A stretch of DNA of 59,968 nt, from contig NZ_JOEI01000034.1 of NCBI RefSeq assembly GCF_000718095.1, positions 1-59,968 on the forward strand, given 5' to 3'. The notes below the pieces were generated by a model, which saw only the letters and a list, made by a program, of their open reading frames with translations, was not told the DNA's origin and searched no databases. Positions 1 through 59,968 of this stretch are shown here, piece after piece. Positions within the stretch are counted from its first letter, which is position 1; every line of letters begins with the position of its first letter. The translations under genes were made by a program, and so were the position numbers. The DNA comes from Streptomyces scopuliridis RB72 (GTDB lineage Bacteria; Actinomycetota; Actinomycetes; Streptomycetales; Streptomycetaceae).

Positions 1-2607
1 CGACCGCCACCGCACCACATCACCCGTGCGATACATCCGCCCACCCGCGACACCACCGTACGGATCAGCGACAAACCGCTCCCCCGTCAACCCCGGACGC
101 CCCAAATACCCACGGGCCAGGCCCTCTCCCGCGATATACAGCTCACCGGTCACGCCCACCGGCACCGGACGCAACCCTGAATCCAGCACGTAGGCACGGG
201 TGTTGGACACCGGACGGCCGATCGGCGGCGTCCTCCCGTCGTCGTCCAGGCCGACGTCCGGGTCGCCGTCGGCGTCGCCGTACCAGGCCGTCGCGTAGAC
301 GGTGGCCTCCGTCGGGCCATAGATGTTGGCGATACGGCAGCCCGGCAGGGCGGCGCGGATGTCGGCGACCGCGTGTGCCGACAGTGCCTCGCCCGCCAGG
401 ACCACGGTCTCCGCGGACGCCTTCACCCCGCCGTGCGCCAGGACTTGCGCGATCGCCGAAGGCACCGCGCTGATCAGGCTGCCCGACCAGCCGTCGCCGG
501 CCCGCTCGGTGAGCGCGAGCAGATCGCGGACCACCTCGATGCTGCCGCCGCAGCACAACGGTCCGAACATCTCGAAGACGGAGACATCGAAGTTGAGCGA
601 GGTGGACGCCAGGACGCGTCGCAACTGTCGCGGCCCGATGGCGTCGGCCGCCCACGAGGCGAGGTCGACCGCGCTCGCCTGGGACACCACAACTCCCTTG
701 GGCCTGCCGGTGGAACCCGAGGTGTAGATCACGTACGCGGGGTGCGGGAGCCGTAGCGAGGTGGTGCGGTCGGCGTCGGAGGGGTTGGTGGCCGGCTGTC
801 CGGCGAGCAGTCCGGCGGTCCGCGGATCGTCGAGGAGCAGACATGTCTTGCCGGACTCGGTCACCGTGGTCCCCGCCACCGTGAGCACGAGCGAGGGGCG
901 GGCGTCGTCGAGCATGAACCCGGTCCGCTCGGCCGGGTAAGCGGGATCGATGGGAAGGTAGGCGGCCCCGGATTTGAGGACCGCGAGCAGCGCCACGATC
1001 ATCGCGTCGGAGCGGGGTACCGAGAGCGCGACGACGGTCTCGGGCCCCGCGCCTCGTTCGATCAGCAGATGTGCGAGCCGGTTGGCGCGGGCGTTCAGCT
1101 CGGCGTAGGACAGCTCACGCCCCTCGAAGACCACCGCTGTGGATTTCGGGGTACGGGCGACCTGCACCTCGAACAGCTCGGGCAGGGTGACGGACGGTAC
1201 GGGCCGTTCGGTGGCGTTCCACTCCACCAGCACCCGCTCGCGCTCCGCGGGCCGGAGGAGTTCCAGGCCGCCGACCGGCTCGTCGAGTCCGGCTCGGACC
1301 ATGCCGCCGAGGAGATCGAGGAAACGCCGCTGGTGCGCCGCGATCTCTTCGGAGCCATAGAGTTCCGGGTTCGCGTCCAGGTCGATCTTCAGGCCGCTCC
1401 CCTGGCTCCCCTGGTTCAGGCCGCTCCCCTGGCCCTGCCCGGAGCCCGCGCGGCCGTCCACGACGAGCGACAGATCGTCGACCGGGCCGCCACCGAGGTT
1501 GTGCACGGTGGTGCGGTGGCCGGCGAACCGCAGGTCGTAGTCGACCATGACGATATTGATGTGCGGGCCGGCCAAACGGTGTTCGTCGCCGGAGAGTTCG
1601 AGGTCCCGCCGCAGGTCCTCGAAGCGGTAGCGCTGGTGCTTCAGCGCGAGGTGCAGTTCCTTCGACGCCTGCCGGACGAGTTCCCGGACGGTGGTGCCCG
1701 GGTGTACTTCCAGCCGGAACGGCAGCACGTTCGACATCATGCCGGGGATGGTGCGGGTCGCCATGGCTCCGCGGGCGACGACGGGGAGGCCGAGAACGAC
1801 ATCGCGGTTGCCCGTCATCCTGTGCATGTACGCGGCGAGCGCGGCCACGGCGACAGCGGGCCAGCTGACGTCCGCCTCGCGTGCCGTAGCGCGCAGCCCG
1901 TCCAGTACCCCTTCGTCCAGAAAGGCGGTCCGCCGCTCCAGATACCGGGGCAGGCTCGGCTGCCGGTCGGCGAGGCTGCTGGGAGCGGGCAGATCGGCGA
2001 AGCGCGCCGTCCAGTACGCGCGGTCGCGCACGAACCGCTCGGAGGACCGGTAGGCGGCCTCGTCCTCGATCAGCTCCCGCAGGGATCCGAACGTCGGCTC
2101 CGGGCAGGGGTGTCCCGCCGCCAGAGCCGTGTAGAGCCCGGCCACGCGCCCGCCGATGAGGGAGAGACCGAGGCCGTCCATGACGATGTGGTGGTAGCGC
2201 TGGTACCAGAACCAGTGGTCGTCCGCCACCTTGAACAGCGCGAACGCGAACAACGGGCCGCTCGTCGGATCGACCGGCCGGCGCGCCTCGGCCCGCATCC
2301 ACTCCTCGGCGCTCGCCCGCGGATCGTCCTCGTCACTGACGTCGAAGAGGTCCATGTCCCAGTCGTCGTGCTCCTCGACGACCTGGGACGCGCTGCCGTC
2401 CTCCTCGACCACCCGGATCCGCAGCGTCTCGGCCTCGGCGACGATGCGTCGCAGCACGCTCTCGAACAGCGCCGGGTCGATCTCACCGTGGATCTCGATG
2501 TATTCGGCGATGTTAAAGATGGGATTCGTCGGATCGAGGCGCTGGGAAAGCCAGATACCGGACTGCGCGGCCGTAAGGGGCAGACGAGCAATCTGATAAC
2601 CGGTCAT
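1..2607 (-). CDS. Non-ribosomal peptide synthetase, condensation plus adenylation domain (partial, runs off the left end)
   Basis: Non-ribosomal peptide synthetase. I translated the frame directly from ATG at 2607; it stays open for 869 codons to base 1, so only the N-terminal part is visible. Residues about 8-440 are a condensation domain with the active-site motif HHIVMDG near residue 140; its opening ([14 protein letters not shown]) resembles the EntF-type condensation domain. Residues about 460-869 are an adenylation domain with [11 protein letters not shown] (A3, near 628), [11 protein letters not shown] (A5, near 761) and YRTGD (A7, near 860). By hand alignment to PheA the specificity positions read D-V-F-S-V-A-I-V-Y, which I cannot assign to a substrate. 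Starting with a condensation domain means it accepts an acyl or peptidyl group from another protein. The DrrAB-like exporter lies upstream on the same strand. Family is certain; the product is unknown. Confidence 0.95.
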
Positions 2608-2937
2608 GGTCCATCCGTTCTCGATCGGGCAATTGCACGGTCAATGAGGAATCGAATACGGCCGGGCAGGCCAGAAAGCCACCGGCACAACGAACTCGCG
2701 AGCCATTACATCTGTCACGGGTTAACAGCGGAGAAACCGACAGGCTCTCCCAGATATCAATCCGCGATATCAATCCGCGCACCGATAGAGGCGGGATGAT
2801 GGGGCGGGATGATGGGCGCAGGGCTGTCCCGTAATCCCCGGTGGATTCACCAAAGCGGTATGCGGCCGCCGCCGACGGGAACGCGCCGGGAATTACCGGA
2901 CGGCCCTACGGCCGGTCCCGCGGGAACTCAGCTCGCC
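2608..2937. other. Intergenic region upstream of the NRPS with two 13-bp tandem duplications
   Basis: No convincing gene. This 330-bp gap separates the exporter permease from the NRPS on the same strand and probably holds the NRPS promoter. It contains two adjacent direct duplications, both with a 13-bp period: GATATCAATCCGC at 2753-2765 and 2766-2778, and GGCGGGATGATGG at 2790-2802 and 2803-2815. Confidence 0.6.
2753..2815. repeat. Two consecutive 13-bp tandem duplications
   Basis: GATATCAATCCGC is repeated exactly at 2753 and 2766, and GGCGGGATGATGG exactly at 2790 and 2803. Two unrelated units with the same 13-bp period within 63 bp, upstream of a biosynthetic gene, could be slippage products or direct-repeat regulator sites. 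Confidence 0.85.
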
Positions 2938-3729
2938 TCAGCGAGCGGCGGCACGGCGGTACGCGCCGACTGCCGCGGGTACGACGGCGGCCAGCAGAAG
3001 GCCGCAGAGCACGAGGGACACCGGCACCGGATACTGGACGGGGAACGCCCCTTTGCCGGTGCCCGTCGTCGTGTTGCCGAACAACTCGCGACAGGCGGCC
3101 ACCACGGCGCTGACGGGATTCCACTCGCACAGCCATCGCAGCCAGCCCGGCAGACCGTCCAGCGGGATGAAGGCGTTCGACAGGAACGTCAGCGGCATGA
3201 CCAGCATGAACGCGATGGAGTTGACCGCCTCCGCGCTGCGTGCCAGCAGGCCGATGAGCGCGCCGAGCCAGGCCATGGTGTAGCCGAGCAGCAGGAGCAG
3301 CCCGAAACCGGCGAGGGCCTTGAGGAACCCCTCGTGCACCCGCCATCCCATGAGGTATCCGACGATGGCCATCGTGACGCAGGCGATGACCGCCAGCGTC
3401 AGATCGGAGAGGGTGCGCGCGATCAACACGGAGGACCGTGACATCGGCAGCGAACGGAACCGGTCGACCACACCGTTGCTGAGGTCGCCGGCGACGCCGA
3501 GAGCGGTGTTTCCCACGTTCGTGAGCATCATCTGGGTGAAGATGCCCGCCATCAGGTACGAGCGGTAGTCGCTGCCCGGCACGGAGATCGCGCTGCCGAA
3601 CAGGACGCCGAAGACCACCACGTACGCGACGGGCATCAAGGTCACGCTGAGCAGCTTCTCCGGGATGCGCACCAGGTGCTTCATGTGCCGGCCGACCAGT
3701 GCGGACACGTCACTGACAAGTTCCACCAT
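2938..3729 (-). CDS. ABC-2 type exporter permease (DrrB-like)
   Basis: Membrane subunit of a drug/natural-product ABC exporter. The 263-residue protein has about six hydrophobic segments (for example LMPVAYVVVFGVLFG near residue 32 and GLLLLLGYTMAWLGALIG further on) and the ABC-2 signature region between them, GVVDRFRSLPMSRSSVLIAR, which matches daunorubicin-resistance permeases (DrrB). It starts 12 bp after the ATPase gene on the same strand, so the two form an operon and presumably one transporter. Its position beside the NRPS suggests export of the NRPS product, or self-protection. The family is clear; the substrate is inferred only from position. Confidence 0.92.
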   Translation of the reverse strand: MVELVSDVSALVGRHMKHLVRIPEKLLSVTLMPVAYVVVFGVLFGSAISVPGSDYRSYLMAGIFTQMMLTNVGNTALGVAGDLSNGVVDRFRSLPMSRSSVLIARTLSDLTLAVIACVTMAIVGYLMGWRVHEGFLKALAGFGLLLLLGYTMAWLGALIGLLARSAEAVNSIAFMLVMPLTFLSNAFIPLDGLPGWLRWLCEWNPVSAVVAACRELFGNTTTGTGKGAFPVQYPVPVSLVLCGLLLAAVVPAAVGAYRRAAAR

Positions 3730-3741
3730 GAGGTACTCGCC

Positions 3742-4692
3742 CTACCTTTCCCTGCTGGTCGTGCCGCCGGTCAGGGCGAGGAACACACCGTCGAGCGAGG
3801 GCCGCCGGACGGCGAACCCGACGGTCCTGGCGCCCGCGGCGTCCAGCGCGGCGGCGGCCTCGGAGACCGTTTTCAGCCCGTCCCGCAGCGAGACGGAGAC
3901 CGTGCGGCTGTCCTGCGCGACGACGGGTTCGGCGGCGGCGGTCTCCCGCAGCGCCGTCACGGTCGCGGGGATGTCGCTGTCGTCCGCCAAGGACACTTCG
4001 AGCCGCTCCCCGCCGACCTTGGCCTTCAGCTCGTCCGAGGTTCCGTCGGCGATGACCCGGCCTCCGTCGATGACCGCGATGCGGTCGGCGAGCTGGTCGG
4101 CCTCTTCCAGGTACTGGGTGGTCATGAGTACGGTCACCCCGCCCGCCAGCTGCTCGCGGATCATGTCCCACAGAGTGAGCCTGCTGGTCAGGTCGAGGCC
4201 GGTGGTCGGCTCGTCGAGGAACAGCACCTTGGGCTCCGCGATGAGGCTCGCGGCCAGGTCGAGCCTGCGTCGCATGCCTCCGGAGTACGTCTTGACCTGG
4301 CGTTCCGCGGCGTGCGCGAGATCGAGCCGGTCGAGCAGTTCATCGGCACGCGCCTTCGCCGCGCGGCGGCCGAGGCGGTACAGCGTGCCGATCAGCCGAA
4401 GATTCTCCCGCCCGGTGAGCCGCTCGTCGAGGGCCGCGTACTGGCCGGTGAGGCCGATACTGCGGCGCACCTCGCGCGGCTGATCACGTACGTCGTACCC
4501 GGCCACACTCGCCCGGCCCTCGTCCGGTTCGAGCAGCGTGGCGAGCACGCGCACGGTCGTCGTCTTGCCCGCCCCATTGGGGCCCAGGATCCCCAGTAGC
4601 GTTCCGGTGGGAACGGAAAGGTCCACACCGCACAGCGCTTCGTGGCCCCCGTAACGCTTACGAAGCCCTACTGCCTCGATAGCGATTTCCAT
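3742..4692 (-). CDS. ABC exporter ATP-binding protein (DrrA-like)
   Basis: Cytoplasmic ATPase that drives the adjacent permease. The 316-residue protein has Walker A GPNGAGKTT near residue 37, signature YSGGMRRRLDLA, Walker B VLFLDEPTTGLD and a switch-region MTTQYLEEADQLAD, all typical of the daunorubicin-resistance (DrrA) subfamily. It has the C-terminal extension of that family, and length is normal. It is the first gene of the leftward operon ATPase-permease-(gap)-NRPS and is divergent from the thioesterase at 5106, sharing a 413-bp promoter region with it. Confidence 0.94.
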   Translation of the reverse strand: MEIAIEAVGLRKRYGGHEALCGVDLSVPTGTLLGILGPNGAGKTTTVRVLATLLEPDEGRASVAGYDVRDQPREVRRSIGLTGQYAALDERLTGRENLRLIGTLYRLGRRAAKARADELLDRLDLAHAAERQVKTYSGGMRRRLDLAASLIAEPKVLFLDEPTTGLDLTSRLTLWDMIREQLAGGVTVLMTTQYLEEADQLADRIAVIDGGRVIADGTSDELKAKVGGERLEVSLADDSDIPATVTALRETAAAEPVVAQDSRTVSVSLRDGLKTVSEAAAALDAAGARTVGFAVRRPSLDGVFLALTGGTTSRER

Positions 4693-5105
4693 GAATGCAC
4701 CTCACGTAGAGCTTGCGCAAAATTCCGCGGCCTCCATTCGCTCAATCGCCCTGGGGGTGGCAAGTGACTTCCGGGAAGGCAGCGCCACTAAAGCACCCCG
4801 CCCACCTCGCTGACAAGCACCTGCCAAACCTCCGTGTGACATACACCGATAATTGAACCGTGAACAATGGGGCGCTTCCACCTGGACGAGAGAGACATTT
4901 ACCCCGCGCCACTCGCCCCTCCGCCCGGTTGGTGCGGCGAGCGCCATTTGCCGTTCCGACAATGCTCCAAAAGTGCCCCCGAGGAGAACAGCAGGAGAAT
5001 ATTGCGGAACTGCTTTTTCGAGGCGTCGCCGACAACGCTGTCAACAAGCCATCCTCGGTGCGTCAGGCCCGGAGGGGCGGACGGACCATCACACTGGGGG
5101 CGCGG
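4693..5105. promoter_or_regulatory. Divergent promoter region between the exporter and the thioesterase
   Basis: No supported gene in this 413-bp gap; short open frames here lack ribosome sites and coding character. It must hold the promoters for the leftward exporter/NRPS genes and the rightward thioesterase. I see no clear palindrome or known operator. Confidence 0.5.
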
Positions 5106-5924
5106 ATGAGCGACACGAGCGAGCGGATCAGGCATGCCGGGGAGGACGGGCACGCGAGGCACCTGAGCGGCCCGGACCCCACCCCCTCCCTGGCGTGGTT
5201 CCGGCGCTTCACTCCTGTGTCCCGCCCACGTACGCGCCTGGTGTGCTTCCCGTACGCCGGCGGCGCCGCCAGCGCCTTCCGCACCTGGCCACGCCGGCTG
5301 CCGGAGACGGTCGAACTGCTGGCCGTGCAGTACCCGGGACGCCAGGACCGGCTCCAGGACCCGTGCGTCGACGACATGGACACCCTCGTGGAACCGATCG
5401 TCGAGGCACTGACGCCCTGGCTCGACCGGCCACTGGCCCTGTTCGGGCACAGCATGGGCGCCTCGGTGGCCTTCGAGGTGGCCATACGGCTCAAGGACCG
5501 GCATGGCGTGGATCCGGCCGCGCTGTTCGTCTCCGGCCGGGGAGCGCCCGGTCTCACGCGCGAATCCGCCCTCCACGAGCAGGGCGACGCGGCGCTGATC
5601 GCGGACGTGCTACGACTGGACGCGGCGGCGGCACCCGTACTGCGCGATCCGGATCTGCGGGAACTCGTCATGGGATCGATCCGCGCGGACTACCGGCTGA
5701 GCGAGACCTACCGCCCGCACCCCGACGCGTCGACCGGAGCCCCCATCACCGCTTATGTGGGGCGGGACGACCCCGACATCGCCCCGGACGACATCCGTGC
5801 CTGGGCCCGGCACACCCGCGCCGGATACAGCGAGAGGATCTTCCCGGGAAACCACTTCTACCTCGTTCCCCACGCGGCGGAGCTGATCCAGGACGTGGCG
5901 GCGAAGCTCCACACCACGGCGTAA
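5106..5924 (+). CDS. Type II thioesterase
   Basis: Editing thioesterase that removes wrongly loaded or stalled acyl groups from NRPS/PKS carrier proteins in the cytoplasm. The alpha/beta hydrolase shows the nucleophile elbow FGHSMGAS (Ser near residue 116), a likely acid in GRDDPD (near 221) and a histidine in GNHFYL (near 251). I chose ATG 5106 (272 residues), preceded by a G-rich ribosome site and giving the usual family length, over the longer open frame that begins at 4860. It lies divergently from the exporter and NRPS, the usual companions of this family. Confidence 0.93.
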   Translation: MSDTSERIRHAGEDGHARHLSGPDPTPSLAWFRRFTPVSRPRTRLVCFPYAGGAASAFRTWPRRLPETVELLAVQYPGRQDRLQDPCVDDMDTLVEPIVEALTPWLDRPLALFGHSMGASVAFEVAIRLKDRHGVDPAALFVSGRGAPGLTRESALHEQGDAALIADVLRLDAAAAPVLRDPDLRELVMGSIRADYRLSETYRPHPDASTGAPITAYVGRDDPDIAPDDIRAWARHTRAGYSERIFPGNHFYLVPHAAELIQDVAAKLHTTA

Positions 5925-6098
5925 CCAGGCCGGCGGCGGGAGGCTCCCACCACCGACCGGTCTCCAACTGGTCCCCACCACAACGGAAGAGGCGGTCGCC
6001 TCGGAGGAATCGATCGCCACTTCAGGTGAAGGAGCGGCGAAGTTGCCGCGGGGGACAGCACATGGGGTCTCCATCGAGGGTTGGTTGGTCGCTGGGCT

Positions 6099-6581
6099 TC
6101 ACTCGGCGTTGTCCATGCCGACGAACAACTTCGCGATACGCCACTCGCTTTCGGCGTTCCGCAGCGTGATCACGTAGAAGCCGGTCGTGATCACGTTCGA
6201 GGCCCCGCCCGCGTTCGACGTCAACATCAGGTAGGCCCACACCACTGCCGTGTCGGCGTCCGCACGGCGGAAGACCATGTTGACCAGGTTGTGCCTTCGC
6301 TGATCGGTTTGCGCTTCCGTTGCCTCTCGCACCAGGTCGAGAATCGCCGGGCGTCCGACGAACGGGCCCTGCTCGACCTCACCGGCGATGTTGACCGTCC
6401 AGGTGGCGTCTTCGGTCAGGACGCCCGCCAACGTCACCAGATCTCCGTGATCCAGGGCGAAGGCGTAGCGCGCCAGCGTCTGCTGGACGGCGAGCCGCTC
6501 TGCGGGGTCGAGATCCACCTTCCCCGCCGGCGTTGTGTTGAGGTGGCTGCTTCCCCAGCCGAAAGCCGCAGTTGTCGTCAT
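6099..6581 (-). CDS. SnoaL-like / NTF2-fold protein
   Basis: A small cone-shaped alpha+beta protein of the SnoaL/NTF2 superfamily, 160 residues from ATG 6581, which has AGCGAGG upstream; a longer frame to 6686 is less likely. Recognisable features are the N-terminal helix ERLAVQQTLARYAFALD, the VLTEDATWTV strand and the C-terminal sheet around VITTGFYVITL with EWRIAKL. Members include polyketide cyclases, isomerases, dehydratases and scytalone-dehydratase-like enzymes; nothing here singles out a reaction. It stands alone, converging on the thioesterase gene. Confidence 0.85.
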   Translation of the reverse strand: MTTTAAFGWGSSHLNTTPAGKVDLDPAERLAVQQTLARYAFALDHGDLVTLAGVLTEDATWTVNIAGEVEQGPFVGRPAILDLVREATEAQTDQRRHNLVNMVFRRADADTAVVWAYLMLTSNAGGASNVITTGFYVITLRNAESEWRIAKLFVGMDNAE

Positions 6582-6722
6582 ATCAAGCCTCGCTGGTGCT
6601 CGGTTGCCGGGTGAAAGATCGGGCGGGCACAGCGACAGCGGCCACCCGGCGTGCGCCGGGAGGGAGGAGGGCGGAGGGCGTGACATGAGCGGCGCGCCGC
6701 CTTGCGACCGACCGCTCCACCG

Positions 6723-6985
6723 TCAGGTCGCCGGACCGCTGCCGTCGCCGACGGTGATGTGCCGGCCGGTGATGTCGCCGTTCCGCCGGCATCAGGAATG
6801 CGACCGTCTCGGCGATCTCCTGCGGCGAACCGAGCCGGACCGCACGGGTCGGCTCGGTTCGCCGCAGCGAGCATCGCGACTGCCTGGTCGCCAGACGCGC
6901 CCCAAGCTCTCCGCGTTGGCGTCTCGATGGCCGCCGGTGCCCTGCGGACGGGCGCCGGACGCGTCGGTGAAACGGCTCGTTCCTA
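6723..6985 (-). pseudogene. Short-chain dehydrogenase (SDR) relic, C-terminal end with frameshifts
   Basis: Three reading frames on the minus strand join to give the end of an SDR. They are a piece reading GASGDQAVAMLAAAN, then RLGSPQEIAETVAFLM, then GDITGRHITVGDGSGPAT and a stop at 6723-6725. Those are the usual SDR motifs before and at the C-terminus (RxxxPxEIAxxVAFL and ITGxxxxVDGG). At least two frame changes separate them and no N-terminal part with the Rossmann GxxxGxG or YxxxK is present, so this is a truncated, non-functional fragment. It abuts the stop of the oxidoreductase gene. Confidence 0.75.
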
Positions 6986-7993
6986 AGCGACCGTGAGCAC
7001 GATCTTGCCCTGGATGTGCCCTCGGGCGGCGCGTTCGTGCGCGGCCCGGGCGTCCGCGAGCGGAAACGTGCTGTCGATCGCGACGCGGACCGTGCCCGCG
7101 TCGAGCAGGCGCCCCAGTTCGGCGAGCTGCGCGCCGTTCGAGCGGACCTGGGCGCTCGATACCGTGACGCCCAGCTTCGCGGTCTCTGCTTCGTCGAAGT
7201 CCCCTGGAAGTACGGGGAACTGGGCGCCGCCGCGCTTGAGCGTGCGCAGGAGGCGTTTGCTGTCGGGGCCGCCGACGGTGTCGAGAACGAGGTCGACGTC
7301 GTGCACGAGTTCCTCGGGACGCCTCTTGGTGTAGTCGATGAACCGGTCGGCGCCGAGCTCGTTCAGGAACGATTCATGCGCGCCCGATGCCACCGCGATG
7401 ACACGCGCACCCTTCCACTTCGCCAGCTGCAGGGCGAAGTGCCCCACGCCGCCCGCGGCGCCGTTGATGAGCACCGTCGTGTCGGCGTCGAGTGCCGTCG
7501 GGCGATGCCGTGCCTCCTGGAAGGGCGAGGGGTGATCGTGTCCGACCTCGATCAGGAACTGCCACGCGGTGAGCCCGGCCATGGGCGCCCCGGCGGCGTG
7601 CACGTGGTCGACGCCGGCCGGCTTGTGTGCGAGATCCGACGCGGGCGCGGCCACGTACTCGGCGTATGCGCTGCCGTCGAAGCTGGGAAAACGCAGAAGA
7701 CCGAAGACTTCATCACCCACGGCGAGGCCGTCCACGTCTGCGGCGACGGCCTCGACGACACCCGACACGTCCGTCCCCGGAATTACCGGCAGGCCGACCG
7801 TCGATTCCGTCTCCCCGGGCATCGTGGTCAGCCCGCCGCGCAGGTACCAGTCCGGAGGATTGACACCGACCGCGTGAACGCGAACGAGCACCTCGCCCGG
7901 CCCCGGCTCGGGAATCGGCACCTCGTCGTAACGCAGAACTTCAGGGCCGCCGTGCTCATGGAGCCGGACCGCCCTCATCGTGTGTGTCGGCAT
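6983..7993 (-). CDS. NADP-dependent oxidoreductase (quinone-reductase type MDR)
   Basis: Medium-chain dehydrogenase/reductase likely reducing quinones or activated alkenes with NADPH in the cytoplasm. Visible are the GroES-like N-domain (EVLVRVHAVGVNPPDWYLRG), the Rossmann motif INGAAGGVGHFALQLAKWKG, and DLVLDTVGG further on. No structural-zinc cysteine cluster is seen, which places it with zinc-free quinone reductases. I chose ATG 7993 (336 residues) behind GGAGAA; the open frame extends to 8173 through the operator region and is not credible there. It is divergent from the TetR gene, which probably controls it. Confidence 0.92.
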   Translation of the reverse strand: MPTHTMRAVRLHEHGGPEVLRYDEVPIPEPGPGEVLVRVHAVGVNPPDWYLRGGLTTMPGETESTVGLPVIPGTDVSGVVEAVAADVDGLAVGDEVFGLLRFPSFDGSAYAEYVAAPASDLAHKPAGVDHVHAAGAPMAGLTAWQFLIEVGHDHPSPFQEARHRPTALDADTTVLINGAAGGVGHFALQLAKWKGARVIAVASGAHESFLNELGADRFIDYTKRRPEELVHDVDLVLDTVGGPDSKRLLRTLKRGGAQFPVLPGDFDEAETAKLGVTVSSAQVRSNGAQLAELGRLLDAGTVRVAIDSTFPLADARAAHERAARGHIQGKIVLTVA

Positions 7994-8026
7994 CGTTTTC
8001 TCCTGCCCGCGCTGCGGGATACGCTT

Positions 8027-8090
8027 ATTCGGATCAGCGATCCACATAAACGGACCACTGATCCGAATATATGGACCACTGATCCGGATA
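8027..8090. promoter_or_regulatory. Three-copy operator between oxidoreductase and TetR genes
   Basis: GGACCACTGATCCGAATA at 8052-8069 and GGACCACTGATCCGGATA at 8073-8090 are direct repeats exactly 21 bp apart, two helix turns. An inverted, slightly changed copy (ATTCGGATCAGCGATCC) lies at 8027-8043. The last copy ends 14 bp before the TetR start. This is probably the TetR binding region, controlling both divergent genes. Confidence 0.75.
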
Positions 8091-8104
8091 GTCAAGGGGG
8101 ACAG

Positions 8105-8698
8105 ATGCGGGCCGACGCCAGGAAGAACCGCGACCACCTGCTCGCGGTAGCGGGCACCGCCATCACCGAGCAAGGCGTCGACGTGTCACTGCGCGACATC
8201 GCACGCAGGGCCGATGTCGGGCTCGCGACGCTGCTGCGTCACTTCCCGACGCGCGAGGCGCTGCTCGACGCCCTGCTTCGCACGAGCTTCGACGAACTGA
8301 CGGCAAGGGCAGCCGAGCTTGAGACGTCGAGTTCACCCGAAGACGCTCTCGTTTCGTGGCTACGCGACTGCGTCGCGTGGACAACCGAGTACCGGGGTGT
8401 GACCGTGCTGATGGCAGCCGCCATCGAGGACACCGAATCCGCACTCCACGCTTCGTGCGTCACCCTGCGCGCAGCCGGTGCGCGGCTCCTCACCCGTGCC
8501 CAGGCCGCGGGCATGGCGCGGAGCGATATCGATGGCACCGATTTGTTTGCGCTGGTAGCGGCGCTCGCGTGGCTCGGCGATCAACCCTCGCTCGCGCCAC
8601 GCGCCGACCACCTCTTCGATGTCGTCGCGAGCGCGATTCTGACGAGCGCGGGGAGCAGCCATGCCAAGAGGGAACGCCGCCCTCGGGCCCGTAGTTGA
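8105..8698 (+). CDS. TetR family transcriptional regulator
   Basis: DNA-binding repressor of 197 residues. The N-terminal helix-turn-helix reads VSLRDIARRADVGLATLLRH followed by FPTREALLDALL, a standard TetR signature. The C-terminal half is the ligand-binding helical domain. ATG 8105 follows AAGGGGG at good spacing; the longer frame beginning at 7016 is antisense to the oxidoreductase. Divergent layout and the repeat operator just upstream argue for autoregulation and local control of the oxidoreductase, perhaps in response to an electrophile or quinone (inference). Confidence 0.93.
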   Translation: MRADARKNRDHLLAVAGTAITEQGVDVSLRDIARRADVGLATLLRHFPTREALLDALLRTSFDELTARAAELETSSSPEDALVSWLRDCVAWTTEYRGVTVLMAAAIEDTESALHASCVTLRAAGARLLTRAQAAGMARSDIDGTDLFALVAALAWLGDQPSLAPRADHLFDVVASAILTSAGSSHAKRERRPRARS

Positions 8699-9320
8699 CA
8701 CCGTCGCGCACAGGAACCAGCGAACTCGGCCGCGCGCTCGGCGGGGAGGGGCTCGACGCCGAGTTCGCCAAGCCGGCCGAGGCCCGCGGCAATGAGTCGC
8801 GCCGCTCCCCGGGAGCACCCGGCGACCGCCGCGAAGCGGCCGACGAAGGCCGCGGCGCGCAAGCTGATCAGCGCCCTGGCCGGCTCCTGACGCTCAGCAC
8901 TCTTCACCGTCGTCGCCCTCACCCGACTCCGGCGCATCCAGGTGGCCACCTGCTCCACTCACTGAGCGACGACGAGCATGTCTACAACGAGCACAGGCCC
9001 CACCGCACCACCCACTTCCGACCCCGCATCCCCGCCCAGCCCACCGAGGACACGGCACCGACGGACCGGCCCGAGCCCGAGCCCGACGAAGGTTGAGAGG
9101 CGAACTTCAAACGGCTGCGGCAGGAGAACACCGACCTGCGCCCCACCCTCGTTCTGTACGAAGAAGCCATCCGGCAACCGACTTTCGAAAACGACTCCCT
9201 GACCTGGGACCAATCGTGGCGCCGAGCGTGCACGGCGGGGCGGCACCAGCACCCGGCTGGGGCCCCAATCATCCCTGGCGCGGGCGGCGATCAAGTGTCG
9301 GCTGAGGCTATCCTCGCTGC
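8699..9320. other. Gene-poor stretch with a possible transposon-accessory remnant
   Basis: No intact gene. On the plus strand at about 9106-9215 one frame reads FKRLRQENTDLRPTLVLYEE, then AIRQPTFENDSL. This resembles the coiled-coil end of small proteins that accompany transposon recombinases (DUF6262-like), but no start or full domain is visible. The rest (8699-9100) has open frames on both strands that I cannot match to anything. Confidence 0.35.
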
Positions 9321-9704
9321 ATGGCATGCCGAATCAGCGAACTCGTCATCGACGCGGAAGACCCTGGCCGACTGGCCGCATTTTGGTGCGATGTCCTCGG
9401 CTACGTCGAGCTGGATCGAGAAAGTGACGGCAGCATCGAAATCGGCCCGCCCGGCGTCGGATTCGGCGGCGCACAGCCAACCCTCGTCTTCAATGCGGGC
9501 CGCGACCCCCGGCTCGGGAAGCTCCCGCTGCACATCGATGTCAACGCCACCGACCGCGACCAGGACGCCGAGCTGGCCAGGTTGCTCGCACTGGGCGCCG
9601 TGCGTGTCGACATCGGCCAGACCGGGGAAGAGAGCTGGCATGTCCTGGCCGACCCCGAGGGCAATGAGTTCTGTCTCTTGCGCACGCAGCTGAAGCCCAT
9701 CTGA
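9321..9704 (+). CDS. VOC family protein (glyoxalase-like domain)
   Basis: A 127-residue single-domain vicinal-oxygen-chelate protein. It shows both halves of the fold: an N-terminal VIDAEDPGRLAAFWCDVLGY strand-helix and a C-terminal WHVLADPEGNEFCLL strand, where ADPEGNEFC is the classic VOC ending. Such proteins act as metal-dependent lyases, dioxygenases or binding proteins for small antibiotics; the glyoxalase_6 type usually has no known substrate. It stands alone among mobile-element scars, so context adds nothing. Confidence 0.9.
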   Translation: MACRISELVIDAEDPGRLAAFWCDVLGYVELDRESDGSIEIGPPGVGFGGAQPTLVFNAGRDPRLGKLPLHIDVNATDRDQDAELARLLALGAVRVDIGQTGEESWHVLADPEGNEFCLLRTQLKPI

Positions 9705-10055
9705 CGTCCCGTCACATCGAACAAGGCACAGCGGGCGGCGGGGTGAGGTTGCCAACTCGCTGATGGCGACGACGGCGCGCGGTGTCAGTGGGACCTTCCA
9801 GCGTCGGCACCGCGACGCGGGCGCGTGCACCATCAAGGGGAAGGGTCGCAACGGCCTGGCCCCCCAGAGGCTCAGCACCTCGCTCTGCAAGCGAGCTCTC
9901 CATCAGGCCGCGCAGGCGCACATCTGCGAAGGCGCAACCTGCGGCCACACCGGACTCACCTGGTTCGCCCACGCCGGCGCCCCCAACTGGTCCCCAGAGC
10001 AACGGAATAGGCGGTACCGGATTTCTCCGATACCGCCAACGACCTGCGAAAACGC
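9705..10055 (+). pseudogene. Possible integrase C-terminal remnant before the tRNA scar
   Basis: No intact gene. At 9978-10040 the plus strand reads APNWSPEQRNRRYRISP and runs on into the tRNA segment. This kind of tail is what an integrase gene of an actinomycete integrative element reads as when its end meets the attachment site. Part of this DNA (from CAACTGGTCCCCA, 9984 onward) is similar to 5964-5996 (CAACTGGTCCCCA, then CAACGGAA and AGGCGGT in both). No catalytic residues are visible, so this is only suggestive. Confidence 0.35.
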
Positions 10056-10100
10056 TGGTAGGGACGACAGGATTCGAACCTGCGACCCCTTGACCCCCAG
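10056..10100 (-). tRNA. 3' half of tRNA-Pro(GGG), probable attachment-site scar
   Basis: The minus strand starts with the anticodon loop CTGGGGG (anticodon GGG), then the 3' anticodon strand TCAAG, the variable loop, the T arm with GGTTCGAATCC, the 3' acceptor strand and an encoded CCA at 10056-10058. The 5' half (acceptor strand, D arm, 5' anticodon strand) is absent: the DNA beyond 10100 does not pair. A segment running exactly from the anticodon loop to the 3' end is the usual identity block left by tyrosine-recombinase integrative elements, and the pSAM2 family uses tRNA-Pro. It cannot make a tRNA. Confidence 0.8.
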
Positions 10101-10241
10101 CAACGCGCTCGACACCGCATTGAAGACCTGAACAGCCACACCCCGCTGTACTGCGCGGTCAAAGCACGCACCGCACGCTACACGGCCGCCAGAGTCACCC
10201 TGGCGTGGAGGGCGCCCGCACCGGGGCCCCGAACCCACGCC
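10101..10241. other. Short stretch after the tRNA scar
   Basis: I see no gene or signal in these 141 bases between the tRNA fragment and the end of the MarR gene. Confidence 0.4.
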
Positions 10242-10709
10242 CTAACACGACTCCTCCAGGTATGTGCGCGCCAGCGCCCCGGCGCGTGTGAGCCAGTCGG
10301 TGAGTACGGCGATCTCGTCCGGCGAGTAGTCCGTGCAGAGTTCGGCGAGCAACGTGTAGTACGGCCCGTAGACGGCCTGCACACGCTCGGCGGCGGCCGG
10401 AACCGCGGTGACGCGCACCCGGCGCCGGTCGGCGGGGTCCGGGCGGCGGACCACGAAGCCGCCGCGTTCCAGGCGGTTGAGGATGCCGGTCACCGCACCC
10501 GTCGTGACGTGTGCGCGCCCGGCCAAGTCGCCGGCGGTGACCGGGGCGCCCTCGGCCTCCAGGACATGCGCGAAGCAGACGAGGTCCTTGACGCTCAGCC
10601 CCAGATTCCGGGCGAACTCCTGACGGCCGACGAGGTTCGTCGCGACGAGATCGTCCAGCGCGCCGATCGCATCCGCGGCGGAGGCGGTGGGGCGTGGTTT
10701 GCCCTCCAT
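10242..10709 (-). CDS. MarR family transcriptional regulator
   Basis: Dimeric winged-helix regulator, 155 residues. The DNA-binding core reads TAGDLAGRAHVTTGAVTGIL (recognition helix), then NRLERGGFVVRRPDPADRRR, the characteristic MarR wing with DxRD/R-type basic tip. The first helices and the C-terminal helix (YTLLAELCTDYSPDEIAVL) form the dimer interface. It is divergent from the small membrane protein at 10788. The 78-bp gap is strikingly AT-rich and holds a likely operator, so it probably regulates itself and that gene. Confidence 0.93.
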   Translation of the reverse strand: MEGKPRPTASAADAIGALDDLVATNLVGRQEFARNLGLSVKDLVCFAHVLEAEGAPVTAGDLAGRAHVTTGAVTGILNRLERGGFVVRRPDPADRRRVRVTAVPAAAERVQAVYGPYYTLLAELCTDYSPDEIAVLTDWLTRAGALARTYLEESC

Positions 10710-10717
10710 TGATATTC

Positions 10718-10751
10718 CTTAGTACGTAAGATAAATTCCTCACTTGCTAAG
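10718..10751. promoter_or_regulatory. Probable MarR operator/promoter
   Basis: CTTAGTACGTAAG at 10718-10730 is a near-palindrome with TTA/TAA arms typical of MarR sites, and a related half (CTTGCTAAG) follows at 10743-10751. The segment is far more AT-rich than its surroundings and lies between the two divergent genes. Confidence 0.5.
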
Positions 10752-10787
10752 ACATCATAAGGTCGGCAGGTGCTGGGAGGCAGGCAC

Positions 10788-11114
10788 GTGAGTGGACACC
10801 ACGACGAGGGGCACACCATCGCGGGATGGGTCGGGTCCGCCGTCGCCATGGTCGGGGCCCTGGCCATCGGCGTGGGCATCATCGGCTGGCGCCCGGGAAT
10901 CTGGTGGGGGCTGATAGCCCTGGTGGCGGCGGTGCTGATCACGTGGGGCCTGCATCTCGCGGGTTGGGGCAAGCCGCCCCACCCGCGAAGCATCGACCAG
11001 CAGGGACTCACGGTGCGTGACCATTCCGCGCGCGAGGGGCACACGAACTGCCGCGGGTGCCGACTGGCAGGACGCCGCGGCGGGTGGCCGTTGGACACGC
11101 CCGTTGATTCCTGA
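10788..11114 (+). CDS. Small membrane protein, HGxxPAAW-like
   Basis: A 108-residue protein from GTG 10788, which has GGGAGG eight bases upstream; the in-frame GTG at 10770 lacks this. The N-terminus is rich in His (SGHHDEGHTIAGW), close to the HGxxPAAW signature of small actinobacterial membrane proteins. Two hydrophobic helices follow (VGSAVAMVGALAIGVGIIG and WWGLIALVAAVLITWGL). The tail has a Cys pair (CRGCRLAGR) that could bind metal. Function is unknown. Divergent from the MarR gene, which may control it. Confidence 0.75.
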   Translation: MSGHHDEGHTIAGWVGSAVAMVGALAIGVGIIGWRPGIWWGLIALVAAVLITWGLHLAGWGKPPHPRSIDQQGLTVRDHSAREGHTNCRGCRLAGRRGGWPLDTPVDS

Positions 11115-11384
11115 GCACGGACATAGAGTCAGTTCCTCGGCGAATCGGCGGGGCACATCATGGAGATCACCGTCCAGTGGGATTTCGGTTCGCTGTTGGG
11201 CAGGCGCTTGCGGAATGCCTTCTTCCCGGCCGGGGTGACGGCGGTGGCGTGATGTTCGACTTGTTGAATCGACCCCGGACGCACGATCTGCAGCCGTAGC
11301 GTCCAGGGTGCCGGTCGGAGTCAGGGTGCCCACCGCACACTTCTGCCGCTTCGAACACCAGGTCAGGACGCGCGTGATCACCAT
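11115..11384. other. Gene-poor stretch before the IS110 relic
   Basis: A short frame from ATG 11161 (MEITVQWDFGSLLGRRLRNA...) stops after about 30 codons and matches nothing I know. The stretch probably includes the disrupted left part of the IS110 element that follows. Confidence 0.4.
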
Positions 11385-11769
11385 CGGAATCGAACGTCGA
11401 TTCGCCGTCGAAGGCGTCGGCGGCCTCGGCCGCACACTCGCCCAGCAGCTGGCCGCGGCCCGCGAGGACGTCGTCGATGTGCCGTCCACGCTGTCGGCCA
11501 GGGCCCGGCTCCTGTCGAGAACGAAGCCCAGATGCGCGATGCCCTCGCCGCCTCACGGACATCGCTGCCAGGGCTCGGGGCGGTGCTCGCCGCCAAGGGC
11601 CTCGGACACATCGGCGACGTCACCCGATTCCCCACCGAGCACCACTTCGCCGGCTACACCGGCAGCGCAACCTGCTGAGGCCCGCAGGGCCCTCAAGCGG
11701 CGTCTCTCGAACGTTGTCTACCGGATCATGAAACGAGACCAGCGAAACCAACTCGCAGCAGCTGCTTGA
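11385..11769 (+). pseudogene. IS110 family transposase relic
   Basis: Pieces of an IS110-type (DEDD) transposase in two plus-strand frames. The first, from about 11385, reads RFAVEGVGGLGRTLAQQLAA then VVDVPSTLSARARLL, an IS110 N-terminal domain segment. After a frame change, about 11535-11680 reads LPGLGAVLAAKGLGHIGDVT then RFPTEHHFAGYTGSA, the C-terminal transposase_20 domain, ending in a stop. The last piece reads ALKRRLSNVVYRIMKRDQ to a stop at 11769, the usual C-terminus. Large internal parts, including most catalytic acids, are missing, so it is dead. Confidence 0.82.
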
Positions 11770-12254
11770 CACAGAGGCGCTAATCAGCGGTCTGCCAGTG
11801 CCTCGGGGACCGGTGACACCACCCCCAGGCCATACCTTCAACAGGGGGGAGCAGTCATGCCGGTCCCGGAGGCCGGGAACCTCATTGCGGGACCACGAAA
11901 AAGGTCATGGGGCAATCTCACCTTCGGCAGGGAATCCGGCCCTATGGATCTTCGGCCTCTGGACCGATCGATTTCCGGAGCTGACCGCAGTCAGCGTCTC
12001 CGAGACGCCCAAGACGTGAGCCGAGTACCGGCCGGCGTGATGGCGACCGGCGGTTGACGTCCTGGGGGCAGTCTGGCTGGCCCTCCGTGACAGATCCGCC
12101 ACGAACAGCGTCCCGCAGATGCGAAATCCCACCCGGTCAACCATCGCACGCGGAGAGCCTGCCCGCCGCCCGCCGCACTCGGGAGGGAAGCCCCACCGGT
12201 CACCGCCAGGACCACCGCCACAATGCGATCGATCCCGGGAGCACCGAATATGGG
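11770..12254. other. Leader region of the 12.3-16.3 kb operon
   Basis: Probably contains the promoter of the operon that starts at 12329. One short frame, 11857-12057 (described separately), has a good ribosome site; otherwise I see nothing firm. Confidence 0.45.
11857..12057 (+). CDS. Doubtful small ORF, 66 residues
   Basis: The frame MPVPEAGNLIAGPRKRSWGN... has GGGGGAG five bases before its ATG, which is the only reason to list it. Composition is unremarkable, it has no signal peptide or cysteine pattern, and I recognise no family. It lies upstream of the P-loop/HExxH/ABC operon and could be a leader peptide or a chance frame. Confidence 0.25.
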   Translation: MPVPEAGNLIAGPRKRSWGNLTFGRESGPMDLRPLDRSISGADRSQRLRDAQDVSRVPAGVMATGG

Positions 12255-12329
12255 ATGAGCGAATCGAATGGACGACACCCGTTCGGGCGCCGGCACGGGC
12301 CCGATCCGCAACGGATGAGGGATCTGTGA
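12255..12329 (+). CDS. Candidate 24-residue micro-ORF overlapping the next gene
   Basis: A short frame, MSESNGRHPFGRRHGPDPQR followed by MRDL and a stop. Its TGA at 12327-12329 overlaps the ATG of the P-loop gene (TGATG), so translation could be coupled. The peptide is rich in Arg, His, Gly and Pro. The ribosome site is weak: GGGAG lies about 13 bases upstream. A peptide this small next to a peptidase-like protein and an ABC exporter could be a precursor or a leader, but chance is a real alternative. Confidence 0.3.
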   Translation: MSESNGRHPFGRRHGPDPQRMRDL

Positions 12330-13387
12330 TGAAAGATTTCGCTGGGGCCAAGTGGGGCTATGTGACGCGCAGAATCAACGACCGGGACGCGACCGTGCCC
12401 GGTGGGTCGGTTCGCGAACCGCAGCTCGGGGATCTTGTGGTTGCCACCGTGGCCCACCTGGGCGAGCTTGACCATCTGGAGGATGTCCATGGTCGGCGCG
12501 TCCGTCTCTACTTGGGCGACATTGTGGTGGGTGCATACGGCAACCGGTATGCCACGGACTTCTACGAGGGTTACCTGCCGACCGGGCCCAATGTTCATCT
12601 GCTGACGGCGGGCGGCCTTGTGGGAACGGTGGCCTCGGCGCATACGCGACGGCTGCCACCGACCGAGTTGAAGGTGATCGGCACGCTGAACGACCGGTCC
12701 GGGATGCCACTGTCGCTGGAACACTATGCGCGGACGCCGTCGCCGCACACGGCGCCGGAGTGGGGCACTCTGGTCGTGCTCGGCTCGTCGATGAACGCGG
12801 GCAAGACCACGACGGCGTCGGCCATGGTGAGCGGCTGGACGCGAGCCGGACTGGCTGCCGGTGCGGGCAAGGTCACCGGTTCCGGCAGCGGCAAGGATCG
12901 CTGGACGTACATCGACGCGGGCGCCAGCACCGTGGCCGAATTCCTCGACTTCGGCATGTCTTCCACGTTCGGCTATCCGGTCGAGCGGCTGCGGACCACG
13001 ATGATCGCCATCCGCGATGCCCTGGTCGACGACGGTGCGGACGCAGTCGTCCTGGAGATCGCCGACGGGCTGCTGCAGTCCGAGACACGGGCGCTTGCCG
13101 AGTGCCTGCCCGGATTCGCCCACGGTGTCGTACTGGCGGCGGCCAATGCGCTGGACGCGGTGGCCGGGGTGACGATCCTGCAGGGACTGGGGGTCCCGGT
13201 CCGCATGGTGAGTGGCCTGGTCACCGCCAGCCCCCTTGCCTCCCAGGAAGCACACGCGGCCACGGGACTGCCGGTCCTGTCCCCGCCACAGCTGGCGAAC
13301 GGCGCGGCCGTGGACCTGGTGCGCGCACCGGTCCGGCAGACCGTCGCCACGGCGGGACCCTTCGCCGACACCGCTGTCCGGGGATGA
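12329..13387 (+). CDS. P-loop NTPase, DUF1611/DgcN-like (tentative)
   Basis: Predicted cytoplasmic nucleotide-binding protein, 352 residues from ATG 12329 with GAGGGA seven bases upstream; the open frame runs back to 12119 without a better start. An N-terminal domain of about 140 residues (with VRLYLGDIVVGAYGNRYA) precedes a P-loop GSSMNAGKTTT at residues 152-162. Following motifs include GKVTGSGSGKDRWTYIDAGA and DAVVLEIADGLLQSET, the latter placed like a Walker B. The layout recalls the C-terminal P-loop domain of DUF1611 proteins, some of which (DgcN) N-acylate D-amino acids; I recognise this from memory only. First gene of a three-gene operon with a HExxH protein and an exporter. Confidence 0.7.
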   Translation: MKDFAGAKWGYVTRRINDRDATVPGGSVREPQLGDLVVATVAHLGELDHLEDVHGRRVRLYLGDIVVGAYGNRYATDFYEGYLPTGPNVHLLTAGGLVGTVASAHTRRLPPTELKVIGTLNDRSGMPLSLEHYARTPSPHTAPEWGTLVVLGSSMNAGKTTTASAMVSGWTRAGLAAGAGKVTGSGSGKDRWTYIDAGASTVAEFLDFGMSSTFGYPVERLRTTMIAIRDALVDDGADAVVLEIADGLLQSETRALAECLPGFAHGVVLAAANALDAVAGVTILQGLGVPVRMVSGLVTASPLASQEAHAATGLPVLSPPQLANGAAVDLVRAPVRQTVATAGPFADTAVRG

Positions 13388-13393
13388 TGCCCC

Positions 13394-14485
13394 GTGATCC
13401 CGGCGATCGTCTACATACCTGACGGACGTCCCTGGCCCGGGCAGTTGCGTGAAGTCGCCCTGGACGTCCTTGAGCTGCGGCCGGCCGAAGTGGTGCTGCC
13501 CGAGGCCACGGTCCGCGACGAGCGCGGCGGGCAGCTGTTCAACGGCTCCACGTTGATGTTCGACCCCGCGGCCGGTGGCGGCCCCCTGGCTGACGCCGTC
13601 GCAGACCGGCAGGCCCGAGCATTCGGCGTGACCAACACGGCCTTCCACGTCCAGCGTGCTCTGCGGTTCGCTTCAGCCCTGCTCGGCCACCCTCTCCCTC
13701 GCCTGCTGGTCAGAATCGGGATGCACGACCAGCCCCGCCGCTGGCGCGGAGGGCATTACCGGCTTCCCAGGCCGTCACTCACGGACGAGCCCGCCACTCT
13801 CAGCTGTGCGGGCGAGGTCCATCTGGGGGGCGGCGCCGGATTCGTCCCGGCACCGGATGGCAGCCGGTATTTCCACGCCCCCGCCCACAACGCCGCGATC
13901 ATCTGTCACGAGGTCGGCCATCATCTGTGCCGGCACACCGCGGACTTCCGGCTCAACCGGCTGCGTCCCCCGGAGCAGCAGACCAACCGGAAGATCGCCC
14001 TGGACGAGGGCACAGCAGATGTCCTCACGGCCATCCTGCTGGGCACCTCTGACATCTATGGCTGGCACCGCGGGACCATCGCCGAGTGGGACCCGCGGCG
14101 CCGCAAACTGCAGCCCCGGTGGACAATGGCGCACTTCGTGGGCGGGCGGGACCAGGACCCGCACGCCGACGGCACCGTGTGGGCATCGGCATGCTGGTCC
14201 GCTCGTGAGCGGGTCATCGCCACGGGTGCCGACGCGGCACGCTTCGATGCGGCGCTGCTGCGCGGCATGGAGTCGGCCGGAGCCGATGCCGCCCGGCTGA
14301 CCAAGGACGCCCTGAGCCAACGCCGCCAGTTCTCCCGGCTGCTGTCCGCGATCACGCGTGCCGACCCCGGACTCGCGCCGGTGGTATTGACCGCCATGGC
14401 CGAGCACGGCATACGCCCCGGCGCGAGCAACGCAGCTCTCGAAGGCGCTGCCCGCGCGGACCTGACCGGGGAGGTGGGCCGATGA
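13394..14485 (+). CDS. Putative zinc metallopeptidase (HExxH ... DEGTAD)
   Basis: Unassigned protein of 363 residues starting at GTG 13394, 6 bp after the P-loop gene. Residues 172-177 read HEVGHH, a HExxH zinc-peptidase motif, and about 28 residues later comes DEGTADVL (Glu 205, Asp 209). That pairing is how gluzincins such as thermolysin bind zinc (two His plus a downstream Glu in ExxxD). No signal peptide or membrane helix is visible, so it should act in the cytoplasm. It lies between a P-loop protein and an ABC exporter (4-bp overlap with the latter), suggesting it trims or modifies what the exporter carries. No known family recognised; peptidase activity is inferred from the motif. Confidence 0.7.
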   Translation: MIPAIVYIPDGRPWPGQLREVALDVLELRPAEVVLPEATVRDERGGQLFNGSTLMFDPAAGGGPLADAVADRQARAFGVTNTAFHVQRALRFASALLGHPLPRLLVRIGMHDQPRRWRGGHYRLPRPSLTDEPATLSCAGEVHLGGGAGFVPAPDGSRYFHAPAHNAAIICHEVGHHLCRHTADFRLNRLRPPEQQTNRKIALDEGTADVLTAILLGTSDIYGWHRGTIAEWDPRRRKLQPRWTMAHFVGGRDQDPHADGTVWASACWSARERVIATGADAARFDAALLRGMESAGADAARLTKDALSQRRQFSRLLSAITRADPGLAPVVLTAMAEHGIRPGASNAALEGAARADLTGEVGR

Positions 14486-16263
14486 GGGCCAGCCGAGCCG
14501 ATGTGGGAATGATGCGATACCTATGGCGATTCCGTTCCTACGGCCGCCCGCACCTGGGCACGCTCGTGCTCGGCGTGGGACTGCGCGTCGGAGAACTGAT
14601 CGCCGACCTGGCGGCACCCTGGCCGCTGGCGCTGGTCATCGACAACGTACTCAAGGGCCGGACCAGCGGCCCACTGGCCTGGCTCACGGGCATCGTGGGC
14701 TCGTCCCCGCTGGCCATGCTCAGCGTAGCCGCCGCCGCACTGCTGCTGATCACTCTCGCCTCGGGGACGTTCGACTACCTCGGTGACCGTGTGATGAACA
14801 GCGCCGGAGAGCGGATCACCGCGGAGATCCGCACGGACGTCTTCGCCCACATGCAACGGCTCCCCATGAGCTACCACGACCGGCAAGCCGTCGGGGAACT
14901 GACCAGCCGCATCGCGATCGACACCAGCCGGATCCAGGACGCTCTGGTCGACCTGTTCTCCACACTTCTGCCCGGACTGCTGGCCCTCGCGGGCTACGCC
15001 ACCGTCATCCTCTCCGTTGACTGGCGCCTGGGGTTGATCGCGATCGGGGGCGCCCCGCTGATATTCCTCACGGCCGCCCGCTACACCCGGTTGACCCGCC
15101 AGACGGAACGGCGGCAGCGCGCCGCCGAAGGACACCTCGCCACCTTCGTCACCGAATCCCTTCAAGGCATCCGCACCATCCACGCCTTCGGCCGCCAGGA
15201 CCTGCACGACGCACATTTCGCCACCAGCAACAGCACCACCCTCAACGCCGGCCTGCGCAGCGTCGAACTGCGGGCCCGATTCACTCCACTGCTCGAAGCC
15301 GCCGCCGCGGTGGCCACCGCGGCACTGCTGTGGGCGGGCGGCCTCGGTGTCGTGAACCACTGGTGGAGCGTCGGGCTGCTGGTCGTGGTGACCAGCTACC
15401 TCAAGGACATGATCAAGCCCATGCGATCGATGTCCCGCCTTTCGATCACCTTCCCCCAGGGCGCGGCCTCCGCGGAACGCGTCGCCGCCATCCTCGACCA
15501 GCCACCCCCGCCCCCGACACCACACCGGCGCCTGCCCGACCGCGCCACCGGCCGAATCGACCTGCACGACATCACCCTCGACTACGGCCGCGGCCCCGTC
15601 CTGAACCACTTCGACCTCACCGTCCACCCCGGCGAACACCTCGCGCTGCTCGGACCCAACGGCTCCGGCAAATCCACCGTGCTCTCCCTCATCGCCGGGC
15701 TCTACGCGCCCACCCGCGGCCGCCTGCTCCTCGACGGACTCCCCCTCGCCGACATCCCCGCCATCTGGCTGCACCGCCAGATCGCAGTCGTGCTGCAGGA
15801 CACGTTCCTGTTCTCCGGCACCATCGCCGACAACATCCGCTACGCCCGACCCGACGCCGGCCCGCACGAGGTCGCCCGGGCGGCGGAGGCAGCCCTGGTC
15901 ACCGAGTTCACCGAACGCCTGCCCGATGGCCTGGGCACCCGGCTCGCCGACCGAGGCGCCGGACTGTCCGGCGGCCAGCGCCAACGCGTCGGCATCGCCC
16001 GCGCCCTGCTTGCCGACGCCCCCGTTGTGCTGCTCGACGAACCCACCACGGGACTGGACAACGCCGCCGAAGAACTCGTCGTCCGCGCGCTCGGCCACCT
16101 GGTCGAGAGCCGAACAGCGGTCATGACCACCCACCGGCCGGCCCTCACCCGCCTCGCCACCCGCACCATCCATCTCGACGACGGCACCCCGCGCACGGGC
16201 GGCAGTCCGGCCTCGAAGTCGACCCGGCGGGAGGCTGCGCGGGCGACCCGGCGGGCCGCCTGA
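14482..16263 (+). CDS. ABC exporter, fused membrane and ATPase domains
   Basis: A half-type exporter, 593 residues, acting as a homodimer in the cell membrane. The N-terminal ~320 residues are a six-helix type I exporter domain with the family hallmarks (GELTSRIAIDTSRIQDALVD; ESLQGIRTIHAFGRQ). The C-terminal ATPase has Walker A GPNGSGKST near 390, Q-loop VVLQDTFLFSGTIADNIRYA, signature LSGGQRQRVGIARAL near 495 and Walker B VVLLDEPTTGLD. No N-terminal C39 peptidase domain is present. The start overlaps the metallopeptidase stop (ATGA), so the three genes are co-translated. Its cargo is unknown; antibiotic, peptide and lipid exporters all look like this. Confidence 0.95.
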   Translation: MRASRADVGMMRYLWRFRSYGRPHLGTLVLGVGLRVGELIADLAAPWPLALVIDNVLKGRTSGPLAWLTGIVGSSPLAMLSVAAAALLLITLASGTFDYLGDRVMNSAGERITAEIRTDVFAHMQRLPMSYHDRQAVGELTSRIAIDTSRIQDALVDLFSTLLPGLLALAGYATVILSVDWRLGLIAIGGAPLIFLTAARYTRLTRQTERRQRAAEGHLATFVTESLQGIRTIHAFGRQDLHDAHFATSNSTTLNAGLRSVELRARFTPLLEAAAAVATAALLWAGGLGVVNHWWSVGLLVVVTSYLKDMIKPMRSMSRLSITFPQGAASAERVAAILDQPPPPPTPHRRLPDRATGRIDLHDITLDYGRGPVLNHFDLTVHPGEHLALLGPNGSGKSTVLSLIAGLYAPTRGRLLLDGLPLADIPAIWLHRQIAVVLQDTFLFSGTIADNIRYARPDAGPHEVARAAEAALVTEFTERLPDGLGTRLADRGAGLSGGQRQRVGIARALLADAPVVLLDEPTTGLDNAAEELVVRALGHLVESRTAVMTTHRPALTRLATRTIHLDDGTPRTGGSPASKSTRREAARATRRAA

Positions 16264-16367
16264 CGGGTCCAGTCCCAGCCATGACTCAACAGACGAGTCC
16301 TTTTTCTGCCCTGTTCCCCGAAGGCACCGCCAACCAGGCCGCGAATACCGTTGGCGGCGGGGCTTGG

Positions 16368-17165
16368 TCAGCCGCTTTCCCGGTAGTTCATGAACCAGTG
16401 CGTATCGAAATAGCCGGCCATCGTGTACGGGTGGCGCGGGTCGACGAGGATGCGGCAGACGAACTCCGCGGCTTGGCAGTCGAAGAGGAGGTCCTCGCCG
16501 TCGAAGGACCGGACCGCAACAGGCCAACGGTCGGGGTCGTCCCCGTCGGCCCTCCAGCAGTACAGGTCCTCGTGCTCAGTGCCCGCCCAGATGAGCAGAC
16601 CGTCCTCCCTGAGATGCGTCCACGGCTCCTGGTTCAGGTCCAGGAATCCGTCGAAGGCGCCCTCGCCGAACGTCTCGACCATGCGCTTGTAGTCGCTCGG
16701 CAGCGCGGTGCCCAGGCGCGACTCCACCTCCGCCCAGACCATGTCCGGCCGCTGGGCGGGCTGTGTCCAGCCGGTGATCCCTCTGAGCCGCTCCATCCAG
16801 TCGACGTCCTCGCCCGGAGCGACCGCCAAGGGTTCCGGCACCTCCCTGCGAGCAACCACCAGCACCGGCCGCTCGACCTCTTCGGCGTCCCGCGCCGTAC
16901 CTGCGCCGACCCACTGGTCCCCGTACGCCCACGCCCGAATCGTCACGGCCCGGTCTTCGAAGGGGACGAGGAGAGCCGCGCCCCTGGACCCGTCGACCGT
17001 CGGATCGGTGAAGCCGTCCAGGACGAGAGTGCGTGGGGCGCCGTACCTGCTGTCGAGCAGGTCGGTCAGGTCCTGCCGGTCCAGGTCGCTGGGCAGATAC
17101 ATGTAGCCGTCCGCCGGGCCGAGTTGGGCCAGCAGGTCGTTGATGGTCCCCTGCGTGAGCTTCAT
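16368..17165 (-). CDS. SMI1/KNR4 (SUKH) family protein
   Basis: A 265-residue protein whose C-terminal half carries the SUKH pattern: an N-terminal WAEVESRLGTALPSDYKRMV helix pair, then ETFGEGAFDGFLDL, then the strands LREDGLLIWAGTEHEDLYCW and a closing region with LVDPRHPY. SUKH proteins often act as immunity proteins against polymorphic toxins, but in Streptomyces many stand alone. The N-terminal ~130 residues are separate and not recognised. ATG 17165 fits better than the upstream start at 17195. No toxin gene is adjacent. It converges on the ABC exporter operon. Confidence 0.85.
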   Translation of the reverse strand: MKLTQGTINDLLAQLGPADGYMYLPSDLDRQDLTDLLDSRYGAPRTLVLDGFTDPTVDGSRGAALLVPFEDRAVTIRAWAYGDQWVGAGTARDAEEVERPVLVVARREVPEPLAVAPGEDVDWMERLRGITGWTQPAQRPDMVWAEVESRLGTALPSDYKRMVETFGEGAFDGFLDLNQEPWTHLREDGLLIWAGTEHEDLYCWRADGDDPDRWPVAVRSFDGEDLLFDCQAAEFVCRILVDPRHPYTMAGYFDTHWFMNYRESG

Positions 17166-17615
17166 GGCGAACAGTGAAGCGCACCGCACTGACAATGGAC
17201 GTGCCGCCAGACGTATCTGACGTCGATTCGCGATGCGGGTCCAAGACCACTGTCAACCGCCCCCCGCCGCCCTCGCACCGACCACGCAGCAGAGTGCCGA
17301 GCAACAGGTCTCACCACATCAACAACTGTCCCTTCTCATCCATACCCGGGTGGCGACGTCCACGTGTACGCCGACATCCAGACGCTCGTCCTCGCCATAT
17401 CCGCTTCACCGGCCATGCCAAACGGTAGGTTGAGGAACCAGACACTGTCCGTGAGCCCACCGCGGCGCGATGGCGGCAACAGCCGGAAGTATCCCAACTG
17501 GCGCACGACGCAACTCCGCCCCCAGGCGGCGGAAGTAGTGCGGGAGGGTCCCGCCAGGAGCGCCCCGAGCCGACTATCGTTCCGTCTTAAACATGGCGTT
17601 GAGATCGGGGGGATC
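17166..17615. promoter_or_regulatory. Divergent intergenic region
   Basis: 450 bases between the SMI1 gene and the zinc-ribbon gene. The frame of the latter stays open back to 17364 but has no ribosome site or coding character there. No repeats or palindromes stand out; it should hold both promoters. Confidence 0.4.
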
Positions 17616-18008
17616 GTGTCTGATGCTTCCAGGGCCAAGCGGTGTGCCGTATGCGGTAATCCCGTGGCCAAGAAGAAGCTCGTCATCATCAAGGGCGGGC
17701 GGGCGGCACACCGCTCCTGCCGCCCGCTCACTGGCGGCGAGCCCCCCGCTTCCGCTGCTCCACCTGGCCGAGCCCGGAAGCGGAAGCAGATGAGCCGCAC
17801 CGAACTACTCAGGCGGATTCAGGAACTGCGGGAGCGCGATGCGAAGAAGAAGCCCCAGGCCGCGAAGGGTCAGCCCATATCCCGCCCCAAGGCCAAGGCT
17901 TCGACCAAACGTGCCACCAGCCCCACCATCGCGCCCCAGCCGTACTACGGGGTAGAGATGAAGTCCGTTGACGGCCGATGGGTGCAGATGCATCCCGAGT
18001 CCGAGTAA
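17616..18008 (+). CDS. Small zinc-finger-like protein
   Basis: A 130-residue protein from GTG 17616 (GGGGG just upstream). The N-terminus has CAVCGNPVAKKKLVIIKGGR then AAHRSC, giving C-x2-C and H-x2-C pairs that could bind one zinc. The middle is strongly basic (RKRKQMSRTELLRRIQELRE), with a short predicted helix, then a Lys/Ala/Pro-rich linker and a compact end PQPYYGVEMKSVDGRWVQMH. No family recognised. It looks like a nucleic-acid-binding or adaptor protein, but that is inference. Confidence 0.65.
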   Translation: MSDASRAKRCAVCGNPVAKKKLVIIKGGRAAHRSCRPLTGGEPPASAAPPGRARKRKQMSRTELLRRIQELRERDAKKKPQAAKGQPISRPKAKASTKRATSPTIAPQPYYGVEMKSVDGRWVQMHPESE

Positions 18009-18249
18009 CACCCCAGTCGAGGACCCGGGTCCTGTCCGCGTTTCGCTCAGAGGCCGATGCCTTCGAGGGCATTCTCCTCCCAGCCATCGCCGTCCTCGAA
18101 GTGACCCTCCATCACCCTGGAGTTCTCCACCCAGCCTCCCCGCTTCACGATGGGTCTTGCGGATGGCCTCGGACGCCTTCACCGATGTGGCAACACCGCG
18201 TTGCGGGGAGTGCTCTGTGGACCGGGGTTATAGCGGCGCGCTCCACAGC
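18009..18249. other. Stretch beyond the broken nuclease-like gene
   Basis: No supported gene. On the minus strand one frame continues the relic at 18250-18608 but its sequence no longer resembles the family, so it is scrambled or foreign. Confidence 0.35.
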
Positions 18250-18608
18250 ACCTGGTCTCGCGATCGCGGCCCCGAGCCGGTCGCGGACCAGGCGCCGGAA
18301 CGCGTCCTTGTGGTCCATCAGCCATGCCAGATAGAAGAGACCCTGGTGAATGACGCCCGCGGTCAATGGCCCGCTTGTACTCGACGATCACGGGTGCGCC
18401 GTTCTCGTCGATGCCCAGCGAGTCGATCCGTCCGCCGTGCACGGGACCGGCGCTGTACTCGCTCGCGAGGAACCGCACCCCGAGCATGGTCTCCATGTGC
18501 GTCTCGATGAGGTCCTGCACATCCGCCTCGGCCTCAGCAAGACGCGGCGCGACCTCCGTCACGCCGCCTATCGTGTGGAACAAGGTTAACGGCTGGAGCC
18601 TCCTCTTC
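18250..18608 (-). pseudogene. Frameshifted PD-(D/E)XK nuclease-like gene (DUF5655-type neighbour)
   Basis: Broken copy of a nuclease-fold protein family common in actinobacteria. Minus-strand frame 1, from about 18608, reads PLTLFHTIGGVTEVAPRLAE, then THMETMLGVRFLASEYSAGP and HGGRIDSLGIDENGAPVIVE ending YKR. The D in GRIDSLG and the ExK in VEYKR are the PD-(D/E)XK core. Near 18357 the frame is lost and resumes in another frame as INHQGLFYL-like text: VIHQGLFYLAWLMDHKDAFR then RLVRDRLG. After this the match ends. The start is unclear and the C-terminal part is missing. The intact family is DNA-repair/nuclease-like, of unknown role. Confidence 0.75.
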
Positions 18609-19026
18609 CCCGACCAACATCCCCACGCCGGGGCCCCAGCAGTACGCCTCCTCTCTCGAATCCACCGACGGATTCGAAAACGAACTCGTCGCCAGCGACC
18701 ACAACTGACCCGCGAAACCGCCGAGGAACCGTTCGCCGCAGTGTTGCTCACCGGCTGCTGACGTGCGTACGGGTCGCCGTACCGCCGTTCCTCAAGGCGT
18801 TCCGCCGGCCCGTCGGGGCTCCCCCGGTGCCGCCGGGAACGTCGGCCTGCACGGTGGTCCCGCCCGCGTCGAGCGCCGTCCTGTAGGCGGACACGAAGAC
18901 CCTTCAGCTTCCGCCCGCATGGCGGCGGCCGGCTTCGCTGTCGCAAAACCGCTCACTTTACGGCTGTCGACGGAGGAGGTCGGACCGCTCGCCCTCTTGA
19001 CGACCGCTCACCTCATGGTGATTAGC
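18609..19026. other. Gene-poor stretch upstream of the GH43 gene
   Basis: About 400 bases with open frames on both strands but no gene I can support. It should contain the GH43 promoter near its right end. Confidence 0.4.
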
Positions 19027-19040
19027 TGAAAGCGCTACCT
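19027..19040. promoter_or_regulatory. Possible LacI-type operator before GH43
   Basis: TGAAAGCGCT at 19027-19036, with ACCT following, matches the left half and centre of the TGAAAGCGCTTTCA consensus used by many LacI-family sugar repressors. It lies about 28 bp upstream of the GH43 start. The right half is poorly conserved, so confidence is low. Confidence 0.35.
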
Positions 19041-19067
19041 GTCGTGGCCATGATCAGGAGGAGCCTG

Positions 19068-20174
19068 ATGTGCCCCACCCGATGGCTCGTCGGCATCGCT
19101 CCCCTCGGACTCGTTGGCACACTGGTCCTCGGGCAAGCGGTGACCACCGCCGAACCCGCCGAAGGCGTCACCGCGGTGACGGATGATCAACGGTCCACAC
19201 TCGGCCGCCCCCTCGTCGGCGGCGCCGACCCGAGCGTCATCAAGGTCGGCGACCTCTATGTCTCCGCCAAGTCCGTGGACGGCGGCATCGCGGTGCGGTC
19301 GGCATCCACCCTGGAGGGCGTCGCCACCGCGCCCAAGCACCAGGTGTGGCGGGACACCGGCAACCTCGGCGAGGTCTGGGCCCCGGAGATCGTGCACCAC
19401 GACGGTCACTACCGTATCTACTTCGCTGCCGGCAGCGGTGCGGCCCATCGGATGTACCACATCAGCTCGGCCAGCCCGGACACCGGCTATTCCGCTGCCA
19501 CCAAGGTCGCCCTGCCCGCTGACAAGTGGGCCATCGACGGGGTGCCATTCACCTTCGGCGGCCAGCGCTGGTTCGTGTGGTCCGGCTGGTCCGGCGACAC
19601 CAACGTCGAGCAAAACCTGTACATCGCCCGGATGAGCGGTCCCACCACGACCACCGGCGGCCGTTACGTCATATCGCAGCCCCGCGAGCCGTGGGAACGG
19701 GTCGTGGGCAACCCCTACATCAACGAGGCACCCCAGCCGATTGTCGACCCCAACGGGCAGTTGCACATCACGTACTCCGCGAACGGCAGCTGGAGCAGCC
19801 AGTACTGCATCGCCGACCTGCGGCTGCGGGCCGGCGGCGATCCGACGTACGTCTGGGACTGGTACAAGAGCAACGGCTGCCTGTTCGGCTCGCACGCCCC
19901 GACCATGATGCCGGGCTGGGACCCCACGCTGAACGTCGACGGTCCCGGCCACCAGACATTCGTCCTGCCGCGCGGCGACGTCGCCGCCGGCCCGCCGTCC
20001 GGCAACCGGTTCCCGACCATGTTCCATGCGGTCGCCAAGGGCACACCGTATTCGTGGTCCAACCGCTACTGGTACACCGGCACGGCCGTCTGGTGGGGCA
20101 ACACCACGTACCGCCGGGCCAACGTCCCTGGTCCCGCCACCAACGTCGGGTACAGCCTCAAGTTCTTCGAATGA
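19068..20174 (+). CDS. Secreted glycoside hydrolase family 43 protein
   Basis: Likely exo- or endo-acting arabinofuranosidase/arabinanase. ATG 19068 has a perfect AGGAGG site (19056-19061) and gives a 368-residue protein with a signal peptide of about 30 residues (WLVGIAPLGLVGTLVLG). The five-blade propeller shows the GH43 landmarks: GGADPSVIKVGDLYV (catalytic Asp), VWAPEIVHHDGHYRIYF, INEAPQPIVDPNGQLHITYS (with the candidate acid Glu), and GPGHQTFVL (conserved His). No extra carbohydrate-binding module is present. The next gene, 104 bp on, encodes a Tat-exported partner; a LacI-like half-operator lies upstream. Sugar specificity cannot be read with certainty. Confidence 0.9.
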   Translation: MCPTRWLVGIAPLGLVGTLVLGQAVTTAEPAEGVTAVTDDQRSTLGRPLVGGADPSVIKVGDLYVSAKSVDGGIAVRSASTLEGVATAPKHQVWRDTGNLGEVWAPEIVHHDGHYRIYFAAGSGAAHRMYHISSASPDTGYSAATKVALPADKWAIDGVPFTFGGQRWFVWSGWSGDTNVEQNLYIARMSGPTTTTGGRYVISQPREPWERVVGNPYINEAPQPIVDPNGQLHITYSANGSWSSQYCIADLRLRAGGDPTYVWDWYKSNGCLFGSHAPTMMPGWDPTLNVDGPGHQTFVLPRGDVAAGPPSGNRFPTMFHAVAKGTPYSWSNRYWYTGTAVWWGNTTYRRANVPGPATNVGYSLKFFE

Positions 20175-20278
20175 GAACCGTCCCCGGGCTTGTTGCGACC
20201 GCCTCCGCGAACCGTCGGTGCGCTGCCACCAGCCACGCCTCTTGCGGTCCGATGCCCCTCGCGAGTAGGAGTCCACTC

Positions 20279-21694
20279 ATGTTCGACCTGCCTGCACTTT
20301 CCCGACGTCGCTTCCTCGGAGCAACAAGCGCGATCGGACTCACCGGTGTATTCGGGGCCGGGACGACGGGCACCGCCCTGGCAGCGGACGGCAACAGCGT
20401 CGTCCCCATCAACTGGCCGAACCTGGGCTCCTACTCAGGGGCAGACGCCGCCGGAACCCGAGTGACAGCCGTCCTTGCCGGGAGTGCCCGTTACCTGATC
20501 GGACCCTGGTACGCCGCCAACTACACCCACTACCTTCCCGACGGCTACATCGACCTCAAGGGAACCGACGAGCGGGCTGTCCGGCTGCCCGCCATGGCGG
20601 CGGTCGCCGCCACCACGGCCTTGGTCACGGACACGTACGACCCCCGGACGCTTTCGGCCGCGAACGCCGCTGTCCGAACCCACAATCTGATCCGAACCCT
20701 CGCCGCCCGGCACCGGGCCAACAACACGAACACCGGAAACCGTTGGGGCGGCGGATGGCAGACCGCGCTGTGGGCGTACTACACGGCCCTGGCAGGCTGG
20801 CTTTTCTGGGACCAACTGGACGCCACCACGCGCGATCATCTCGTCGCCATGCTGGTATGGGAAGCGGACCGGCTCACCACCGGCAACAGCGTCCACCTCA
20901 TCGGAACCAGCGGTGATCAGCTGTACATGACCCGCCGCAACGGCACCGTCGTCACCCCCGGGGACAGCAAGGCGGAAGAGGACAACTGGAGCGCCGCCGC
21001 ACTCTCCCTGGCCGCCTCGATGATGCCGAGCCACCCCAACACCGCCCGCTGGACACGTCGCAACATCGAGCTCCTGCTGGCCGCGGCAGCCAGACCGGCT
21101 GACCTCACCAGCAGCGCGAGCATCAACGGTATCCGGTTGTCTTCCTGGCTACAGGGGACGAACATCGCCGACGACGGAACACTGGAGAACCACGCACGGC
21201 TGCACCCGCTGTACATGGTCGCCTTCGACCAGAGCCTCTACCAGGGTTTCGTCTTCGGCCTGGCGAACCGGGCCGCGCCGCGGGCCGCGCTGCACAACAT
21301 CAATCGGACGTACGCCGCCCTGGTGGACAAACCTTTCCCGCTGCCTGGCGGAGGCACCAGCCCGATCTACCGCGTGAACTCGGCGGAGATCTACTACCCC
21401 GAGGGCAACGACTGGGGTACGCACTTCCCCTTCTACTTCGGCAACTTCGACCTTCTGGTCTCACTCACCCGGCAGGACCAAGGCATCTCCCCGTCCGCCG
21501 CCGAGTGGGAGCGGCTGCACAACAACGCACAGCTCTCCCTCATGTCCCGCTTCACCGATGGCCGAACCTACGGCGCCGCCGAGGAAAACACCTACTACGG
21601 GCGGGAGCACCGCATCGGCGCCATGGCGGGGCAGACGTATCTCACGCTGTTCCTGGCCCGCAATTCAACCGGCAACCGACTGCGATGGACGTGA
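20279..21694 (+). CDS. Tat-exported protein, possible alpha/alpha-toroid polysaccharide enzyme
   Basis: A 471-residue secreted protein from ATG 20279 (GTAGGAG upstream). The N-terminus is a Tat signal, SRRRFLGATSAIGLTG, with cleavage near ALA-ADG. The mature part is rich in Trp, Tyr, Asn and His, with repeating helix pairs such as GNRWGGGWQTALWAYYTALA, EEDNWSAAALSLAASMMPSH and DDGTLENHARLHPLYMVAFD, like the alpha/alpha-toroid domains of polysaccharide lyases. I cannot assign a family. Following directly after the GH43 gene on the same strand, it likely helps break down the same plant polymer (inference). Confidence 0.75.
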   Translation: MFDLPALSRRRFLGATSAIGLTGVFGAGTTGTALAADGNSVVPINWPNLGSYSGADAAGTRVTAVLAGSARYLIGPWYAANYTHYLPDGYIDLKGTDERAVRLPAMAAVAATTALVTDTYDPRTLSAANAAVRTHNLIRTLAARHRANNTNTGNRWGGGWQTALWAYYTALAGWLFWDQLDATTRDHLVAMLVWEADRLTTGNSVHLIGTSGDQLYMTRRNGTVVTPGDSKAEEDNWSAAALSLAASMMPSHPNTARWTRRNIELLLAAAARPADLTSSASINGIRLSSWLQGTNIADDGTLENHARLHPLYMVAFDQSLYQGFVFGLANRAAPRAALHNINRTYAALVDKPFPLPGGGTSPIYRVNSAEIYYPEGNDWGTHFPFYFGNFDLLVSLTRQDQGISPSAAEWERLHNNAQLSLMSRFTDGRTYGAAEENTYYGREHRIGAMAGQTYLTLFLARNSTGNRLRWT

Positions 21695-22290
21695 GACCGA
21701 ACCGGCCCCGCTGCCGCCGAGGGGGCGCGGACCGCCCCAGGACCGCATATGGCGCCCGCCCGGTCGCTCCAGTGCTCGTCGCCCCAGTGCTCGTCGCTCC
21801 AGAAGCACACGTGCACCGGCGATTCCTGCTCCCCGCGCGCGGGGATGGTCCTGCATGAGGTGTGACCGTATCGATCACGAAGCGCGGTCTCTTCCAGCAC
21901 AGAGGCCGCTACTTCCAGAGCCGCGTACAGTTCCGCCGAGTTCATCAGCTCCACCTGCGGCTCGTCCTCGTCGGCGTGGACGTTGTGCGGCCACCGGCAC
22001 GCGACGGTCTCGATGTGGACTCCGGGGTGCTCCTCACAGCGGACCCGGTTGTTCGGGGCGGCCTCGGGGAGCGGGACCGGGATGACCACGGTCCGTACGG
22101 AGCCGAGTTCGGCTTCGTCGTGCGCGTGCTGCTCCAGGACTACGGAGAGCGCTGTGTCGCGGATGTTGAGGGTCTGGGTCTCGCCGTCGTGGTGGGTGAC
22201 GAGGGCGGTGCCCTCGTAGCTGATCCATCCGGAAGCGTCCCTGGTCGTCCCGACTGTGACAGAGGTGACGGCCTTGCCCGGTGGATTCAC
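21595..22290 (-). CDS. Hypothetical protein
   Basis: The minus-strand frame from GTG 22290 has the strong third-position GC of a real Streptomyces gene across 231 codons. No family recognised. The middle is acidic (HADEDEPQVELMNSAELYAAL, then EVAASVLEE), and near the C-terminus there is a short repeat WSDEHWGDEHWSD. The last 100 bases overlap the end of the Tat-exported gene on the other strand, and coding character fades there, so the true end may differ. An upstream frame (from 22340, MEISELTSAAVEALQHR) runs into it one base out of register, hinting that the original start was lost by a frameshift. Confidence 0.6.
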   Translation of the reverse strand: MNPPGKAVTSVTVGTTRDASGWISYEGTALVTHHDGETQTLNIRDTALSVVLEQHAHDEAELGSVRTVVIPVPLPEAAPNNRVRCEEHPGVHIETVACRWPHNVHADEDEPQVELMNSAELYAALEVAASVLEETALRDRYGHTSCRTIPARGEQESPVHVCFWSDEHWGDEHWSDRAGAICGPGAVRAPSAAAGPVRSHVHRSRLPVELRARNSVRYVCPAMAPMRCSRP

Positions 22291-22928
22291 GGTGCTGGAG
22301 GGCTTCCACGGCCGCAGATGTGAGCTCGCTGATTTCCATGCTCAGTTCCCCTGGAACTTGCTTTGCGCTCCTGGTGGCGACGGCGGAGCGGCAGCCGCTG
22401 CTGTGTCGTGCGGTCGCAGGGGGAACCGATGTCGATGCCTCCAAGGGGTTGCCTGCCGTTCCGGACCAGACCGCGGCCACGGCCACGGCCCTCACCGCGT
22501 TTTCCGACGGCAGCCGGCCGATCCGGGTCCGTACCTACGGAGAAGACGCCTCCCGAGTGAGGACCGGAACCGCACCTCACCCCGAGCCATGGCCGCCCTC
22601 AGGAACCGGGCCATCGGCCCCCGGCTCACCGGCCGCACAAGCATCGCCGACGGCCTCCGCCACCACGCACGCAACCCACCAGACCCTTGACCACCTTGGA
22701 CATAAGGTCATCAAACCGGACAGCCCGCCAGAACGGCACAGCCCTGGCGGCGTACCCCCACCGGTGGGGCCCAGGACCCAACCCCGACCAACCACCCTCA
22801 TGCCAAAGGTCAGTTATGGGACAGCCTTCAGCCCCGGGCGAAGACGGCAGCCGAAGGCGGTCGCGGGGGGGATCGTCTCTCTTCGATCAGGGCATCGCCG
22901 GCCGGCGGGCTTTGAGGAGGACAGGGAG
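22291..22928. other. Intergenic region before the MMPL gene
   Basis: About 640 bases with no supported gene beyond the possible 5' remnant noted for the preceding hypothetical gene. Open frames exist on both strands but none has a ribosome site with coding character. Confidence 0.4.
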
Positions 22929-22975
22929 TAGTACTGCGGTACTAATGGGCTCCACCGGATTCGGTTCCGCAGTAC
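22929..22975. promoter_or_regulatory. Palindrome pair upstream of the MMPL gene
   Basis: TAGTAC at 22929-22934 and GTACTA at 22939-22944 form an inverted repeat around TGCG. The overlapping 9-mer GTACTGCGG (22931-22939) is repeated in inverted form as CCGCAGTAC at 22967-22975. Two related sites about 36 bp apart, roughly 95-140 bp before the MMPL start, look like regulator binding sites, perhaps for one of the nearby NarL-type regulators. Confidence 0.5.
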
Positions 22976-23068
22976 GGGATGGTCGCCCGGTACCGCTCCT
23001 AGGTTTGAGATCGCGGGTCAGTCAGGCCCAGCTCACCCAATGATCTCTTCTCCTGGTGGGAGTAATCC

Positions 23069-25519
23069 GTGGCCACCTTCCTCTATCGGCTCGGCCGGCT
23101 GTCGTTCCGGCGACGACGCATCGTCGTGATGCTGTGGGTCGCCGTCCTGGCCGCCATCGGCATCGGCGCCATGAGTGCGCCCGGCACATCCTCCGGGGCC
23201 CTGAGCGTTCCGGGCACGCAATCGCAGCGGGCGATCGACCTGCTGCGGAAGGAGTTCCCACAGGCGTCCGCCGACGGCGCCACGGCGCGTGTGGTGTTCG
23301 AGGCGCCCGGCGGGCAGAAGCTCACCTCCGGCGTCAACAAGGTCGAGGTCGAGTCCCTGGTGGCGAAGCTGGCGAAGTCGCCACAGGTCTCGGGCGTCTC
23401 CGACCCCTTCACCAGTGGCCTGGTCAGCAAGTCCGGCACCATCGCTTACGCCCAGGTGTCCTACAAGGTCGCCCAGGCCGACGTCAGCGGCGCGGCCCAC
23501 GCCGTCCAGACCGACGTCGTCGCGCAGGGCGAGAAGGCCGGCCTGAAGGTGAGCCTGGGCGGCAATGCCGTCGAGGGCAAGTCTGCGAGCAAGGCGGCGG
23601 AGCTGATCGGGGTCGGGGTCGCCGCCGTCGTCCTGGTGATCACCTTCGGTTCGCTGATCGCGGCCGGACTGCCCCTGCTCACCGCGATCCTCGGGGTGGC
23701 CGCGGCCGTCCTGTCGGTCACGCTCGCCACGCACTTCTTCGACCTGGCCTCGGCCTCCACGACCCTGGCGCTGATGCTGGGCCTGGCCGTCGCCATCGAC
23801 TACGCCCTGTTCATCGTCTCCCGCTACCGCAACGAGATCCGCGACGGCCACGATCCCGAGGAAGCGTGCGGACGGGCCCTGGGCACCGCCGGGTCGGCGG
23901 TCGTTTTCGCCGGTCTGACCGTGATCGTCGCGCTGAGCGGCCTGAGCGTCATCGGCATCGGCATGCTCACCTCCATGGGTCTGGCCTCGGCCTTCGCCGT
24001 CGCCGTCGCCGTGATCATCGCACTGACCCTGCTGCCCGCCATGCTCGGCTTCGCCGGGATGCGGATCACGAAGAGCAAGATGCTGACCCGCCGCATGAAG
24101 GCGCTGGAGCGCGGCGAGGGCGAGTCGATGGGCGTGCGCTGGGCGAGGTTCGTCACCCGCAACCCGGTCAAGGTACTCGCGGTCTCGATGGCCAGCCTGG
24201 CCCTGCTGGCCATCCCCGCGATGTCCCTGCGGATGGCCCTGAACGACGACTCCGGAAAGCCCCCCGGCAGCACCCAGCGCATCGCCTACGACACCCTCAG
24301 CGAGGGGTTCGGGCCGGGCTTCAACGGCCCGCTCACCGTGGTCGTCGACGCCCGGGGCAGCGACAGTCCCAAGGCCGCTGCCCAGGACGCGTACGCCATG
24401 CTGGGCAAGCTGGATGACGCCGCCACCGTTCGCCCCCCTTCCTTCAACGAGGCGGGCGATGTGGCCCTGCTCGGTGTCGTCCCCAAGAGCGCCCCCACCA
24501 GTGAAGCCACCAAGGTCCTCGTGGGCGAGATCCGCGACCACAGCGCCGCCCTGCACCAGGACACCGGCGCCGACCTGATGGTCACCGGCCTGACCGCCGT
24601 CAACATCGACGTCAGCACCAAGCTCTCCCAGGCCCTTGTGCCCTACCTGGCCATCGTCGTGGGCCTGGCCCTGGTCCTGCTCCTGCTGGTCTTCCGGTCG
24701 ATCGTGATCCCGCTCAAGGCCGCCCTCGGCTTCCTGCTCAGCGTGGCCTCCACCCTCGGAGTCGTGGTCGCTGTCTTCCAGTGGGGCTGGCTGAAGGACC
24801 TCTTCGGCGTCGACCAGACCGGCCCCATCGTGAGCCTGCTGCCCATCGTGCTGATCGGCGTCGTGTTCGGACTCGCCATGGACTACGAGGTCTTCCTCGT
24901 CTCCCGCATGAGGGAGGAGTACGTCCACGGCGCCGACCCCACGCAGGCCATCGTGGAGGGCTTCCGGCACAGCGGCCGGGTGGTCACCGCGGCCGCGGTC
25001 ATCATGGTCTCCGTCTTCTCCGGATTCCTCCTCGACAACGAGGTGCTGATCAAGTCCATCGGCCTGGGGCTCGCCGCCGCCGTGTTCATCGACGCCTTCG
25101 TCGTCCGGATGACGATCGTCCCCGCGGTGATGGCCCTGCTCGGCCACCGCTCCTGGGCCTTGCCGAAGTGGCTGGACCGAATCCTGCCCGACGTGGATGT
25201 CGAGGGCGAGAAACTGCGCCACGCGCTCGAAGCCGAGCAGACGGTCTCCGCGCCTGAACCCGTACTCGCCGGTGTCGCCGCTGGGGTCCACGCGGGCTCG
25301 GACGGCCACGGCACCCCCCGCGCCTTCACCGACGTCCACGCTTCTGGCGACACGGACACGCCGGCACCTGCCCAGCGGGCCCCCGGGAAGGCACGAGGAC
25401 TGTCCAGGTTCAAGCAGCGCCTCGCACGGGGCGGCGACGCCACCGCTCCTGCCGACTCGACGGAGCCGGAGGCACCGGCACGCAGGAAGCTGCTGAAGAA
25501 CCCGATCCGCAGGCGTTGA
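23069..25519 (+). CDS. MMPL family transporter
   Basis: RND-superfamily membrane transporter of 816 residues, powered by the proton gradient. It has two repeats, each with a membrane helix, an outer domain and a five-helix bundle. Each repeat carries the family motif: GLAVAIDYALFIVSRYRNE in the first and GLAMDYEVFLVSRMREEY in the second, with GMLTSMGLASAFAVAVAVI and SIGLGLAAAVFIDAF. The C-terminal tail of about 110 residues is cytoplasmic and low-complexity. GTG 23069 follows GGTGGGAG. Actinobacterial members export lipids, lipopeptides or drugs. It is followed by a terminator and two sensor kinases of a type that often responds to membrane stress. Confidence 0.95.
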   Translation: MATFLYRLGRLSFRRRRIVVMLWVAVLAAIGIGAMSAPGTSSGALSVPGTQSQRAIDLLRKEFPQASADGATARVVFEAPGGQKLTSGVNKVEVESLVAKLAKSPQVSGVSDPFTSGLVSKSGTIAYAQVSYKVAQADVSGAAHAVQTDVVAQGEKAGLKVSLGGNAVEGKSASKAAELIGVGVAAVVLVITFGSLIAAGLPLLTAILGVAAAVLSVTLATHFFDLASASTTLALMLGLAVAIDYALFIVSRYRNEIRDGHDPEEACGRALGTAGSAVVFAGLTVIVALSGLSVIGIGMLTSMGLASAFAVAVAVIIALTLLPAMLGFAGMRITKSKMLTRRMKALERGEGESMGVRWARFVTRNPVKVLAVSMASLALLAIPAMSLRMALNDDSGKPPGSTQRIAYDTLSEGFGPGFNGPLTVVVDARGSDSPKAAAQDAYAMLGKLDDAATVRPPSFNEAGDVALLGVVPKSAPTSEATKVLVGEIRDHSAALHQDTGADLMVTGLTAVNIDVSTKLSQALVPYLAIVVGLALVLLLLVFRSIVIPLKAALGFLLSVASTLGVVVAVFQWGWLKDLFGVDQTGPIVSLLPIVLIGVVFGLAMDYEVFLVSRMREEYVHGADPTQAIVEGFRHSGRVVTAAAVIMVSVFSGFLLDNEVLIKSIGLGLAAAVFIDAFVVRMTIVPAVMALLGHRSWALPKWLDRILPDVDVEGEKLRHALEAEQTVSAPEPVLAGVAAGVHAGSDGHGTPRAFTDVHASGDTDTPAPAQRAPGKARGLSRFKQRLARGGDATAPADSTEPEAPARRKLLKNPIRRR

Positions 25520-25594
25520 CGCACGGAGCCGCAGCACCGGCTTCCGCACGGCTCCTGACATGGCGGCCGACTCTCACCGGCCGTCTCTCCTGCC

Positions 25595-25631
25595 CCGCCC
25601 GCCGGCCCGGTCCCCCCGGGCCGGCGGGCGG
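25595..25631 (+). terminator. Strong hairpin terminator after MMPL
   Basis: A perfect 16-bp stem: CCGCCCGCCGGCCCGG (25595-25610) pairs with CCGGGCCGGCGGGCGG (25616-25631) around a 5-base loop. It separates the MMPL gene from the kinase genes. There is no T-run, as usual in Streptomyces. Confidence 0.75.
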
Positions 25632-25656
25632 TCTCGACACCGCGAAGGGCCTATCC

Positions 25657-26955
25657 GTGACCGCACCGAACGCGCCCGCTCCCGGCCCACGCCCCGACGA
25701 GCGCCAGTTCCTTCAGGCCCTGACGAACGATCCCGAGCAGCGCGTGATCGTCTCGGTCATGTCGCGGCTCGCCTCGTGGCGGCGGGCCGACCGGGCCCGT
25801 CCCTGGGTCAGGAGGTGGGGTGTCCCGGTCTTGTGCTTCGCGGGCGGCAGCGACGCCTACCTCAACCCTTACAACGTCAGCGACCCCCAGCTGCCGATCA
25901 TCCTCGCCTTCTGCCTCCCGCTGCTGTGGCGGGAACGACGCCCCATGCTGGTCTTCGCCCTCACCACGGCCGTTTCCATCGTGTCTCTCCCCCTGGGTGT
26001 GCTGACCGGCGCCGAATTCGCCCGGATGGTCGCCCTGTTCAATGTCGGCCGTCACTGCCCCCCGCGCCTGCTGGCCGCCGCCACCGGCGTCACCCTCGTC
26101 CAACTCGTCGCATGGGCCTACTTCTTCTGGCGCGGACACCAGTTGGAGTACGTCACGCGTCCGGAGCCCGTGACGTTGCTGGCGATGACCGCCGTGGTGG
26201 CGTTCGCGGCACTCGGCCTGCTCCTGCGGCTGGCCTACGCCTACATCGACGCCCTGAAGAAGCAACGCGACCAGCAGGCCCGTCTCGCCACGGCGCAGGA
26301 ACGCGCCCGTGTCTCCCGCGAGATGCATGACATCCTCGGCCACACCCTCGCCGTCATGGTCGGCCTCGCCGACGGCGCCGCCGGGCTCGCCGAGACCAAG
26401 CCCGAACGCGGCGCCCAGACACTCCGCATCATCAGCGCCAGCGGCCGCGACGCCCTGGCCGAACTGCGCCGCCTGCTCGCCGTCATCGGCAACGACAACG
26501 ACCGGCCGCACGACGCCCCGCTCGCCCCGCAGCCCGGCCTCGCCGACCTCGACGCGCTGCTCGACCGGGTCCGCGCCGCCGGCCCCACCGTCGCCCTGCA
26601 CGCGCACGGTGACCTCACCAGCCTGGCCCCTGGGCTCCAGTTGTCCGCCTACCGCATCATCCAGGAGGCCCTGACCAACACCGTCAAGTACGCCGCCGCC
26701 GACACCTCGGTCCACGTCTCCGTCGCCGCCGACCCCGACACCGTACGCATCACCGTGGAGGACACCGGCCCGCCCCGCACCCACGCACGCCGTGGCCGGA
26801 CGGGCAGCGGGCGGGGACTGGTCGGTATGCGTGAGCGCGCCGCTCTGTACCGGGGCGAGGTCACCGCCGGCCGCAACCCTCACGGCGGGTGGACCGTCCA
26901 CGCCGTCCTCATCCCCAACCCGCCCGCCAACTCCCGGAAGAAGCACCCCGCGTGA
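25657..26955 (+). CDS. Sensor histidine kinase (NarL-type, HisKA_3), first of two tandem copies
   Basis: Membrane sensor kinase, 432 residues from GTG 25657, with GAAGGG nine bases upstream. The N-terminal half has about six hydrophobic helices (IILAFCLPLLW, MLVFALTTAVSIV and others). The kinase core has the phospho-acceptor His in SREMHDILGHTLAVMVG, the ATPase N-box YRIIQEALTNTVKYA and the G-box GRGLVGMRERAALYRG. It is closely similar to the kinase at 27183, even to the ribosome site. Its stop overlaps a GTG that starts a response-regulator stub, so it has lost its own partner and may use the regulator at 28514. Confidence 0.93.
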   Translation: MTAPNAPAPGPRPDERQFLQALTNDPEQRVIVSVMSRLASWRRADRARPWVRRWGVPVLCFAGGSDAYLNPYNVSDPQLPIILAFCLPLLWRERRPMLVFALTTAVSIVSLPLGVLTGAEFARMVALFNVGRHCPPRLLAAATGVTLVQLVAWAYFFWRGHQLEYVTRPEPVTLLAMTAVVAFAALGLLLRLAYAYIDALKKQRDQQARLATAQERARVSREMHDILGHTLAVMVGLADGAAGLAETKPERGAQTLRIISASGRDALAELRRLLAVIGNDNDRPHDAPLAPQPGLADLDALLDRVRAAGPTVALHAHGDLTSLAPGLQLSAYRIIQEALTNTVKYAAADTSVHVSVAADPDTVRITVEDTGPPRTHARRGRTGSGRGLVGMRERAALYRGEVTAGRNPHGGWTVHAVLIPNPPANSRKKHPA

Positions 26956-26990
26956 CCACCGTCCTCATCGTCGACGCCCCCTGCGCCACG
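26952..26990 (+). pseudogene. Stub of a response-regulator gene
   Basis: Right at the end of the first kinase (GTGA overlap) the sequence reads MTTVLIVDAPCA, matching the start MTTVLIVDDQAL of the intact regulator at 28514 over about 26 nearly identical bases. After this the match ends and the frame runs on into the leader of the second kinase. It marks where a tandem duplication or deletion removed the rest of a first response-regulator gene. Confidence 0.7.
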
Positions 26991-27182
26991 GCGGAAGCCG
27001 GTGCTCCCTCGATCTCAGGCGCTGACCAGGCCAGGACGACCATCGCCCCCGAGCCCTTGCCGACCGTACGATCAGGGAAGAGCGCTCGGCGCCGGTCGGC
27101 ACTCTCCTTCAGTCGCCGCTCGTCTGTTTCCATTGCCCCGGGACCGGCGAGCGGCTCGCCTGCACCGCGAAGGGCCCAGACC

Positions 27183-28517
27183 TTGACCCCCACGCCCCCA
27201 CAGGATTCCCGGCCCGGTCGACACGTTCCCGACCGGCCCGAGCTGCCCGAGGCACTGACGAGCGACGCTGAGCAGCGTGTGATTGTGTCGATCATCGCTC
27301 GGCTGTCTTCCTGGCGGTGGGCGGACCGGGCCCACCCTCGGGTACGGCAGTGGGGTGTACCGCTGTTCTGCGCCGCCCTGGGTCTGCCGTCCGTACTCAA
27401 TCCCCCCGGCGATTCCGGGGTCGCCGAAGTGCTGGTCCTCACCGTCGCTCTGACCGTTCCCCTGCTGTGGCGGGAGCGCCGGCCCATGCTGGTCTTCGCA
27501 CTCACCACTGCCACCGCCGCGCTGACGGCCTATGCGGGGTCCCTCCACGGGGCCGACGCCAGCGCCGACGTCGCCCGCATCGTGGCCCTGTTCAACGTGG
27601 GCCGTTTCGGCACTCCCCGCCAACTGCTCATCGCCGTCGCCGTCGCTCTGGCGCAGCTGGTCGCCTGGGCCGCCACGTTCTGGAGCGACGGGCAGTCGGG
27701 ATACGCCGTACGCCCGGAACCGGTCTTGCTGCTGGGGTTGGTGACGGTGACGGCCATCGCCGGGCTCGGCCTGGCCACCCGCCTGGTCAACGTCGTCATC
27801 GCCGCCCTGCAGAAGGAGAAGGACCAGCAGGCCCGCCTCGCCGTCGCCCAGGAACGCGCCCGCGTCTCGAAGGAGATGCACGACATCCTGGGGCACACCC
27901 TCGCCGTGATCGTCGGCCTTGCCGACGGCGCCGCGGGCCTGACCGAGACAAAGCCGCAACGCGGTGCCGAGACCCTACGGATCATCGCCGACAGCGGCCG
28001 CGGCGCGCTTACCGAACTGCGCCGGCTCCTCGCCGTCGTCGGCGATGACAACGACCGGCCGCACGATGCCCCACTCGCCCCGCAGCCCGGCCTGGCCGAC
28101 CTCGATCCGCTGATCGAACGCGTCCGCGCCGCTGGACCGAGTGTCACCTTGAGCACCGACGGCGACCTCACCGCGCCGACCCCCGGCCTCCAGCTCGCCG
28201 TCTACCGCATCGTCCAGGAAGCCCTCACCAACTCCCTCAAGTACGCCGCCGCCGACACCTCCATCAGCGTCCGGATAGCCGTCGGGCCCGGCACGGTCCA
28301 CGTCGACGTCGAGGACACCGGCCCCCTCCGCGCACCCCGCTCCCGAAGGCGGAGCACCGGAAACGGCCGCGGCCTGATCGGCATGCGCGAACGCGCGGCC
28401 ATCTACCAGGGCCAGGTCACCGCCGGACCCAACCGTGAGGGCGGCTGGAGCGTCCACGCCCGGCTCCTCACCACCCCGCCCGTCACCACGACCACAACGG
28501 AGAATCCCCGCGCATGA
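27183..28517 (+). CDS. Sensor histidine kinase (NarL-type, HisKA_3), second tandem copy
   Basis: Membrane sensor kinase of 444 residues. I chose TTG 27183 because the same GCGAAGGGCC site and the same initial codons (start-ACC) occur before the first kinase; the frame stays open upstream to 26889 through the regulator stub. It has the same layout: multi-helix membrane half (VLVLTVALTVPLLWRERRPM), phospho-acceptor SKEMHDILGHTLAVIVG, N-box YRIVQEALTNSLKYA and G-box GRGLIGMRERAAIYQG. Its end overlaps the response regulator by 4 bp (ATGA), so the pair is co-translated. Confidence 0.92.
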   Translation: MTPTPPQDSRPGRHVPDRPELPEALTSDAEQRVIVSIIARLSSWRWADRAHPRVRQWGVPLFCAALGLPSVLNPPGDSGVAEVLVLTVALTVPLLWRERRPMLVFALTTATAALTAYAGSLHGADASADVARIVALFNVGRFGTPRQLLIAVAVALAQLVAWAATFWSDGQSGYAVRPEPVLLLGLVTVTAIAGLGLATRLVNVVIAALQKEKDQQARLAVAQERARVSKEMHDILGHTLAVIVGLADGAAGLTETKPQRGAETLRIIADSGRGALTELRRLLAVVGDDNDRPHDAPLAPQPGLADLDPLIERVRAAGPSVTLSTDGDLTAPTPGLQLAVYRIVQEALTNSLKYAAADTSISVRIAVGPGTVHVDVEDTGPLRAPRSRRRSTGNGRGLIGMRERAAIYQGQVTAGPNREGGWSVHARLLTTPPVTTTTTENPRA

Positions 28518-29170
28518 CCACCGTGCTCATCGTCGACGACCAGGCCCTGCAACGCCTCGGCTTCAGCATGCTCCTGGAACAGCACGCCGACCTCACCCTC
28601 ATCGGTGAAGCCACCCACGGCGCCGAAGCCGTCCGCATGGCCGCCGAGCTGAAGCCCGATGTCGTCCTGATGGACGTTCGCATGCCCGGCATGGACGGCA
28701 TCGAGGCCACCAGACGCATCATCGAGTCCGGCGGACGCTCCCGCATCCTGGTCCTGACCACCTTCGACCTCGACGAGTACGCCTATGACGCCCTGCGCGC
28801 CGGAGCGTCCGGGTTCCTGTTGAAAGACGCCATGCCCGATGAACTCGTCGCCGGCATCCGCGCGGTGGCCGCCGGAGACGCCGTCATCTCGCCTGGTCTG
28901 ACCCGCAAGCTCATCGACGCCTTCGGCAGCCGTCTGCCGGGCCACACGCCCGAACAGCAACGGCAGCTGGCCCGCCTCACCAACCGCGAACGCGAAGTAC
29001 TCACCGCCATCGCGACCGGCTGGAGCAACACCGAGATCGCCGAACGCTTCTCCCTCGCCGAGTCCACCGTCAAGTCACACGTGAGCAGCATCCTCACCAA
29101 GATCGGGGTCCGGGACCGGGTCCAGGCCGTGATCTTCGCCTACGACACCGGCCTCGTCAGACCTGCCTGA
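28514..29170 (+). CDS. Response regulator, NarL/LuxR type
   Basis: DNA-binding response regulator, 218 residues. The receiver domain has the acidic pocket VDDQ, phospho-acceptor Asp in VVLMDVRMPGMDG (near residue 54) and the conserved Thr/Lys regions VLTTFDLDEYAYDAL and FLLKD. The C-terminal LuxR helix-turn-helix reads LTNREREVLTAIATGWSNTE then IAERFSLAESTVKSHVSSIL. It is the only intact regulator for the two tandem kinases. Targets may include the upstream MMPL gene. Its last 31 bases overlap the end of the convergent DedA gene. Confidence 0.95.
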   Translation: MTTVLIVDDQALQRLGFSMLLEQHADLTLIGEATHGAEAVRMAAELKPDVVLMDVRMPGMDGIEATRRIIESGGRSRILVLTTFDLDEYAYDALRAGASGFLLKDAMPDELVAGIRAVAAGDAVISPGLTRKLIDAFGSRLPGHTPEQQRQLARLTNREREVLTAIATGWSNTEIAERFSLAESTVKSHVSSILTKIGVRDRVQAVIFAYDTGLVRPA

Positions 29171-29817
29171 ACATGACCGGAAGACTCTGTACCGGGCTCG
29201 GGCGCCTGTCCCTCGGCTTCAGGCGGGCGGCGCCTTCTTCGCCACAGCAGCGCGCCCCCGATCGCCATCAGAGCGACCAGGGCGAGGGCAGGGCCGCCCA
29301 GCGTGAGGAAGCGCTGGAGAGAGGTCGCGGCGGCGTATCCGACACCCGCTTCCGCTGTGGCCCACACACAAGCGGCGACGACGCTGTACGGAGCGATGCG
29401 CCGGTAGGACAGACGGGTGGCGCCCGCGGTGTGCGGGACGAGGGTGCGCACCACCGGCAGGAAGCGGGCCGCGAAGACCGCTCGGCCGCCGTGGCGCGTC
29501 ATCAGCGTCTCGGCCCTGGCCCACGCGGCATCCGGAACGCGACGGCCCAGGTGGCCGCCGCGCAGCCGGTCACCGAGATACCTGCCGGTGCGGTGGGCGA
29601 GGAAGTCACCCGCCACCACGGCGCCGGCTGCGACTGCGATGACGAGGAGAATGTCGACGTGGCCGGTACGGGCCAGCGCGCCCGCGGTCAGGAGCAGGGA
29701 CAGCGTCGGGACGAAGGCGCCGACGAGAAGGACCGACTCGGCCAGGACCGCAGCGGCCACCACGGTGTACGCCGAGGCCGGCGGGAGGTGGCCGAGGATG
29801 TCGGAGAGCACGTTCAC
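29140..29817 (-). CDS. DedA family membrane protein
   Basis: Integral membrane protein of the DedA/VTT family, linked in other bacteria to lipid-carrier flipping and membrane homeostasis. From GTG 29817 it has 225 residues. Features are the first helix TVVAAAVLAESVLLVGAFVP, the GDFLAHRTGRYLG loop, and the family motif FAARFLPVVRTLVPHTAG with conserved Arg residues. The start overlaps the stop of the methyltransferase gene (GTGA), so the two are translated together. A second DedA protein lies at 34214-34894. Confidence 0.9.
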   Translation of the reverse strand: MNVLSDILGHLPPASAYTVVAAAVLAESVLLVGAFVPTLSLLLTAGALARTGHVDILLVIAVAAGAVVAGDFLAHRTGRYLGDRLRGGHLGRRVPDAAWARAETLMTRHGGRAVFAARFLPVVRTLVPHTAGATRLSYRRIAPYSVVAACVWATAEAGVGYAAATSLQRFLTLGGPALALVALMAIGGALLWRRRRRPPEAEGQAPEPGTESSGHVQAGLTRPVS

Positions 29818-30539
29818 CGCCTCGTCCCGTCGAACTGCGGCGTGGGCTGGTCCGCGGGGACGAGGGGTCGTTGCAGATGCCAGACGTAGGCGGGGGGAAG
29901 ATTGGCCCACACCGTCCAGCGGCCCGTGGCGTAGGTGCGCTGGTAGGCGGCCATGATCTCGTCCACGGCGGCGTGGCGGCGGGCTTCGGCCCGCGATGCC
30001 GTCAGGGCGCGGGCCTTGCGGGTGCCGAGGTAGGCGAAGTAGGTCAGCGTGCCGCCGGGGTGGAGGAGTCCCATGTAGCGGGCCATGATGCGCTCGACCT
30101 GCACGGGCGCGAAGTTGGTCAGGGGCAGCCCGGAGACGATCACGTCGTACCGCTGGTCGGTGTCGAGCTGCTCGACGTAGGTCTGATGCACGTTCACCTG
30201 CGCGGACGTGGCTGTCAGGTGCGGGTGCGTGGTGACGAGGTGGCGCAGTCGCGAGGCGAAGCGCGGGTTGGCCTCGACGATGTCCAGGCGGCTGCCCCGG
30301 GACAGCCGCGGTATCAGGGCCCGGGTGACCGGGCCGGTGCCGGCGCCGGCTTCCAGGACTGCCAGCGGGTGGGGCGCCTGAGCCCGTACGGGGTCGGTGA
30401 GCGCGCGGGCCAGAGCCTTGCCGCTGGGGGCTATGGCACCCGTGGTGCGCAGATCACGGGCCGCTTCGATCAGGAACATCCAGCCTTCGGCGTTGCGCTG
30501 CGGCAGGACACGGTCGTGGGAGGTGGTCCAGTCGTTCAT
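29814..30539 (-). CDS. Class I SAM-dependent methyltransferase, phospholipid type
   Basis: A 241-residue cytosolic methyltransferase with the SAM motif VLEAGAGTGPVTRAL near residue 61, the acidic loop DIVEANPRFASRLRHL, and motif II/III region DVIVSGLPLTNFAP. The sequence around ISGLPLxNF resembles phosphatidylethanolamine N-methyltransferases (PmtA type), and the N-terminal stretch MFLIEAARDLRTTGAIAPSG also fits that group. Coupled to a DedA membrane protein, which supports a role in lipid modification (inference). Divergent from the third kinase gene. Confidence 0.85.
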   Translation of the reverse strand: MNDWTTSHDRVLPQRNAEGWMFLIEAARDLRTTGAIAPSGKALARALTDPVRAQAPHPLAVLEAGAGTGPVTRALIPRLSRGSRLDIVEANPRFASRLRHLVTTHPHLTATSAQVNVHQTYVEQLDTDQRYDVIVSGLPLTNFAPVQVERIMARYMGLLHPGGTLTYFAYLGTRKARALTASRAEARRHAAVDEIMAAYQRTYATGRWTVWANLPPAYVWHLQRPLVPADQPTPQFDGTRR

Positions 30540-30596
30540 GGAAATAACGCTAGAAAGCCGCGTCGGGCAGCGGATCTGTCGTTCGGTGACGGCGTC

Positions 30597-30614
30597 CCCC
30601 TACGAAAGTAGGGG
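30597..30614. promoter_or_regulatory. Perfect 18-bp palindrome directly before the third kinase
   Basis: CCCCTACGAAAGTAGGGG: 7-bp arms around GAAA. It ends exactly at the base before ATG 30615, between divergent genes. NarL-type regulators often bind such inverted repeats at their own promoters, so this is a likely autoregulatory site for the regulator at 31820. If ATG 30615 is used, the right arm doubles as ribosome site. Confidence 0.65.
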
Positions 30615-31823
30615 ATGGACATCGCCGATCGTCAGACGGAAGGGAGCGGGAGTTTGCCTAGGATCGCCCAGGTGAGCAGAAGCAGGGCCCCGAAGTGGGC
30701 AGCGGCCTTCGGGCGCGTAGGACTCGTGGCGTTTCTCGCACTGGCCGCTGCGGTGAACGGAGCATCGATCAGCGGCGGTCAGCTCCTGGCCCCGGTCATC
30801 GCCTCCGTGGTGGTGTGCGCGGTGGCCCTGCTCGTGCCGCGGCTGCCATGGCCTTTCGCCCCGTTTCTGGTCACCGCGGTCACAGTGTGGTGGGGATGGC
30901 TCACGGTGCCACTGCTGGGAATCGTCATGTTCGACCTGTCCGTGGCCCGCCGGATGCGGGTGGCAGTGGGCTGCGCCGTCGTGGCGCTGGGCGCCAATCT
31001 GCTCGGCTACCCGGCAACCCGGCTGTGGGCCGAACAGCGGTATGTGTCCGCGCTGGTCGTGCTGCTCTTCGCCGTCGTCGTCGGACTGTGGCTCGGTAAC
31101 CGCCGGCGTCTGCTCCAGGCACTGGCCGCTGAAATGGAGCATCTGCGCATCGAGGCGCAGCTGCGCGAAGAGGCCGCACGGGTCGCGGAACGGTCCCGTA
31201 TCGCCGCCGAGATGCACGACGTCCTGGCCCACCGCCTCAGCCTGATCGCCCTGCACACCGGTGTCCTGGCCACCAAGAGCGACACACTGCCCGCACCCGT
31301 CGCCGAACGACTCGGTCTGCTGCGCACGACGTCCGTCGAAGCCCTCGCCGACCTGCGCGACGTTCTCGGCGTGCTGCGCGACCCCGACGCCACGCCGACC
31401 AGCGCCGCCCTCACGCCGATGGTGAGGGAAGTAGAGGAACTGGCCGACGAGGCCCGCGCCGCCGGCCAGCACATCGAGCTGACCACCGATGGCCTTCCCG
31501 AGCAGGCTCCCACCACCCACCGTCTGGCCCTGTACCGCATCGTCCAGGAAGCACTGACCAATGCCCGCAAGCACGCCGACGGTGCTCCAGTGACCGTACG
31601 CATCGACTACGGGCCGCCGGCCACACTCGTCGAGGTCACCAACCCCTCTGGTACACCCCGCACGGACACCGTCGGCTCCGGCTACGGGCTCGTCGGCCTG
31701 CGCGAACGCGTCACCACGCTCGGCGGCCACCTGAACGCCGGGCCGGCCGGCGCGGGCGCCTGGCGGCTCGCCGCCCGCATCCCCCACCCCGCCGCCATCG
31801 AACAGAACGGCCCCCGCACATGA
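30615..31823 (+). CDS. Sensor histidine kinase (NarL-type, HisKA_3), third
   Basis: Membrane sensor kinase of 402 residues from ATG 30615; GTG 30672 is a credible alternative start that moves it away from the palindrome. The membrane half has about five helices (VGLVAFLALAAAV, LLAPVIASVVVCAVALLV and others), then a coiled linker EMEHLRIEAQLREEAARV. Core motifs are AERSRIAAEMHDVLAHRLSL (acceptor His), YRIVQEALTNARKHA (N-box) and GYGLVGLRERVTTLGG (G-box). It overlaps the regulator at 31820 by 4 bp. Confidence 0.93.
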   Translation: MDIADRQTEGSGSLPRIAQVSRSRAPKWAAAFGRVGLVAFLALAAAVNGASISGGQLLAPVIASVVVCAVALLVPRLPWPFAPFLVTAVTVWWGWLTVPLLGIVMFDLSVARRMRVAVGCAVVALGANLLGYPATRLWAEQRYVSALVVLLFAVVVGLWLGNRRRLLQALAAEMEHLRIEAQLREEAARVAERSRIAAEMHDVLAHRLSLIALHTGVLATKSDTLPAPVAERLGLLRTTSVEALADLRDVLGVLRDPDATPTSAALTPMVREVEELADEARAAGQHIELTTDGLPEQAPTTHRLALYRIVQEALTNARKHADGAPVTVRIDYGPPATLVEVTNPSGTPRTDTVGSGYGLVGLRERVTTLGGHLNAGPAGAGAWRLAARIPHPAAIEQNGPRT

Positions 31824-32470
31824 TCCGCACCATGATCGTCGACGACGACGCACTGGTCCGCCTCGGCCTGACCGACCTCCTGGACGGCGACCCCGGCATC
31901 GAGGTCGTCGCCCAGGCCCCCGACGGCCTGAAGGCCATCGAGCAGGCCACCGCCCACCGCATCGACGTCGCCCTCGTCGACGTACGCATGCCCCGCATGG
32001 ACGGCATCACCGCCACCACCCGCCTGCGGAGCCTTCCCCACCCCCCGAAGGTGATCACCCTGACCACCTTCGACCTCGACGAATACGTCTACAACGCCCT
32101 CGCCGCCGGAGCCGACGGATTCCTCCTCAAGGACACCGACCCAGCCGAAATCCTGCGCGCCGTCCACCTGGTGGCCGCCGGCTCGGCCATGCTCCACCCC
32201 ACCGCGGCCCGCCGTCTCATCGACCGCTACCACGCCACCAACCAGCCCGAAGCAACCGCGGCCAAGGCCCGGCTGGACCGGCTCACCCCCCGCGAACGCG
32301 ACGTGCTCACCCTGCTCGCCCAAGGCGACACCAACGCCGACATCGCCACCCGCCTCGCCATGCGCGAGAGCACCGTCAAGGCCCACGTCAGCCGCGTCCT
32401 GACCGCGCTGGAAGTCACCAACCGCGTCCAGGCCGCCCTCCTGGCCCGCGACGCGGGACTCGCCGCCTGA
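31820..32470 (+). CDS. Response regulator, NarL/LuxR type
   Basis: DNA-binding response regulator of 216 residues, partner of the preceding kinase (ATGA overlap). The receiver has MIVDDDALVRLGL, acceptor Asp in VALVDVRMPRMDG (near 54), TLTTFDLDEYVYNAL and FLLKDTDP. The LuxR output domain reads LTPRERDVLTLLAQGDTNAD then IATRLAMRESTVKAHVSRVL. It likely binds the palindrome at 30597 and so controls its own operon and perhaps the divergent methyltransferase-DedA pair. Converges with the MFS gene at a 55-bp gap. Confidence 0.95.
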   Translation: MIRTMIVDDDALVRLGLTDLLDGDPGIEVVAQAPDGLKAIEQATAHRIDVALVDVRMPRMDGITATTRLRSLPHPPKVITLTTFDLDEYVYNALAAGADGFLLKDTDPAEILRAVHLVAAGSAMLHPTAARRLIDRYHATNQPEATAAKARLDRLTPRERDVLTLLAQGDTNADIATRLAMRESTVKAHVSRVLTALEVTNRVQAALLARDAGLAA

Positions 32471-32525
32471 CGAGCGGTAGACGGGAAACAGGGAAGGCGA
32501 GGTTCGACAGCCTCGATGCGGTGCC

Positions 32526-33998
32526 CTACTCTGCCCCCGCGGCCTTCGCGGCGGCCGACTCCGCCGGGGCAGGGACCTCCGTCGGAGCTCTGCGAGGGAT
32601 GAGGCTCGCGAAGGTGAAGGTGAGGACACCGGCGCCGGCGCCCAGGGCCAGGACGGCCCGCAGGCCGTTCTCCGTCGGGATGTGCACGCCGTGGAAGTCG
32701 GTGGTCATGTGGGCCAGGATCAGACCGGCGACGGCGCTGGAGACGGTCGTGCCGATGGAGCGCATGAGCGCGTTGAGGCCGTTGGCGGCGGCGGTCTCGG
32801 ACACCGGCACGGCTTCCATGATCAGCGCGGGCAGCGCGCCGTAGGCGAAGCCCACTCCGGTCGCCACGATGCAGGAGGCCACGATGACCTGCCAGACCCC
32901 GGACATCATCACCATGGTGATGAGGTAGCCCACTGCCACGATCGCGGACCCGATCATGAGGGTCACCTTCGGCCCCTTGCTCTTGGTGATGCGCGCTCCG
33001 TACGGAGAGACCGCCATCATCACCAGGCCCTGCGGAGCCATGACCAGGCCGGTGACGATCAGGGACTTGCCCAGACCGTAGCCGGTGGCCTCAGGCATCT
33101 GGAGCAGTTGCGGCAGCGCCATGTTCATCGAGAACAGGACGAGGCCCAGCGCCAGCGCGGCGAGGTTGGTGAGCAGTATCTGCGGTCGTGCGGTGGTGCG
33201 CAGGTCCACCAGGGGCTGCGGCGTGCGCAGTTGGAACCAGCCCCACAGCGGCAGCACGATCACGGCCACGGCGAACAGGGAGAGGACCGTGCCGCTTCCC
33301 CATCCCCAGTCCTGGCCCTTGGAGACCGCGAGCAGCAGGCAGACCAGGCCCAGCGCCATGCCGGCCGCCCCCGTCAGATCGAAGCGCCCACCCGTACGCG
33401 TCCTCGACTCGGGCACCAGCAGGACGACGAGTCCGGCGGAGACGGCGCTGAGGACCGCGGAGACCCAAAACAGTACGTGCCAGTCGAAGTTGTCGACTAT
33501 GACCGCGGAGACGGGCAAGCCCAGGGCGGCGCCGACGCCGAGGGAGCCGACCATCGCCGACATCGCCGCGGGCAGTCTCTCGGCGGGCAGTACCTCACGC
33601 ATGATGCTCACGCCCAGCGGCACCACGCCTGCCGCCAGGCCCTGCAACGCCCGGCCGACGATCATCGGAGCGAGGGAGTCGCTCAGCGCGCAGATCACCG
33701 AGCCCACCAGCATTAGGCAGATGCCGAGCAGGAGCATGCGCCGCTTGCCGTACATGTCGCCGAGCCGGCCCGCCACGGGGGTGGCGACAGCGCCGCACAG
33801 CAGCGTGGCCGTGACGGCCCAGGCGGTGTCCGAAGCCTTGGCGTCCAGCAGTTGGGGCAGGAGGGGAACGATCGGGATCACCAGGGTCTGCGTCAACGCG
33901 CCAATGATTCCGGTGAGGGTGAGGGCCGCCACCATGGCGTCCAGCCGCGGTGGCGGGGAATCCTGTGTCCGGGCGGCCTGCGGGTGTGTTCTGGACAT
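32526..33998 (-). CDS. MFS transporter, DHA2 (14-helix) drug:proton antiporter type
   Basis: Multidrug-type exporter in the cell membrane, 490 residues. It has motif A variant GRLGDMYGKRRMLLLG in the loop after helix 2, motif C region VGSLGVGAALGLPVSAVIVD, and about 14 hydrophobic segments, as in EmrB/QacA proteins. It opens with the same kind of N-terminus and RBS spacing as the degraded copy at 35006-35886, which is clearly its paralogue. Immediately upstream on the same strand is a fragment of a ferredoxin reductase, so this is one half of a duplicated reductase-MFS unit. Confidence 0.94.
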   Translation of the reverse strand: MSRTHPQAARTQDSPPPRLDAMVAALTLTGIIGALTQTLVIPIVPLLPQLLDAKASDTAWAVTATLLCGAVATPVAGRLGDMYGKRRMLLLGICLMLVGSVICALSDSLAPMIVGRALQGLAAGVVPLGVSIMREVLPAERLPAAMSAMVGSLGVGAALGLPVSAVIVDNFDWHVLFWVSAVLSAVSAGLVVLLVPESRTRTGGRFDLTGAAGMALGLVCLLLAVSKGQDWGWGSGTVLSLFAVAVIVLPLWGWFQLRTPQPLVDLRTTARPQILLTNLAALALGLVLFSMNMALPQLLQMPEATGYGLGKSLIVTGLVMAPQGLVMMAVSPYGARITKSKGPKVTLMIGSAIVAVGYLITMVMMSGVWQVIVASCIVATGVGFAYGALPALIMEAVPVSETAAANGLNALMRSIGTTVSSAVAGLILAHMTTDFHGVHIPTENGLRAVLALGAGAGVLTFTFASLIPRRAPTEVPAPAESAAAKAAGAE

Positions 33999-34047
33999 GG
34001 GTGGGCCTCCGTGTGTCTGGTGCGGGGCGGAGAGCGGCCGCGACGGG

Positions 34048-34185
34048 CTACACGACCACGTACTGGCGCTCGGTCAAGTCGCCCTCCACGAAGGCCACTT
34101 GCTCGTGTTCGCGCAGGTATTCGTACGCCTGGATTCTCAAGTCGTACTGGTCGGACCAGAAGTGAGGTTCGGCGCGGCACGGCAG
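34048..34185 (-). pseudogene. C-terminal fragment of a second FAD ferredoxin reductase
   Basis: Minus-strand reading EPHFWSDQYDLRIQAYEYLR then EHEQVAFVEGDLTERQYVVV and stop. It matches the C-terminal domain of the intact reductase at 36015-37190 (VPYFWSDQYDMKIQAHGYLR then GHDEVAVVEGDLAEDRFL) but stops short of the final ~40 residues. All of the FAD- and NAD-binding parts are missing, replaced by the end of the DedA gene. It sits just upstream of the MFS gene, as the intact reductase does before the broken MFS copy. Confidence 0.8.
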
Positions 34186-34213
34186 TACGTGTGCCTCCTT
34201 CCCCGCGGCCGCC

Positions 34214-34894
34214 TCACCCGGATGTGTTCGTTTCGATGTTCGCGGTCGCTGCGTTCTTCCGGCGTCGGTTGCGGCGCCTGAGGAAGAGGGGGACACCCAC
34301 GGCGAGGGCACCGAAGAAGACATACGGAACGTAACCCATGATGTCGACCACTCGGCGCCAGTTCTCGCCGAGCAGGTATCCGGAGCCCAGCAGCATGGCG
34401 TTCCATATCAGGCTGCCGATCGAGGAGAGAACCACGAACTTCGGCAGCGCCATCCGCTCGACCCCGGCCGGTATGGAGATGAGGGGACGGACGACGGGCA
34501 GCATCCGGCCGAACAACACCGCCTTGGCGCCGTGCCGGGCGAACCATGCCTCGGCGCGGTCGACGCTTTCCGGCTTGATGCCCGGGACCTTCACCAGCAG
34601 CGCTCGCGCGCGGTCGCGGCCGAGCCGCGCGCCGAGCGTGTACTGGACGAGACTGCCCGCGACCACTCCCGCGGCGGCGCAGACGATGGCGACGCCGATG
34701 TTGATGGCGCCCTGGCTGGCGGTGTACCCGATCAGCGGCAGCAGCACGTCGACGGGGAGGGCCCCGAAAACCAAGCTGTCCAGGGCGGTGAGCACCCCGA
34801 CCCCCAGCCCGCCGAGTGCGTCGATCACATCGAAGGCCCAGCCGGCCACGCCCCCTGTCGGTTCGCCGGTGGTCTGGGCGAGGTACAGCATCAT
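34214..34894 (-). CDS. DedA family membrane protein
   Basis: Second DedA/VTT protein of the window, 226 residues. The N-terminal helix is amphipathic (LGGLGVGVLTALDSLVFGAL), followed by the re-entrant segment PVDVLLPLIGYTASQGAIN, the loop ARLGRDRARALLVKVPG, and the family core LFGRMLPVVRPLISIPAG with the conserved Arg. The C-terminal helix ends in a basic tail (FLRRRNRRRKN). It lies inside the duplicated reductase-MFS region, between the two units, and has no clear operon partner. Confidence 0.92.
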   Translation of the reverse strand: MMLYLAQTTGEPTGGVAGWAFDVIDALGGLGVGVLTALDSLVFGALPVDVLLPLIGYTASQGAINIGVAIVCAAAGVVAGSLVQYTLGARLGRDRARALLVKVPGIKPESVDRAEAWFARHGAKAVLFGRMLPVVRPLISIPAGVERMALPKFVVLSSIGSLIWNAMLLGSGYLLGENWRRVVDIMGYVPYVFFGALAVGVPLFLRRRNRRRKNAATANIETNTSG

Positions 34895-35005
34895 GTGTTT
34901 CCTCCGGGAGATTTCGACAGCAATATGCGCAGAGGGGGATGGTGAGTGTGCTGGAAGCAGGGGTGTGTGAGGGGGGCTGGACCGAGAGCCGTTGCTCCAT
35001 GGCCC

Positions 35006-35886
35006 CTACTCGGCGTCAGTGGCGGGCGTTCCCGCGGCCGGGCCCGCCGGCGCGGGTACTTCCGCGGAGTTGGCGTCCGACCGCCGGCGGGGGTGAAGGG
35101 CGCGCAGGCCAGGGAGACGACGGCGGCATCCACCGATCGTCAGGACGTGCGCGGGCCGTTCCGGGGCGGCAGCGTAACGCCGTCGAAGTCGATGGTGCGG
35201 TGGGCGAGGATCACGCGCAGCAGGAACCAGCCCCACAGGAGCGGGATGATCGCGGCCGTGGCGAACAGGGTGGTGGCGCCGGCCCAGCCCCAGTCCTCGG
35301 CCTTGGACGCAGGGAGCAGCAGGCACACCAGGCCGGTGTGTCAGGCCGGCGGCACCGGTGAGGTCGGAGCGTCCGCCCGTGCGTACCTTCGACTCGGGCA
35401 CGAGCAGTACGACGAGGACGGCGACGACGGTGCCGGGGGCAGCGGCGGCCCAGCACGTGCCCGTGGTGGTTCTCGGCGACGAGCGCGGCGATGGGAAGGC
35501 CCAGGGAACCATCGGCGCCGAAGGAGCCGTACATCACGGCGGTGGACGTGGCGAGCCTGTCCGCGGGCAGAACGTCCCGCATGATGCTGACGCCCACCAT
35601 GAAGGCGCCCCGGGCCGGCGGCATGCGGCGTTTGCCGTGCATGTCACCGAGCCGTCCCGTCACCGGTGGTGGCGAGGGCGGCGCACAGCAGGGCGCCGGT
35701 GACCGCCCAGGCGGTCTCCGTCAACGGGGCGTCCAGCAACCGGGGCGGGAGGGGAACGATCGGGAACAGCAAGCTTTGTACGAACGCGACCGCCGTCCCG
35801 GCGAGCGTGAGGACCGCTACGACCGTGGTCACTCGTGGGGGTACGGAATTCCCCGCCTCGACAGTGGGGGGACAGGGCGGGGACAT
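35006..35886 (-). pseudogene. Degenerate MFS transporter copy with frameshifts and a large deletion
   Basis: Paralogue of the transporter at 32526. From ATG 35886 it reads VTTVVAVLTLAGTAVAFVQS and LPPRLLDAPLTETAWAVTGA, then shifts frame to GRLGDMHGKRRM (motif A), then VGVSIMRDVLPADRLATSTA and YGSFGADGSLGLPIAALVAE, shifts again to VVLLVPESKVRTGGRSDLTG, again to KAEDWGWAGATTLFATAAII. It then jumps from helix 7 or so straight to VILAHRTIDFDGVTLPP, which in the intact protein lies near residue 430. So roughly 150-200 residues are deleted and several frameshifts are present. The tail EVPAPAGPAAGTPATDAE at 35006 is still recognisable. Not functional. Confidence 0.88.
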
Positions 35887-36014
35887 GGAAGAGGACCTCC
35901 GTGTGGGGGAGCCGGTGGGGACGGCGATACGGAAAAAGGGGACCTTGTGGCGGTCACAGGGCTGGGCGCGCCTTACGGGGCTGCACAGCCCTGCGTCGCG
36001 TACACGCGTGTCGC

Positions 36015-37190
36015 CTACGGCCGATTCGGAACGGCGTCGTGCCAGGCGGCGCGGACGGCGATGACCTGCCGCCATTGCCGGACGACCTTGGCCGGCATGC
36101 CGACCGCGAGGGCTGCGGTAATCCGGTCGCCGGAGCGGTACGCGGCCAGGAAGCGGTCCTCGGCCAAGTCCCCTTCGACGACGGCGACTTCATCATGGCC
36201 GCGCAAGTAGCCGTGCGCCTGGATCTTCATGTCGTACTGGTCGGACCAGAAGTACGGCACCGGCGTGAACGGTTTGCGTGCCCCGGGAGCGGCGAGCAGG
36301 TTGCGGGCGGCGGCCATGCCCTGCTCGGCCGCGTTGGTGCGGTGCTCGATCCGCATCGAGGTGCCGAACAGAGGGTTGTACCAGCGGGCGACGTCCCCGG
36401 CCGCGTACACGTCCGGCGCGGCCTGGCAGTACTCGTCGCAGACCACTCCGTCGTCGACGGTAAGACCGCTGCCGGCCAGCCAGTCGGTGTTCGGCAGTGA
36501 GCCGATCGCGACCAGGATCTCGTCGCCCTCCACGACTTCGCCGTCCGCCAGCCGCACCCCGTCCTCGGTCACCTCCGTGACGGTGACCCCGCACCGCAGC
36601 TCCACGCCCCGCTCCCGGTGAGCCTGTGCCAGCGCCTGCCCCACCTCACGGCCCACCGCATGCGCCAGCGGTACCGGCGCCGGCTCCAGCAGGGTCACTT
36701 GAGCGCCCAGCTTCGACGCCACCGCCGCTGCCTCCGCCCCCAGGAATCCGGCCCCGACCACTACCAGCCGCTGTCCCGGTCCTATCCGGTCGCGCAGGGC
36801 GAGCGCGTCATCGAGGGTGCGCAGGACGTGGGCGACACGGTCCCCGGGAAGGCGCCGTGGCCGTACGCCGGTCGCGATGAGCAGCCGGTCGTACGGCACC
36901 GTCGAGCCGTCCGCCAGCCGCACCAGACCCGTGGCGGGGTCGAGGCCGGCCGCGGCGACGCCGAGCCGCAGGTCGAGGCCGAGGGCGGCGAGGTCCTCCG
37001 GAGTCCGCAGAGCCGTCCTGTCGGCGTCCCACTGACCGGACAGGACCTGTTTGGACAGCGGCGGCCGGTCGTAGGGCGGGGAGGGTTCGTCGCCGACCAG
37101 GGTCAGCGTGCCGTCGTAGCCATCCCGGCGCAGTGTCTCGGCCGCCGCCAGCCCGGCGGCCGAGGCACCGACGATCACGATCCGTTTCAC
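36015..37190 (-). CDS. FAD-dependent ferredoxin reductase
   Basis: Passes electrons from NAD(P)H to the ferredoxin of the P450 chain. The 391-residue protein has the FAD motif IVIVGASAAGLAAAETLRRD at the N-terminus, the NAD motif VVVGAGFLGAEAAAVASKLG in the middle, the FAD-contact DVYAAGDVARW, and the C-terminal reductase domain with FWSDQYDMKIQAHGYL, typical of bacterial P450/dioxygenase reductases. Its ATG overlaps the ferredoxin stop (ATGA). With the ferredoxin and two P450s it makes a complete electron-transfer chain in one operon. A C-terminal fragment of a second copy is at 34048. Confidence 0.94.
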   Translation of the reverse strand: MKRIVIVGASAAGLAAAETLRRDGYDGTLTLVGDEPSPPYDRPPLSKQVLSGQWDADRTALRTPEDLAALGLDLRLGVAAAGLDPATGLVRLADGSTVPYDRLLIATGVRPRRLPGDRVAHVLRTLDDALALRDRIGPGQRLVVVGAGFLGAEAAAVASKLGAQVTLLEPAPVPLAHAVGREVGQALAQAHRERGVELRCGVTVTEVTEDGVRLADGEVVEGDEILVAIGSLPNTDWLAGSGLTVDDGVVCDEYCQAAPDVYAAGDVARWYNPLFGTSMRIEHRTNAAEQGMAAARNLLAAPGARKPFTPVPYFWSDQYDMKIQAHGYLRGHDEVAVVEGDLAEDRFLAAYRSGDRITAALAVGMPAKVVRQWRQVIAVRAAWHDAVPNRP

Positions 37191-37384
37191 AGCTCGGCCA
37201 GGCGGATCGCCGCGGCCGGGCAGACGGCCACGGCCTCCCGCACGCTGTCCAGGAGTTCGGCCGCGGGATGCTCTTCCAGCACCACGGCGACGCCGTCCTC
37301 GTCCCGTTGGTCGAACACCTCAGGGGCGACCACTACACACTGTCCGGCCGCGACGCATTTCGGTTCGTCCAGCTCCACACGCAT
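37187..37384 (-). CDS. 3Fe-4S ferredoxin for cytochrome P450
   Basis: Small electron carrier of 65 residues with three cluster cysteines: C10 and C16 (KCVAAGQCV, C-x5-C) and the C-terminal AVCPAAAI cysteine near residue 55. The missing fourth Cys in the first motif is typical of the 3Fe-4S ferredoxins paired with Streptomyces P450s such as CYP105 members. Located 67 bp downstream of the P450 gene and overlapping the reductase start. Confidence 0.94.
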   Translation of the reverse strand: MRVELDEPKCVAAGQCVVVAPEVFDQRDEDGVAVVLEEHPAAELLDSVREAVAVCPAAAIRLAEL

Positions 37385-37450
37385 GGTTCTTGTCCTCGGT
37401 TCTTCAGGGGGGCTTCAGGAAGTGGTGCTTCAGGAGTGGCGGCCTTGCGG

Positions 37451-38677
37451 CTACCAGGCGACGGGCAGCTCGTGCACGCCGTAGACGACCATGTCGTGCC
37501 GGAAACGCACCTCTTCCAGGGGTACGGCCAGACGCAGGTCCGGCAGCCTGCGCAGCAGCGCGGGCAGGGCCTCCTGCAGTTCCACGCGGGCGAGGGACTG
37601 GCCGAGACACTGGTGGACGCCGTGTCCGAAGGCCACGTGTCCGCGGGCGTCGCGGTCGAAGTCCAGAGCGTCGGCGGTCTCGAAGACGACGTCCCGGTTG
37701 GCGGAGGGCAGACCGGAGACCAGCATCTCGCCCTCTCGCACGAGGTGATCCCCGACGATGATGTCCTCGGTCGCCACGCGGACGAGCATGTCCTGGGCGA
37801 TCGTCAGGTACCGCAGCAGCTCCTCGACGGCGCCGGCGACGACCTTCGGATCATCGGTGTCCCGGATGCGGGCGGCCTGCCGGGGGTTCTCCAGCAGGGC
37901 CAGCGTCCCCAGCGCGATCATGTTGGCCGTGGTCTCATGCCCTGCGTGCAGGATGACCATGCTGTTCATGGCCACGTCGTGATGAGTGAGCTCTCCGGTG
38001 ACCACCCGCTCAGTGATCAGCCGGCTGATGAGGTCGTCCCCCGGCTCGCGCTCCTTGCGCTTCACCAGGTCCAGGAGGTAGCCGAACAGTTCACCGCTCG
38101 CCGCTTGCCTCTCCTCCTGCGGGGTTCCCTTGCGCATCAGCGTGGCGCTGCGTGTCTGGAAGAAGGTGTGGTCGTCGTAGGGCACCCCGAGCAGCAACGA
38201 GATCACCAGGGACGGAATCGGCAGCGCGTACGCGCGCACCAGGTCCGCCGGCGATCCTGCGGCGATCATCTCCTCCAGGAACCGGTTGACCAGCGACCGG
38301 ACGTGCGGCCGCATAGCCTCGACCCGCTTGACCGTGAACTCGCCGGTGAGGGTGCGCCGGATGCGGGAGTGCTCGGGGTCGTCCATCCGCGGGAACGCCT
38401 GCGGCTGGCCGTGCCGCTGGGTCTCCATCAGCTGCGGGTAGCGATGTCCGTCGGCACTGAGCCGCGGATCGCCCAGTAGCTGCTTGACATCGTCGTACCG
38501 GGTGACCGCCCAGGCGATGTGGCCGTTGCCCAGCCGCACCTGGGTCAGCCCGTCGGCGCGCCGCCAACCGGCCTGTACGGGGGGCGGGTCGAAGGGGCAG
38601 CGAGGGGAACGCGTGCCAGGGAAGTCGGGAAGTTCGGTGCCGTCGTTCGGCTGGGTCTGGTCGGTCGCCGTACTCAT
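37451..38677 (-). CDS. Cytochrome P450 (CYP105-like)
   Basis: Soluble bacterial P450 monooxygenase, 408 residues. Landmarks are the I-helix AGHETTANMIALGT with the acid-alcohol pair, the K-helix EELLRYL, and the haem loop FGHGVHQCLGQSLARVEL whose Cys is the axial ligand. The sequence between (FPRMDDPEHSRIRR; LPIPSLVISLLLGVPYDDH) is typical of the CYP105/107 clan. It is closely similar to the P450 at 39156 and shares the downstream ferredoxin and reductase. Substrate unknown. Confidence 0.95.
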   Translation of the reverse strand: MSTATDQTQPNDGTELPDFPGTRSPRCPFDPPPVQAGWRRADGLTQVRLGNGHIAWAVTRYDDVKQLLGDPRLSADGHRYPQLMETQRHGQPQAFPRMDDPEHSRIRRTLTGEFTVKRVEAMRPHVRSLVNRFLEEMIAAGSPADLVRAYALPIPSLVISLLLGVPYDDHTFFQTRSATLMRKGTPQEERQAASGELFGYLLDLVKRKEREPGDDLISRLITERVVTGELTHHDVAMNSMVILHAGHETTANMIALGTLALLENPRQAARIRDTDDPKVVAGAVEELLRYLTIAQDMLVRVATEDIIVGDHLVREGEMLVSGLPSANRDVVFETADALDFDRDARGHVAFGHGVHQCLGQSLARVELQEALPALLRRLPDLRLAVPLEEVRFRHDMVVYGVHELPVAW

Positions 38678-38741
38678 GGTTACTCCTGTGGGGGTATGGA
38701 CGAGCAGTGATCCGCCGGAGCAGGGCGTGCAAAGCGCCTGC

Positions 38742-39159
38742 TCATGGGTGGTGTGTGATGCTCCGCAGCAGGTGGGCCATCTCCACGCCGGGGTCCGCGG
38801 GGACGAAGGAGTCGGTCTCGTCCGGGATCCGGTCGAGGTGGTCGCGTACGTCCTCGGCCGTCAGTGCCGGGTTGTGGTAGCTCCGCGTCCGGCCGACGAA
38901 GAACCGCGCGACCTGTCCAGCACCCGCGGTGTAGACCTCACCGGACACCGGGCAGTCCTCGTGGGCCGGGAAGGCGACCACGGGCGAGACCAGCGCCGGG
39001 TCGAGGCTGCGGGTGAGGGTGTTCATCATCTCCAGGGCCGCCGGATCGGCGGGGCGGCCGTCCGTGCCGCCGATCCGCCCCCTGGGATCCCGCGAGAATG
39101 CGGGTGGCGGCGACCGGGGCGACGGCGGTGCGGCGGGGCGCCCGGGGCGTGTCCGTCAC
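38742..39159 (-). pseudogene. SDR relic between the two P450 genes
   Basis: C-terminal part of a short-chain dehydrogenase with a frameshift. A GTG at 39159 overlaps the P450 stop and opens a frame reading AVAPVAATRILAGSQG, the SDR region after the catalytic Lys (VNAIAPxAxTR in relatives). The frame then shifts to one reading MMNTLTRSLDPALVSPVVAF, then AHEDCPVSGEVYTAGAGQVA and RFFVGRTRSYHNPALTAEDV to a stop at 38742. That ending is characteristic of one family of large-tailed SDRs. The cofactor-binding half and YxxxK are missing, so it is non-functional, but shows the operon once included a dehydrogenase. Confidence 0.78.
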
Positions 39160-40361
39160 CAGGCGATCGGCAGCGCGTGGACGCCGTAGACGCTCATGTC
39201 GTTGCGGAACCTGATCTCCTCCGGCGGCACCGCGAGCCGCAGCCCGGGTAGCCGGCGCAGGAGCACGGGCAGGGCGATCTCAAGTTCGGCACGGGCCAGG
39301 ACCTGTCCGAGGCACTGGTGCACGCCGTGTCCGAAGGCCACGTGTCCGCGGGCGTCGCGCTCGATGTCGAGGCGGTCGGGGTCGCTGACGAAGCCGGGAT
39401 CCCAGTTGGCTGCCGAGAGGTTCATGACCAGGAGGTCACCGGCGCGGACGAGTTGGCCACCGATCTCGATGTCCTCCTTGGCCACTCGGGTGACCAGGCT
39501 GTGCACGATCGTGAGGTGGCGCAGGAGCTCCTCCACCGCGGCCGAGACCACCTTCGGGTCGTCCGTGTCGCGGATCCGCGCGAGTGCGTCCGGGTTCTCC
39601 AGCAGCGTGAGGGTGCCCAGCGCGATCATGTTCGCGGTGGTCTCGTGCCCGGCGTTGAGGAGGATGAAGCCGTTCACCGCCAAGGTCTCGCGGCTCAGCT
39701 GCCCTTCCTGGAGGTGCTCGCGCGCGACGCGGCTGATCAGGGCGTCGTCCGGTTCGCGTTCCTTCTTCCCGATGAGGTCGAGCAGATAGACGAAGAGCGA
39801 CCCTCTTGCCTTCTGCCTCTCCTCATCCGTGGCGGTGCGGCTCATCAGGACGGAGGTGATGTCCTGGAAGAAGGCGTGGTCGTCGTAGGGCACCCCCAAC
39901 AGCATCGAGATCACCAGGGAGGGAATGGGCAGCGCGTACGCCTGGACCAGATCGGCGGGGCTGCCGGAGGCCACCATGGTGTCGATGAACTCGTTCGCCA
40001 TCTCCTCGATCCGCGGGCGCATGGCCTGGACCCGCTTGACCGTGAAGTCCTTGGTCAGCATGCGGCGCAGCCGGGCGTGTTCGGGGTCGTCCATCCGGGG
40101 AAACATCTGGGCGCCGGGGCCCATGCTGATCTGCTGTATCGGGACCTCCGCGCTGATCCGCGGATCCGTCATCGCGGCCGTGACGTCCTCGTACCGGCTC
40201 ACGGCCCAGGCGGCGTGCCCCCTGAAGTTCACCCGGCGCAGACCATCCGTCTCACGCCACTCCCGGTACTCGGGGGCGGGGGCGAGAGGGCAGCGTGCGT
40301 CGCGGTCAGCGGGGAACTCGGGAAGACCGATGGCGTCATCGGTGTCGGTCGTGGTGGACAT
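39156..40361 (-). CDS. Cytochrome P450 (CYP105-like), first gene of the operon
   Basis: Second P450, 401 residues from ATG 40361 preceded by AGGAGGT; the open frame to 40484 lacks such a site. Motifs are I-helix NAGHETTANMIALGT, K-helix EELLRHL and haem loop FGHGVHQCLGQVLARAEL. It is similar to the P450 at 37451 over its whole length, so one probably arose by duplication. It starts the leftward operon P450, SDR relic, P450, ferredoxin, reductase and is divergent from a TetR gene, its likely repressor. Confidence 0.95.
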   Translation of the reverse strand: MSTTTDTDDAIGLPEFPADRDARCPLAPAPEYREWRETDGLRRVNFRGHAAWAVSRYEDVTAAMTDPRISAEVPIQQISMGPGAQMFPRMDDPEHARLRRMLTKDFTVKRVQAMRPRIEEMANEFIDTMVASGSPADLVQAYALPIPSLVISMLLGVPYDDHAFFQDITSVLMSRTATDEERQKARGSLFVYLLDLIGKKEREPDDALISRVAREHLQEGQLSRETLAVNGFILLNAGHETTANMIALGTLTLLENPDALARIRDTDDPKVVSAAVEELLRHLTIVHSLVTRVAKEDIEIGGQLVRAGDLLVMNLSAANWDPGFVSDPDRLDIERDARGHVAFGHGVHQCLGQVLARAELEIALPVLLRRLPGLRLAVPPEEIRFRNDMSVYGVHALPIAW

Positions 40362-40517
40362 GGAACCTCCTGGAGCGTCGTGGGGGAAGGCGCCGAGGTA
40401 CTGCTGAGCGAGCCGTCGTGACGTGGAAGAACGCAGAGGCACTACGCACGTCGTGGGCAGCGCGCCGCGGTCGGCGTTCGCCACTCACCGGATCACCGCG
40501 AACCGACGTACGGCAGG

Positions 40518-40577
40518 AACTGGCAGCTGACCGCCAGTTCCATGGTGCACCTGATGCAAGTGGCAGTCAACCGCCTC
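40518..40577. promoter_or_regulatory. TetR operator region of the P450 operon
   Basis: Half-sites AACTGGC (40518-40524) and GCCAGTT (40533-40539) form a 22-bp inverted repeat. A direct relative (TGGCAGTCAACCGCC) of its internal sequence lies at 40561-40575. The site sits between the divergent P450 and TetR genes. Confidence 0.6.
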
Positions 40578-40594
40578 TTTGTTACCCTGTTCTC

Positions 40595-41224
40595 GTGGCC
40601 ACCGATCCCGAGCGACTCCTGCGGACCGACGCGGCCCGCAACGTGGAGCGAATCCTGCGCTCCGCCCGCAAAGTCTTCACAGAGAGCGGGCCCGACGCGC
40701 AGTTGGACGAGATCGCCCAACACGCAGGGGTCGGCAGCAGAACGCTCTACCGGCGTTTCCCCAACAAGGCCGTCCTCGCGAAGGCCGCCTTGGAGCAGGG
40801 CATCGCCGAGTACATCGCTCCCGCCATCGAACAGGCGCTCCTCGATGACGACCCGCTACGTGCCCTCACCTCCGTCATCGACGCCGCCATGGGGCTGGCC
40901 GCCCAAGAGCACAACACTCTGGCCGCCGCGAGAAGAGCCGGCGCCGTCATCTCGGACGCGATCGGCCCGTACTACACATCGCTGACCCTGCTCGCTCGGC
41001 GTGCCCAGCAGGCCGGACGTATCCGCGCCGACCTCGTCCCGGAGGACCTGCCCAGAATCATGGCCATGCTCTTCAGTCTGCTGTGGACCATGGACCCGGC
41101 CAGCGAAGGCTGGCGCCGCTACCTCTCCCTCATCCTCGACGGCATGTCACCGGCGGCGGCAACTCCTCTTCCCGAGCCCGTTCCGCTACGGCCGTCATCG
41201 CAACCCAGAAACTGGCCAATCTGA
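40595..41224 (+). CDS. TetR family transcriptional regulator
   Basis: Repressor of 209 residues from GTG 40595; there is no clear ribosome site, so the message may be nearly leaderless. The helix-turn-helix reads AQLDEIAQHAGVGSRTLYRR followed by FPNKAVLAKAAL. The C-terminal domain (GLAAQEHNTLAAARRAGAVI; LLWTMDPASEGWRRYLSLIL) matches the TetR_C type common in actinobacterial drug and P450 regulators. The divergent operator upstream points to control of the P450 operon and itself. Confidence 0.93.
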   Translation: MATDPERLLRTDAARNVERILRSARKVFTESGPDAQLDEIAQHAGVGSRTLYRRFPNKAVLAKAALEQGIAEYIAPAIEQALLDDDPLRALTSVIDAAMGLAAQEHNTLAAARRAGAVISDAIGPYYTSLTLLARRAQQAGRIRADLVPEDLPRIMAMLFSLLWTMDPASEGWRRYLSLILDGMSPAAATPLPEPVPLRPSSQPRNWPI

Positions 41225-41301
41225 CGCGAGGGCCGAACGGCGCCCTTCGGCGGGACTTGGCACGGAGGAACCCTCGCCCTTGGGCGCGAGCCACGAGTGA
41301 C
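41225..41301. other. Short gap after the TetR gene
   Basis: Nothing recognisable here. Confidence 0.3.
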
Positions 41302-41454
41302 CATGCCGAATGCTTCCCGCGCCTCCGCTTCCACTCCCGACGTTGTGGTCCACCGTCGGGCGTTCGGGCTGCGGCTACGGGAGCTCCGCGCCAACGCGGA
41401 TCGCACGCAGGCCAGCATTGCCGCACAGGCCGGGTGGATCGGGCCTTCTACGTG
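41302..41454 (+). pseudogene. Truncated XRE-type regulator
   Basis: The plus strand from ATG 41302 reads a linker, then FGLRLRELRANADRTQASIA then AQAG and stops after 50 codons. This is the first half of a Cro/CI-type helix-turn-helix. In the next frame the expected continuation appears (RVDRAFYVN, compare GVDRxFYVExE in relatives), so a frameshift broke it; soon after, the sequence becomes the recombinase fragment on the other strand. Confidence 0.6.
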
Positions 41455-41820
41455 AACGCCGAGGACCTGGAAGTAGCGGAAGATACTGCGGTAGGTCCGG
41501 CCGGTGGGCTCCCACTTGCCCTCTCCGCGCACGACCTTGATCCAGACGGACAGCTCCTGCGCGATCGTCTCGGGCAGGGCGGCGAGCTCTGCCTCCAACC
41601 GGGTCTGATGCGTGTCTCGGCGGAACTCGGGATCTGGAATCAGCAGCCCTCGGGCTTCAAGGAACTGGGTTACCCGTCGTCCGCTGACCTTCAGCCGGGT
41701 ATCTACGAGCGCCCGGATGTCGGACTCCGGCAGCGGGGCATCGGCGCCGAGCCAGGACACCAAGATGGTCAACGTGCGCCGGGTCGTGAAGGCAGGGGCC
41801 TTGGACCAGGGTGAGTCCAT
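41455..41820 (-). pseudogene. Fragment of a transposon-type tyrosine recombinase
   Basis: The minus strand reads SKAPAFTTRRTLTILVSWLG, then DIRALVDTRLKVSGRRVTQF, LEARGLLIPDPEFRRDTHQT and VWIKVVRGEGKWEPTGRTYR. This resembles the middle of long actinobacterial site-specific integrases found in three-gene transposon modules (my recognition, no search). No catalytic RHRY residues are present and both ends are cut, one at the XRE relic. Confidence 0.55.
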
Positions 41821-41861
41821 CCATGCCGGAAGCGGGAGCCGGTGAGCCGTCCGGCAGAGGT

Positions 41862-41892
41862 CCGGTCGTACGGCGTTCCGCCGTACGACCGG
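41862..41892 (-). terminator. Perfect hairpin terminator
   Basis: CCGGTCGTACGGCG (41862-41875) pairs with CGCCGTACGACCGG (41879-41892) around a 3-base loop, a 14-bp perfect stem. It lies 77 bp downstream of the leftward nucleotidyltransferase gene and probably ends its transcript. Confidence 0.8.
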
Positions 41893-41968
41893 GCCGCCGG
41901 ATTACGGCTGCTTGAGATGCGACTGAATGGTGAAGCTCAGTCCGGTGAGTTCGTCGGCGCCTGGGATG

Positions 41969-42673
41969 TCAGCCCGCAGGAGTGTTGTAGTTGACGATTC
42001 CTTCCACCATGAGAGCGACCGCACCGGCCAGTGGGCTGTCCGCCCCCTTCCCCACCACGTCGGGTAACCTGTGCGCCTCGTTCTCGGTGGCGGCGACTAT
42101 GCCCCAGAACGCGTTGAAGCCCGAAGGATCCGTCGGCTTGTCGGTGGCCGCCCCCACCGTCAAGATGCCGCCCGCCTCGACCACGGCCAACGCGCCCATC
42201 TGCTGCAGTATGTCGGGATCCCGCTCTTCGGCGGCCACGACGCTCCAACCCGTCACCTCTGTGTGCCGCAATGCGGCGAGGAGACTGGCGGCACTGTCCG
42301 CGCCGGAAACAACGATGTCAGGCAGGACGAGCGCCACCGGCCCTTGCGTCATAGGCAGGGCAGACCGGATCGCTCCGTCGAGACCCGGTTCAAACGACTC
42401 GTTCTGGTAGACAAAGACCATTTGAAAGGTCTCGGAGTAGCGCGCGAGATAACGCACCGTTTCCAACTTGTGTGTCCCGAATACGACGACCAGGCGCACG
42501 TTGAGTCCGTTTTTAGCCAGTTCGACAACGGTCTCCAGGCTGCGGTCCAGAACCGTGACCCCAGGAGCCAGACAATGCAGCTCCTTCGGGTAGGGCGCGC
42601 TGAAGCGCGTTCCGAATCCAGCGCAGGGCAATATGACCGAAACATCAGGGACGAACACCGACGAACTATGCAT
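41969..42673 (-). CDS. Nucleotidyltransferase, sugar-1-phosphate type
   Basis: Predicted NTP-transferase making an NDP-sugar or related activated compound, 234 residues. The N-terminus carries the signature SVILPCAGFGTRFSAPYPKE, equivalent to GxGTRxxPxxxxxPK of GalU/RmlA-type enzymes. The following LVLPDIVVSGADSA is the metal-binding Asp region (usually LGDN/LPDx). Codons such as AAA, TTT, GAA and CAA are frequent compared with neighbours, suggesting transfer from a lower-GC source. Flanked by mobile-element relics and divergent from a glycosyltransferase, with which it could make a pathway (inference). Confidence 0.85.
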   Translation of the reverse strand: MHSSSVFVPDVSVILPCAGFGTRFSAPYPKELHCLAPGVTVLDRSLETVVELAKNGLNVRLVVVFGTHKLETVRYLARYSETFQMVFVYQNESFEPGLDGAIRSALPMTQGPVALVLPDIVVSGADSAASLLAALRHTEVTGWSVVAAEERDPDILQQMGALAVVEAGGILTVGAATDKPTDPSGFNAFWGIVAATENEAHRLPDVVGKGADSPLAGAVALMVEGIVNYNTPAG

Positions 42674-42951
42674 TCAGCAGCTCTCAGGTTGTGTTGACGA
42701 TCGGGAACCGGCCTGGAAGGCACGCTGGCGCTCACCGTAGTCACTGAGGACGGCTCCATGCGAGATACAGCGTCAATCGACTCGGTCATCGCCTTCGCGT
42801 TCGGGGACCACTGCCGCATTCAGCACCACGCGACCTACACTGCTGCCGCACATTCCCTACGATCAACGCATCGCCGTCAATGGGCACTGCTCGAAGGCTG
42901 GGCGGGCACGGGCCGAAAGACACGGGAAGACAGAACGAAAGAGAGCGCAGA

Positions 42952-44157
42952 ATGCGGGTGTTGTTGTCTACATACGGGACGCGCGGCGATGTCGAACCGC
43001 TGGTGGCACTCGCGGTGCGGTTGCGGGCGCTCGGTGTGGAGGTGCGGATGTGCGCCCCGCCGGACGAAGAGTTCGCGGAGCGGCTGGCCGGTCTCGGGGT
43101 GCAACTGGTGCCTGTCGGGCCACCGGTGCGGGAATTGATGCGCGGGACGGCTCTGCCGTCGGCGGCGGAGCTGTCCCGGTACCGGACGGAGCTGGTTGAC
43201 ACACAGTTCGACATCTTCCCTGCGGCGGTCGACGGATGTGACGCGCTGGTGGCGGCCGGCCTGGCGCAGATAGCCGCGCGGTCCGTGGCCGAGGTCGCGG
43301 GCATCCGCTACGTGTACGCGAGCTATGCGGCGGTCCACCTGCCGTCGCCGCACCATGCTCCGCCGCCACGGCCGGGCTGGCCGGAGCCGGAGGTGAACGA
43401 CAACCGGACGCTGTGGGAGCTGGACGCCCACAACGTGAACGCCCAATTCGGCGAGACGCTCAACGGCCGGCGGGCATCGATCGGTCTTCCACCGGTGGAC
43501 AACGTCCGCGACCACGTCTTCACCGACCAGCCGTGGCTGGCGGCGGACCCGGCCCTGGGGCCGTGGCGGGAGACCCCGGGCCTCGACGTGATACAGACGG
43601 GCGCGTGGAGCCTGGCAGACGAACGCCCGCTCCCCGCCGACTTGGTGACGTTCCTGGAGGCGGGTGATCCGCCGGTCTACGTGGGTTTCGGCAGCATGCG
43701 CCCGTCGCAGGCCATCGCCCGCGGGGTCATCGAGGCGCTCCGCGCACAAGGGCACCGCACACTGGTCTCCCGCGGCTGGGCGGACCTGGGCCTGGTCGAC
43801 GACCGAGACGACTGCTTCGCCATCGGCGAGGTCAACCAACAGCGTCTGTTCGGCAGGGTGGCCGCAGTGGTACATCATGGCGGCGCGGGCACGACAGCGA
43901 CGGCCGCCCGGGCGGGCGTGCCGCAAGTGGTGGTAGCTGCTCAGATGTCGGACAACCCGTATTGGGCAAGCCGGGTGGCGGACCTGGACATCGGTGCGGC
44001 ACTCGACGGTCCGGCTCCGTCCGTCGAGTCCCTGAGCGTCGCGTTCAAGACGGCCCTGGCGCCCGAGACCCGTGCGCGGGCAAAGGCGCTGGGCCCCAAG
44101 ATCCGCACCGACGGAGCGGCGGTGGCCGCGAGCCTGCTGGTCGACGCCCTCCGGTGA
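42952..44157 (+). CDS. Glycosyltransferase, GT1 family (glycopeptide/macrolide type)
   Basis: Transfers a sugar from an NDP-sugar to a small hydrophobic acceptor. The 401-residue protein starts at ATG 42952 (MRVLLSTYGTRGDVEPLVAL), the typical opening of GtfA/B-like enzymes from glycopeptide antibiotic clusters. The C-terminal nucleotide-binding domain has VYVGFGSM, then VAAVVHHGGAGTTATAARAG and QVVVAAQMSDNPYWASRVAD, the GT1 signature. No aglycone biosynthesis genes are nearby, so it may inactivate a drug or be left from a larger cluster. Confidence 0.93.
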   Translation: MRVLLSTYGTRGDVEPLVALAVRLRALGVEVRMCAPPDEEFAERLAGLGVQLVPVGPPVRELMRGTALPSAAELSRYRTELVDTQFDIFPAAVDGCDALVAAGLAQIAARSVAEVAGIRYVYASYAAVHLPSPHHAPPPRPGWPEPEVNDNRTLWELDAHNVNAQFGETLNGRRASIGLPPVDNVRDHVFTDQPWLAADPALGPWRETPGLDVIQTGAWSLADERPLPADLVTFLEAGDPPVYVGFGSMRPSQAIARGVIEALRAQGHRTLVSRGWADLGLVDDRDDCFAIGEVNQQRLFGRVAAVVHHGGAGTTATAARAGVPQVVVAAQMSDNPYWASRVADLDIGAALDGPAPSVESLSVAFKTALAPETRARAKALGPKIRTDGAAVAASLLVDALR

Positions 44158-44278
44158 GCGAGGTCGGTCCGGCGGACAGTTCCAGGCCGGCCTTCTCTGC
44201 CAGCAGCCGCCGCAGTTCTGTCCCGGTCCACACCTCGCGCTGGGCGGCGGCCATCCGCAGCCGCCATTGGATCTTCAT
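44158..44278 (-). pseudogene. N-terminal stub of an integrase-associated XRE-type protein
   Basis: From ATG 44278 the minus strand reads MKIQWRLRMAAAQREVWTGT then ELRRLLAEKAGLELSA, the standard start of small helix-turn-helix proteins found directly after integrases in actinobacterial mobile elements. The match ends near 44170, where the glycosyltransferase gene's end begins. Truncated. Confidence 0.65.
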
Positions 44279-44322
44279 GCTGTGGTGTCCTTCCCGGTCA
44301 TGCTGTGGTGTCCTTCCCGGTC
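44277..44322. repeat. 23-bp perfect tandem duplication
   Basis: ATGCTGTGGTGTCCTTCCCG plus GTC occurs at 44277-44299 and again at 44300-44322. It separates the integrase relic from the XRE stub, which were probably overlapping (ATGA) before the duplication. Confidence 0.9.
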
Positions 44323-44590
44323 AGCTCGGCCAACGTGCTGGCGACCGCGCGTTGATAGGCGTCCTCGATGAAGGTCGCGGAGGGCCGGACATATCGCATG
44401 GTCGAGCTGACGGTCCAGTGACCGAGCATCTGCTGGATCGCGACGAGACCGACGCCCCGTTCGTCGTTGTGCGTCGCGCACGCTCTTCGCAGCGCATGCG
44501 GGCTGAACCTCTCGGCTGCCGGGCGTCCTTCGAGTTCCATCAGACAGCGGAGCCGGTTGCGGATGGTCGACGTCGCTCGGCCCCTGACCG
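44298..44590 (-). pseudogene. C-terminal fragment of a tyrosine integrase
   Basis: Minus-strand reading FSPHALRRACATHNDERGVG, then LVAIQQMLGHWTVSSTMRYV, then RPSATFIEDAYQRAVASTLA to a stop at 44298. HxLRR, the LGHW box and the Tyr of MRY are the last catalytic motifs of XerC/D-type recombinases. The first catalytic Arg and the whole N-terminal DNA-binding part are gone; upstream sequence no longer matches. Confidence 0.8.
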
Positions 44591-44793
44591 CCAGGTCACC
44601 GACCACCCGGCCTGGAACTGCCACGGGTCCGTCGACAGGGGTTCTTGCGGGATGGCCCCACCCGCGATGACCTGGAGCCTCGCCTCGGCCACCGGCACAC
44701 CTTCCTCGCACCTGAACGGTCAAGGCAGCACCTTCAAAACCAGACCGCTGCCACGAGAACCAACGAGGACTCCAGGAACGGAATACGGTCAGG
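44591..44793. other. Junction between integrase and IstB relics
   Basis: No recognisable gene in this stretch between two mobile-element fragments. Confidence 0.35.
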
Positions 44794-44987
44794 TGGCAGC
44801 GGCAACTCTTGTCAGGGAACAAGTGCCGGCCCCAGTTGGCTGGACCAAGACCTTCACCGACCCCCGGCTCTGCGCAGTCATCGTCGACCGCCTCACCTTC
44901 AACGGCACCATCATCGAGACCGGCACCGACTCCTACCGCCTTGCCACCACCCGTGCCCGCGCCGAAGCGCCCGCGAAGGCCGGCTGA
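44794..44987 (+). pseudogene. C-terminal fragment of an IS21-type helper ATPase (IstB)
   Basis: The plus strand from about 44830 reads VGWTKTFTDPRLCAVIVDRL then TFNGTIIETGTDSYRLATTR and ends in a stop at 44987. This is the IstB C-terminus (W-x-x-x-F-x-D-P-x-x-AAAIVDRL-x-x-x-G-x-I-I), which helps IS21 transposition. The AAA+ ATPase core is absent, so this is a scar of an IS21 insertion. Confidence 0.75.
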
Positions 44988-45131
44988 CCTCTCAGGTGGT
45001 CACGCACCACCTCATCGGCGGTCTACGAGGCGACGTGACGGTCGACCACGTTGGCATCCGATGAGGTGGGCGAGCCGCACGCTGTCGCGGTCGACAGGAC
45101 ACCGGTGAGTACGTGGGCCCTCGTCCGGCTA
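44988..45131. other. Gap before the enoyl-CoA hydratase gene
   Basis: Nothing recognisable in these 144 bases. Confidence 0.3.
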
Positions 45132-45962
45132 TCAGGCCAGTCCCCGGAGCAGGCCCTCCAGATCGCGCTCGCCGTCGCGGGTCTGGGCACCGTGGGCCAG
45201 CCCGCCGCGGATCAAACGCTCGGCCGCGGGGCGAACGAACTGGCCCGCCCAGGCGTCGTGCTCCCGCAGGAGACCCTCGGCCAGGTCCTTGGGGACGATG
45301 GCGCGCTTGGCCGCCGCGATCACGCCCTCGGGCAGGGCTGCGATGTTGCGGGCGAGGCGGTCGACGAAGTCGTCGAGTTCGTCAGCGGGGACGGCCCGGT
45401 TGACCCAGCCGTAGCGCTCTGCGGTTTCGGCGTCGTACAGGTCGGCACCCAGCACCGCCTCCAGGGCGCGATTGCGGCCGACCCGGCCGGCGAGGTACTG
45501 CGTGCCCCCTCCACCAGGGACGATGCCCATGAGAGCCTCGATCTGGCCGATCCCGGCGCGACCGATCGCCGCGAACGCCATGTCCGCAGCCGTGACGAAC
45601 TCCGCCCCTCCCCCGCGCGCCATCCCGGCAAGCTTGACGATGGTCACCTGGGGCTGGTGCCGAAGCAGCTCCCCCAGAGCCTGGAAGACGTTGACGCCGT
45701 CCGGAAGGTCGGCCGCGAGCTTGTCGAAGGCGTCCGGCGTGTCGATGAGCGACATGTCGACGTGGGCTATGAAGAACTCCGGATTGGCGCTGTCGAACAC
45801 GATCACCCGAACCGAGTCGTCGTCCCTCAGCGCGGTCAGCAGGTGCCGGAGGTCGGCCATCAGGGCGACGTTCAGGACGTTGACCGGTGGGTTGTCGAGG
45901 GTGACGCGGGCGATGCCGTCCTCAAGGCTCACCCGCAGGGTCGCGTAGGCGTCGTGGTTCAT
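45132..45962 (-). CDS. Enoyl-CoA hydratase/isomerase family protein
   Basis: Crotonase-fold enzyme, 276 residues from ATG 45962 with GGAGA upstream. Visible are the first oxyanion-hole segment FDSANPEFFIAHVDMSLID, the second AGMARGGGAEFVTAADMAFA, and VPGGGGTQYLAGRVGRNRAL. The usual catalytic Glu position after GGG is present as GGGAEF. In relatives the substrate is an acyl-CoA; this branch with FFIAHVD is often annotated only as enoyl-CoA hydratase-like. Divergent from an HxlR regulator with a palindromic operator between them, which suggests substrate-induced expression. Confidence 0.9.
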   Translation of the reverse strand: MNHDAYATLRVSLEDGIARVTLDNPPVNVLNVALMADLRHLLTALRDDDSVRVIVFDSANPEFFIAHVDMSLIDTPDAFDKLAADLPDGVNVFQALGELLRHQPQVTIVKLAGMARGGGAEFVTAADMAFAAIGRAGIGQIEALMGIVPGGGGTQYLAGRVGRNRALEAVLGADLYDAETAERYGWVNRAVPADELDDFVDRLARNIAALPEGVIAAAKRAIVPKDLAEGLLREHDAWAGQFVRPAAERLIRGGLAHGAQTRDGERDLEGLLRGLA

Positions 45963-45984
45963 GGAGATCTCCGATCGGTACCTG

Positions 45985-46011
45985 GTATGCATCTAGGTTC
46001 CTGATGCATAC
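45985..46011. promoter_or_regulatory. Probable HxlR operator
   Basis: GTATGCATC (45985-45993) and GATGCATAC (46003-46011) are perfect 9-bp inverted half-sites 9 bases apart, between the divergent hydratase and HxlR genes. This geometry is typical of HxlR/MarR-type dimers. Confidence 0.75.
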
Positions 46012-46084
46012 TTACAGTGCGATGGTGGGCGACCGACGTCAATAACGCACTTTCGGCATCGTAAGGATCGCGAAGGATACCGAC

Positions 46085-46474
46085 ATGGCCATTTCTGAAA
46101 CCGGCGGCGACGCCGGCATCGACATCGTCTACCGGTCCGACTGCCCCAGCCGCCCGATCCTCGACCAGATCGCTGACAAGTGGTCGATGATGGTGATGGC
46201 AGTCCTTGACAAGCCCACTCGGTTCAACGAGATCAAGCGCCGCCTTGAGGGCGTGACCCAGCGGGTCCTGACCCAGACCCTGCGCCGCCTGGAACGCAAC
46301 GGGATGGTCGTGCGCCGCGTGCTGCCAACCTCGCCGGTCGGGGTCGAGTACTCCCTCACCCCGCTCGGCGAATCCCTGCGGGAGCCGTTCGGCCGGTTGT
46401 ACGACTGGACGGTCAACCACGCGGACGAGATCCGGGCGCACCAAATGGACTATGACCAACGCGTTCAGAGCTGA
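46085..46474 (+). CDS. HxlR family transcriptional regulator
   Basis: Winged-helix regulator of 129 residues. Diagnostic motifs are DCPSRPILDQIADKWSMMVM (Cys and the KW helix), RFNEIKRRLEGVTQRVLTQT (recognition helix) and LRRLERNGMVVRRVLPTSPV plus GVEYSLTPLGESL (wing). The N-terminal Cys could sense redox or electrophiles, as in YodB/HypR. It likely represses the divergent hydratase gene through the palindrome at 45985. Confidence 0.94.
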   Translation: MAISETGGDAGIDIVYRSDCPSRPILDQIADKWSMMVMAVLDKPTRFNEIKRRLEGVTQRVLTQTLRRLERNGMVVRRVLPTSPVGVEYSLTPLGESLREPFGRLYDWTVNHADEIRAHQMDYDQRVQS

Positions 46475-46953
46475 GAAGGCGTGCCCGAGAACCCCATCGT
46501 CCTGAGCTGACTCGCTCCGGGCACCGCTTCGGCGTCCGGGTCCCCCAAACCTGCGACGTCCAGGTGCGGGTCGAACGCGTCCGGCCGAACCGTCAGTTCC
46601 GTGGTGGCGTAGATGCCGGGAAGCAACCGGCAGTGCCATCACTTCTCATCAACAATCCGAGTCGGGCTGATCATCAACCGCCGTCGGAACCGGTGCATAA
46701 ACGTTGCCACTCGTCATCGATGAAGCCACCCGGCAGACCATCGCTGCGGCGTTCCGTGCGAAGACGTCCTCCTGGGCCTTGCACAGGGCTGCCCGGGCCA
46801 GCACGCCCGGGGGTGGAGGTCAGCTGCCATCGAGGTACGGTGCCACCGCCGTCGGCGCCCCACTCACCGGGATCATGAGTCCCGGTGATAATGGACGGGC
46901 CGGAGGCCCTGTCCGGGCCACGTCGGTCGTTGTCGGGAAGGAGGTGCCCGCCG
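46475..46953. other. Intergenic region upstream of the DUF5937/ArsR gene
   Basis: 479 bases with no supported gene; open frames lack ribosome sites and family matches. It should hold the promoter of the gene at 46954. Confidence 0.4.
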
Positions 46954-48045
46954 GTGGGGATCACCTTGGACCTGCGCAGCGCCCAACCTGACGCGATTCA
47001 TGTCGGCCGGTCGCCACTGGCCGAGCTGATGTCGATCCTGCACATCCTCGCGGAGCCGGATCACCACCCGGAGGCCAGGGGCTGGACGCGCCGGCTTCAC
47101 TCGGTGCTCGACACAGCCCTGGCCAACGAGATGAGCACGTTGTCCCCGCTGTGGGCAAGGCTCCGCTGCCGCCTGCTGTTTCCGCTCAAACCACCGCTCG
47201 ACCAGTCCTTCGACACCGAGCTGTCCCTCTTGGAGAAGCTGCCGCAGGAGGAGTTCGTCGCCCTGTGCGCAGCCGGGATTCTTGGCTTTCACGAGGCTGT
47301 CCCCGCCCCTGGCACATTGCTGGGCGACCGCGGGGCGGCGCGCGACTTCGTCGCGCAGTGTGAGCGCAGGGCGTTCCGGCGCGGCGCCCTGGCCCATGAA
47401 CTGGTGACCGCGCCGGACGAGCTCCGGACACGGCTTGTCGACTTCCTGCACGGCTGCCACGGCGCGTTCTTCGAGAGTCTGTGGGAGGCCGTGTACGAGC
47501 GGACCCAGCCGTCGGTCGTTCGGCTCCGCGCCGAGTTGCGGCAGCGGGAACCCACCGAGGTGCTCGCGCAGCTCAGCCCCACCGCCGTGGTCTCCAAGGA
47601 CATGGCCCGGGTCCGCTTCGACAAGCTCATGATCGCCGAGATCCGGATCGGGCCACGGCCGCTGTTCCTCATCCCCTCCGTGCACGGGTGGCCGCATCTG
47701 ACCGTCAAGGACGAGGCCGGATATCCGGTGATCGTGCAGTTCGCGGCGCTCGGGGACCGTGCCTCGGAGCAGATCTCGCTGCGGCAGCTGCACGAGCGGC
47801 TCACCGCGCTGGCCTCGCCGAGCCGGATGGAGCTGTGCCGGCATCTTCTCGGTGAGCCGATCACCACGTCAGAGCTGGCCCGGCGGCTCGGCATGGCCGA
47901 GTCCCAGGTTTCCCGCAGTCTGCGGCAGCTGCGGGACGCCGGGCTGATCGAGTCGGTGCGGGACGGAAAGTACGTCTATCACCGGCTGGCCACCGGCACG
48001 CTGCTCCGGCTGGGACAGGACGTGCTGGCGACCATCATGCGCTGA
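46954..48045 (+). CDS. DUF5937 plus ArsR-type helix-turn-helix regulator
   Basis: A 363-residue DNA-binding regulator. GTG 46954 has a perfect AAGGAGGTG site eight bases upstream. The N-terminal ~250 residues are the DUF5937 domain (DAIHVGRSPLAELMSILHIL at the start; RPLFLIPSVHGWPHLTVKDE later), probably a ligand-sensing part. The C-terminal ~90 residues are an ArsR winged helix (ALASPSRMELCRHLLGEPIT; ELARRLGMAESQVSRSLRQL; ESVRDGKYVYHRL). It converges on the transporter/hydrolase operon across a shared terminator and may control it (inference). Confidence 0.9.
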   Translation: MGITLDLRSAQPDAIHVGRSPLAELMSILHILAEPDHHPEARGWTRRLHSVLDTALANEMSTLSPLWARLRCRLLFPLKPPLDQSFDTELSLLEKLPQEEFVALCAAGILGFHEAVPAPGTLLGDRGAARDFVAQCERRAFRRGALAHELVTAPDELRTRLVDFLHGCHGAFFESLWEAVYERTQPSVVRLRAELRQREPTEVLAQLSPTAVVSKDMARVRFDKLMIAEIRIGPRPLFLIPSVHGWPHLTVKDEAGYPVIVQFAALGDRASEQISLRQLHERLTALASPSRMELCRHLLGEPITTSELARRLGMAESQVSRSLRQLRDAGLIESVRDGKYVYHRLATGTLLRLGQDVLATIMR

Positions 48046-48072
48046 GCCGCGCGGCCGGTCGGCCTGCGTGGC

Positions 48073-48109
48073 GGAGTCCGGCCCCGGCGACCGGCCGGGG
48101 CCGGACTCC
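48073..48109. terminator. Bidirectional terminator
   Basis: GGAGTCCGGCCCCGG (48073-48087) pairs perfectly with CCGGGGCCGGACTCC (48095-48109) around a 7-base loop. It lies in the 72-bp gap between two convergent genes and can end both transcripts. Confidence 0.85.
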
Positions 48110-48117
48110 GGCAGCTC

Positions 48118-50004
48118 TCAGTCGTTCACCCACAGCAGGATCGACGAGGGATGCGCGGCGTCCATGTGGACCCGGTTGGTGGCGACCACCTTGCGCCTGG
48201 TCAGGGCCTCCGGTTCACCGGTGTTGGAGTTGACGTCGAAGCGCGGGAAGTCGCTCGACGAGATGTCCACCCGCAGCCGGTGCCCGACCCCGAAGAGGTT
48301 CGCGGTGTCCGGCGCGGTGATCTCGATCTCGTACACCTCCCCCGGCGTCAGCGGCTCGGGGTGCTCGAACGACTTGTGGAAGCGGCATCGCAGGATGCCC
48401 TCGGTGAGGTTCATCGCGAAGCCCTGCGGATAGTCCTCGTTCGGCGGATGCACATCGATGAGCTTGACGGTGAAGTCGGTGTCCGGCGCGCTGGAGGAGA
48501 TGAACAACCGTGCGGTCACCGGCCCCGCCACTGTCAGCGGCTCGGTCAGCGGTGGGGTGGCCAGTGAGATGACGTCCGGACGCGCGTTGAGCGGCAGATA
48601 GGGTTCCCGCGCTCCGTAGAACCTGCCGTCCGGTACTTGGTTGAAGGCCCCTCCGACCATGACCGGCTCCCCCGAGGTGACCTGCCCCCCCATGGTGGGT
48701 ACCGGGTCGCCCGGGTCGAAGTCGTATTCGACCGAGGCGCTCTCGGCCGAGGGCGGCTTCCGGGACAGCTCCCCGGAAGCGGTCGGAAAGAAAGCTGTCT
48801 CCCGAGCGCCGCGTGGTGGCCACTGCGTGTCGGAAAGCCACCGGCCTCCGTGCCGCATCCGGCCGGTCTCGTCGCGGCGCCCGTCGCCGCCACCCATCAG
48901 GAAGTACTGGACCCTGGAGATCTCCCGCACATGTCCCCTGCGGCCGGCCAGTACCTCGTCGAACCAGCGCTGCCGGAACCGCAGATAGGAGTCGTCCACA
49001 TTGCCGCTGAGCGTTGCCTCCTGCCCGAAGTCCACGTCGCCCGCGTACGTCACACAGCGCAGTCCGTGTGTCCAGGGGCCCATCACCAGGTAGGCGGGTG
49101 ACTCCTTGAGTCGTTGCATCGCGTTGAAATTCTCGATGGTGGAGCGGACGTACGGGTCGTACCAGCTCGACATGTGCAACGACGGCACATCGGGGAACCG
49201 GTCGTAGTGGCCCCGGCCGTAGATCGCCGGCTGCTGCCAGTACGCGCCGAAGGAGTCCTGCCGCCACTGTTCCAGCAAGTACCGCTCGTAGGAGTCCACT
49301 TGCCGCAGCGGCGAGGTGCCCGCCCGCCACGGCAGCACGCTGAACCAGTCCCGCAGGTCGGTGTCCTGGAAAGCCCGGCGCACCAGCGGGTCGCGCTCCG
49401 CCTCCGGGCTCTCCTCCCCGTGCCGGAACGCCCAGGTGAGCTGTTTCAGTTCGAAGGCTCCGCCCATCCGCATGCCCGCCTCGTAGGCGCTGGCGAAACC
49501 GCCGGAGTCCATGAACATCGCGGCGAGGTGCCGTGGGGACTCCGCCGCCGCGGCCGACTGGGCGTGCGCCGAATACGAGACCCCCATCATCGCCACCCGA
49601 CCGTCGCACCAGGGCTGCGCCGCGATCCAGTCGATCGTGTCGGCGCCGTCGGGACCCTCGTTGAGGTACTTGACGAACGTGCCCTCCGAGTCACCCCGCC
49701 CCCGAGTGTCCTGGCGGACCACGTGGTACCCCGCCCGGACGAAGAACGCCGAGGTCTCTTCCGGGGTGGGCTCGGGCTCGTCGTGGTGGCTGCGGTCAGA
49801 ACCGCGGATCTTGCGCCGCCCGTACGGGGTGCGCTCCAGGATGACCGGCCGCGCGGCCGGCTCCGGGCTTTCGGAGTAGAGGTCGGCGACGAGCACGGCC
49901 CCGTCGCGTACGGGTATCCGCAGCACGCTGCGCCACAGCGGATCCGGGTCTGCCGCGACCCGCTCGGCGGGCTGGGTCCCGATGCCGTCCGTTGTCTGTG
50001 TCAT
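48118..50004 (-). CDS. CocE/NonD family hydrolase
   Basis: Serine hydrolase of the cocaine esterase / X-Pro dipeptidyl-peptidase family, 628 residues from ATG 50004. The alpha/beta hydrolase core has the nucleophile MMGVSYSAHAQS, an acid in MSSWYDPYV and a His in MGPWTHGLR; the C-terminal jelly-roll domain is present (VAGPVTARLFISSSAPDTDF). A helical cap lies between. Such enzymes cut esters or amides of acyl/aminoacyl compounds. Last gene of the operon permease-ATPase-dipeptidase-binding protein-hydrolase, so its substrate probably arrives by that transporter or is processed after the M19 enzyme. No signal peptide is visible; it should be cytoplasmic. Confidence 0.93.
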   Translation of the reverse strand: MTQTTDGIGTQPAERVAADPDPLWRSVLRIPVRDGAVLVADLYSESPEPAARPVILERTPYGRRKIRGSDRSHHDEPEPTPEETSAFFVRAGYHVVRQDTRGRGDSEGTFVKYLNEGPDGADTIDWIAAQPWCDGRVAMMGVSYSAHAQSAAAAESPRHLAAMFMDSGGFASAYEAGMRMGGAFELKQLTWAFRHGEESPEAERDPLVRRAFQDTDLRDWFSVLPWRAGTSPLRQVDSYERYLLEQWRQDSFGAYWQQPAIYGRGHYDRFPDVPSLHMSSWYDPYVRSTIENFNAMQRLKESPAYLVMGPWTHGLRCVTYAGDVDFGQEATLSGNVDDSYLRFRQRWFDEVLAGRRGHVREISRVQYFLMGGGDGRRDETGRMRHGGRWLSDTQWPPRGARETAFFPTASGELSRKPPSAESASVEYDFDPGDPVPTMGGQVTSGEPVMVGGAFNQVPDGRFYGAREPYLPLNARPDVISLATPPLTEPLTVAGPVTARLFISSSAPDTDFTVKLIDVHPPNEDYPQGFAMNLTEGILRCRFHKSFEHPEPLTPGEVYEIEITAPDTANLFGVGHRLRVDISSSDFPRFDVNSNTGEPEALTRRKVVATNRVHMDAAHPSSILLWVND

Positions 50005-50015
50005 GGAACCGGCGC

Positions 50016-51002
50016 TCACTTGCTCTGGTGCTGCTTCGAACCGTTGACGGCGATCTGTGCCTTGTCCACGGTGGAGAGGCTCAGCGCCCACGTGTCGAAG
50101 AGCTTCTGGTAGGTGCCGTCGTCGTGCAGCTTCCGCAGGGCGTCAGCGAGTACTGCGGCCAGGCCGGAGCCCTTCTTGGACTCGAAGCCGTAGACCGCTG
50201 TCGCCGCGGGCAGCGAGCGCATGTCCTTGATCTCTATCGTCTTGAAACGGCCGTTGGAGTTCTCGCTGGCCGCGGTGTTCGACGCGCTCGGAGCGGCGAC
50301 GGCGTCCAGGCGCTTGCTCTGGAGTGCCAGTGCGGCCGAACTCAGATCGGTGAAGACCTGTTCACCGACGGCCTGGTTCCCCGCCGCGGCGCACTTCTCG
50401 GTCAGTGCCGCCACCACGTTCTGGGTGCCGGCGCCCTTCTCCACCCCGACCTTGCGCCCGCACAGCTCCAGGCCAGTCGTGGGCTCGAACGACGCCGAGG
50501 TGTTGATCATCACGGTGACGCTGCTCTGTGCGAAGTCGGTGAAGTCGACCTGCTGCTGTCGCTCGACGAAGTCACCCGCGGGCGCGCTCAGATCGAGGCG
50601 CCCGGACTTGATGCCCGGGACGACCGCATCGAACGTCGTCTTCTGCACCGTGATCTTGATGCCGAGCATGGAGGAGAACTGCCGGGCGAGGTCGGGGACC
50701 AGCCCGGTGATCTCACCGTTGGAGCCGAAGGTGTTGTACGGGGAGTACTCGCTGACGCCCATCACCAGCGTGCCCTTGGAGTACTTCTTCGGGACTTTGG
50801 CCTGAAGGGCGGTGTCCAGCGGCTGGAGGGCGATCGCGCTGGGTGAGGCCCCGGCAGTGGTCTTGGCACTCGCGCCGTCGGCGGAGCCCCGGGCCTTGGT
50901 GTCGTCCACCGAGCAGGCGGTCAGGGCGAGCAGCGGCAGGAGCAGCGCGCAGGCACCGGCTCTGGTGGCGGGACGGGAGGACAGAAGAGAGGAGCAGCGC
51001 AT
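50016..51002 (-). CDS. Amino-acid ABC transporter substrate-binding lipoprotein
   Basis: Extracellular binding protein anchored by lipid. ATG 51002 gives 328 residues with a lipobox LALTAC and cleavage before the Cys near residue 31. The mature part is a type II periplasmic-binding fold of the polar amino acid group: GTLVMGVSEYSPYNTFGSNG, GLVPDLARQFSSMLGIKITV, VVPGIKSGRLDLSAPAGDF. It delivers the ligand to the permease/ATPase encoded upstream in the operon; 11 bp separate it from the CocE gene. Confidence 0.93.
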   Translation of the reverse strand: MRCSSLLSSRPATRAGACALLLPLLALTACSVDDTKARGSADGASAKTTAGASPSAIALQPLDTALQAKVPKKYSKGTLVMGVSEYSPYNTFGSNGEITGLVPDLARQFSSMLGIKITVQKTTFDAVVPGIKSGRLDLSAPAGDFVERQQQVDFTDFAQSSVTVMINTSASFEPTTGLELCGRKVGVEKGAGTQNVVAALTEKCAAAGNQAVGEQVFTDLSSAALALQSKRLDAVAAPSASNTAASENSNGRFKTIEIKDMRSLPAATAVYGFESKKGSGLAAVLADALRKLHDDGTYQKLFDTWALSLSTVDKAQIAVNGSKQHQSK

Positions 51003-51117
51003 GGCGGAGGTCCGTTTCTGGGAGTGTCCGGGAGACCGGGAGAGAGGGAGAGAGGGATTCGGGTGAGACCGGGAGACGAGGAGGCGGCGGGGAGGGCGAG
51101 TCGTGATCTGCGGCGAG

Positions 51118-52365
51118 TCAGCCGGTCCACACCTGGGTCGCCACCCGCTGTACGTTGCCACCGGCGATCTTGGCCACGTCCTCGTCGGACCAGCCGTGCT
51201 CGAAGAGCCAGCGGATCATGTTCCGTACCGATTCGGCGGGGTTCTCGCAGCCGTGCACGTAGCCGACCGTCTCGTGCGGCGGCAGGTTCCGGGGGCCGTC
51301 GCTGTCCTTGCCGAAGAGCTTCGCGAAGACCTTGTGCCACGCGACGTGGTCGCCGAAGTTGGTGTCCGGGCCGAAGGCGACATGGTCGATGCCGACCAGC
51401 TCCACACAACGCTCGACGTGCTCCATGACGGAGTCCAGACTGTGGCGCGGGTGCTTGGCCGTGACGGTGGTGTGCGGCGCGGCCTCGATACCGATGAACC
51501 CTCCGGTGTCGGCACATGCCTTGATCACGTTGTCGGGCTTCATCCGAGCGGTGGGCCACAGTGCCCGGGAGCCGGCGTGGGTGATCACTACTGGTGCCTG
51601 TGAGAGCCGGGCGGCGTCGAGCGCCGTGGCGTCCCCGGTGTGGGAGACGTCGACGATGATGCCGAGGTCGTTCATCCGGCGCAGTGCCCGGCGGCCGAGG
51701 GTGGTGAGGCCGGCGTCCCCGGTGTCGGCGAGGCCGGAGCCGAGCTGGTTGCTCTCGCTGTAGACGAGGCCGAGCAGCCGCACCCCGAGCCCGTACAGCA
51801 GGTCGAGCCGGTCGATGTCGTTGCCGATCGGGGTGGCGGCCTCCAGAGTGAGGACCACACCGACCTTGCCGTCCTCCTGGGCCCGGCGGGCGTCCTCCAG
51901 GCTTCGCACCGGGGCCACCAGCCCCTGGTGCGCCCAGTCGGACTGCCGCATGGCGAGATCGCTGACCGCGTCGTCCCAGTCCCAGGGGGTGTGCGAACGG
52001 ATCATGCTGACGGCGGCCGGGCCGCCGTCGAAGAAGAGATCCACACCGGAGTGGGCTATCCCCTCGTACGGGGTGGACTCCCTTCCCTGGCGCCGGTATT
52101 CGGGGAACAGCTCCGGGTCGGCCGGGCGCAGCGAGAGATGGTCGTGGGCGGAGACCACGAGATGGCCGGCCTCGAAGTCCCGGGCGCGCTCTTCGACGGC
52201 GTCGCTCCACCGCAGGGCGCCACCGGGTACACGGCCGACGGCGGGCACGAAGTCGAATTCTTCGAAGTCCTGCCCGGCCCGTAGGTACTGGTAGGAGCGG
52301 TATTCGTCCCACAGGGCGAGGCGGCGGCGGGTCTTGTCGGGCAGGTCGCTGCTGTCGGTGTTCAT
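51118..52365 (-). CDS. Membrane dipeptidase family protein (peptidase M19)
   Basis: Zinc dipeptidase of 415 residues with the M19 (beta/alpha)8 landmarks: SAHDHLSL (HxD metal ligands), [12 protein letters not shown] (bridging Glu), [23 protein letters not shown] and [16 protein letters not shown]19 enzymes hydrolyse dipeptides, often with a C-terminal D-residue, and beta-lactams. No signal peptide is visible, so it acts in the cytoplasm, apparently on substrates taken up by the ABC transporter in the same operon. Its ATG overlaps the ATPase stop (ATGA). Confidence 0.93.
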
Positions 52366-53168
52366 GCGATGACTTTCGAGAGGAAGGCGCGGGTGCGTTC
52401 ATGGGACGGGTTCTGCGTGAGCTGGTCAGGCGGACCCTGTTCGACGATGCGGCCCTCGTCCATGAAGACGACGCGGTCGGCGACGTCCATGGCGAAGCGC
52501 ATCTCGTGGGTGACGACGACCATGGTCATCCCGTCGTCCGCGAGATCGCGGATGACGGCCAGGACTTCCTGGACCATCTCCGGGTCGAGGGCGGACGTGG
52601 GTTCGTCGAAGAGCATGACCTTGGGCCGCATGGCGAGGGCGCGCGCGATGGCCACCCGCTGCTGCTGGCCTCCCGAGAGCTTCTCCGGGTAGCTGTCGAG
52701 TTTCTGGGCGATGCCGACCCGGGCCATCAGTTCCTCGGCGCGGGCGTTGGCCTCCTCTTTGGAGAGCCTCAGTACCCGCCGGGGGGCCTCGACGATGTTC
52801 TGCCGGGCGGTGAGGTGCGGAAACAGGTTGAAGCTCTGGAACACCATGCCCATGGCCGACCGCTGCGCGGCAAGGTCCCGGCTGCCGAGTTCGACCAGGG
52901 TGTTGCCGGCGATCCGGTAGCCGATCGTCTTGCCGTCCACCAGGACCAGGCCGTCGTCGGGGACCTCCAGGTGGTTGATGCACCGCAGGAGGGTGCTCTT
53001 ACCGGAACCGGAGGGGCCGATGAGGCAGACCGTCTCCCCGCGGTGCACGTCAAGGGAGATGCCGTGGAGGACATCGTGTCCCCGGAAGGATTTCTTTATG
53101 CCATTCACCGAGACAACAGGCAAAGTCTCTGGCAATTCCCGCTGCTTCTTGTCCAGGATCTGGGTCAC
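52362..53168 (-). CDS. Polar amino-acid ABC transporter ATP-binding protein
   Basis: ATPase of a GlnQ/HisP-type importer, 268 residues. Motifs are Walker [20 protein letters not shown]-loop [20 protein letters not shown], signature [20 protein letters not shown], Walker [20 protein letters not shown] and the D-loop/H-switch [20 protein letters not shown]. It overlaps the permease gene (53165) and the dipeptidase gene (52365) by 4 bp on each side, so all three are translationally linked. Confidence 0.95.
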
Positions 53169-54055
53169 AGTGAACTCCCGCCCTTTTTCACCTTAAGTTC
53201 GCTCTGTCGGGAAAGACGGCGCTCCAGGCGCTGCTGAAGGAGTGTAAGAACTCCTGTGATAACCATGTACCAGATCGCGGCAACAATAAGCAGGGGAACC
53301 GTCTGGAAGTTCTTCGCGTAAATAAGCTGGACCGAGTAGAGCAGGTCGGCGAGGGAGATCACACTGACCAACGAGGTCGCTTTGAGGAGCGAGATCAGTT
53401 CGTTGCCCATGGGCGGGACGATGATGCGCAGGGCCTGTGGCGCGGTGATCCGGAAAAATGTCTGCGCCGGGGTCATTCCAAGCGCGGCGGCGGCCTGATG
53501 CTGCCCGGCGGGCAGAGACAACAGCCCGGAGCGGATCAACTCGGCGATGTAGGCGGTCTCGTGGAGGGTGAGGCCGATGACGGCAGCGGTCAGTGGGCCG
53601 AGCAGGGAGTTCGAGTCGAACGTGACAAAGCTCGGCCCCCAGGGGATACCCAGGGACAGAGTGGGGAACAGCGCGGCCAGGTTGTACCAGAAGAGCAACT
53701 GGACAAGCATCGGGATGCTGCGGAACACCCAGATGAACCCGGAGGCGACCAGCGCCATCAGCCGGGAGGAGCCCATCCGCATGAGCGCCACCAGGGTCCC
53801 GAAGATCAGTGAGAGGAACATCGTCACCGCGGTCATCCCCACGCTGACGCCGATTCCCTTGAGGATGCGTATCTCGAAGAGATAGGCACCGACGGTCTCC
53901 CATTCGAACCGGGGATTCGTGAGGACCGTAGTGAGCGCCATCGCCGCAAAGAGGATCACGATGGCATTGGTCACCCATATTCCCGGGCGACGACGCTTCG
54001 CACGCTTAAGCGCGAGCACGTCGGGACGGGCATCGAGTTTCAAGGCTTTGGTCAT
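53165..54055 (-). CDS. Polar amino-acid ABC transporter permease
   Basis: Membrane subunit of a HisMQ/GlnP-type importer, 296 residues. It has about five hydrophobic helices and the EAA loop: [60 protein letters not shown], which contacts the ATPase. A hydrophilic N-terminal extension of about 25 residues precedes the first helix. First gene of the leftward operon; no second permease is present, so it likely acts as a homodimer. Ligand not readable from sequence. Confidence 0.95.
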
Positions 54056-54107
54056 GAGCGCCTTCGGCAGGTGAGGACGGCTGGCGGAGGCCTCACCTTA
54101 GAACTCC

Positions 54108-54126
54108 GTTCACCGATGTTCACCGA
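54108..54126. promoter_or_regulatory. Direct-repeat operator candidate upstream of the ABC operon
   Basis: GTTCACCGA occurs at 54108-54116 and 54118-54126, exactly one helix turn (10 bp) apart, about 55-70 bp upstream of the permease start. Possible binding site for the DUF5937/ArsR regulator or another local factor. Confidence 0.4.
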
Positions 54127-54270
54127 CGGGTGCCATCAATTGACTCAGAAGTGTCAAGCGTTAACCACGATGTGCGCGGCGTGTTCGACGAGGTACTGGC
54201 CGGGCCGCCCATAGGTGACCGGGTCCAAGCGGTGAGCGTGACCGGGTGCCCCCGACGGCCCCGCCTCGGG

Positions 54271-54312
54271 GGCACCCGGTCCGGCGTTGGGGGCACCCGG
54301 TCCGGCGTTGGG
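54271..54312. repeat. 21-bp perfect tandem duplication
   Basis: GGCACCCGGTCCGGCGTTGG plus G is repeated at 54271-54291 and 54292-54312, in frame (seven codons) on both strands. Probably slippage in non-coding or relic DNA. Confidence 0.85.
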
Positions 54313-54702
54313 GTATCGGGGTCGGCTCAGAGCACGGCCAGGTAGAACCCGGCGGCCCTGCCGTGGTTGCTGGTGTCGTACGTGCCCACCAGGACGCCCT
54401 TGCCGTTCGCGCGGCCACCGGCGACAGAGCGGATGAGCGGGCCGCCACCACCGCGTCGAGGGCGACGCGTGGTGGGTACAGGGAGACATGGCGCGCGGCC
54501 ACCGCGTACGAGGCGGCCCGCGCCGAGGCCGAGCAGCACGGCGTCGCCGGCGAACGGACCACCGCCCAAGCTTCGAAGCGCGTGTCGTCGTTGGGACATG
54601 TCCCACCTGTGCCACCGGAATTCAGTGACACCCATCCGCCGCCAACGGATTCTGTGCAGCGGGTGAACTTCTCACTTCGCGCAACGGAAGGCATGAGACC
54701 AG

Positions 54703-57700
54703 ATGAGACGGATCCGCCTCGTGGCGGCAATATCGGTGGGACTGACCCTGGCCGCCGGCGCCGTGGCGCCCGTGTCGGCCGCTTCCGGCGGCGTACAGGA
54801 CAGGTCGGCGGCCGGCGACGCTGCTGCCTCGGGCAGCGTCTCTGTGCGCCTGATCACCGGTGACCGGGTCACTCTTGGTACGAGTGGTGACGGTGGCCGG
54901 ATCGTCTCGGTCGAGCCGGGAACGGGTCGTCGAGGCATCATCTTCCGAACTCTTGAGCAGGACGGCCATCTCACCGTTCTGCCCTCGGATGCCGGGGAGT
55001 TGGTCTCGGCCGGCCGTCTGGACCGCAAGCTGTTCGACGTGACCGCGCTCGTCGCCCAGCGGTACGACGAGGCGCACACCACCGCGCTCCCGCTGATCGT
55101 GGGCGGTGCCGGCGGGAAGGCGGGCGCCGCGGTGCGGCGGCTCACCGGCTTCGCCGACGGCGGTTCCACCGTCCGGCGCCTGGAGAGCATCGACGCCCGG
55201 GCGGTACAAGTCTCCCGCGGCGACCTCGGCGCGTTCTGGAAGCAGTTGGCGCCCACCCGGCCGTCCATGAACAGCGCCGCCGTCAACGCGGTGCCCCAGG
55301 TCTGGCTGGACGGACGCGTCAGCGCGTCCCTGGACCGCAGTACGGCCCAGATCGGCGCCCCTGACGTATGGAAGACCGGTCTGCGGGGTGAGCGCGTCAA
55401 GGTCGCCGTCCTCGACACCGGCGCCGATCAGACTCATCCCGACCTGGCGGGCCGGATCGCCGCCGCCGAGGACTTCTCCGGCAGCTCCGGAACGGGGGAC
55501 GGGTTCGGACACGGTACGCACGTGGCCTCCATCGTCGGCGGCAGCGGAAAGGCGTCGGGCGGCACCCGCCAGGGAGTCGCCCCCGCGGCGGAGTTGATGA
55601 TCGGAAAGGTCCTCGGCGACGACGGCTTCGGCACCGAGTCGCAGGTCATCGCCGGAATGGAGTGGGCCGTGACGGAAGGAGCCGAGGTCGTCAACATGAG
55701 CCTGGGCTCGGACGCTCCGAGCGACGGCACCGATCCCATGAGCCTCGCGGTGAACGAGTTGAGCGATAACGGCGGTGCGCTCTTCGTCGTCGCCGCGGGC
55801 AACAGCGGCCCGGGAACGGGGACCATCGGCTCACCCGGCGCCGCGGATGCCGCGCTGACGGTCGGAGCGGTTGACCGGGACGACTCGCTGGCCGAGTTCT
55901 CCAGCCGCGGCCCCCGGCTCGGCAACGACGGTGTCAAACCCGATGTGACGGCCCCGGGCGTCGGGATCGTGGCGGCCCGCGCGGCGGGCACCACCATGGG
56001 TGACCCGGTGGACGAGCGTTATACGGCGGCGTCGGGGACATCGATGGCCACTCCCCATGTCGCGGGAGCGGCGGCCCTGCTGGCCCAGCGGCATCCCGAC
56101 TGGTCGGCGGCGCAGATCAAGGACGCGCTGATCAGCACCGCCCGTACCATCGCCGGCCAGCAGGTCACCGAACAGGGCGGCGGGCGTATCGACGTGGCCG
56201 CCGCGGCGCTCGGTCCGGTGACCGCCACCGGCACCGTCGCCCTCGGTCCCTTCGAGGCGGGAGACGATCAGACCCGCACCAGGACGCTGCGCTACACCAA
56301 CACCTCGGACAAGGAGGTCACGCTCGCGCTCGCCGTGAAGCTGGCCACCAGCGGCGGCCGCGAACCCGCCGACGGCGCGGTGCGTCCGGCCTCGGACTCC
56401 GTCCGCGTCCCGGCGGGCTCGACGGCCGAGGTACGCCTCACCGTGGACCCCGCCCGCGCGGCGCGGGGCGACTACTACGGTCACGTGACCGCGACCCCGT
56501 CGGACGGTTCGGCCCCCGTCCACACCACGCTGAGCCTGGTCGTCCAGGGCCCCATCCACAAGCTGACCGTCAACACCTACGACCTCGACGGCAAGCGTGT
56601 CCAGGCGTTGCCGACGATCTGGGGCGCCAACGGATTCGTCGAGTACACCAGCGCCGACCCGGCCGTCGCCGAGGTCGAGGAGGGCACCTATCAGCTCGAC
56701 TACTCCACCCTGGACACGGCACAGGACGGAGAGGAACTGCGCCATGTCGTCCTGCCGGAGGTGAAGGTCACCAAGGACATGGCCGTCACGCTCGACGCAC
56801 GCCGCACCACCCTGGTCGACATCCGCACACCCCGCCCCGCCGAGCAGCGCGGCATCCTCAGCTACCAGACGTACCGGAAGATCGACGGACACGGTCTGAT
56901 CCAGGGCACGATGTACTTCGATATCGCCAAACGCCTGTACGTCAGCCCCACTCCGGCAGTCACGGACGGCACGTTCGAGTTCGCCTCCCGCTGGCAACTC
57001 ACCGCGCCTCTCCTCGAAACAACAGTGCCGGGCACCGATCTCGACCTCGGCGCCTACTACATGCCCTCCTCAGCCCTGTTCGACGAGCGGGGCGAGCACC
57101 TGACCGCCGTCGACGCGGGCGACGCGAGGGCCCCGGCGTTCGGCAAGGTACGCGGCAAGCTCGCCGTCCTCGTCAGCGAGGACGGCGGGAGCGAACGGGA
57201 CCTGGTCGAAAGGGCGGCAGCCGCCGGTGCCCGCGGTGTGATGCTCGTCCACTTCTCCGACATCGCCTGGACCCGCTGGCGGCCCGACGGCGAACGGCTG
57301 GCCCTGCCCACCGTGCGGATCGGCGCGAGCACGGGCGCCGAGCTGCTGAAGCGGATCAACGAGCGCTCCACCACGGTGCGGTTCACCGGCACCGCGCGCA
57401 GCCCGTACCTCTACGACGTCATGCAGGTGTCCTCGCAGCGGATCCCGCAGCGGGTGGTGCACACGCTGTCCGAGAGCAACAGCGCGATCGTGCGGAGCAC
57501 ATACGCCGACAACGGCGGTTCACCGTGGGCGGCCGAACAGCGCTTCGCCCGGCGCCCGTACCAGGACGCCGCGTGGAATCAGTACACCCGCCATGTACCG
57601 ACCGGCTTCGAACGCACCGATTACGTCAGCGCCGGCGACACCAGTTGGCAGCACCTGGTGCACTACGAGACCACCTTCGATGTCGACACGCCTCTGAAGG

Positions 57701-58491
57701 TGGGCATGGGCGACACGCCCCGCACCTACCGGCCGGGCGAGCGCGTGGCCGAGACGTGGCAGGGGGCCGTTGTCCGGCCGTCCATTCCGCGCGGCACCGC
57801 TACCCCGTCGGTCCGTGAGGGGAACGTGCTGTCGCTGCGGATCCCGGAGTTCACCGACTCGACGGCCGGGCACCGGTCGCGGCTGCTCGTCGGCGGGAGC
57901 GGGATCGGCACCTCTGGTACGGCGGAGGCCGGTGAACCCGGTGAACCCGGTGACACAGCGGCGGCCGTGCTGTATCGCGACGGCAAGAAGACCGCCGAGG
58001 CCGGCAGCGCCTGGACGGACTTCACCGTGCCTTCCGGCGCGGCCGACTACCGGCTGGACCTGACAACGTCCCGGACCTCGCCGGAGTGGGCCTACGGGAC
58101 GGCCACCGACACGTCGTGGTCGTTCCGCTCCGGCGCCACCGGCGAGGCGACAACGCTGCCGCTGCTCCAACTCGACTACGACGTACCGGTCGGCGCGGAC
58201 AACGCGGTCGGCCGCGGCCGGTCGCACACGGTCGGGCTCACCGTCCGCGCCCAGGACGGACTGGCCGCGCCACGCGGTGTGAGCGTCAAGGTCGAGGCCA
58301 GTTACAACGACGGGAAGAACTGGGAGCGGGCCACGGTCAGAAGCCGCGGCGCCGGCACCTTCTCGGCGAAGATCGACAGACCGGACCGGCAGCGGGGCGA
58401 CGCGTACGTGACGCTGCGCGTCACGGCGGAGGACTCCTCGGGCAATCGTGTCCGGCAGTCGGTCGAACGCGCCTACCTGCACCGCGGATAG
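54703..58491 (+). CDS. Large secreted S8 (subtilisin-like) serine peptidase
   Basis: Exported protease of 1262 residues. Order of parts: signal peptide (MRRIRLVAAISVGLTLAAGA, cleaved near VSAASG); pro-region to about residue 205; S8 catalytic domain with Asp in VAVLDTGADQTHPDLAG (near 238), His in GFGHGTHVASIVGG (near 270) and Ser in ASGTSMATPHVAGAAALL (near 447); then C-terminal beta-rich domains, including a PA-type insert around LAVLVSEDGGSERDLVERAA and GARGVMLVHF. It follows the ABC operon but faces away from it, and is followed by a terminator and a regulator gene that may control it. Confidence 0.95.
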   Translation: MRRIRLVAAISVGLTLAAGAVAPVSAASGGVQDRSAAGDAAASGSVSVRLITGDRVTLGTSGDGGRIVSVEPGTGRRGIIFRTLEQDGHLTVLPSDAGELVSAGRLDRKLFDVTALVAQRYDEAHTTALPLIVGGAGGKAGAAVRRLTGFADGGSTVRRLESIDARAVQVSRGDLGAFWKQLAPTRPSMNSAAVNAVPQVWLDGRVSASLDRSTAQIGAPDVWKTGLRGERVKVAVLDTGADQTHPDLAGRIAAAEDFSGSSGTGDGFGHGTHVASIVGGSGKASGGTRQGVAPAAELMIGKVLGDDGFGTESQVIAGMEWAVTEGAEVVNMSLGSDAPSDGTDPMSLAVNELSDNGGALFVVAAGNSGPGTGTIGSPGAADAALTVGAVDRDDSLAEFSSRGPRLGNDGVKPDVTAPGVGIVAARAAGTTMGDPVDERYTAASGTSMATPHVAGAAALLAQRHPDWSAAQIKDALISTARTIAGQQVTEQGGGRIDVAAAALGPVTATGTVALGPFEAGDDQTRTRTLRYTNTSDKEVTLALAVKLATSGGREPADGAVRPASDSVRVPAGSTAEVRLTVDPARAARGDYYGHVTATPSDGSAPVHTTLSLVVQGPIHKLTVNTYDLDGKRVQALPTIWGANGFVEYTSADPAVAEVEEGTYQLDYSTLDTAQDGEELRHVVLPEVKVTKDMAVTLDARRTTLVDIRTPRPAEQRGILSYQTYRKIDGHGLIQGTMYFDIAKRLYVSPTPAVTDGTFEFASRWQLTAPLLETTVPGTDLDLGAYYMPSSALFDERGEHLTAVDAGDARAPAFGKVRGKLAVLVSEDGGSERDLVERAAAAGARGVMLVHFSDIAWTRWRPDGERLALPTVRIGASTGAELLKRINERSTTVRFTGTARSPYLYDVMQVSSQRIPQRVVHTLSESNSAIVRSTYADNGGSPWAAEQRFARRPYQDAAWNQYTRHVPTGFERTDYVSAGDTSWQHLVHYETTFDVDTPLKVGMGDTPRTYRPGERVAETWQGAVVRPSIPRGTATPSVREGNVLSLRIPEFTDSTAGHRSRLLVGGSGIGTSGTAEAGEPGEPGDTAAAVLYRDGKKTAEAGSAWTDFTVPSGAADYRLDLTTSRTSPEWAYGTATDTSWSFRSGATGEATTLPLLQLDYDVPVGADNAVGRGRSHTVGLTVRAQDGLAAPRGVSVKVEASYNDGKNWERATVRSRGAGTFSAKIDRPDRQRGDAYVTLRVTAEDSSGNRVRQSVERAYLHRG

Positions 58492-58513
58492 CGGGAAGGG
58501 GTTCTGTTCTGAG

Positions 58514-58553
58514 CACCGGTGGGCGGGCAGCGGGAAGCAGCCGCCCACCGGTG
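58514..58553 (+). terminator. Hairpin terminator after the S8 peptidase gene
   Basis: CACCGGTGGGCGG (58514-58526) pairs perfectly with CCGCCCACCGGTG (58541-58553) around a 14-base loop, 23 bp after the stop codon. Confidence 0.85.
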
Positions 58554-58639
58554 TGCGGTACACGCACTGAAGTATGGTATGAATTATTCGAAGGTGCGTG
58601 AATGTGAGCGCATGGGGGCCAAGGTCTCAGGAGGGCGCC

Positions 58640-59644
58640 GTGGCGCTGGAGGCCGCCGGGGTATCCGCCGTCGAGGAAGCCGTGTACCGGCTGCTGATAA
58701 CGACCGGCCTGCTCACCGCCGTTGACGTCGCCGACCGTCTCGGGCTGGACGTCGCGGAAGCCCGTAACGTGCTGACCGATCTCGCGGCCAAAGGCATGGT
58801 CAGCCACACCGACGGCCTGCCGCGTCAGTACCGGCCGACTCCCCCGGACGTGGCGCTCACCCCCCAACTGAAGCGCAACGCGGACGCGTTGGACCTCGCA
58901 CGTATCGAGGTCACCAGTCTCCTGGAGACCTACCGGGACACCGCACGCCGTCAGGACCCGGGCCGGCTCATCGAAGTCATCACCGGTGGCGAGGCCCTGC
59001 GCCAGCACCTGCGGCAGATCCAGGCGAGCGTGCGCGACGAGATGCTCTGGTTCTGCAAGGCCCAGTACGTGGCCATGCCCTCGGGCAGCAACAACGCGGA
59101 GTTCGACGCGCTGGGCCGAGGCGTGACCTACCGGGTGCTGTACGAGAAGGCATTCTTCGACGACGAGGGCGCGGTGGACAACGTCGTGGAGGGCGTGCGT
59201 GCCGGGGAGATGGCCAGATCCGTGCCCCACCTGCCGTTACGCCTCGCCGTGGCCGACCGCTCCATCGCCATCTGCCCGCTGGTTCCCGGGGGGCCGCACG
59301 GCAGCCCGGGCGAACCGACCACCGCGCTGGTCCGGGACAGCAGCCTCCTGGCCGCCCTCATCGCCCTGTTCGAACGCTACTGGGAAGACGCCGTCCCGCT
59401 CGACGTCGACGACTCGGGCGCGGTCACCGGGACCGACGGCGCCGGAGCGCCCGACCCGCTCTCCTCCATCGACAGACGGCTGCTGTCACTGCTCGTGGCG
59501 GGTGTCGCCGACAAGGCGATCGCCACCCAGGTGGGACTGAGCCGACGCACCGTGCAGCGCCACATCCAGCACATGATGGACCTCGCCGGAGCAACCACCC
59601 GGATGCAACTCGCCTGGCAGGCGGCCCGGCGCGGCTGGCTGTGA
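58640..59644 (+). CDS. TrmB/LuxR-type transcriptional regulator with a TTA codon
   Basis: A 334-residue regulator from GTG 58640, with AGGAGGG five bases upstream; the ATG at 58598 lacks a site. The N-terminus is a TrmB-like winged helix (YRLLITTGLLTAVDVADRLG; VLTDLAAKGMVSHTDG), the middle a ligand-type domain (EMLWFCKAQYVAM; RGVTYRVLYEKAFF; GEMARSVPHLPLRLAVADRS), and the C-terminus a LuxR helix-turn-helix (LLVAGVADKAIATQVGLSRR then TVQRHIQHMM). Codon 200 is TTA (59237-59239, Leu in HLPLRL), rare in Streptomyces and read by the bldA tRNA, which ties its translation to development. Likely regulates the S8 gene (inference). Confidence 0.9.
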   Translation: MALEAAGVSAVEEAVYRLLITTGLLTAVDVADRLGLDVAEARNVLTDLAAKGMVSHTDGLPRQYRPTPPDVALTPQLKRNADALDLARIEVTSLLETYRDTARRQDPGRLIEVITGGEALRQHLRQIQASVRDEMLWFCKAQYVAMPSGSNNAEFDALGRGVTYRVLYEKAFFDDEGAVDNVVEGVRAGEMARSVPHLPLRLAVADRSIAICPLVPGGPHGSPGEPTTALVRDSSLLAALIALFERYWEDAVPLDVDDSGAVTGTDGAGAPDPLSSIDRRLLSLLVAGVADKAIATQVGLSRRTVQRHIQHMMDLAGATTRMQLAWQAARRGWL

Positions 59645-59645
59645 C

Positions 59646-59675
59646 CGTCCCGCCGTCCGTACGAACGGCGGGACG
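59646..59675 (+). terminator. Hairpin terminator after the regulator
   Basis: CGTCCCGCCGT (59646-59656) pairs perfectly with ACGGCGGGACG (59665-59675) around an 8-base loop, starting right after the stop codon. Confidence 0.8.
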
Positions 59676-59783
59676 ACGCTGACGGACCAAACAGCCGTAA
59701 AAATCCTGCCGGAACCCGGAGAACACTGTGCCTGCCGGGAATGTTATCCATGCAGCTCTGGGGCTGTCCGGCGGTGCGGCAGG

Positions 59784-59968
59784 ATGACAGTCGTGTTGCT
59801 TCGTCTCGCTTACCTGACCGGCACCAACGCGTTCGCCGCCCTGCGGCTGTTACCGATGAGCGACCGCGACAAGGACACGGAGATCCTCGCCCTGCGCCAC
59901 CAGATCACCGTCCTCGAACGGCAGCTCGGTCCGGACCGGGTGAAGTTCGCTCCGGAAGACCGGGCTTT
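59784..59968 (+). CDS. DDE-type transposase/integrase, N-terminal part (cut by the window end)
   Basis: The frame reads MTVVLLRLAYLTGTNAFAAL then RLLPMSDRDKDTEILALRHQ and ITVLERQLGPDRVKFAPEDR before the window ends. This is the well-known start of a family of Streptomyces transposases with an IS3/IS481-like integrase core; EILALRHQITVLERQL is diagnostic. ATG 59784 or GTG 59793 could be the start. The CTG-TTA pair in RLLP is a rare TTA codon. Catalytic residues lie beyond the window, so I cannot say whether it is intact. Confidence 0.8.
   Translation, partial: MTVVLLRLAYLTGTNAFAALRLLPMSDRDKDTEILALRHQITVLERQLGPDRVKFAPEDRA

Follow-up and report, generated by a model that had tools for sequence, protein, structure and literature searches.

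The window, i.e. the whole stretch of 59,968 nucleotides analysed (positions 1-59968 of contig NZ_JOEI01000034.1 from Streptomyces scopuliridis RB72; contig C34 of genome G000), contains three adjacent genes, here called A, B and C, with the following features:

12329-13387, forward strand: gene A, 352 aa, a P-loop NTPase resembling the SIMIBI/DTBS/DUF1611 type, with a beta-rich N-terminal domain
12782-12808, forward strand: Walker A of gene A (G152..G158-K159-T160), by alignment
13394-14485, forward strand: gene B, 363 aa, a predicted cytosolic zinc peptidase of fungalysin/thermolysin fold
13907-14164, forward strand: active-site residues of B, i.e. HEVGH (H172-H176), DEGTAD (E205, D209) and H257 of HADGTVW, by alignment
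14482-16263, forward strand: gene C, 593 aa, a half-size type I ABC exporter (TMD-NBD) with no C39 domain
about 12190-16276: apparent cassette stretch common to loci L002-L005, 92-94.5% identity
12255-12329, forward strand: micro-ORF of 24 codons, not conserved, judged to be no gene and outside the system

The tight packing of the genes noted in the first-pass annotation was reproduced from the sequence, with 6 bp between A and B and a 4-bp overlap between B and C. That annotation had also proposed an undescribed peptide-handling system. The conserved trio with its predicted peptidase and its exporter withstood the analysis, but the micro-ORF was not conserved and no precursor peptide was found.

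The scan for B in a one-genome-per-species collection yielded 37 loci, which together with the window make 38 places; the named loci closest to the window were from Streptomyces, and the conserved A-B-C loci belonged mostly to Actinomycetota. The expectation that the genes would be co-localised elsewhere was borne out. A adjoined B in 32 of the 36 evaluable loci (31 by alignment, plus L036, whose contig starts inside A; L032 and L038, whose contigs start at B, are left out), and C adjoined B in 28 of 36 (27 by alignment, with L037 added, as an ABC exporter of 603 aa comes next there; L011 and L026, whose contigs end, are left out). A was absent from L012, L013, L015 and L025, and C was not adjacent in L008, L009, L010, L012, L013, L015, L020 and L025, the last of which carried a copy of C about 2 kb upstream. 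These four and eight evaluable loci, respectively, argue against a three-part module. L040 (genome G028), which resembles L002, was excluded from the counts. The genes were usually spaced from a 4-bp overlap up to a few tens of bases, with some A-B overlaps of 82-97 bp and two B-C gaps of 161-173 bp as outliers. As the order and tight spacing recur in many genomes far beyond chance, A-B-C is a genuine conserved operon. At the same time, B is rare: it was found in 2 of 100 relatives and 1 of 394 genomes of the class, the window's genome included in both counts, and a wider B profile matched 6 of 396 genomes of the phylum, the window's own among them, four of the six at no more than 30 bits.

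In addition, the three genes diverged in parallel. In 23 actinomycete loci the divergences correlated with r values of 0.93 (A-B), 0.95 (B-C) and 0.95 (A-C), and none of 1000 permutations gave values as high for A-B and B-C. The variable flanks of the cassette would be expected if the three genes were unrelated and stood together through co-transfer only, but this is very improbable, because their order is constant, the genes overlap or nearly touch throughout, their divergence is matched, and A-B-C was also found in L126, from a MAG labelled Chloroflexi, and A-(B-CapA)-ABC both in L037, from a MAG labelled Hyphomicrobiales, and in L131.

The window shares with L002-L005 only the stretch at about 12190-16276; the compared flanks were unrelated and the breaks abrupt, with one match starting at 12193 and the right edges falling at 16269-16284. 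These positions are the apparent cassette limits, and the trio looks transferable as a cassette. A pattern scan revealed a truncated tRNA-Pro-like 3' fragment immediately downstream of C in L003 and L004, and no tRNA-like fragment was recognised beside the trio in the other loci scanned apart from L035. The trio of L035 is bracketed by 107-nt direct repeats (L035:717-6272) that hold two tRNA-Met-like 3' fragments; the match is exact over 33 bp and 78% over 107 nt, with a spacing of 5449. The tRNA-Pro and tRNA-Met identities in these three loci are our assumption. ARAGORN, run on 32 loci and the window (L011, L026, L032, L037 and L038 left out), detected whole tRNAs in L015, L031 and L036 only, none of them beside the trio, and thus no whole tRNA in L003, L004 or L035. 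In the B tree the Streptomyces clade of the window grouped with Pseudonocardia, apart from other Streptomyces copies (95/89), and three S. humicola copies fell in three places; these placements support horizontal transfer. Plasmid-borne spread was also considered, and PLSDB contained no match to B.

A decayed transposase-like stretch, presumably IS110-like, lies just upstream of the cassette (about 11300-11770). The leader before A (about 12215-12250; CCACAATGCGRTCGATC...GAGCAC) is strongly conserved in L002-L005 and may serve as promoter or operator. Immediately after the trio, outside the stretch common to L002-L005, the reverse strand at 16368-17195 encodes a SUKH/SMI1-KNR4-like protein (sub-threshold match); such proteins are often immunity proteins. 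The left end of the window (1-5924) holds the edge of an NRPS-type cluster, which ends about 6 kb before the trio:

1-2607, reverse strand: condensation-domain-like protein, cut by the contig start, assigned by eye
2938-3729, reverse strand: likely permease
3742-4692, reverse strand: DrrA-like ABC ATPase
5106-5924, forward strand: thioesterase

Since NRPS-like genes are missing beside the trio in L002-L005 (in a comparison where the right flank of L002 and the left flank of L004 were short), they were not counted as part of the system.

The first-pass annotation had placed A loosely with DUF1611/DgcN. The P-loop part of this placement held: the Walker A residues were invariant in 34 of 34 aligned rows, and a P-loop domain of the DUF1611 type was found by fold prediction. 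In contrast, the Pfam score for DUF1611 (PF07755) was 9.2 bits, below the cut-off of 25, and the N-terminal domain, with residues 1-135 hardly covered by fold matches, was unmatched to DUF1611 proteins, DgcN or dethiobiotin synthetase (BioD). A match to MobB in Pfam/NCBIfam was likewise sub-threshold, the sequence of A gave no match to known structures at E ≤ 1, the A4 profile reached BioD at E 0.033 with a viral protease, FtsY and MobB similar or weaker, and no PADLOC anti-phage family matched A (0 families). By prediction, A is a divergent DUF1611/BioD-class protein. K181, D190, D196 and E243 are also invariant in the alignment and look like catalytic residues; we assume that they correspond to BioD positions, the alignment to BioD covering the P-loop to K181 only.

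A also adjoins ABC exporters in loci without B. It is repeatedly partnered by peptidases (B or M20) as well as exporters, and in some branches by possible ligases, which suggests that the substrate is amino-acid- or peptide-like and is handled in the cytosol. A separate conserved operon in L078-L086 consists of a flavin-reductase-like gene (8 of 9 loci), an M20 peptidase (9 of 9) and an A-type P-loop protein. In L073, L074 and L076 an A-type protein is followed by an ABC exporter, a small protein (163-204 aa where called) and an HTTM-type membrane protein, and the last two also occur beside B in L012, L015, L017 and L025. A could instead be a P-loop metallochaperone like HypB or MobB that supplies B with its metal, so that only B and C touch the substrate. 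HypB and MobB are among the fold or weak profile relatives of A, and its neighbours B, the M20 peptidase and CapA are metallohydrolase types; yet A has no invariant Cys or His, keeps the four catalytic-looking residues and stands beside exporters where B is missing, and we consider such a role improbable.

In B, H172, H176 and E205 were found where the first-pass annotation had put them. Together with E173 they were invariant in 43 of 43 aligned sequences and in register with the motif of 4k90, and a thermolysin/fungalysin fold was assigned by prediction. The first-pass annotation could name no family for B, and at the sequence level this held: the window's B matched no Pfam family at E ≤ 1 (0 families) and no NCBIfam model, and thus missed the Peptidase_M36 cut-off, but its predicted fold is that of a fungalysin/thermolysin gluzincin, and many of the relatives listed in the sister-group search carry PF02128. 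The A2 profile matched 4k90 at E 0.022, TOR2 at 0.33 and a de novo protein at E 2. The A3 profile hit a pair of helical de novo proteins besides 4k90 (E 0.48) and TOR2 (0.83). The sole match of B to known structures by sequence alone, 2vhh at E 0.51, was at chance level and was discarded, and B had no match among PADLOC anti-phage families (0 families). On the predicted fold, B is a divergent gluzincin. That it is signal-less agreed with its N-terminus, which was not hydrophobic in 119 of the 120 homologues listed (by hydropathy only), and the fold match begins at residue 2, leaving no room for a propeptide or signal. M36 peptidases are known as secreted enzymes. B differs from the secreted M36/M4 peptidases in lacking a signal peptide and propeptide region and being predicted to be cytosolic, and from fungalysin (M36) and thermolysin (M4) gluzincins also in sitting in an operon with an NTPase and an exporter. 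Protealysin, an M4-family enzyme, has its own propeptide and no known P-loop/ABC operon, and in this it differs from B. PMC9505478 describes protealysin as an intracellular metalloprotease, and protealysin-like M4 peptidases thereby share with B its predicted location.

B-type matches numbered 288 at E ≤ 0.001. A search at the same threshold with the peptidase domain of the relative in L037 revealed a sister group of 397 proteins, fused and stand-alone together. Among 120 of these listed, 66 were longer than 700 aa, 52 shorter than 500 aa and 2 in between; according to precomputed domains PGA_cap (CapA) is present in the long ones and M36 in many of both sizes, so that about half of the listed members are CapA-fused. 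The named fusion matches came from Hyphomicrobiales, Bradyrhizobium and Chloroflexota. The peptidase domain of the M36-like/CapA fusions is 34-38% identical to the window's B, which has no CapA domain, and in L037 and L131 the fusion resembles the trio in having an A homologue directly upstream and an ABC exporter nearby. The order is A, B-CapA, ABC in L037 (a Hyphomicrobiales MAG) and A, B-CapA, a 368-aa protein, ABC in L131, whose genome was sampled as related to the Chloroflexi MAG that contains L036; L126, from that MAG itself, and L132, from another relative, hold A-B-C trios, and L038 reads B, ABC, CapA, its A side lost at the contig start. The phylum labels of these MAGs may be binning errors. 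Among 150 genomes around that of L037, G898 alone contained a further near-full-length peptidase-CapA fusion, the remaining matches listed covering the CapA part. G000 has three CapA genes, none on the contig of the trio, of which two exceed the cut-off and one falls short; they were judged generic. In L109, A, an ABC protein and HlyD stand divergent from two ATP-grasp genes, which exceed the Pfam cut-off, and a B-CapA fusion (L109:1148-3484, reverse strand) with a degenerate HExxH; thus peptidase activity would not always be required.

The description of C as a type I ABC exporter without C39 was confirmed by Pfam, with ABC_membrane (163 bits) and ABC_tran (114 bits) in one chain; generic ATPase models matched more weakly, and a C39 peptidase was not among the matches. 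For NCBIfam, the 25 top-scoring of 193 families (MsbA, CydC/D, bacteriocin, T1SS and others) were all below cut-off. The 23 PADLOC models matched by C (best mad3, E 8.7e-29) were hit via the ATPase domain. C is of an ordinary exporter type.

A peptidase and an exporter without C39 behind a micro-ORF, together with an HTTM-type membrane protein that some loci carry close to A or B, could point to a RiPP or signal-peptide pathway, in which A would modify a small precursor, B would cut it and C would carry it out of the cell. The micro-ORF was present over the start of A as described (24 codons, its TGA overlapping the ATG of A by 1 base), but it was kept in only one of five close relatives (L002-L006). 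In L005 it is present and longer by one codon; L002 and L003 retain the last four codons only (plus one in L003) after a GTG; in L004 a frame open from a GTG at equal distance encodes a different peptide owing to indels; and L006 has nothing resembling it. As the frame is open from 12054, the micro-ORF is an ATG lying inside a longer, GC-rich open frame. Moreover, 927 short ORFs within 1.2 kb of the trio yielded 109 matches in 35 locus pairs, and the 30 pairs listed included no family across distant loci, most being near relatives; 629 control ORFs further from the trio gave 10 matches in 3 pairs. Several cross-clade matches lay antisense at the start of A, within the 60 bp of A that fell in the compared region, and a Pseudonocardia signal turned out to be DNA-level leader conservation matching two frames. 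Precursors that are very short or not linked to the trio could escape this comparison. Graspetide clusters, like RiPP clusters of other kinds, resemble the trio in peptidase and ABC exporter and, in one sub-clade, an ATP-grasp-like gene, but differ in that no conserved precursor was found with the trio and C lacks C39. Nothing found marks a RiPP cluster, and we see only a slim chance for such a pathway.

Neighbour genes were taken from a codon-usage gene caller, which did not cover L072 (same contig as L031). They included no fourth gene common to the trio loci across clades. A Pseudonocardia/Modestobacter sub-clade lacks C and has an ATP-grasp-ligase-like gene (483-507 aa) after B in L008, L009, L010 and L013, with one start at the contig end of L011 and remnants in L012, the assignment being based on sub-threshold matches only (GSP_synth, glutathione synthetase). 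L018 combines A-B-C with a more distant 454-aa relative of this gene. The sub-clade also has TauD-type genes (L008, L009) and DUF6875-type genes (L008, L009, L010 and L013; by Pfam check in L009 only), and DUF6875 proteins are presented in PMC13307353 as heme proteins oxidising Trp. These genes, like the two ATP-grasp genes, the ABC protein and the HlyD that accompany A and B-CapA in L109 and the CapA fusions of the sister group, would fit a production role, in which the trio is the finishing and export part for a ribosome-independent amino-acid-conjugate or small-peptide product: with ligases in trans (or from adjacent genes in some clades), A would activate a carboxylate or carbamate, B trim and C export. 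The CapA fusions, the L109 genes and the weak ATP-grasp resemblance in the sub-clade suggest synthesis rather than protection. Against this stand the lack of a common fourth gene and a cassette that appears to move alone, and we regard production as possible but on the whole unlikely.

Our preferred reading, held tentatively and at somewhat less than even confidence, is that A-B-C is a transferable module whose cytosolic targets are small amino-acid- or peptide-like molecules and whose role is most likely protective. Here A (dethiobiotin-synthetase/DUF1611 class) would use ATP to activate or modify the compound, cleavage would fall to B as a fungalysin-like zinc peptidase inside the cell, and C would pump the product out, giving protection or self-protection against amino-acid- or peptide-like compounds. 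We infer the catalysis, the order of steps, the substrate and the use. Because the trio stands mostly alone and moves without a constant biosynthetic partner, protection is the most likely use, although this favours it over production only slightly. Microcin C immunity would be an analogue, sharing the logic of exporter, modifier and peptidase but no protein family; its MccC, MccE and MccF are an MFS protein, a GNAT and a serine peptidase. A bolder interpretation, which we rate as rather doubtful, is an undescribed and widespread ribosome-independent peptide chemistry, in which a cassette of dethiobiotin-synthetase-like NTPase, intracellular peptidase of the fungalysin type (in many cases a fusion with a CapA phosphoesterase) and exporter crosses phyla and makes or destroys an amide-linked metabolite.

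Searches of the open-licence PMC literature found no description of the trio, most subscription papers lying beyond such a search. The intracellular M36-like branch tied to an NTPase and an exporter forms, with its sister group, a sizeable unexplored set. If protective, the trio would represent a transferable type of resistance to peptide-like antibiotics in soil actinomycetes; if productive, it would mark a new natural-product logic. Under either reading it is a compact, testable three-gene unit.

Some further neighbours recurred inside one clade or were noted in individual loci. Sigma factor, zinc-finger and cupredoxin-type genes occur in L027, L028, L034 and partly L029, and a P450 in L019 and L020. 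In L031 an M55 D-aminopeptidase (L031:7834-8673) lies about 0.2 kb upstream of the trio, and in L015 an amidohydrolase is located directly downstream of B.
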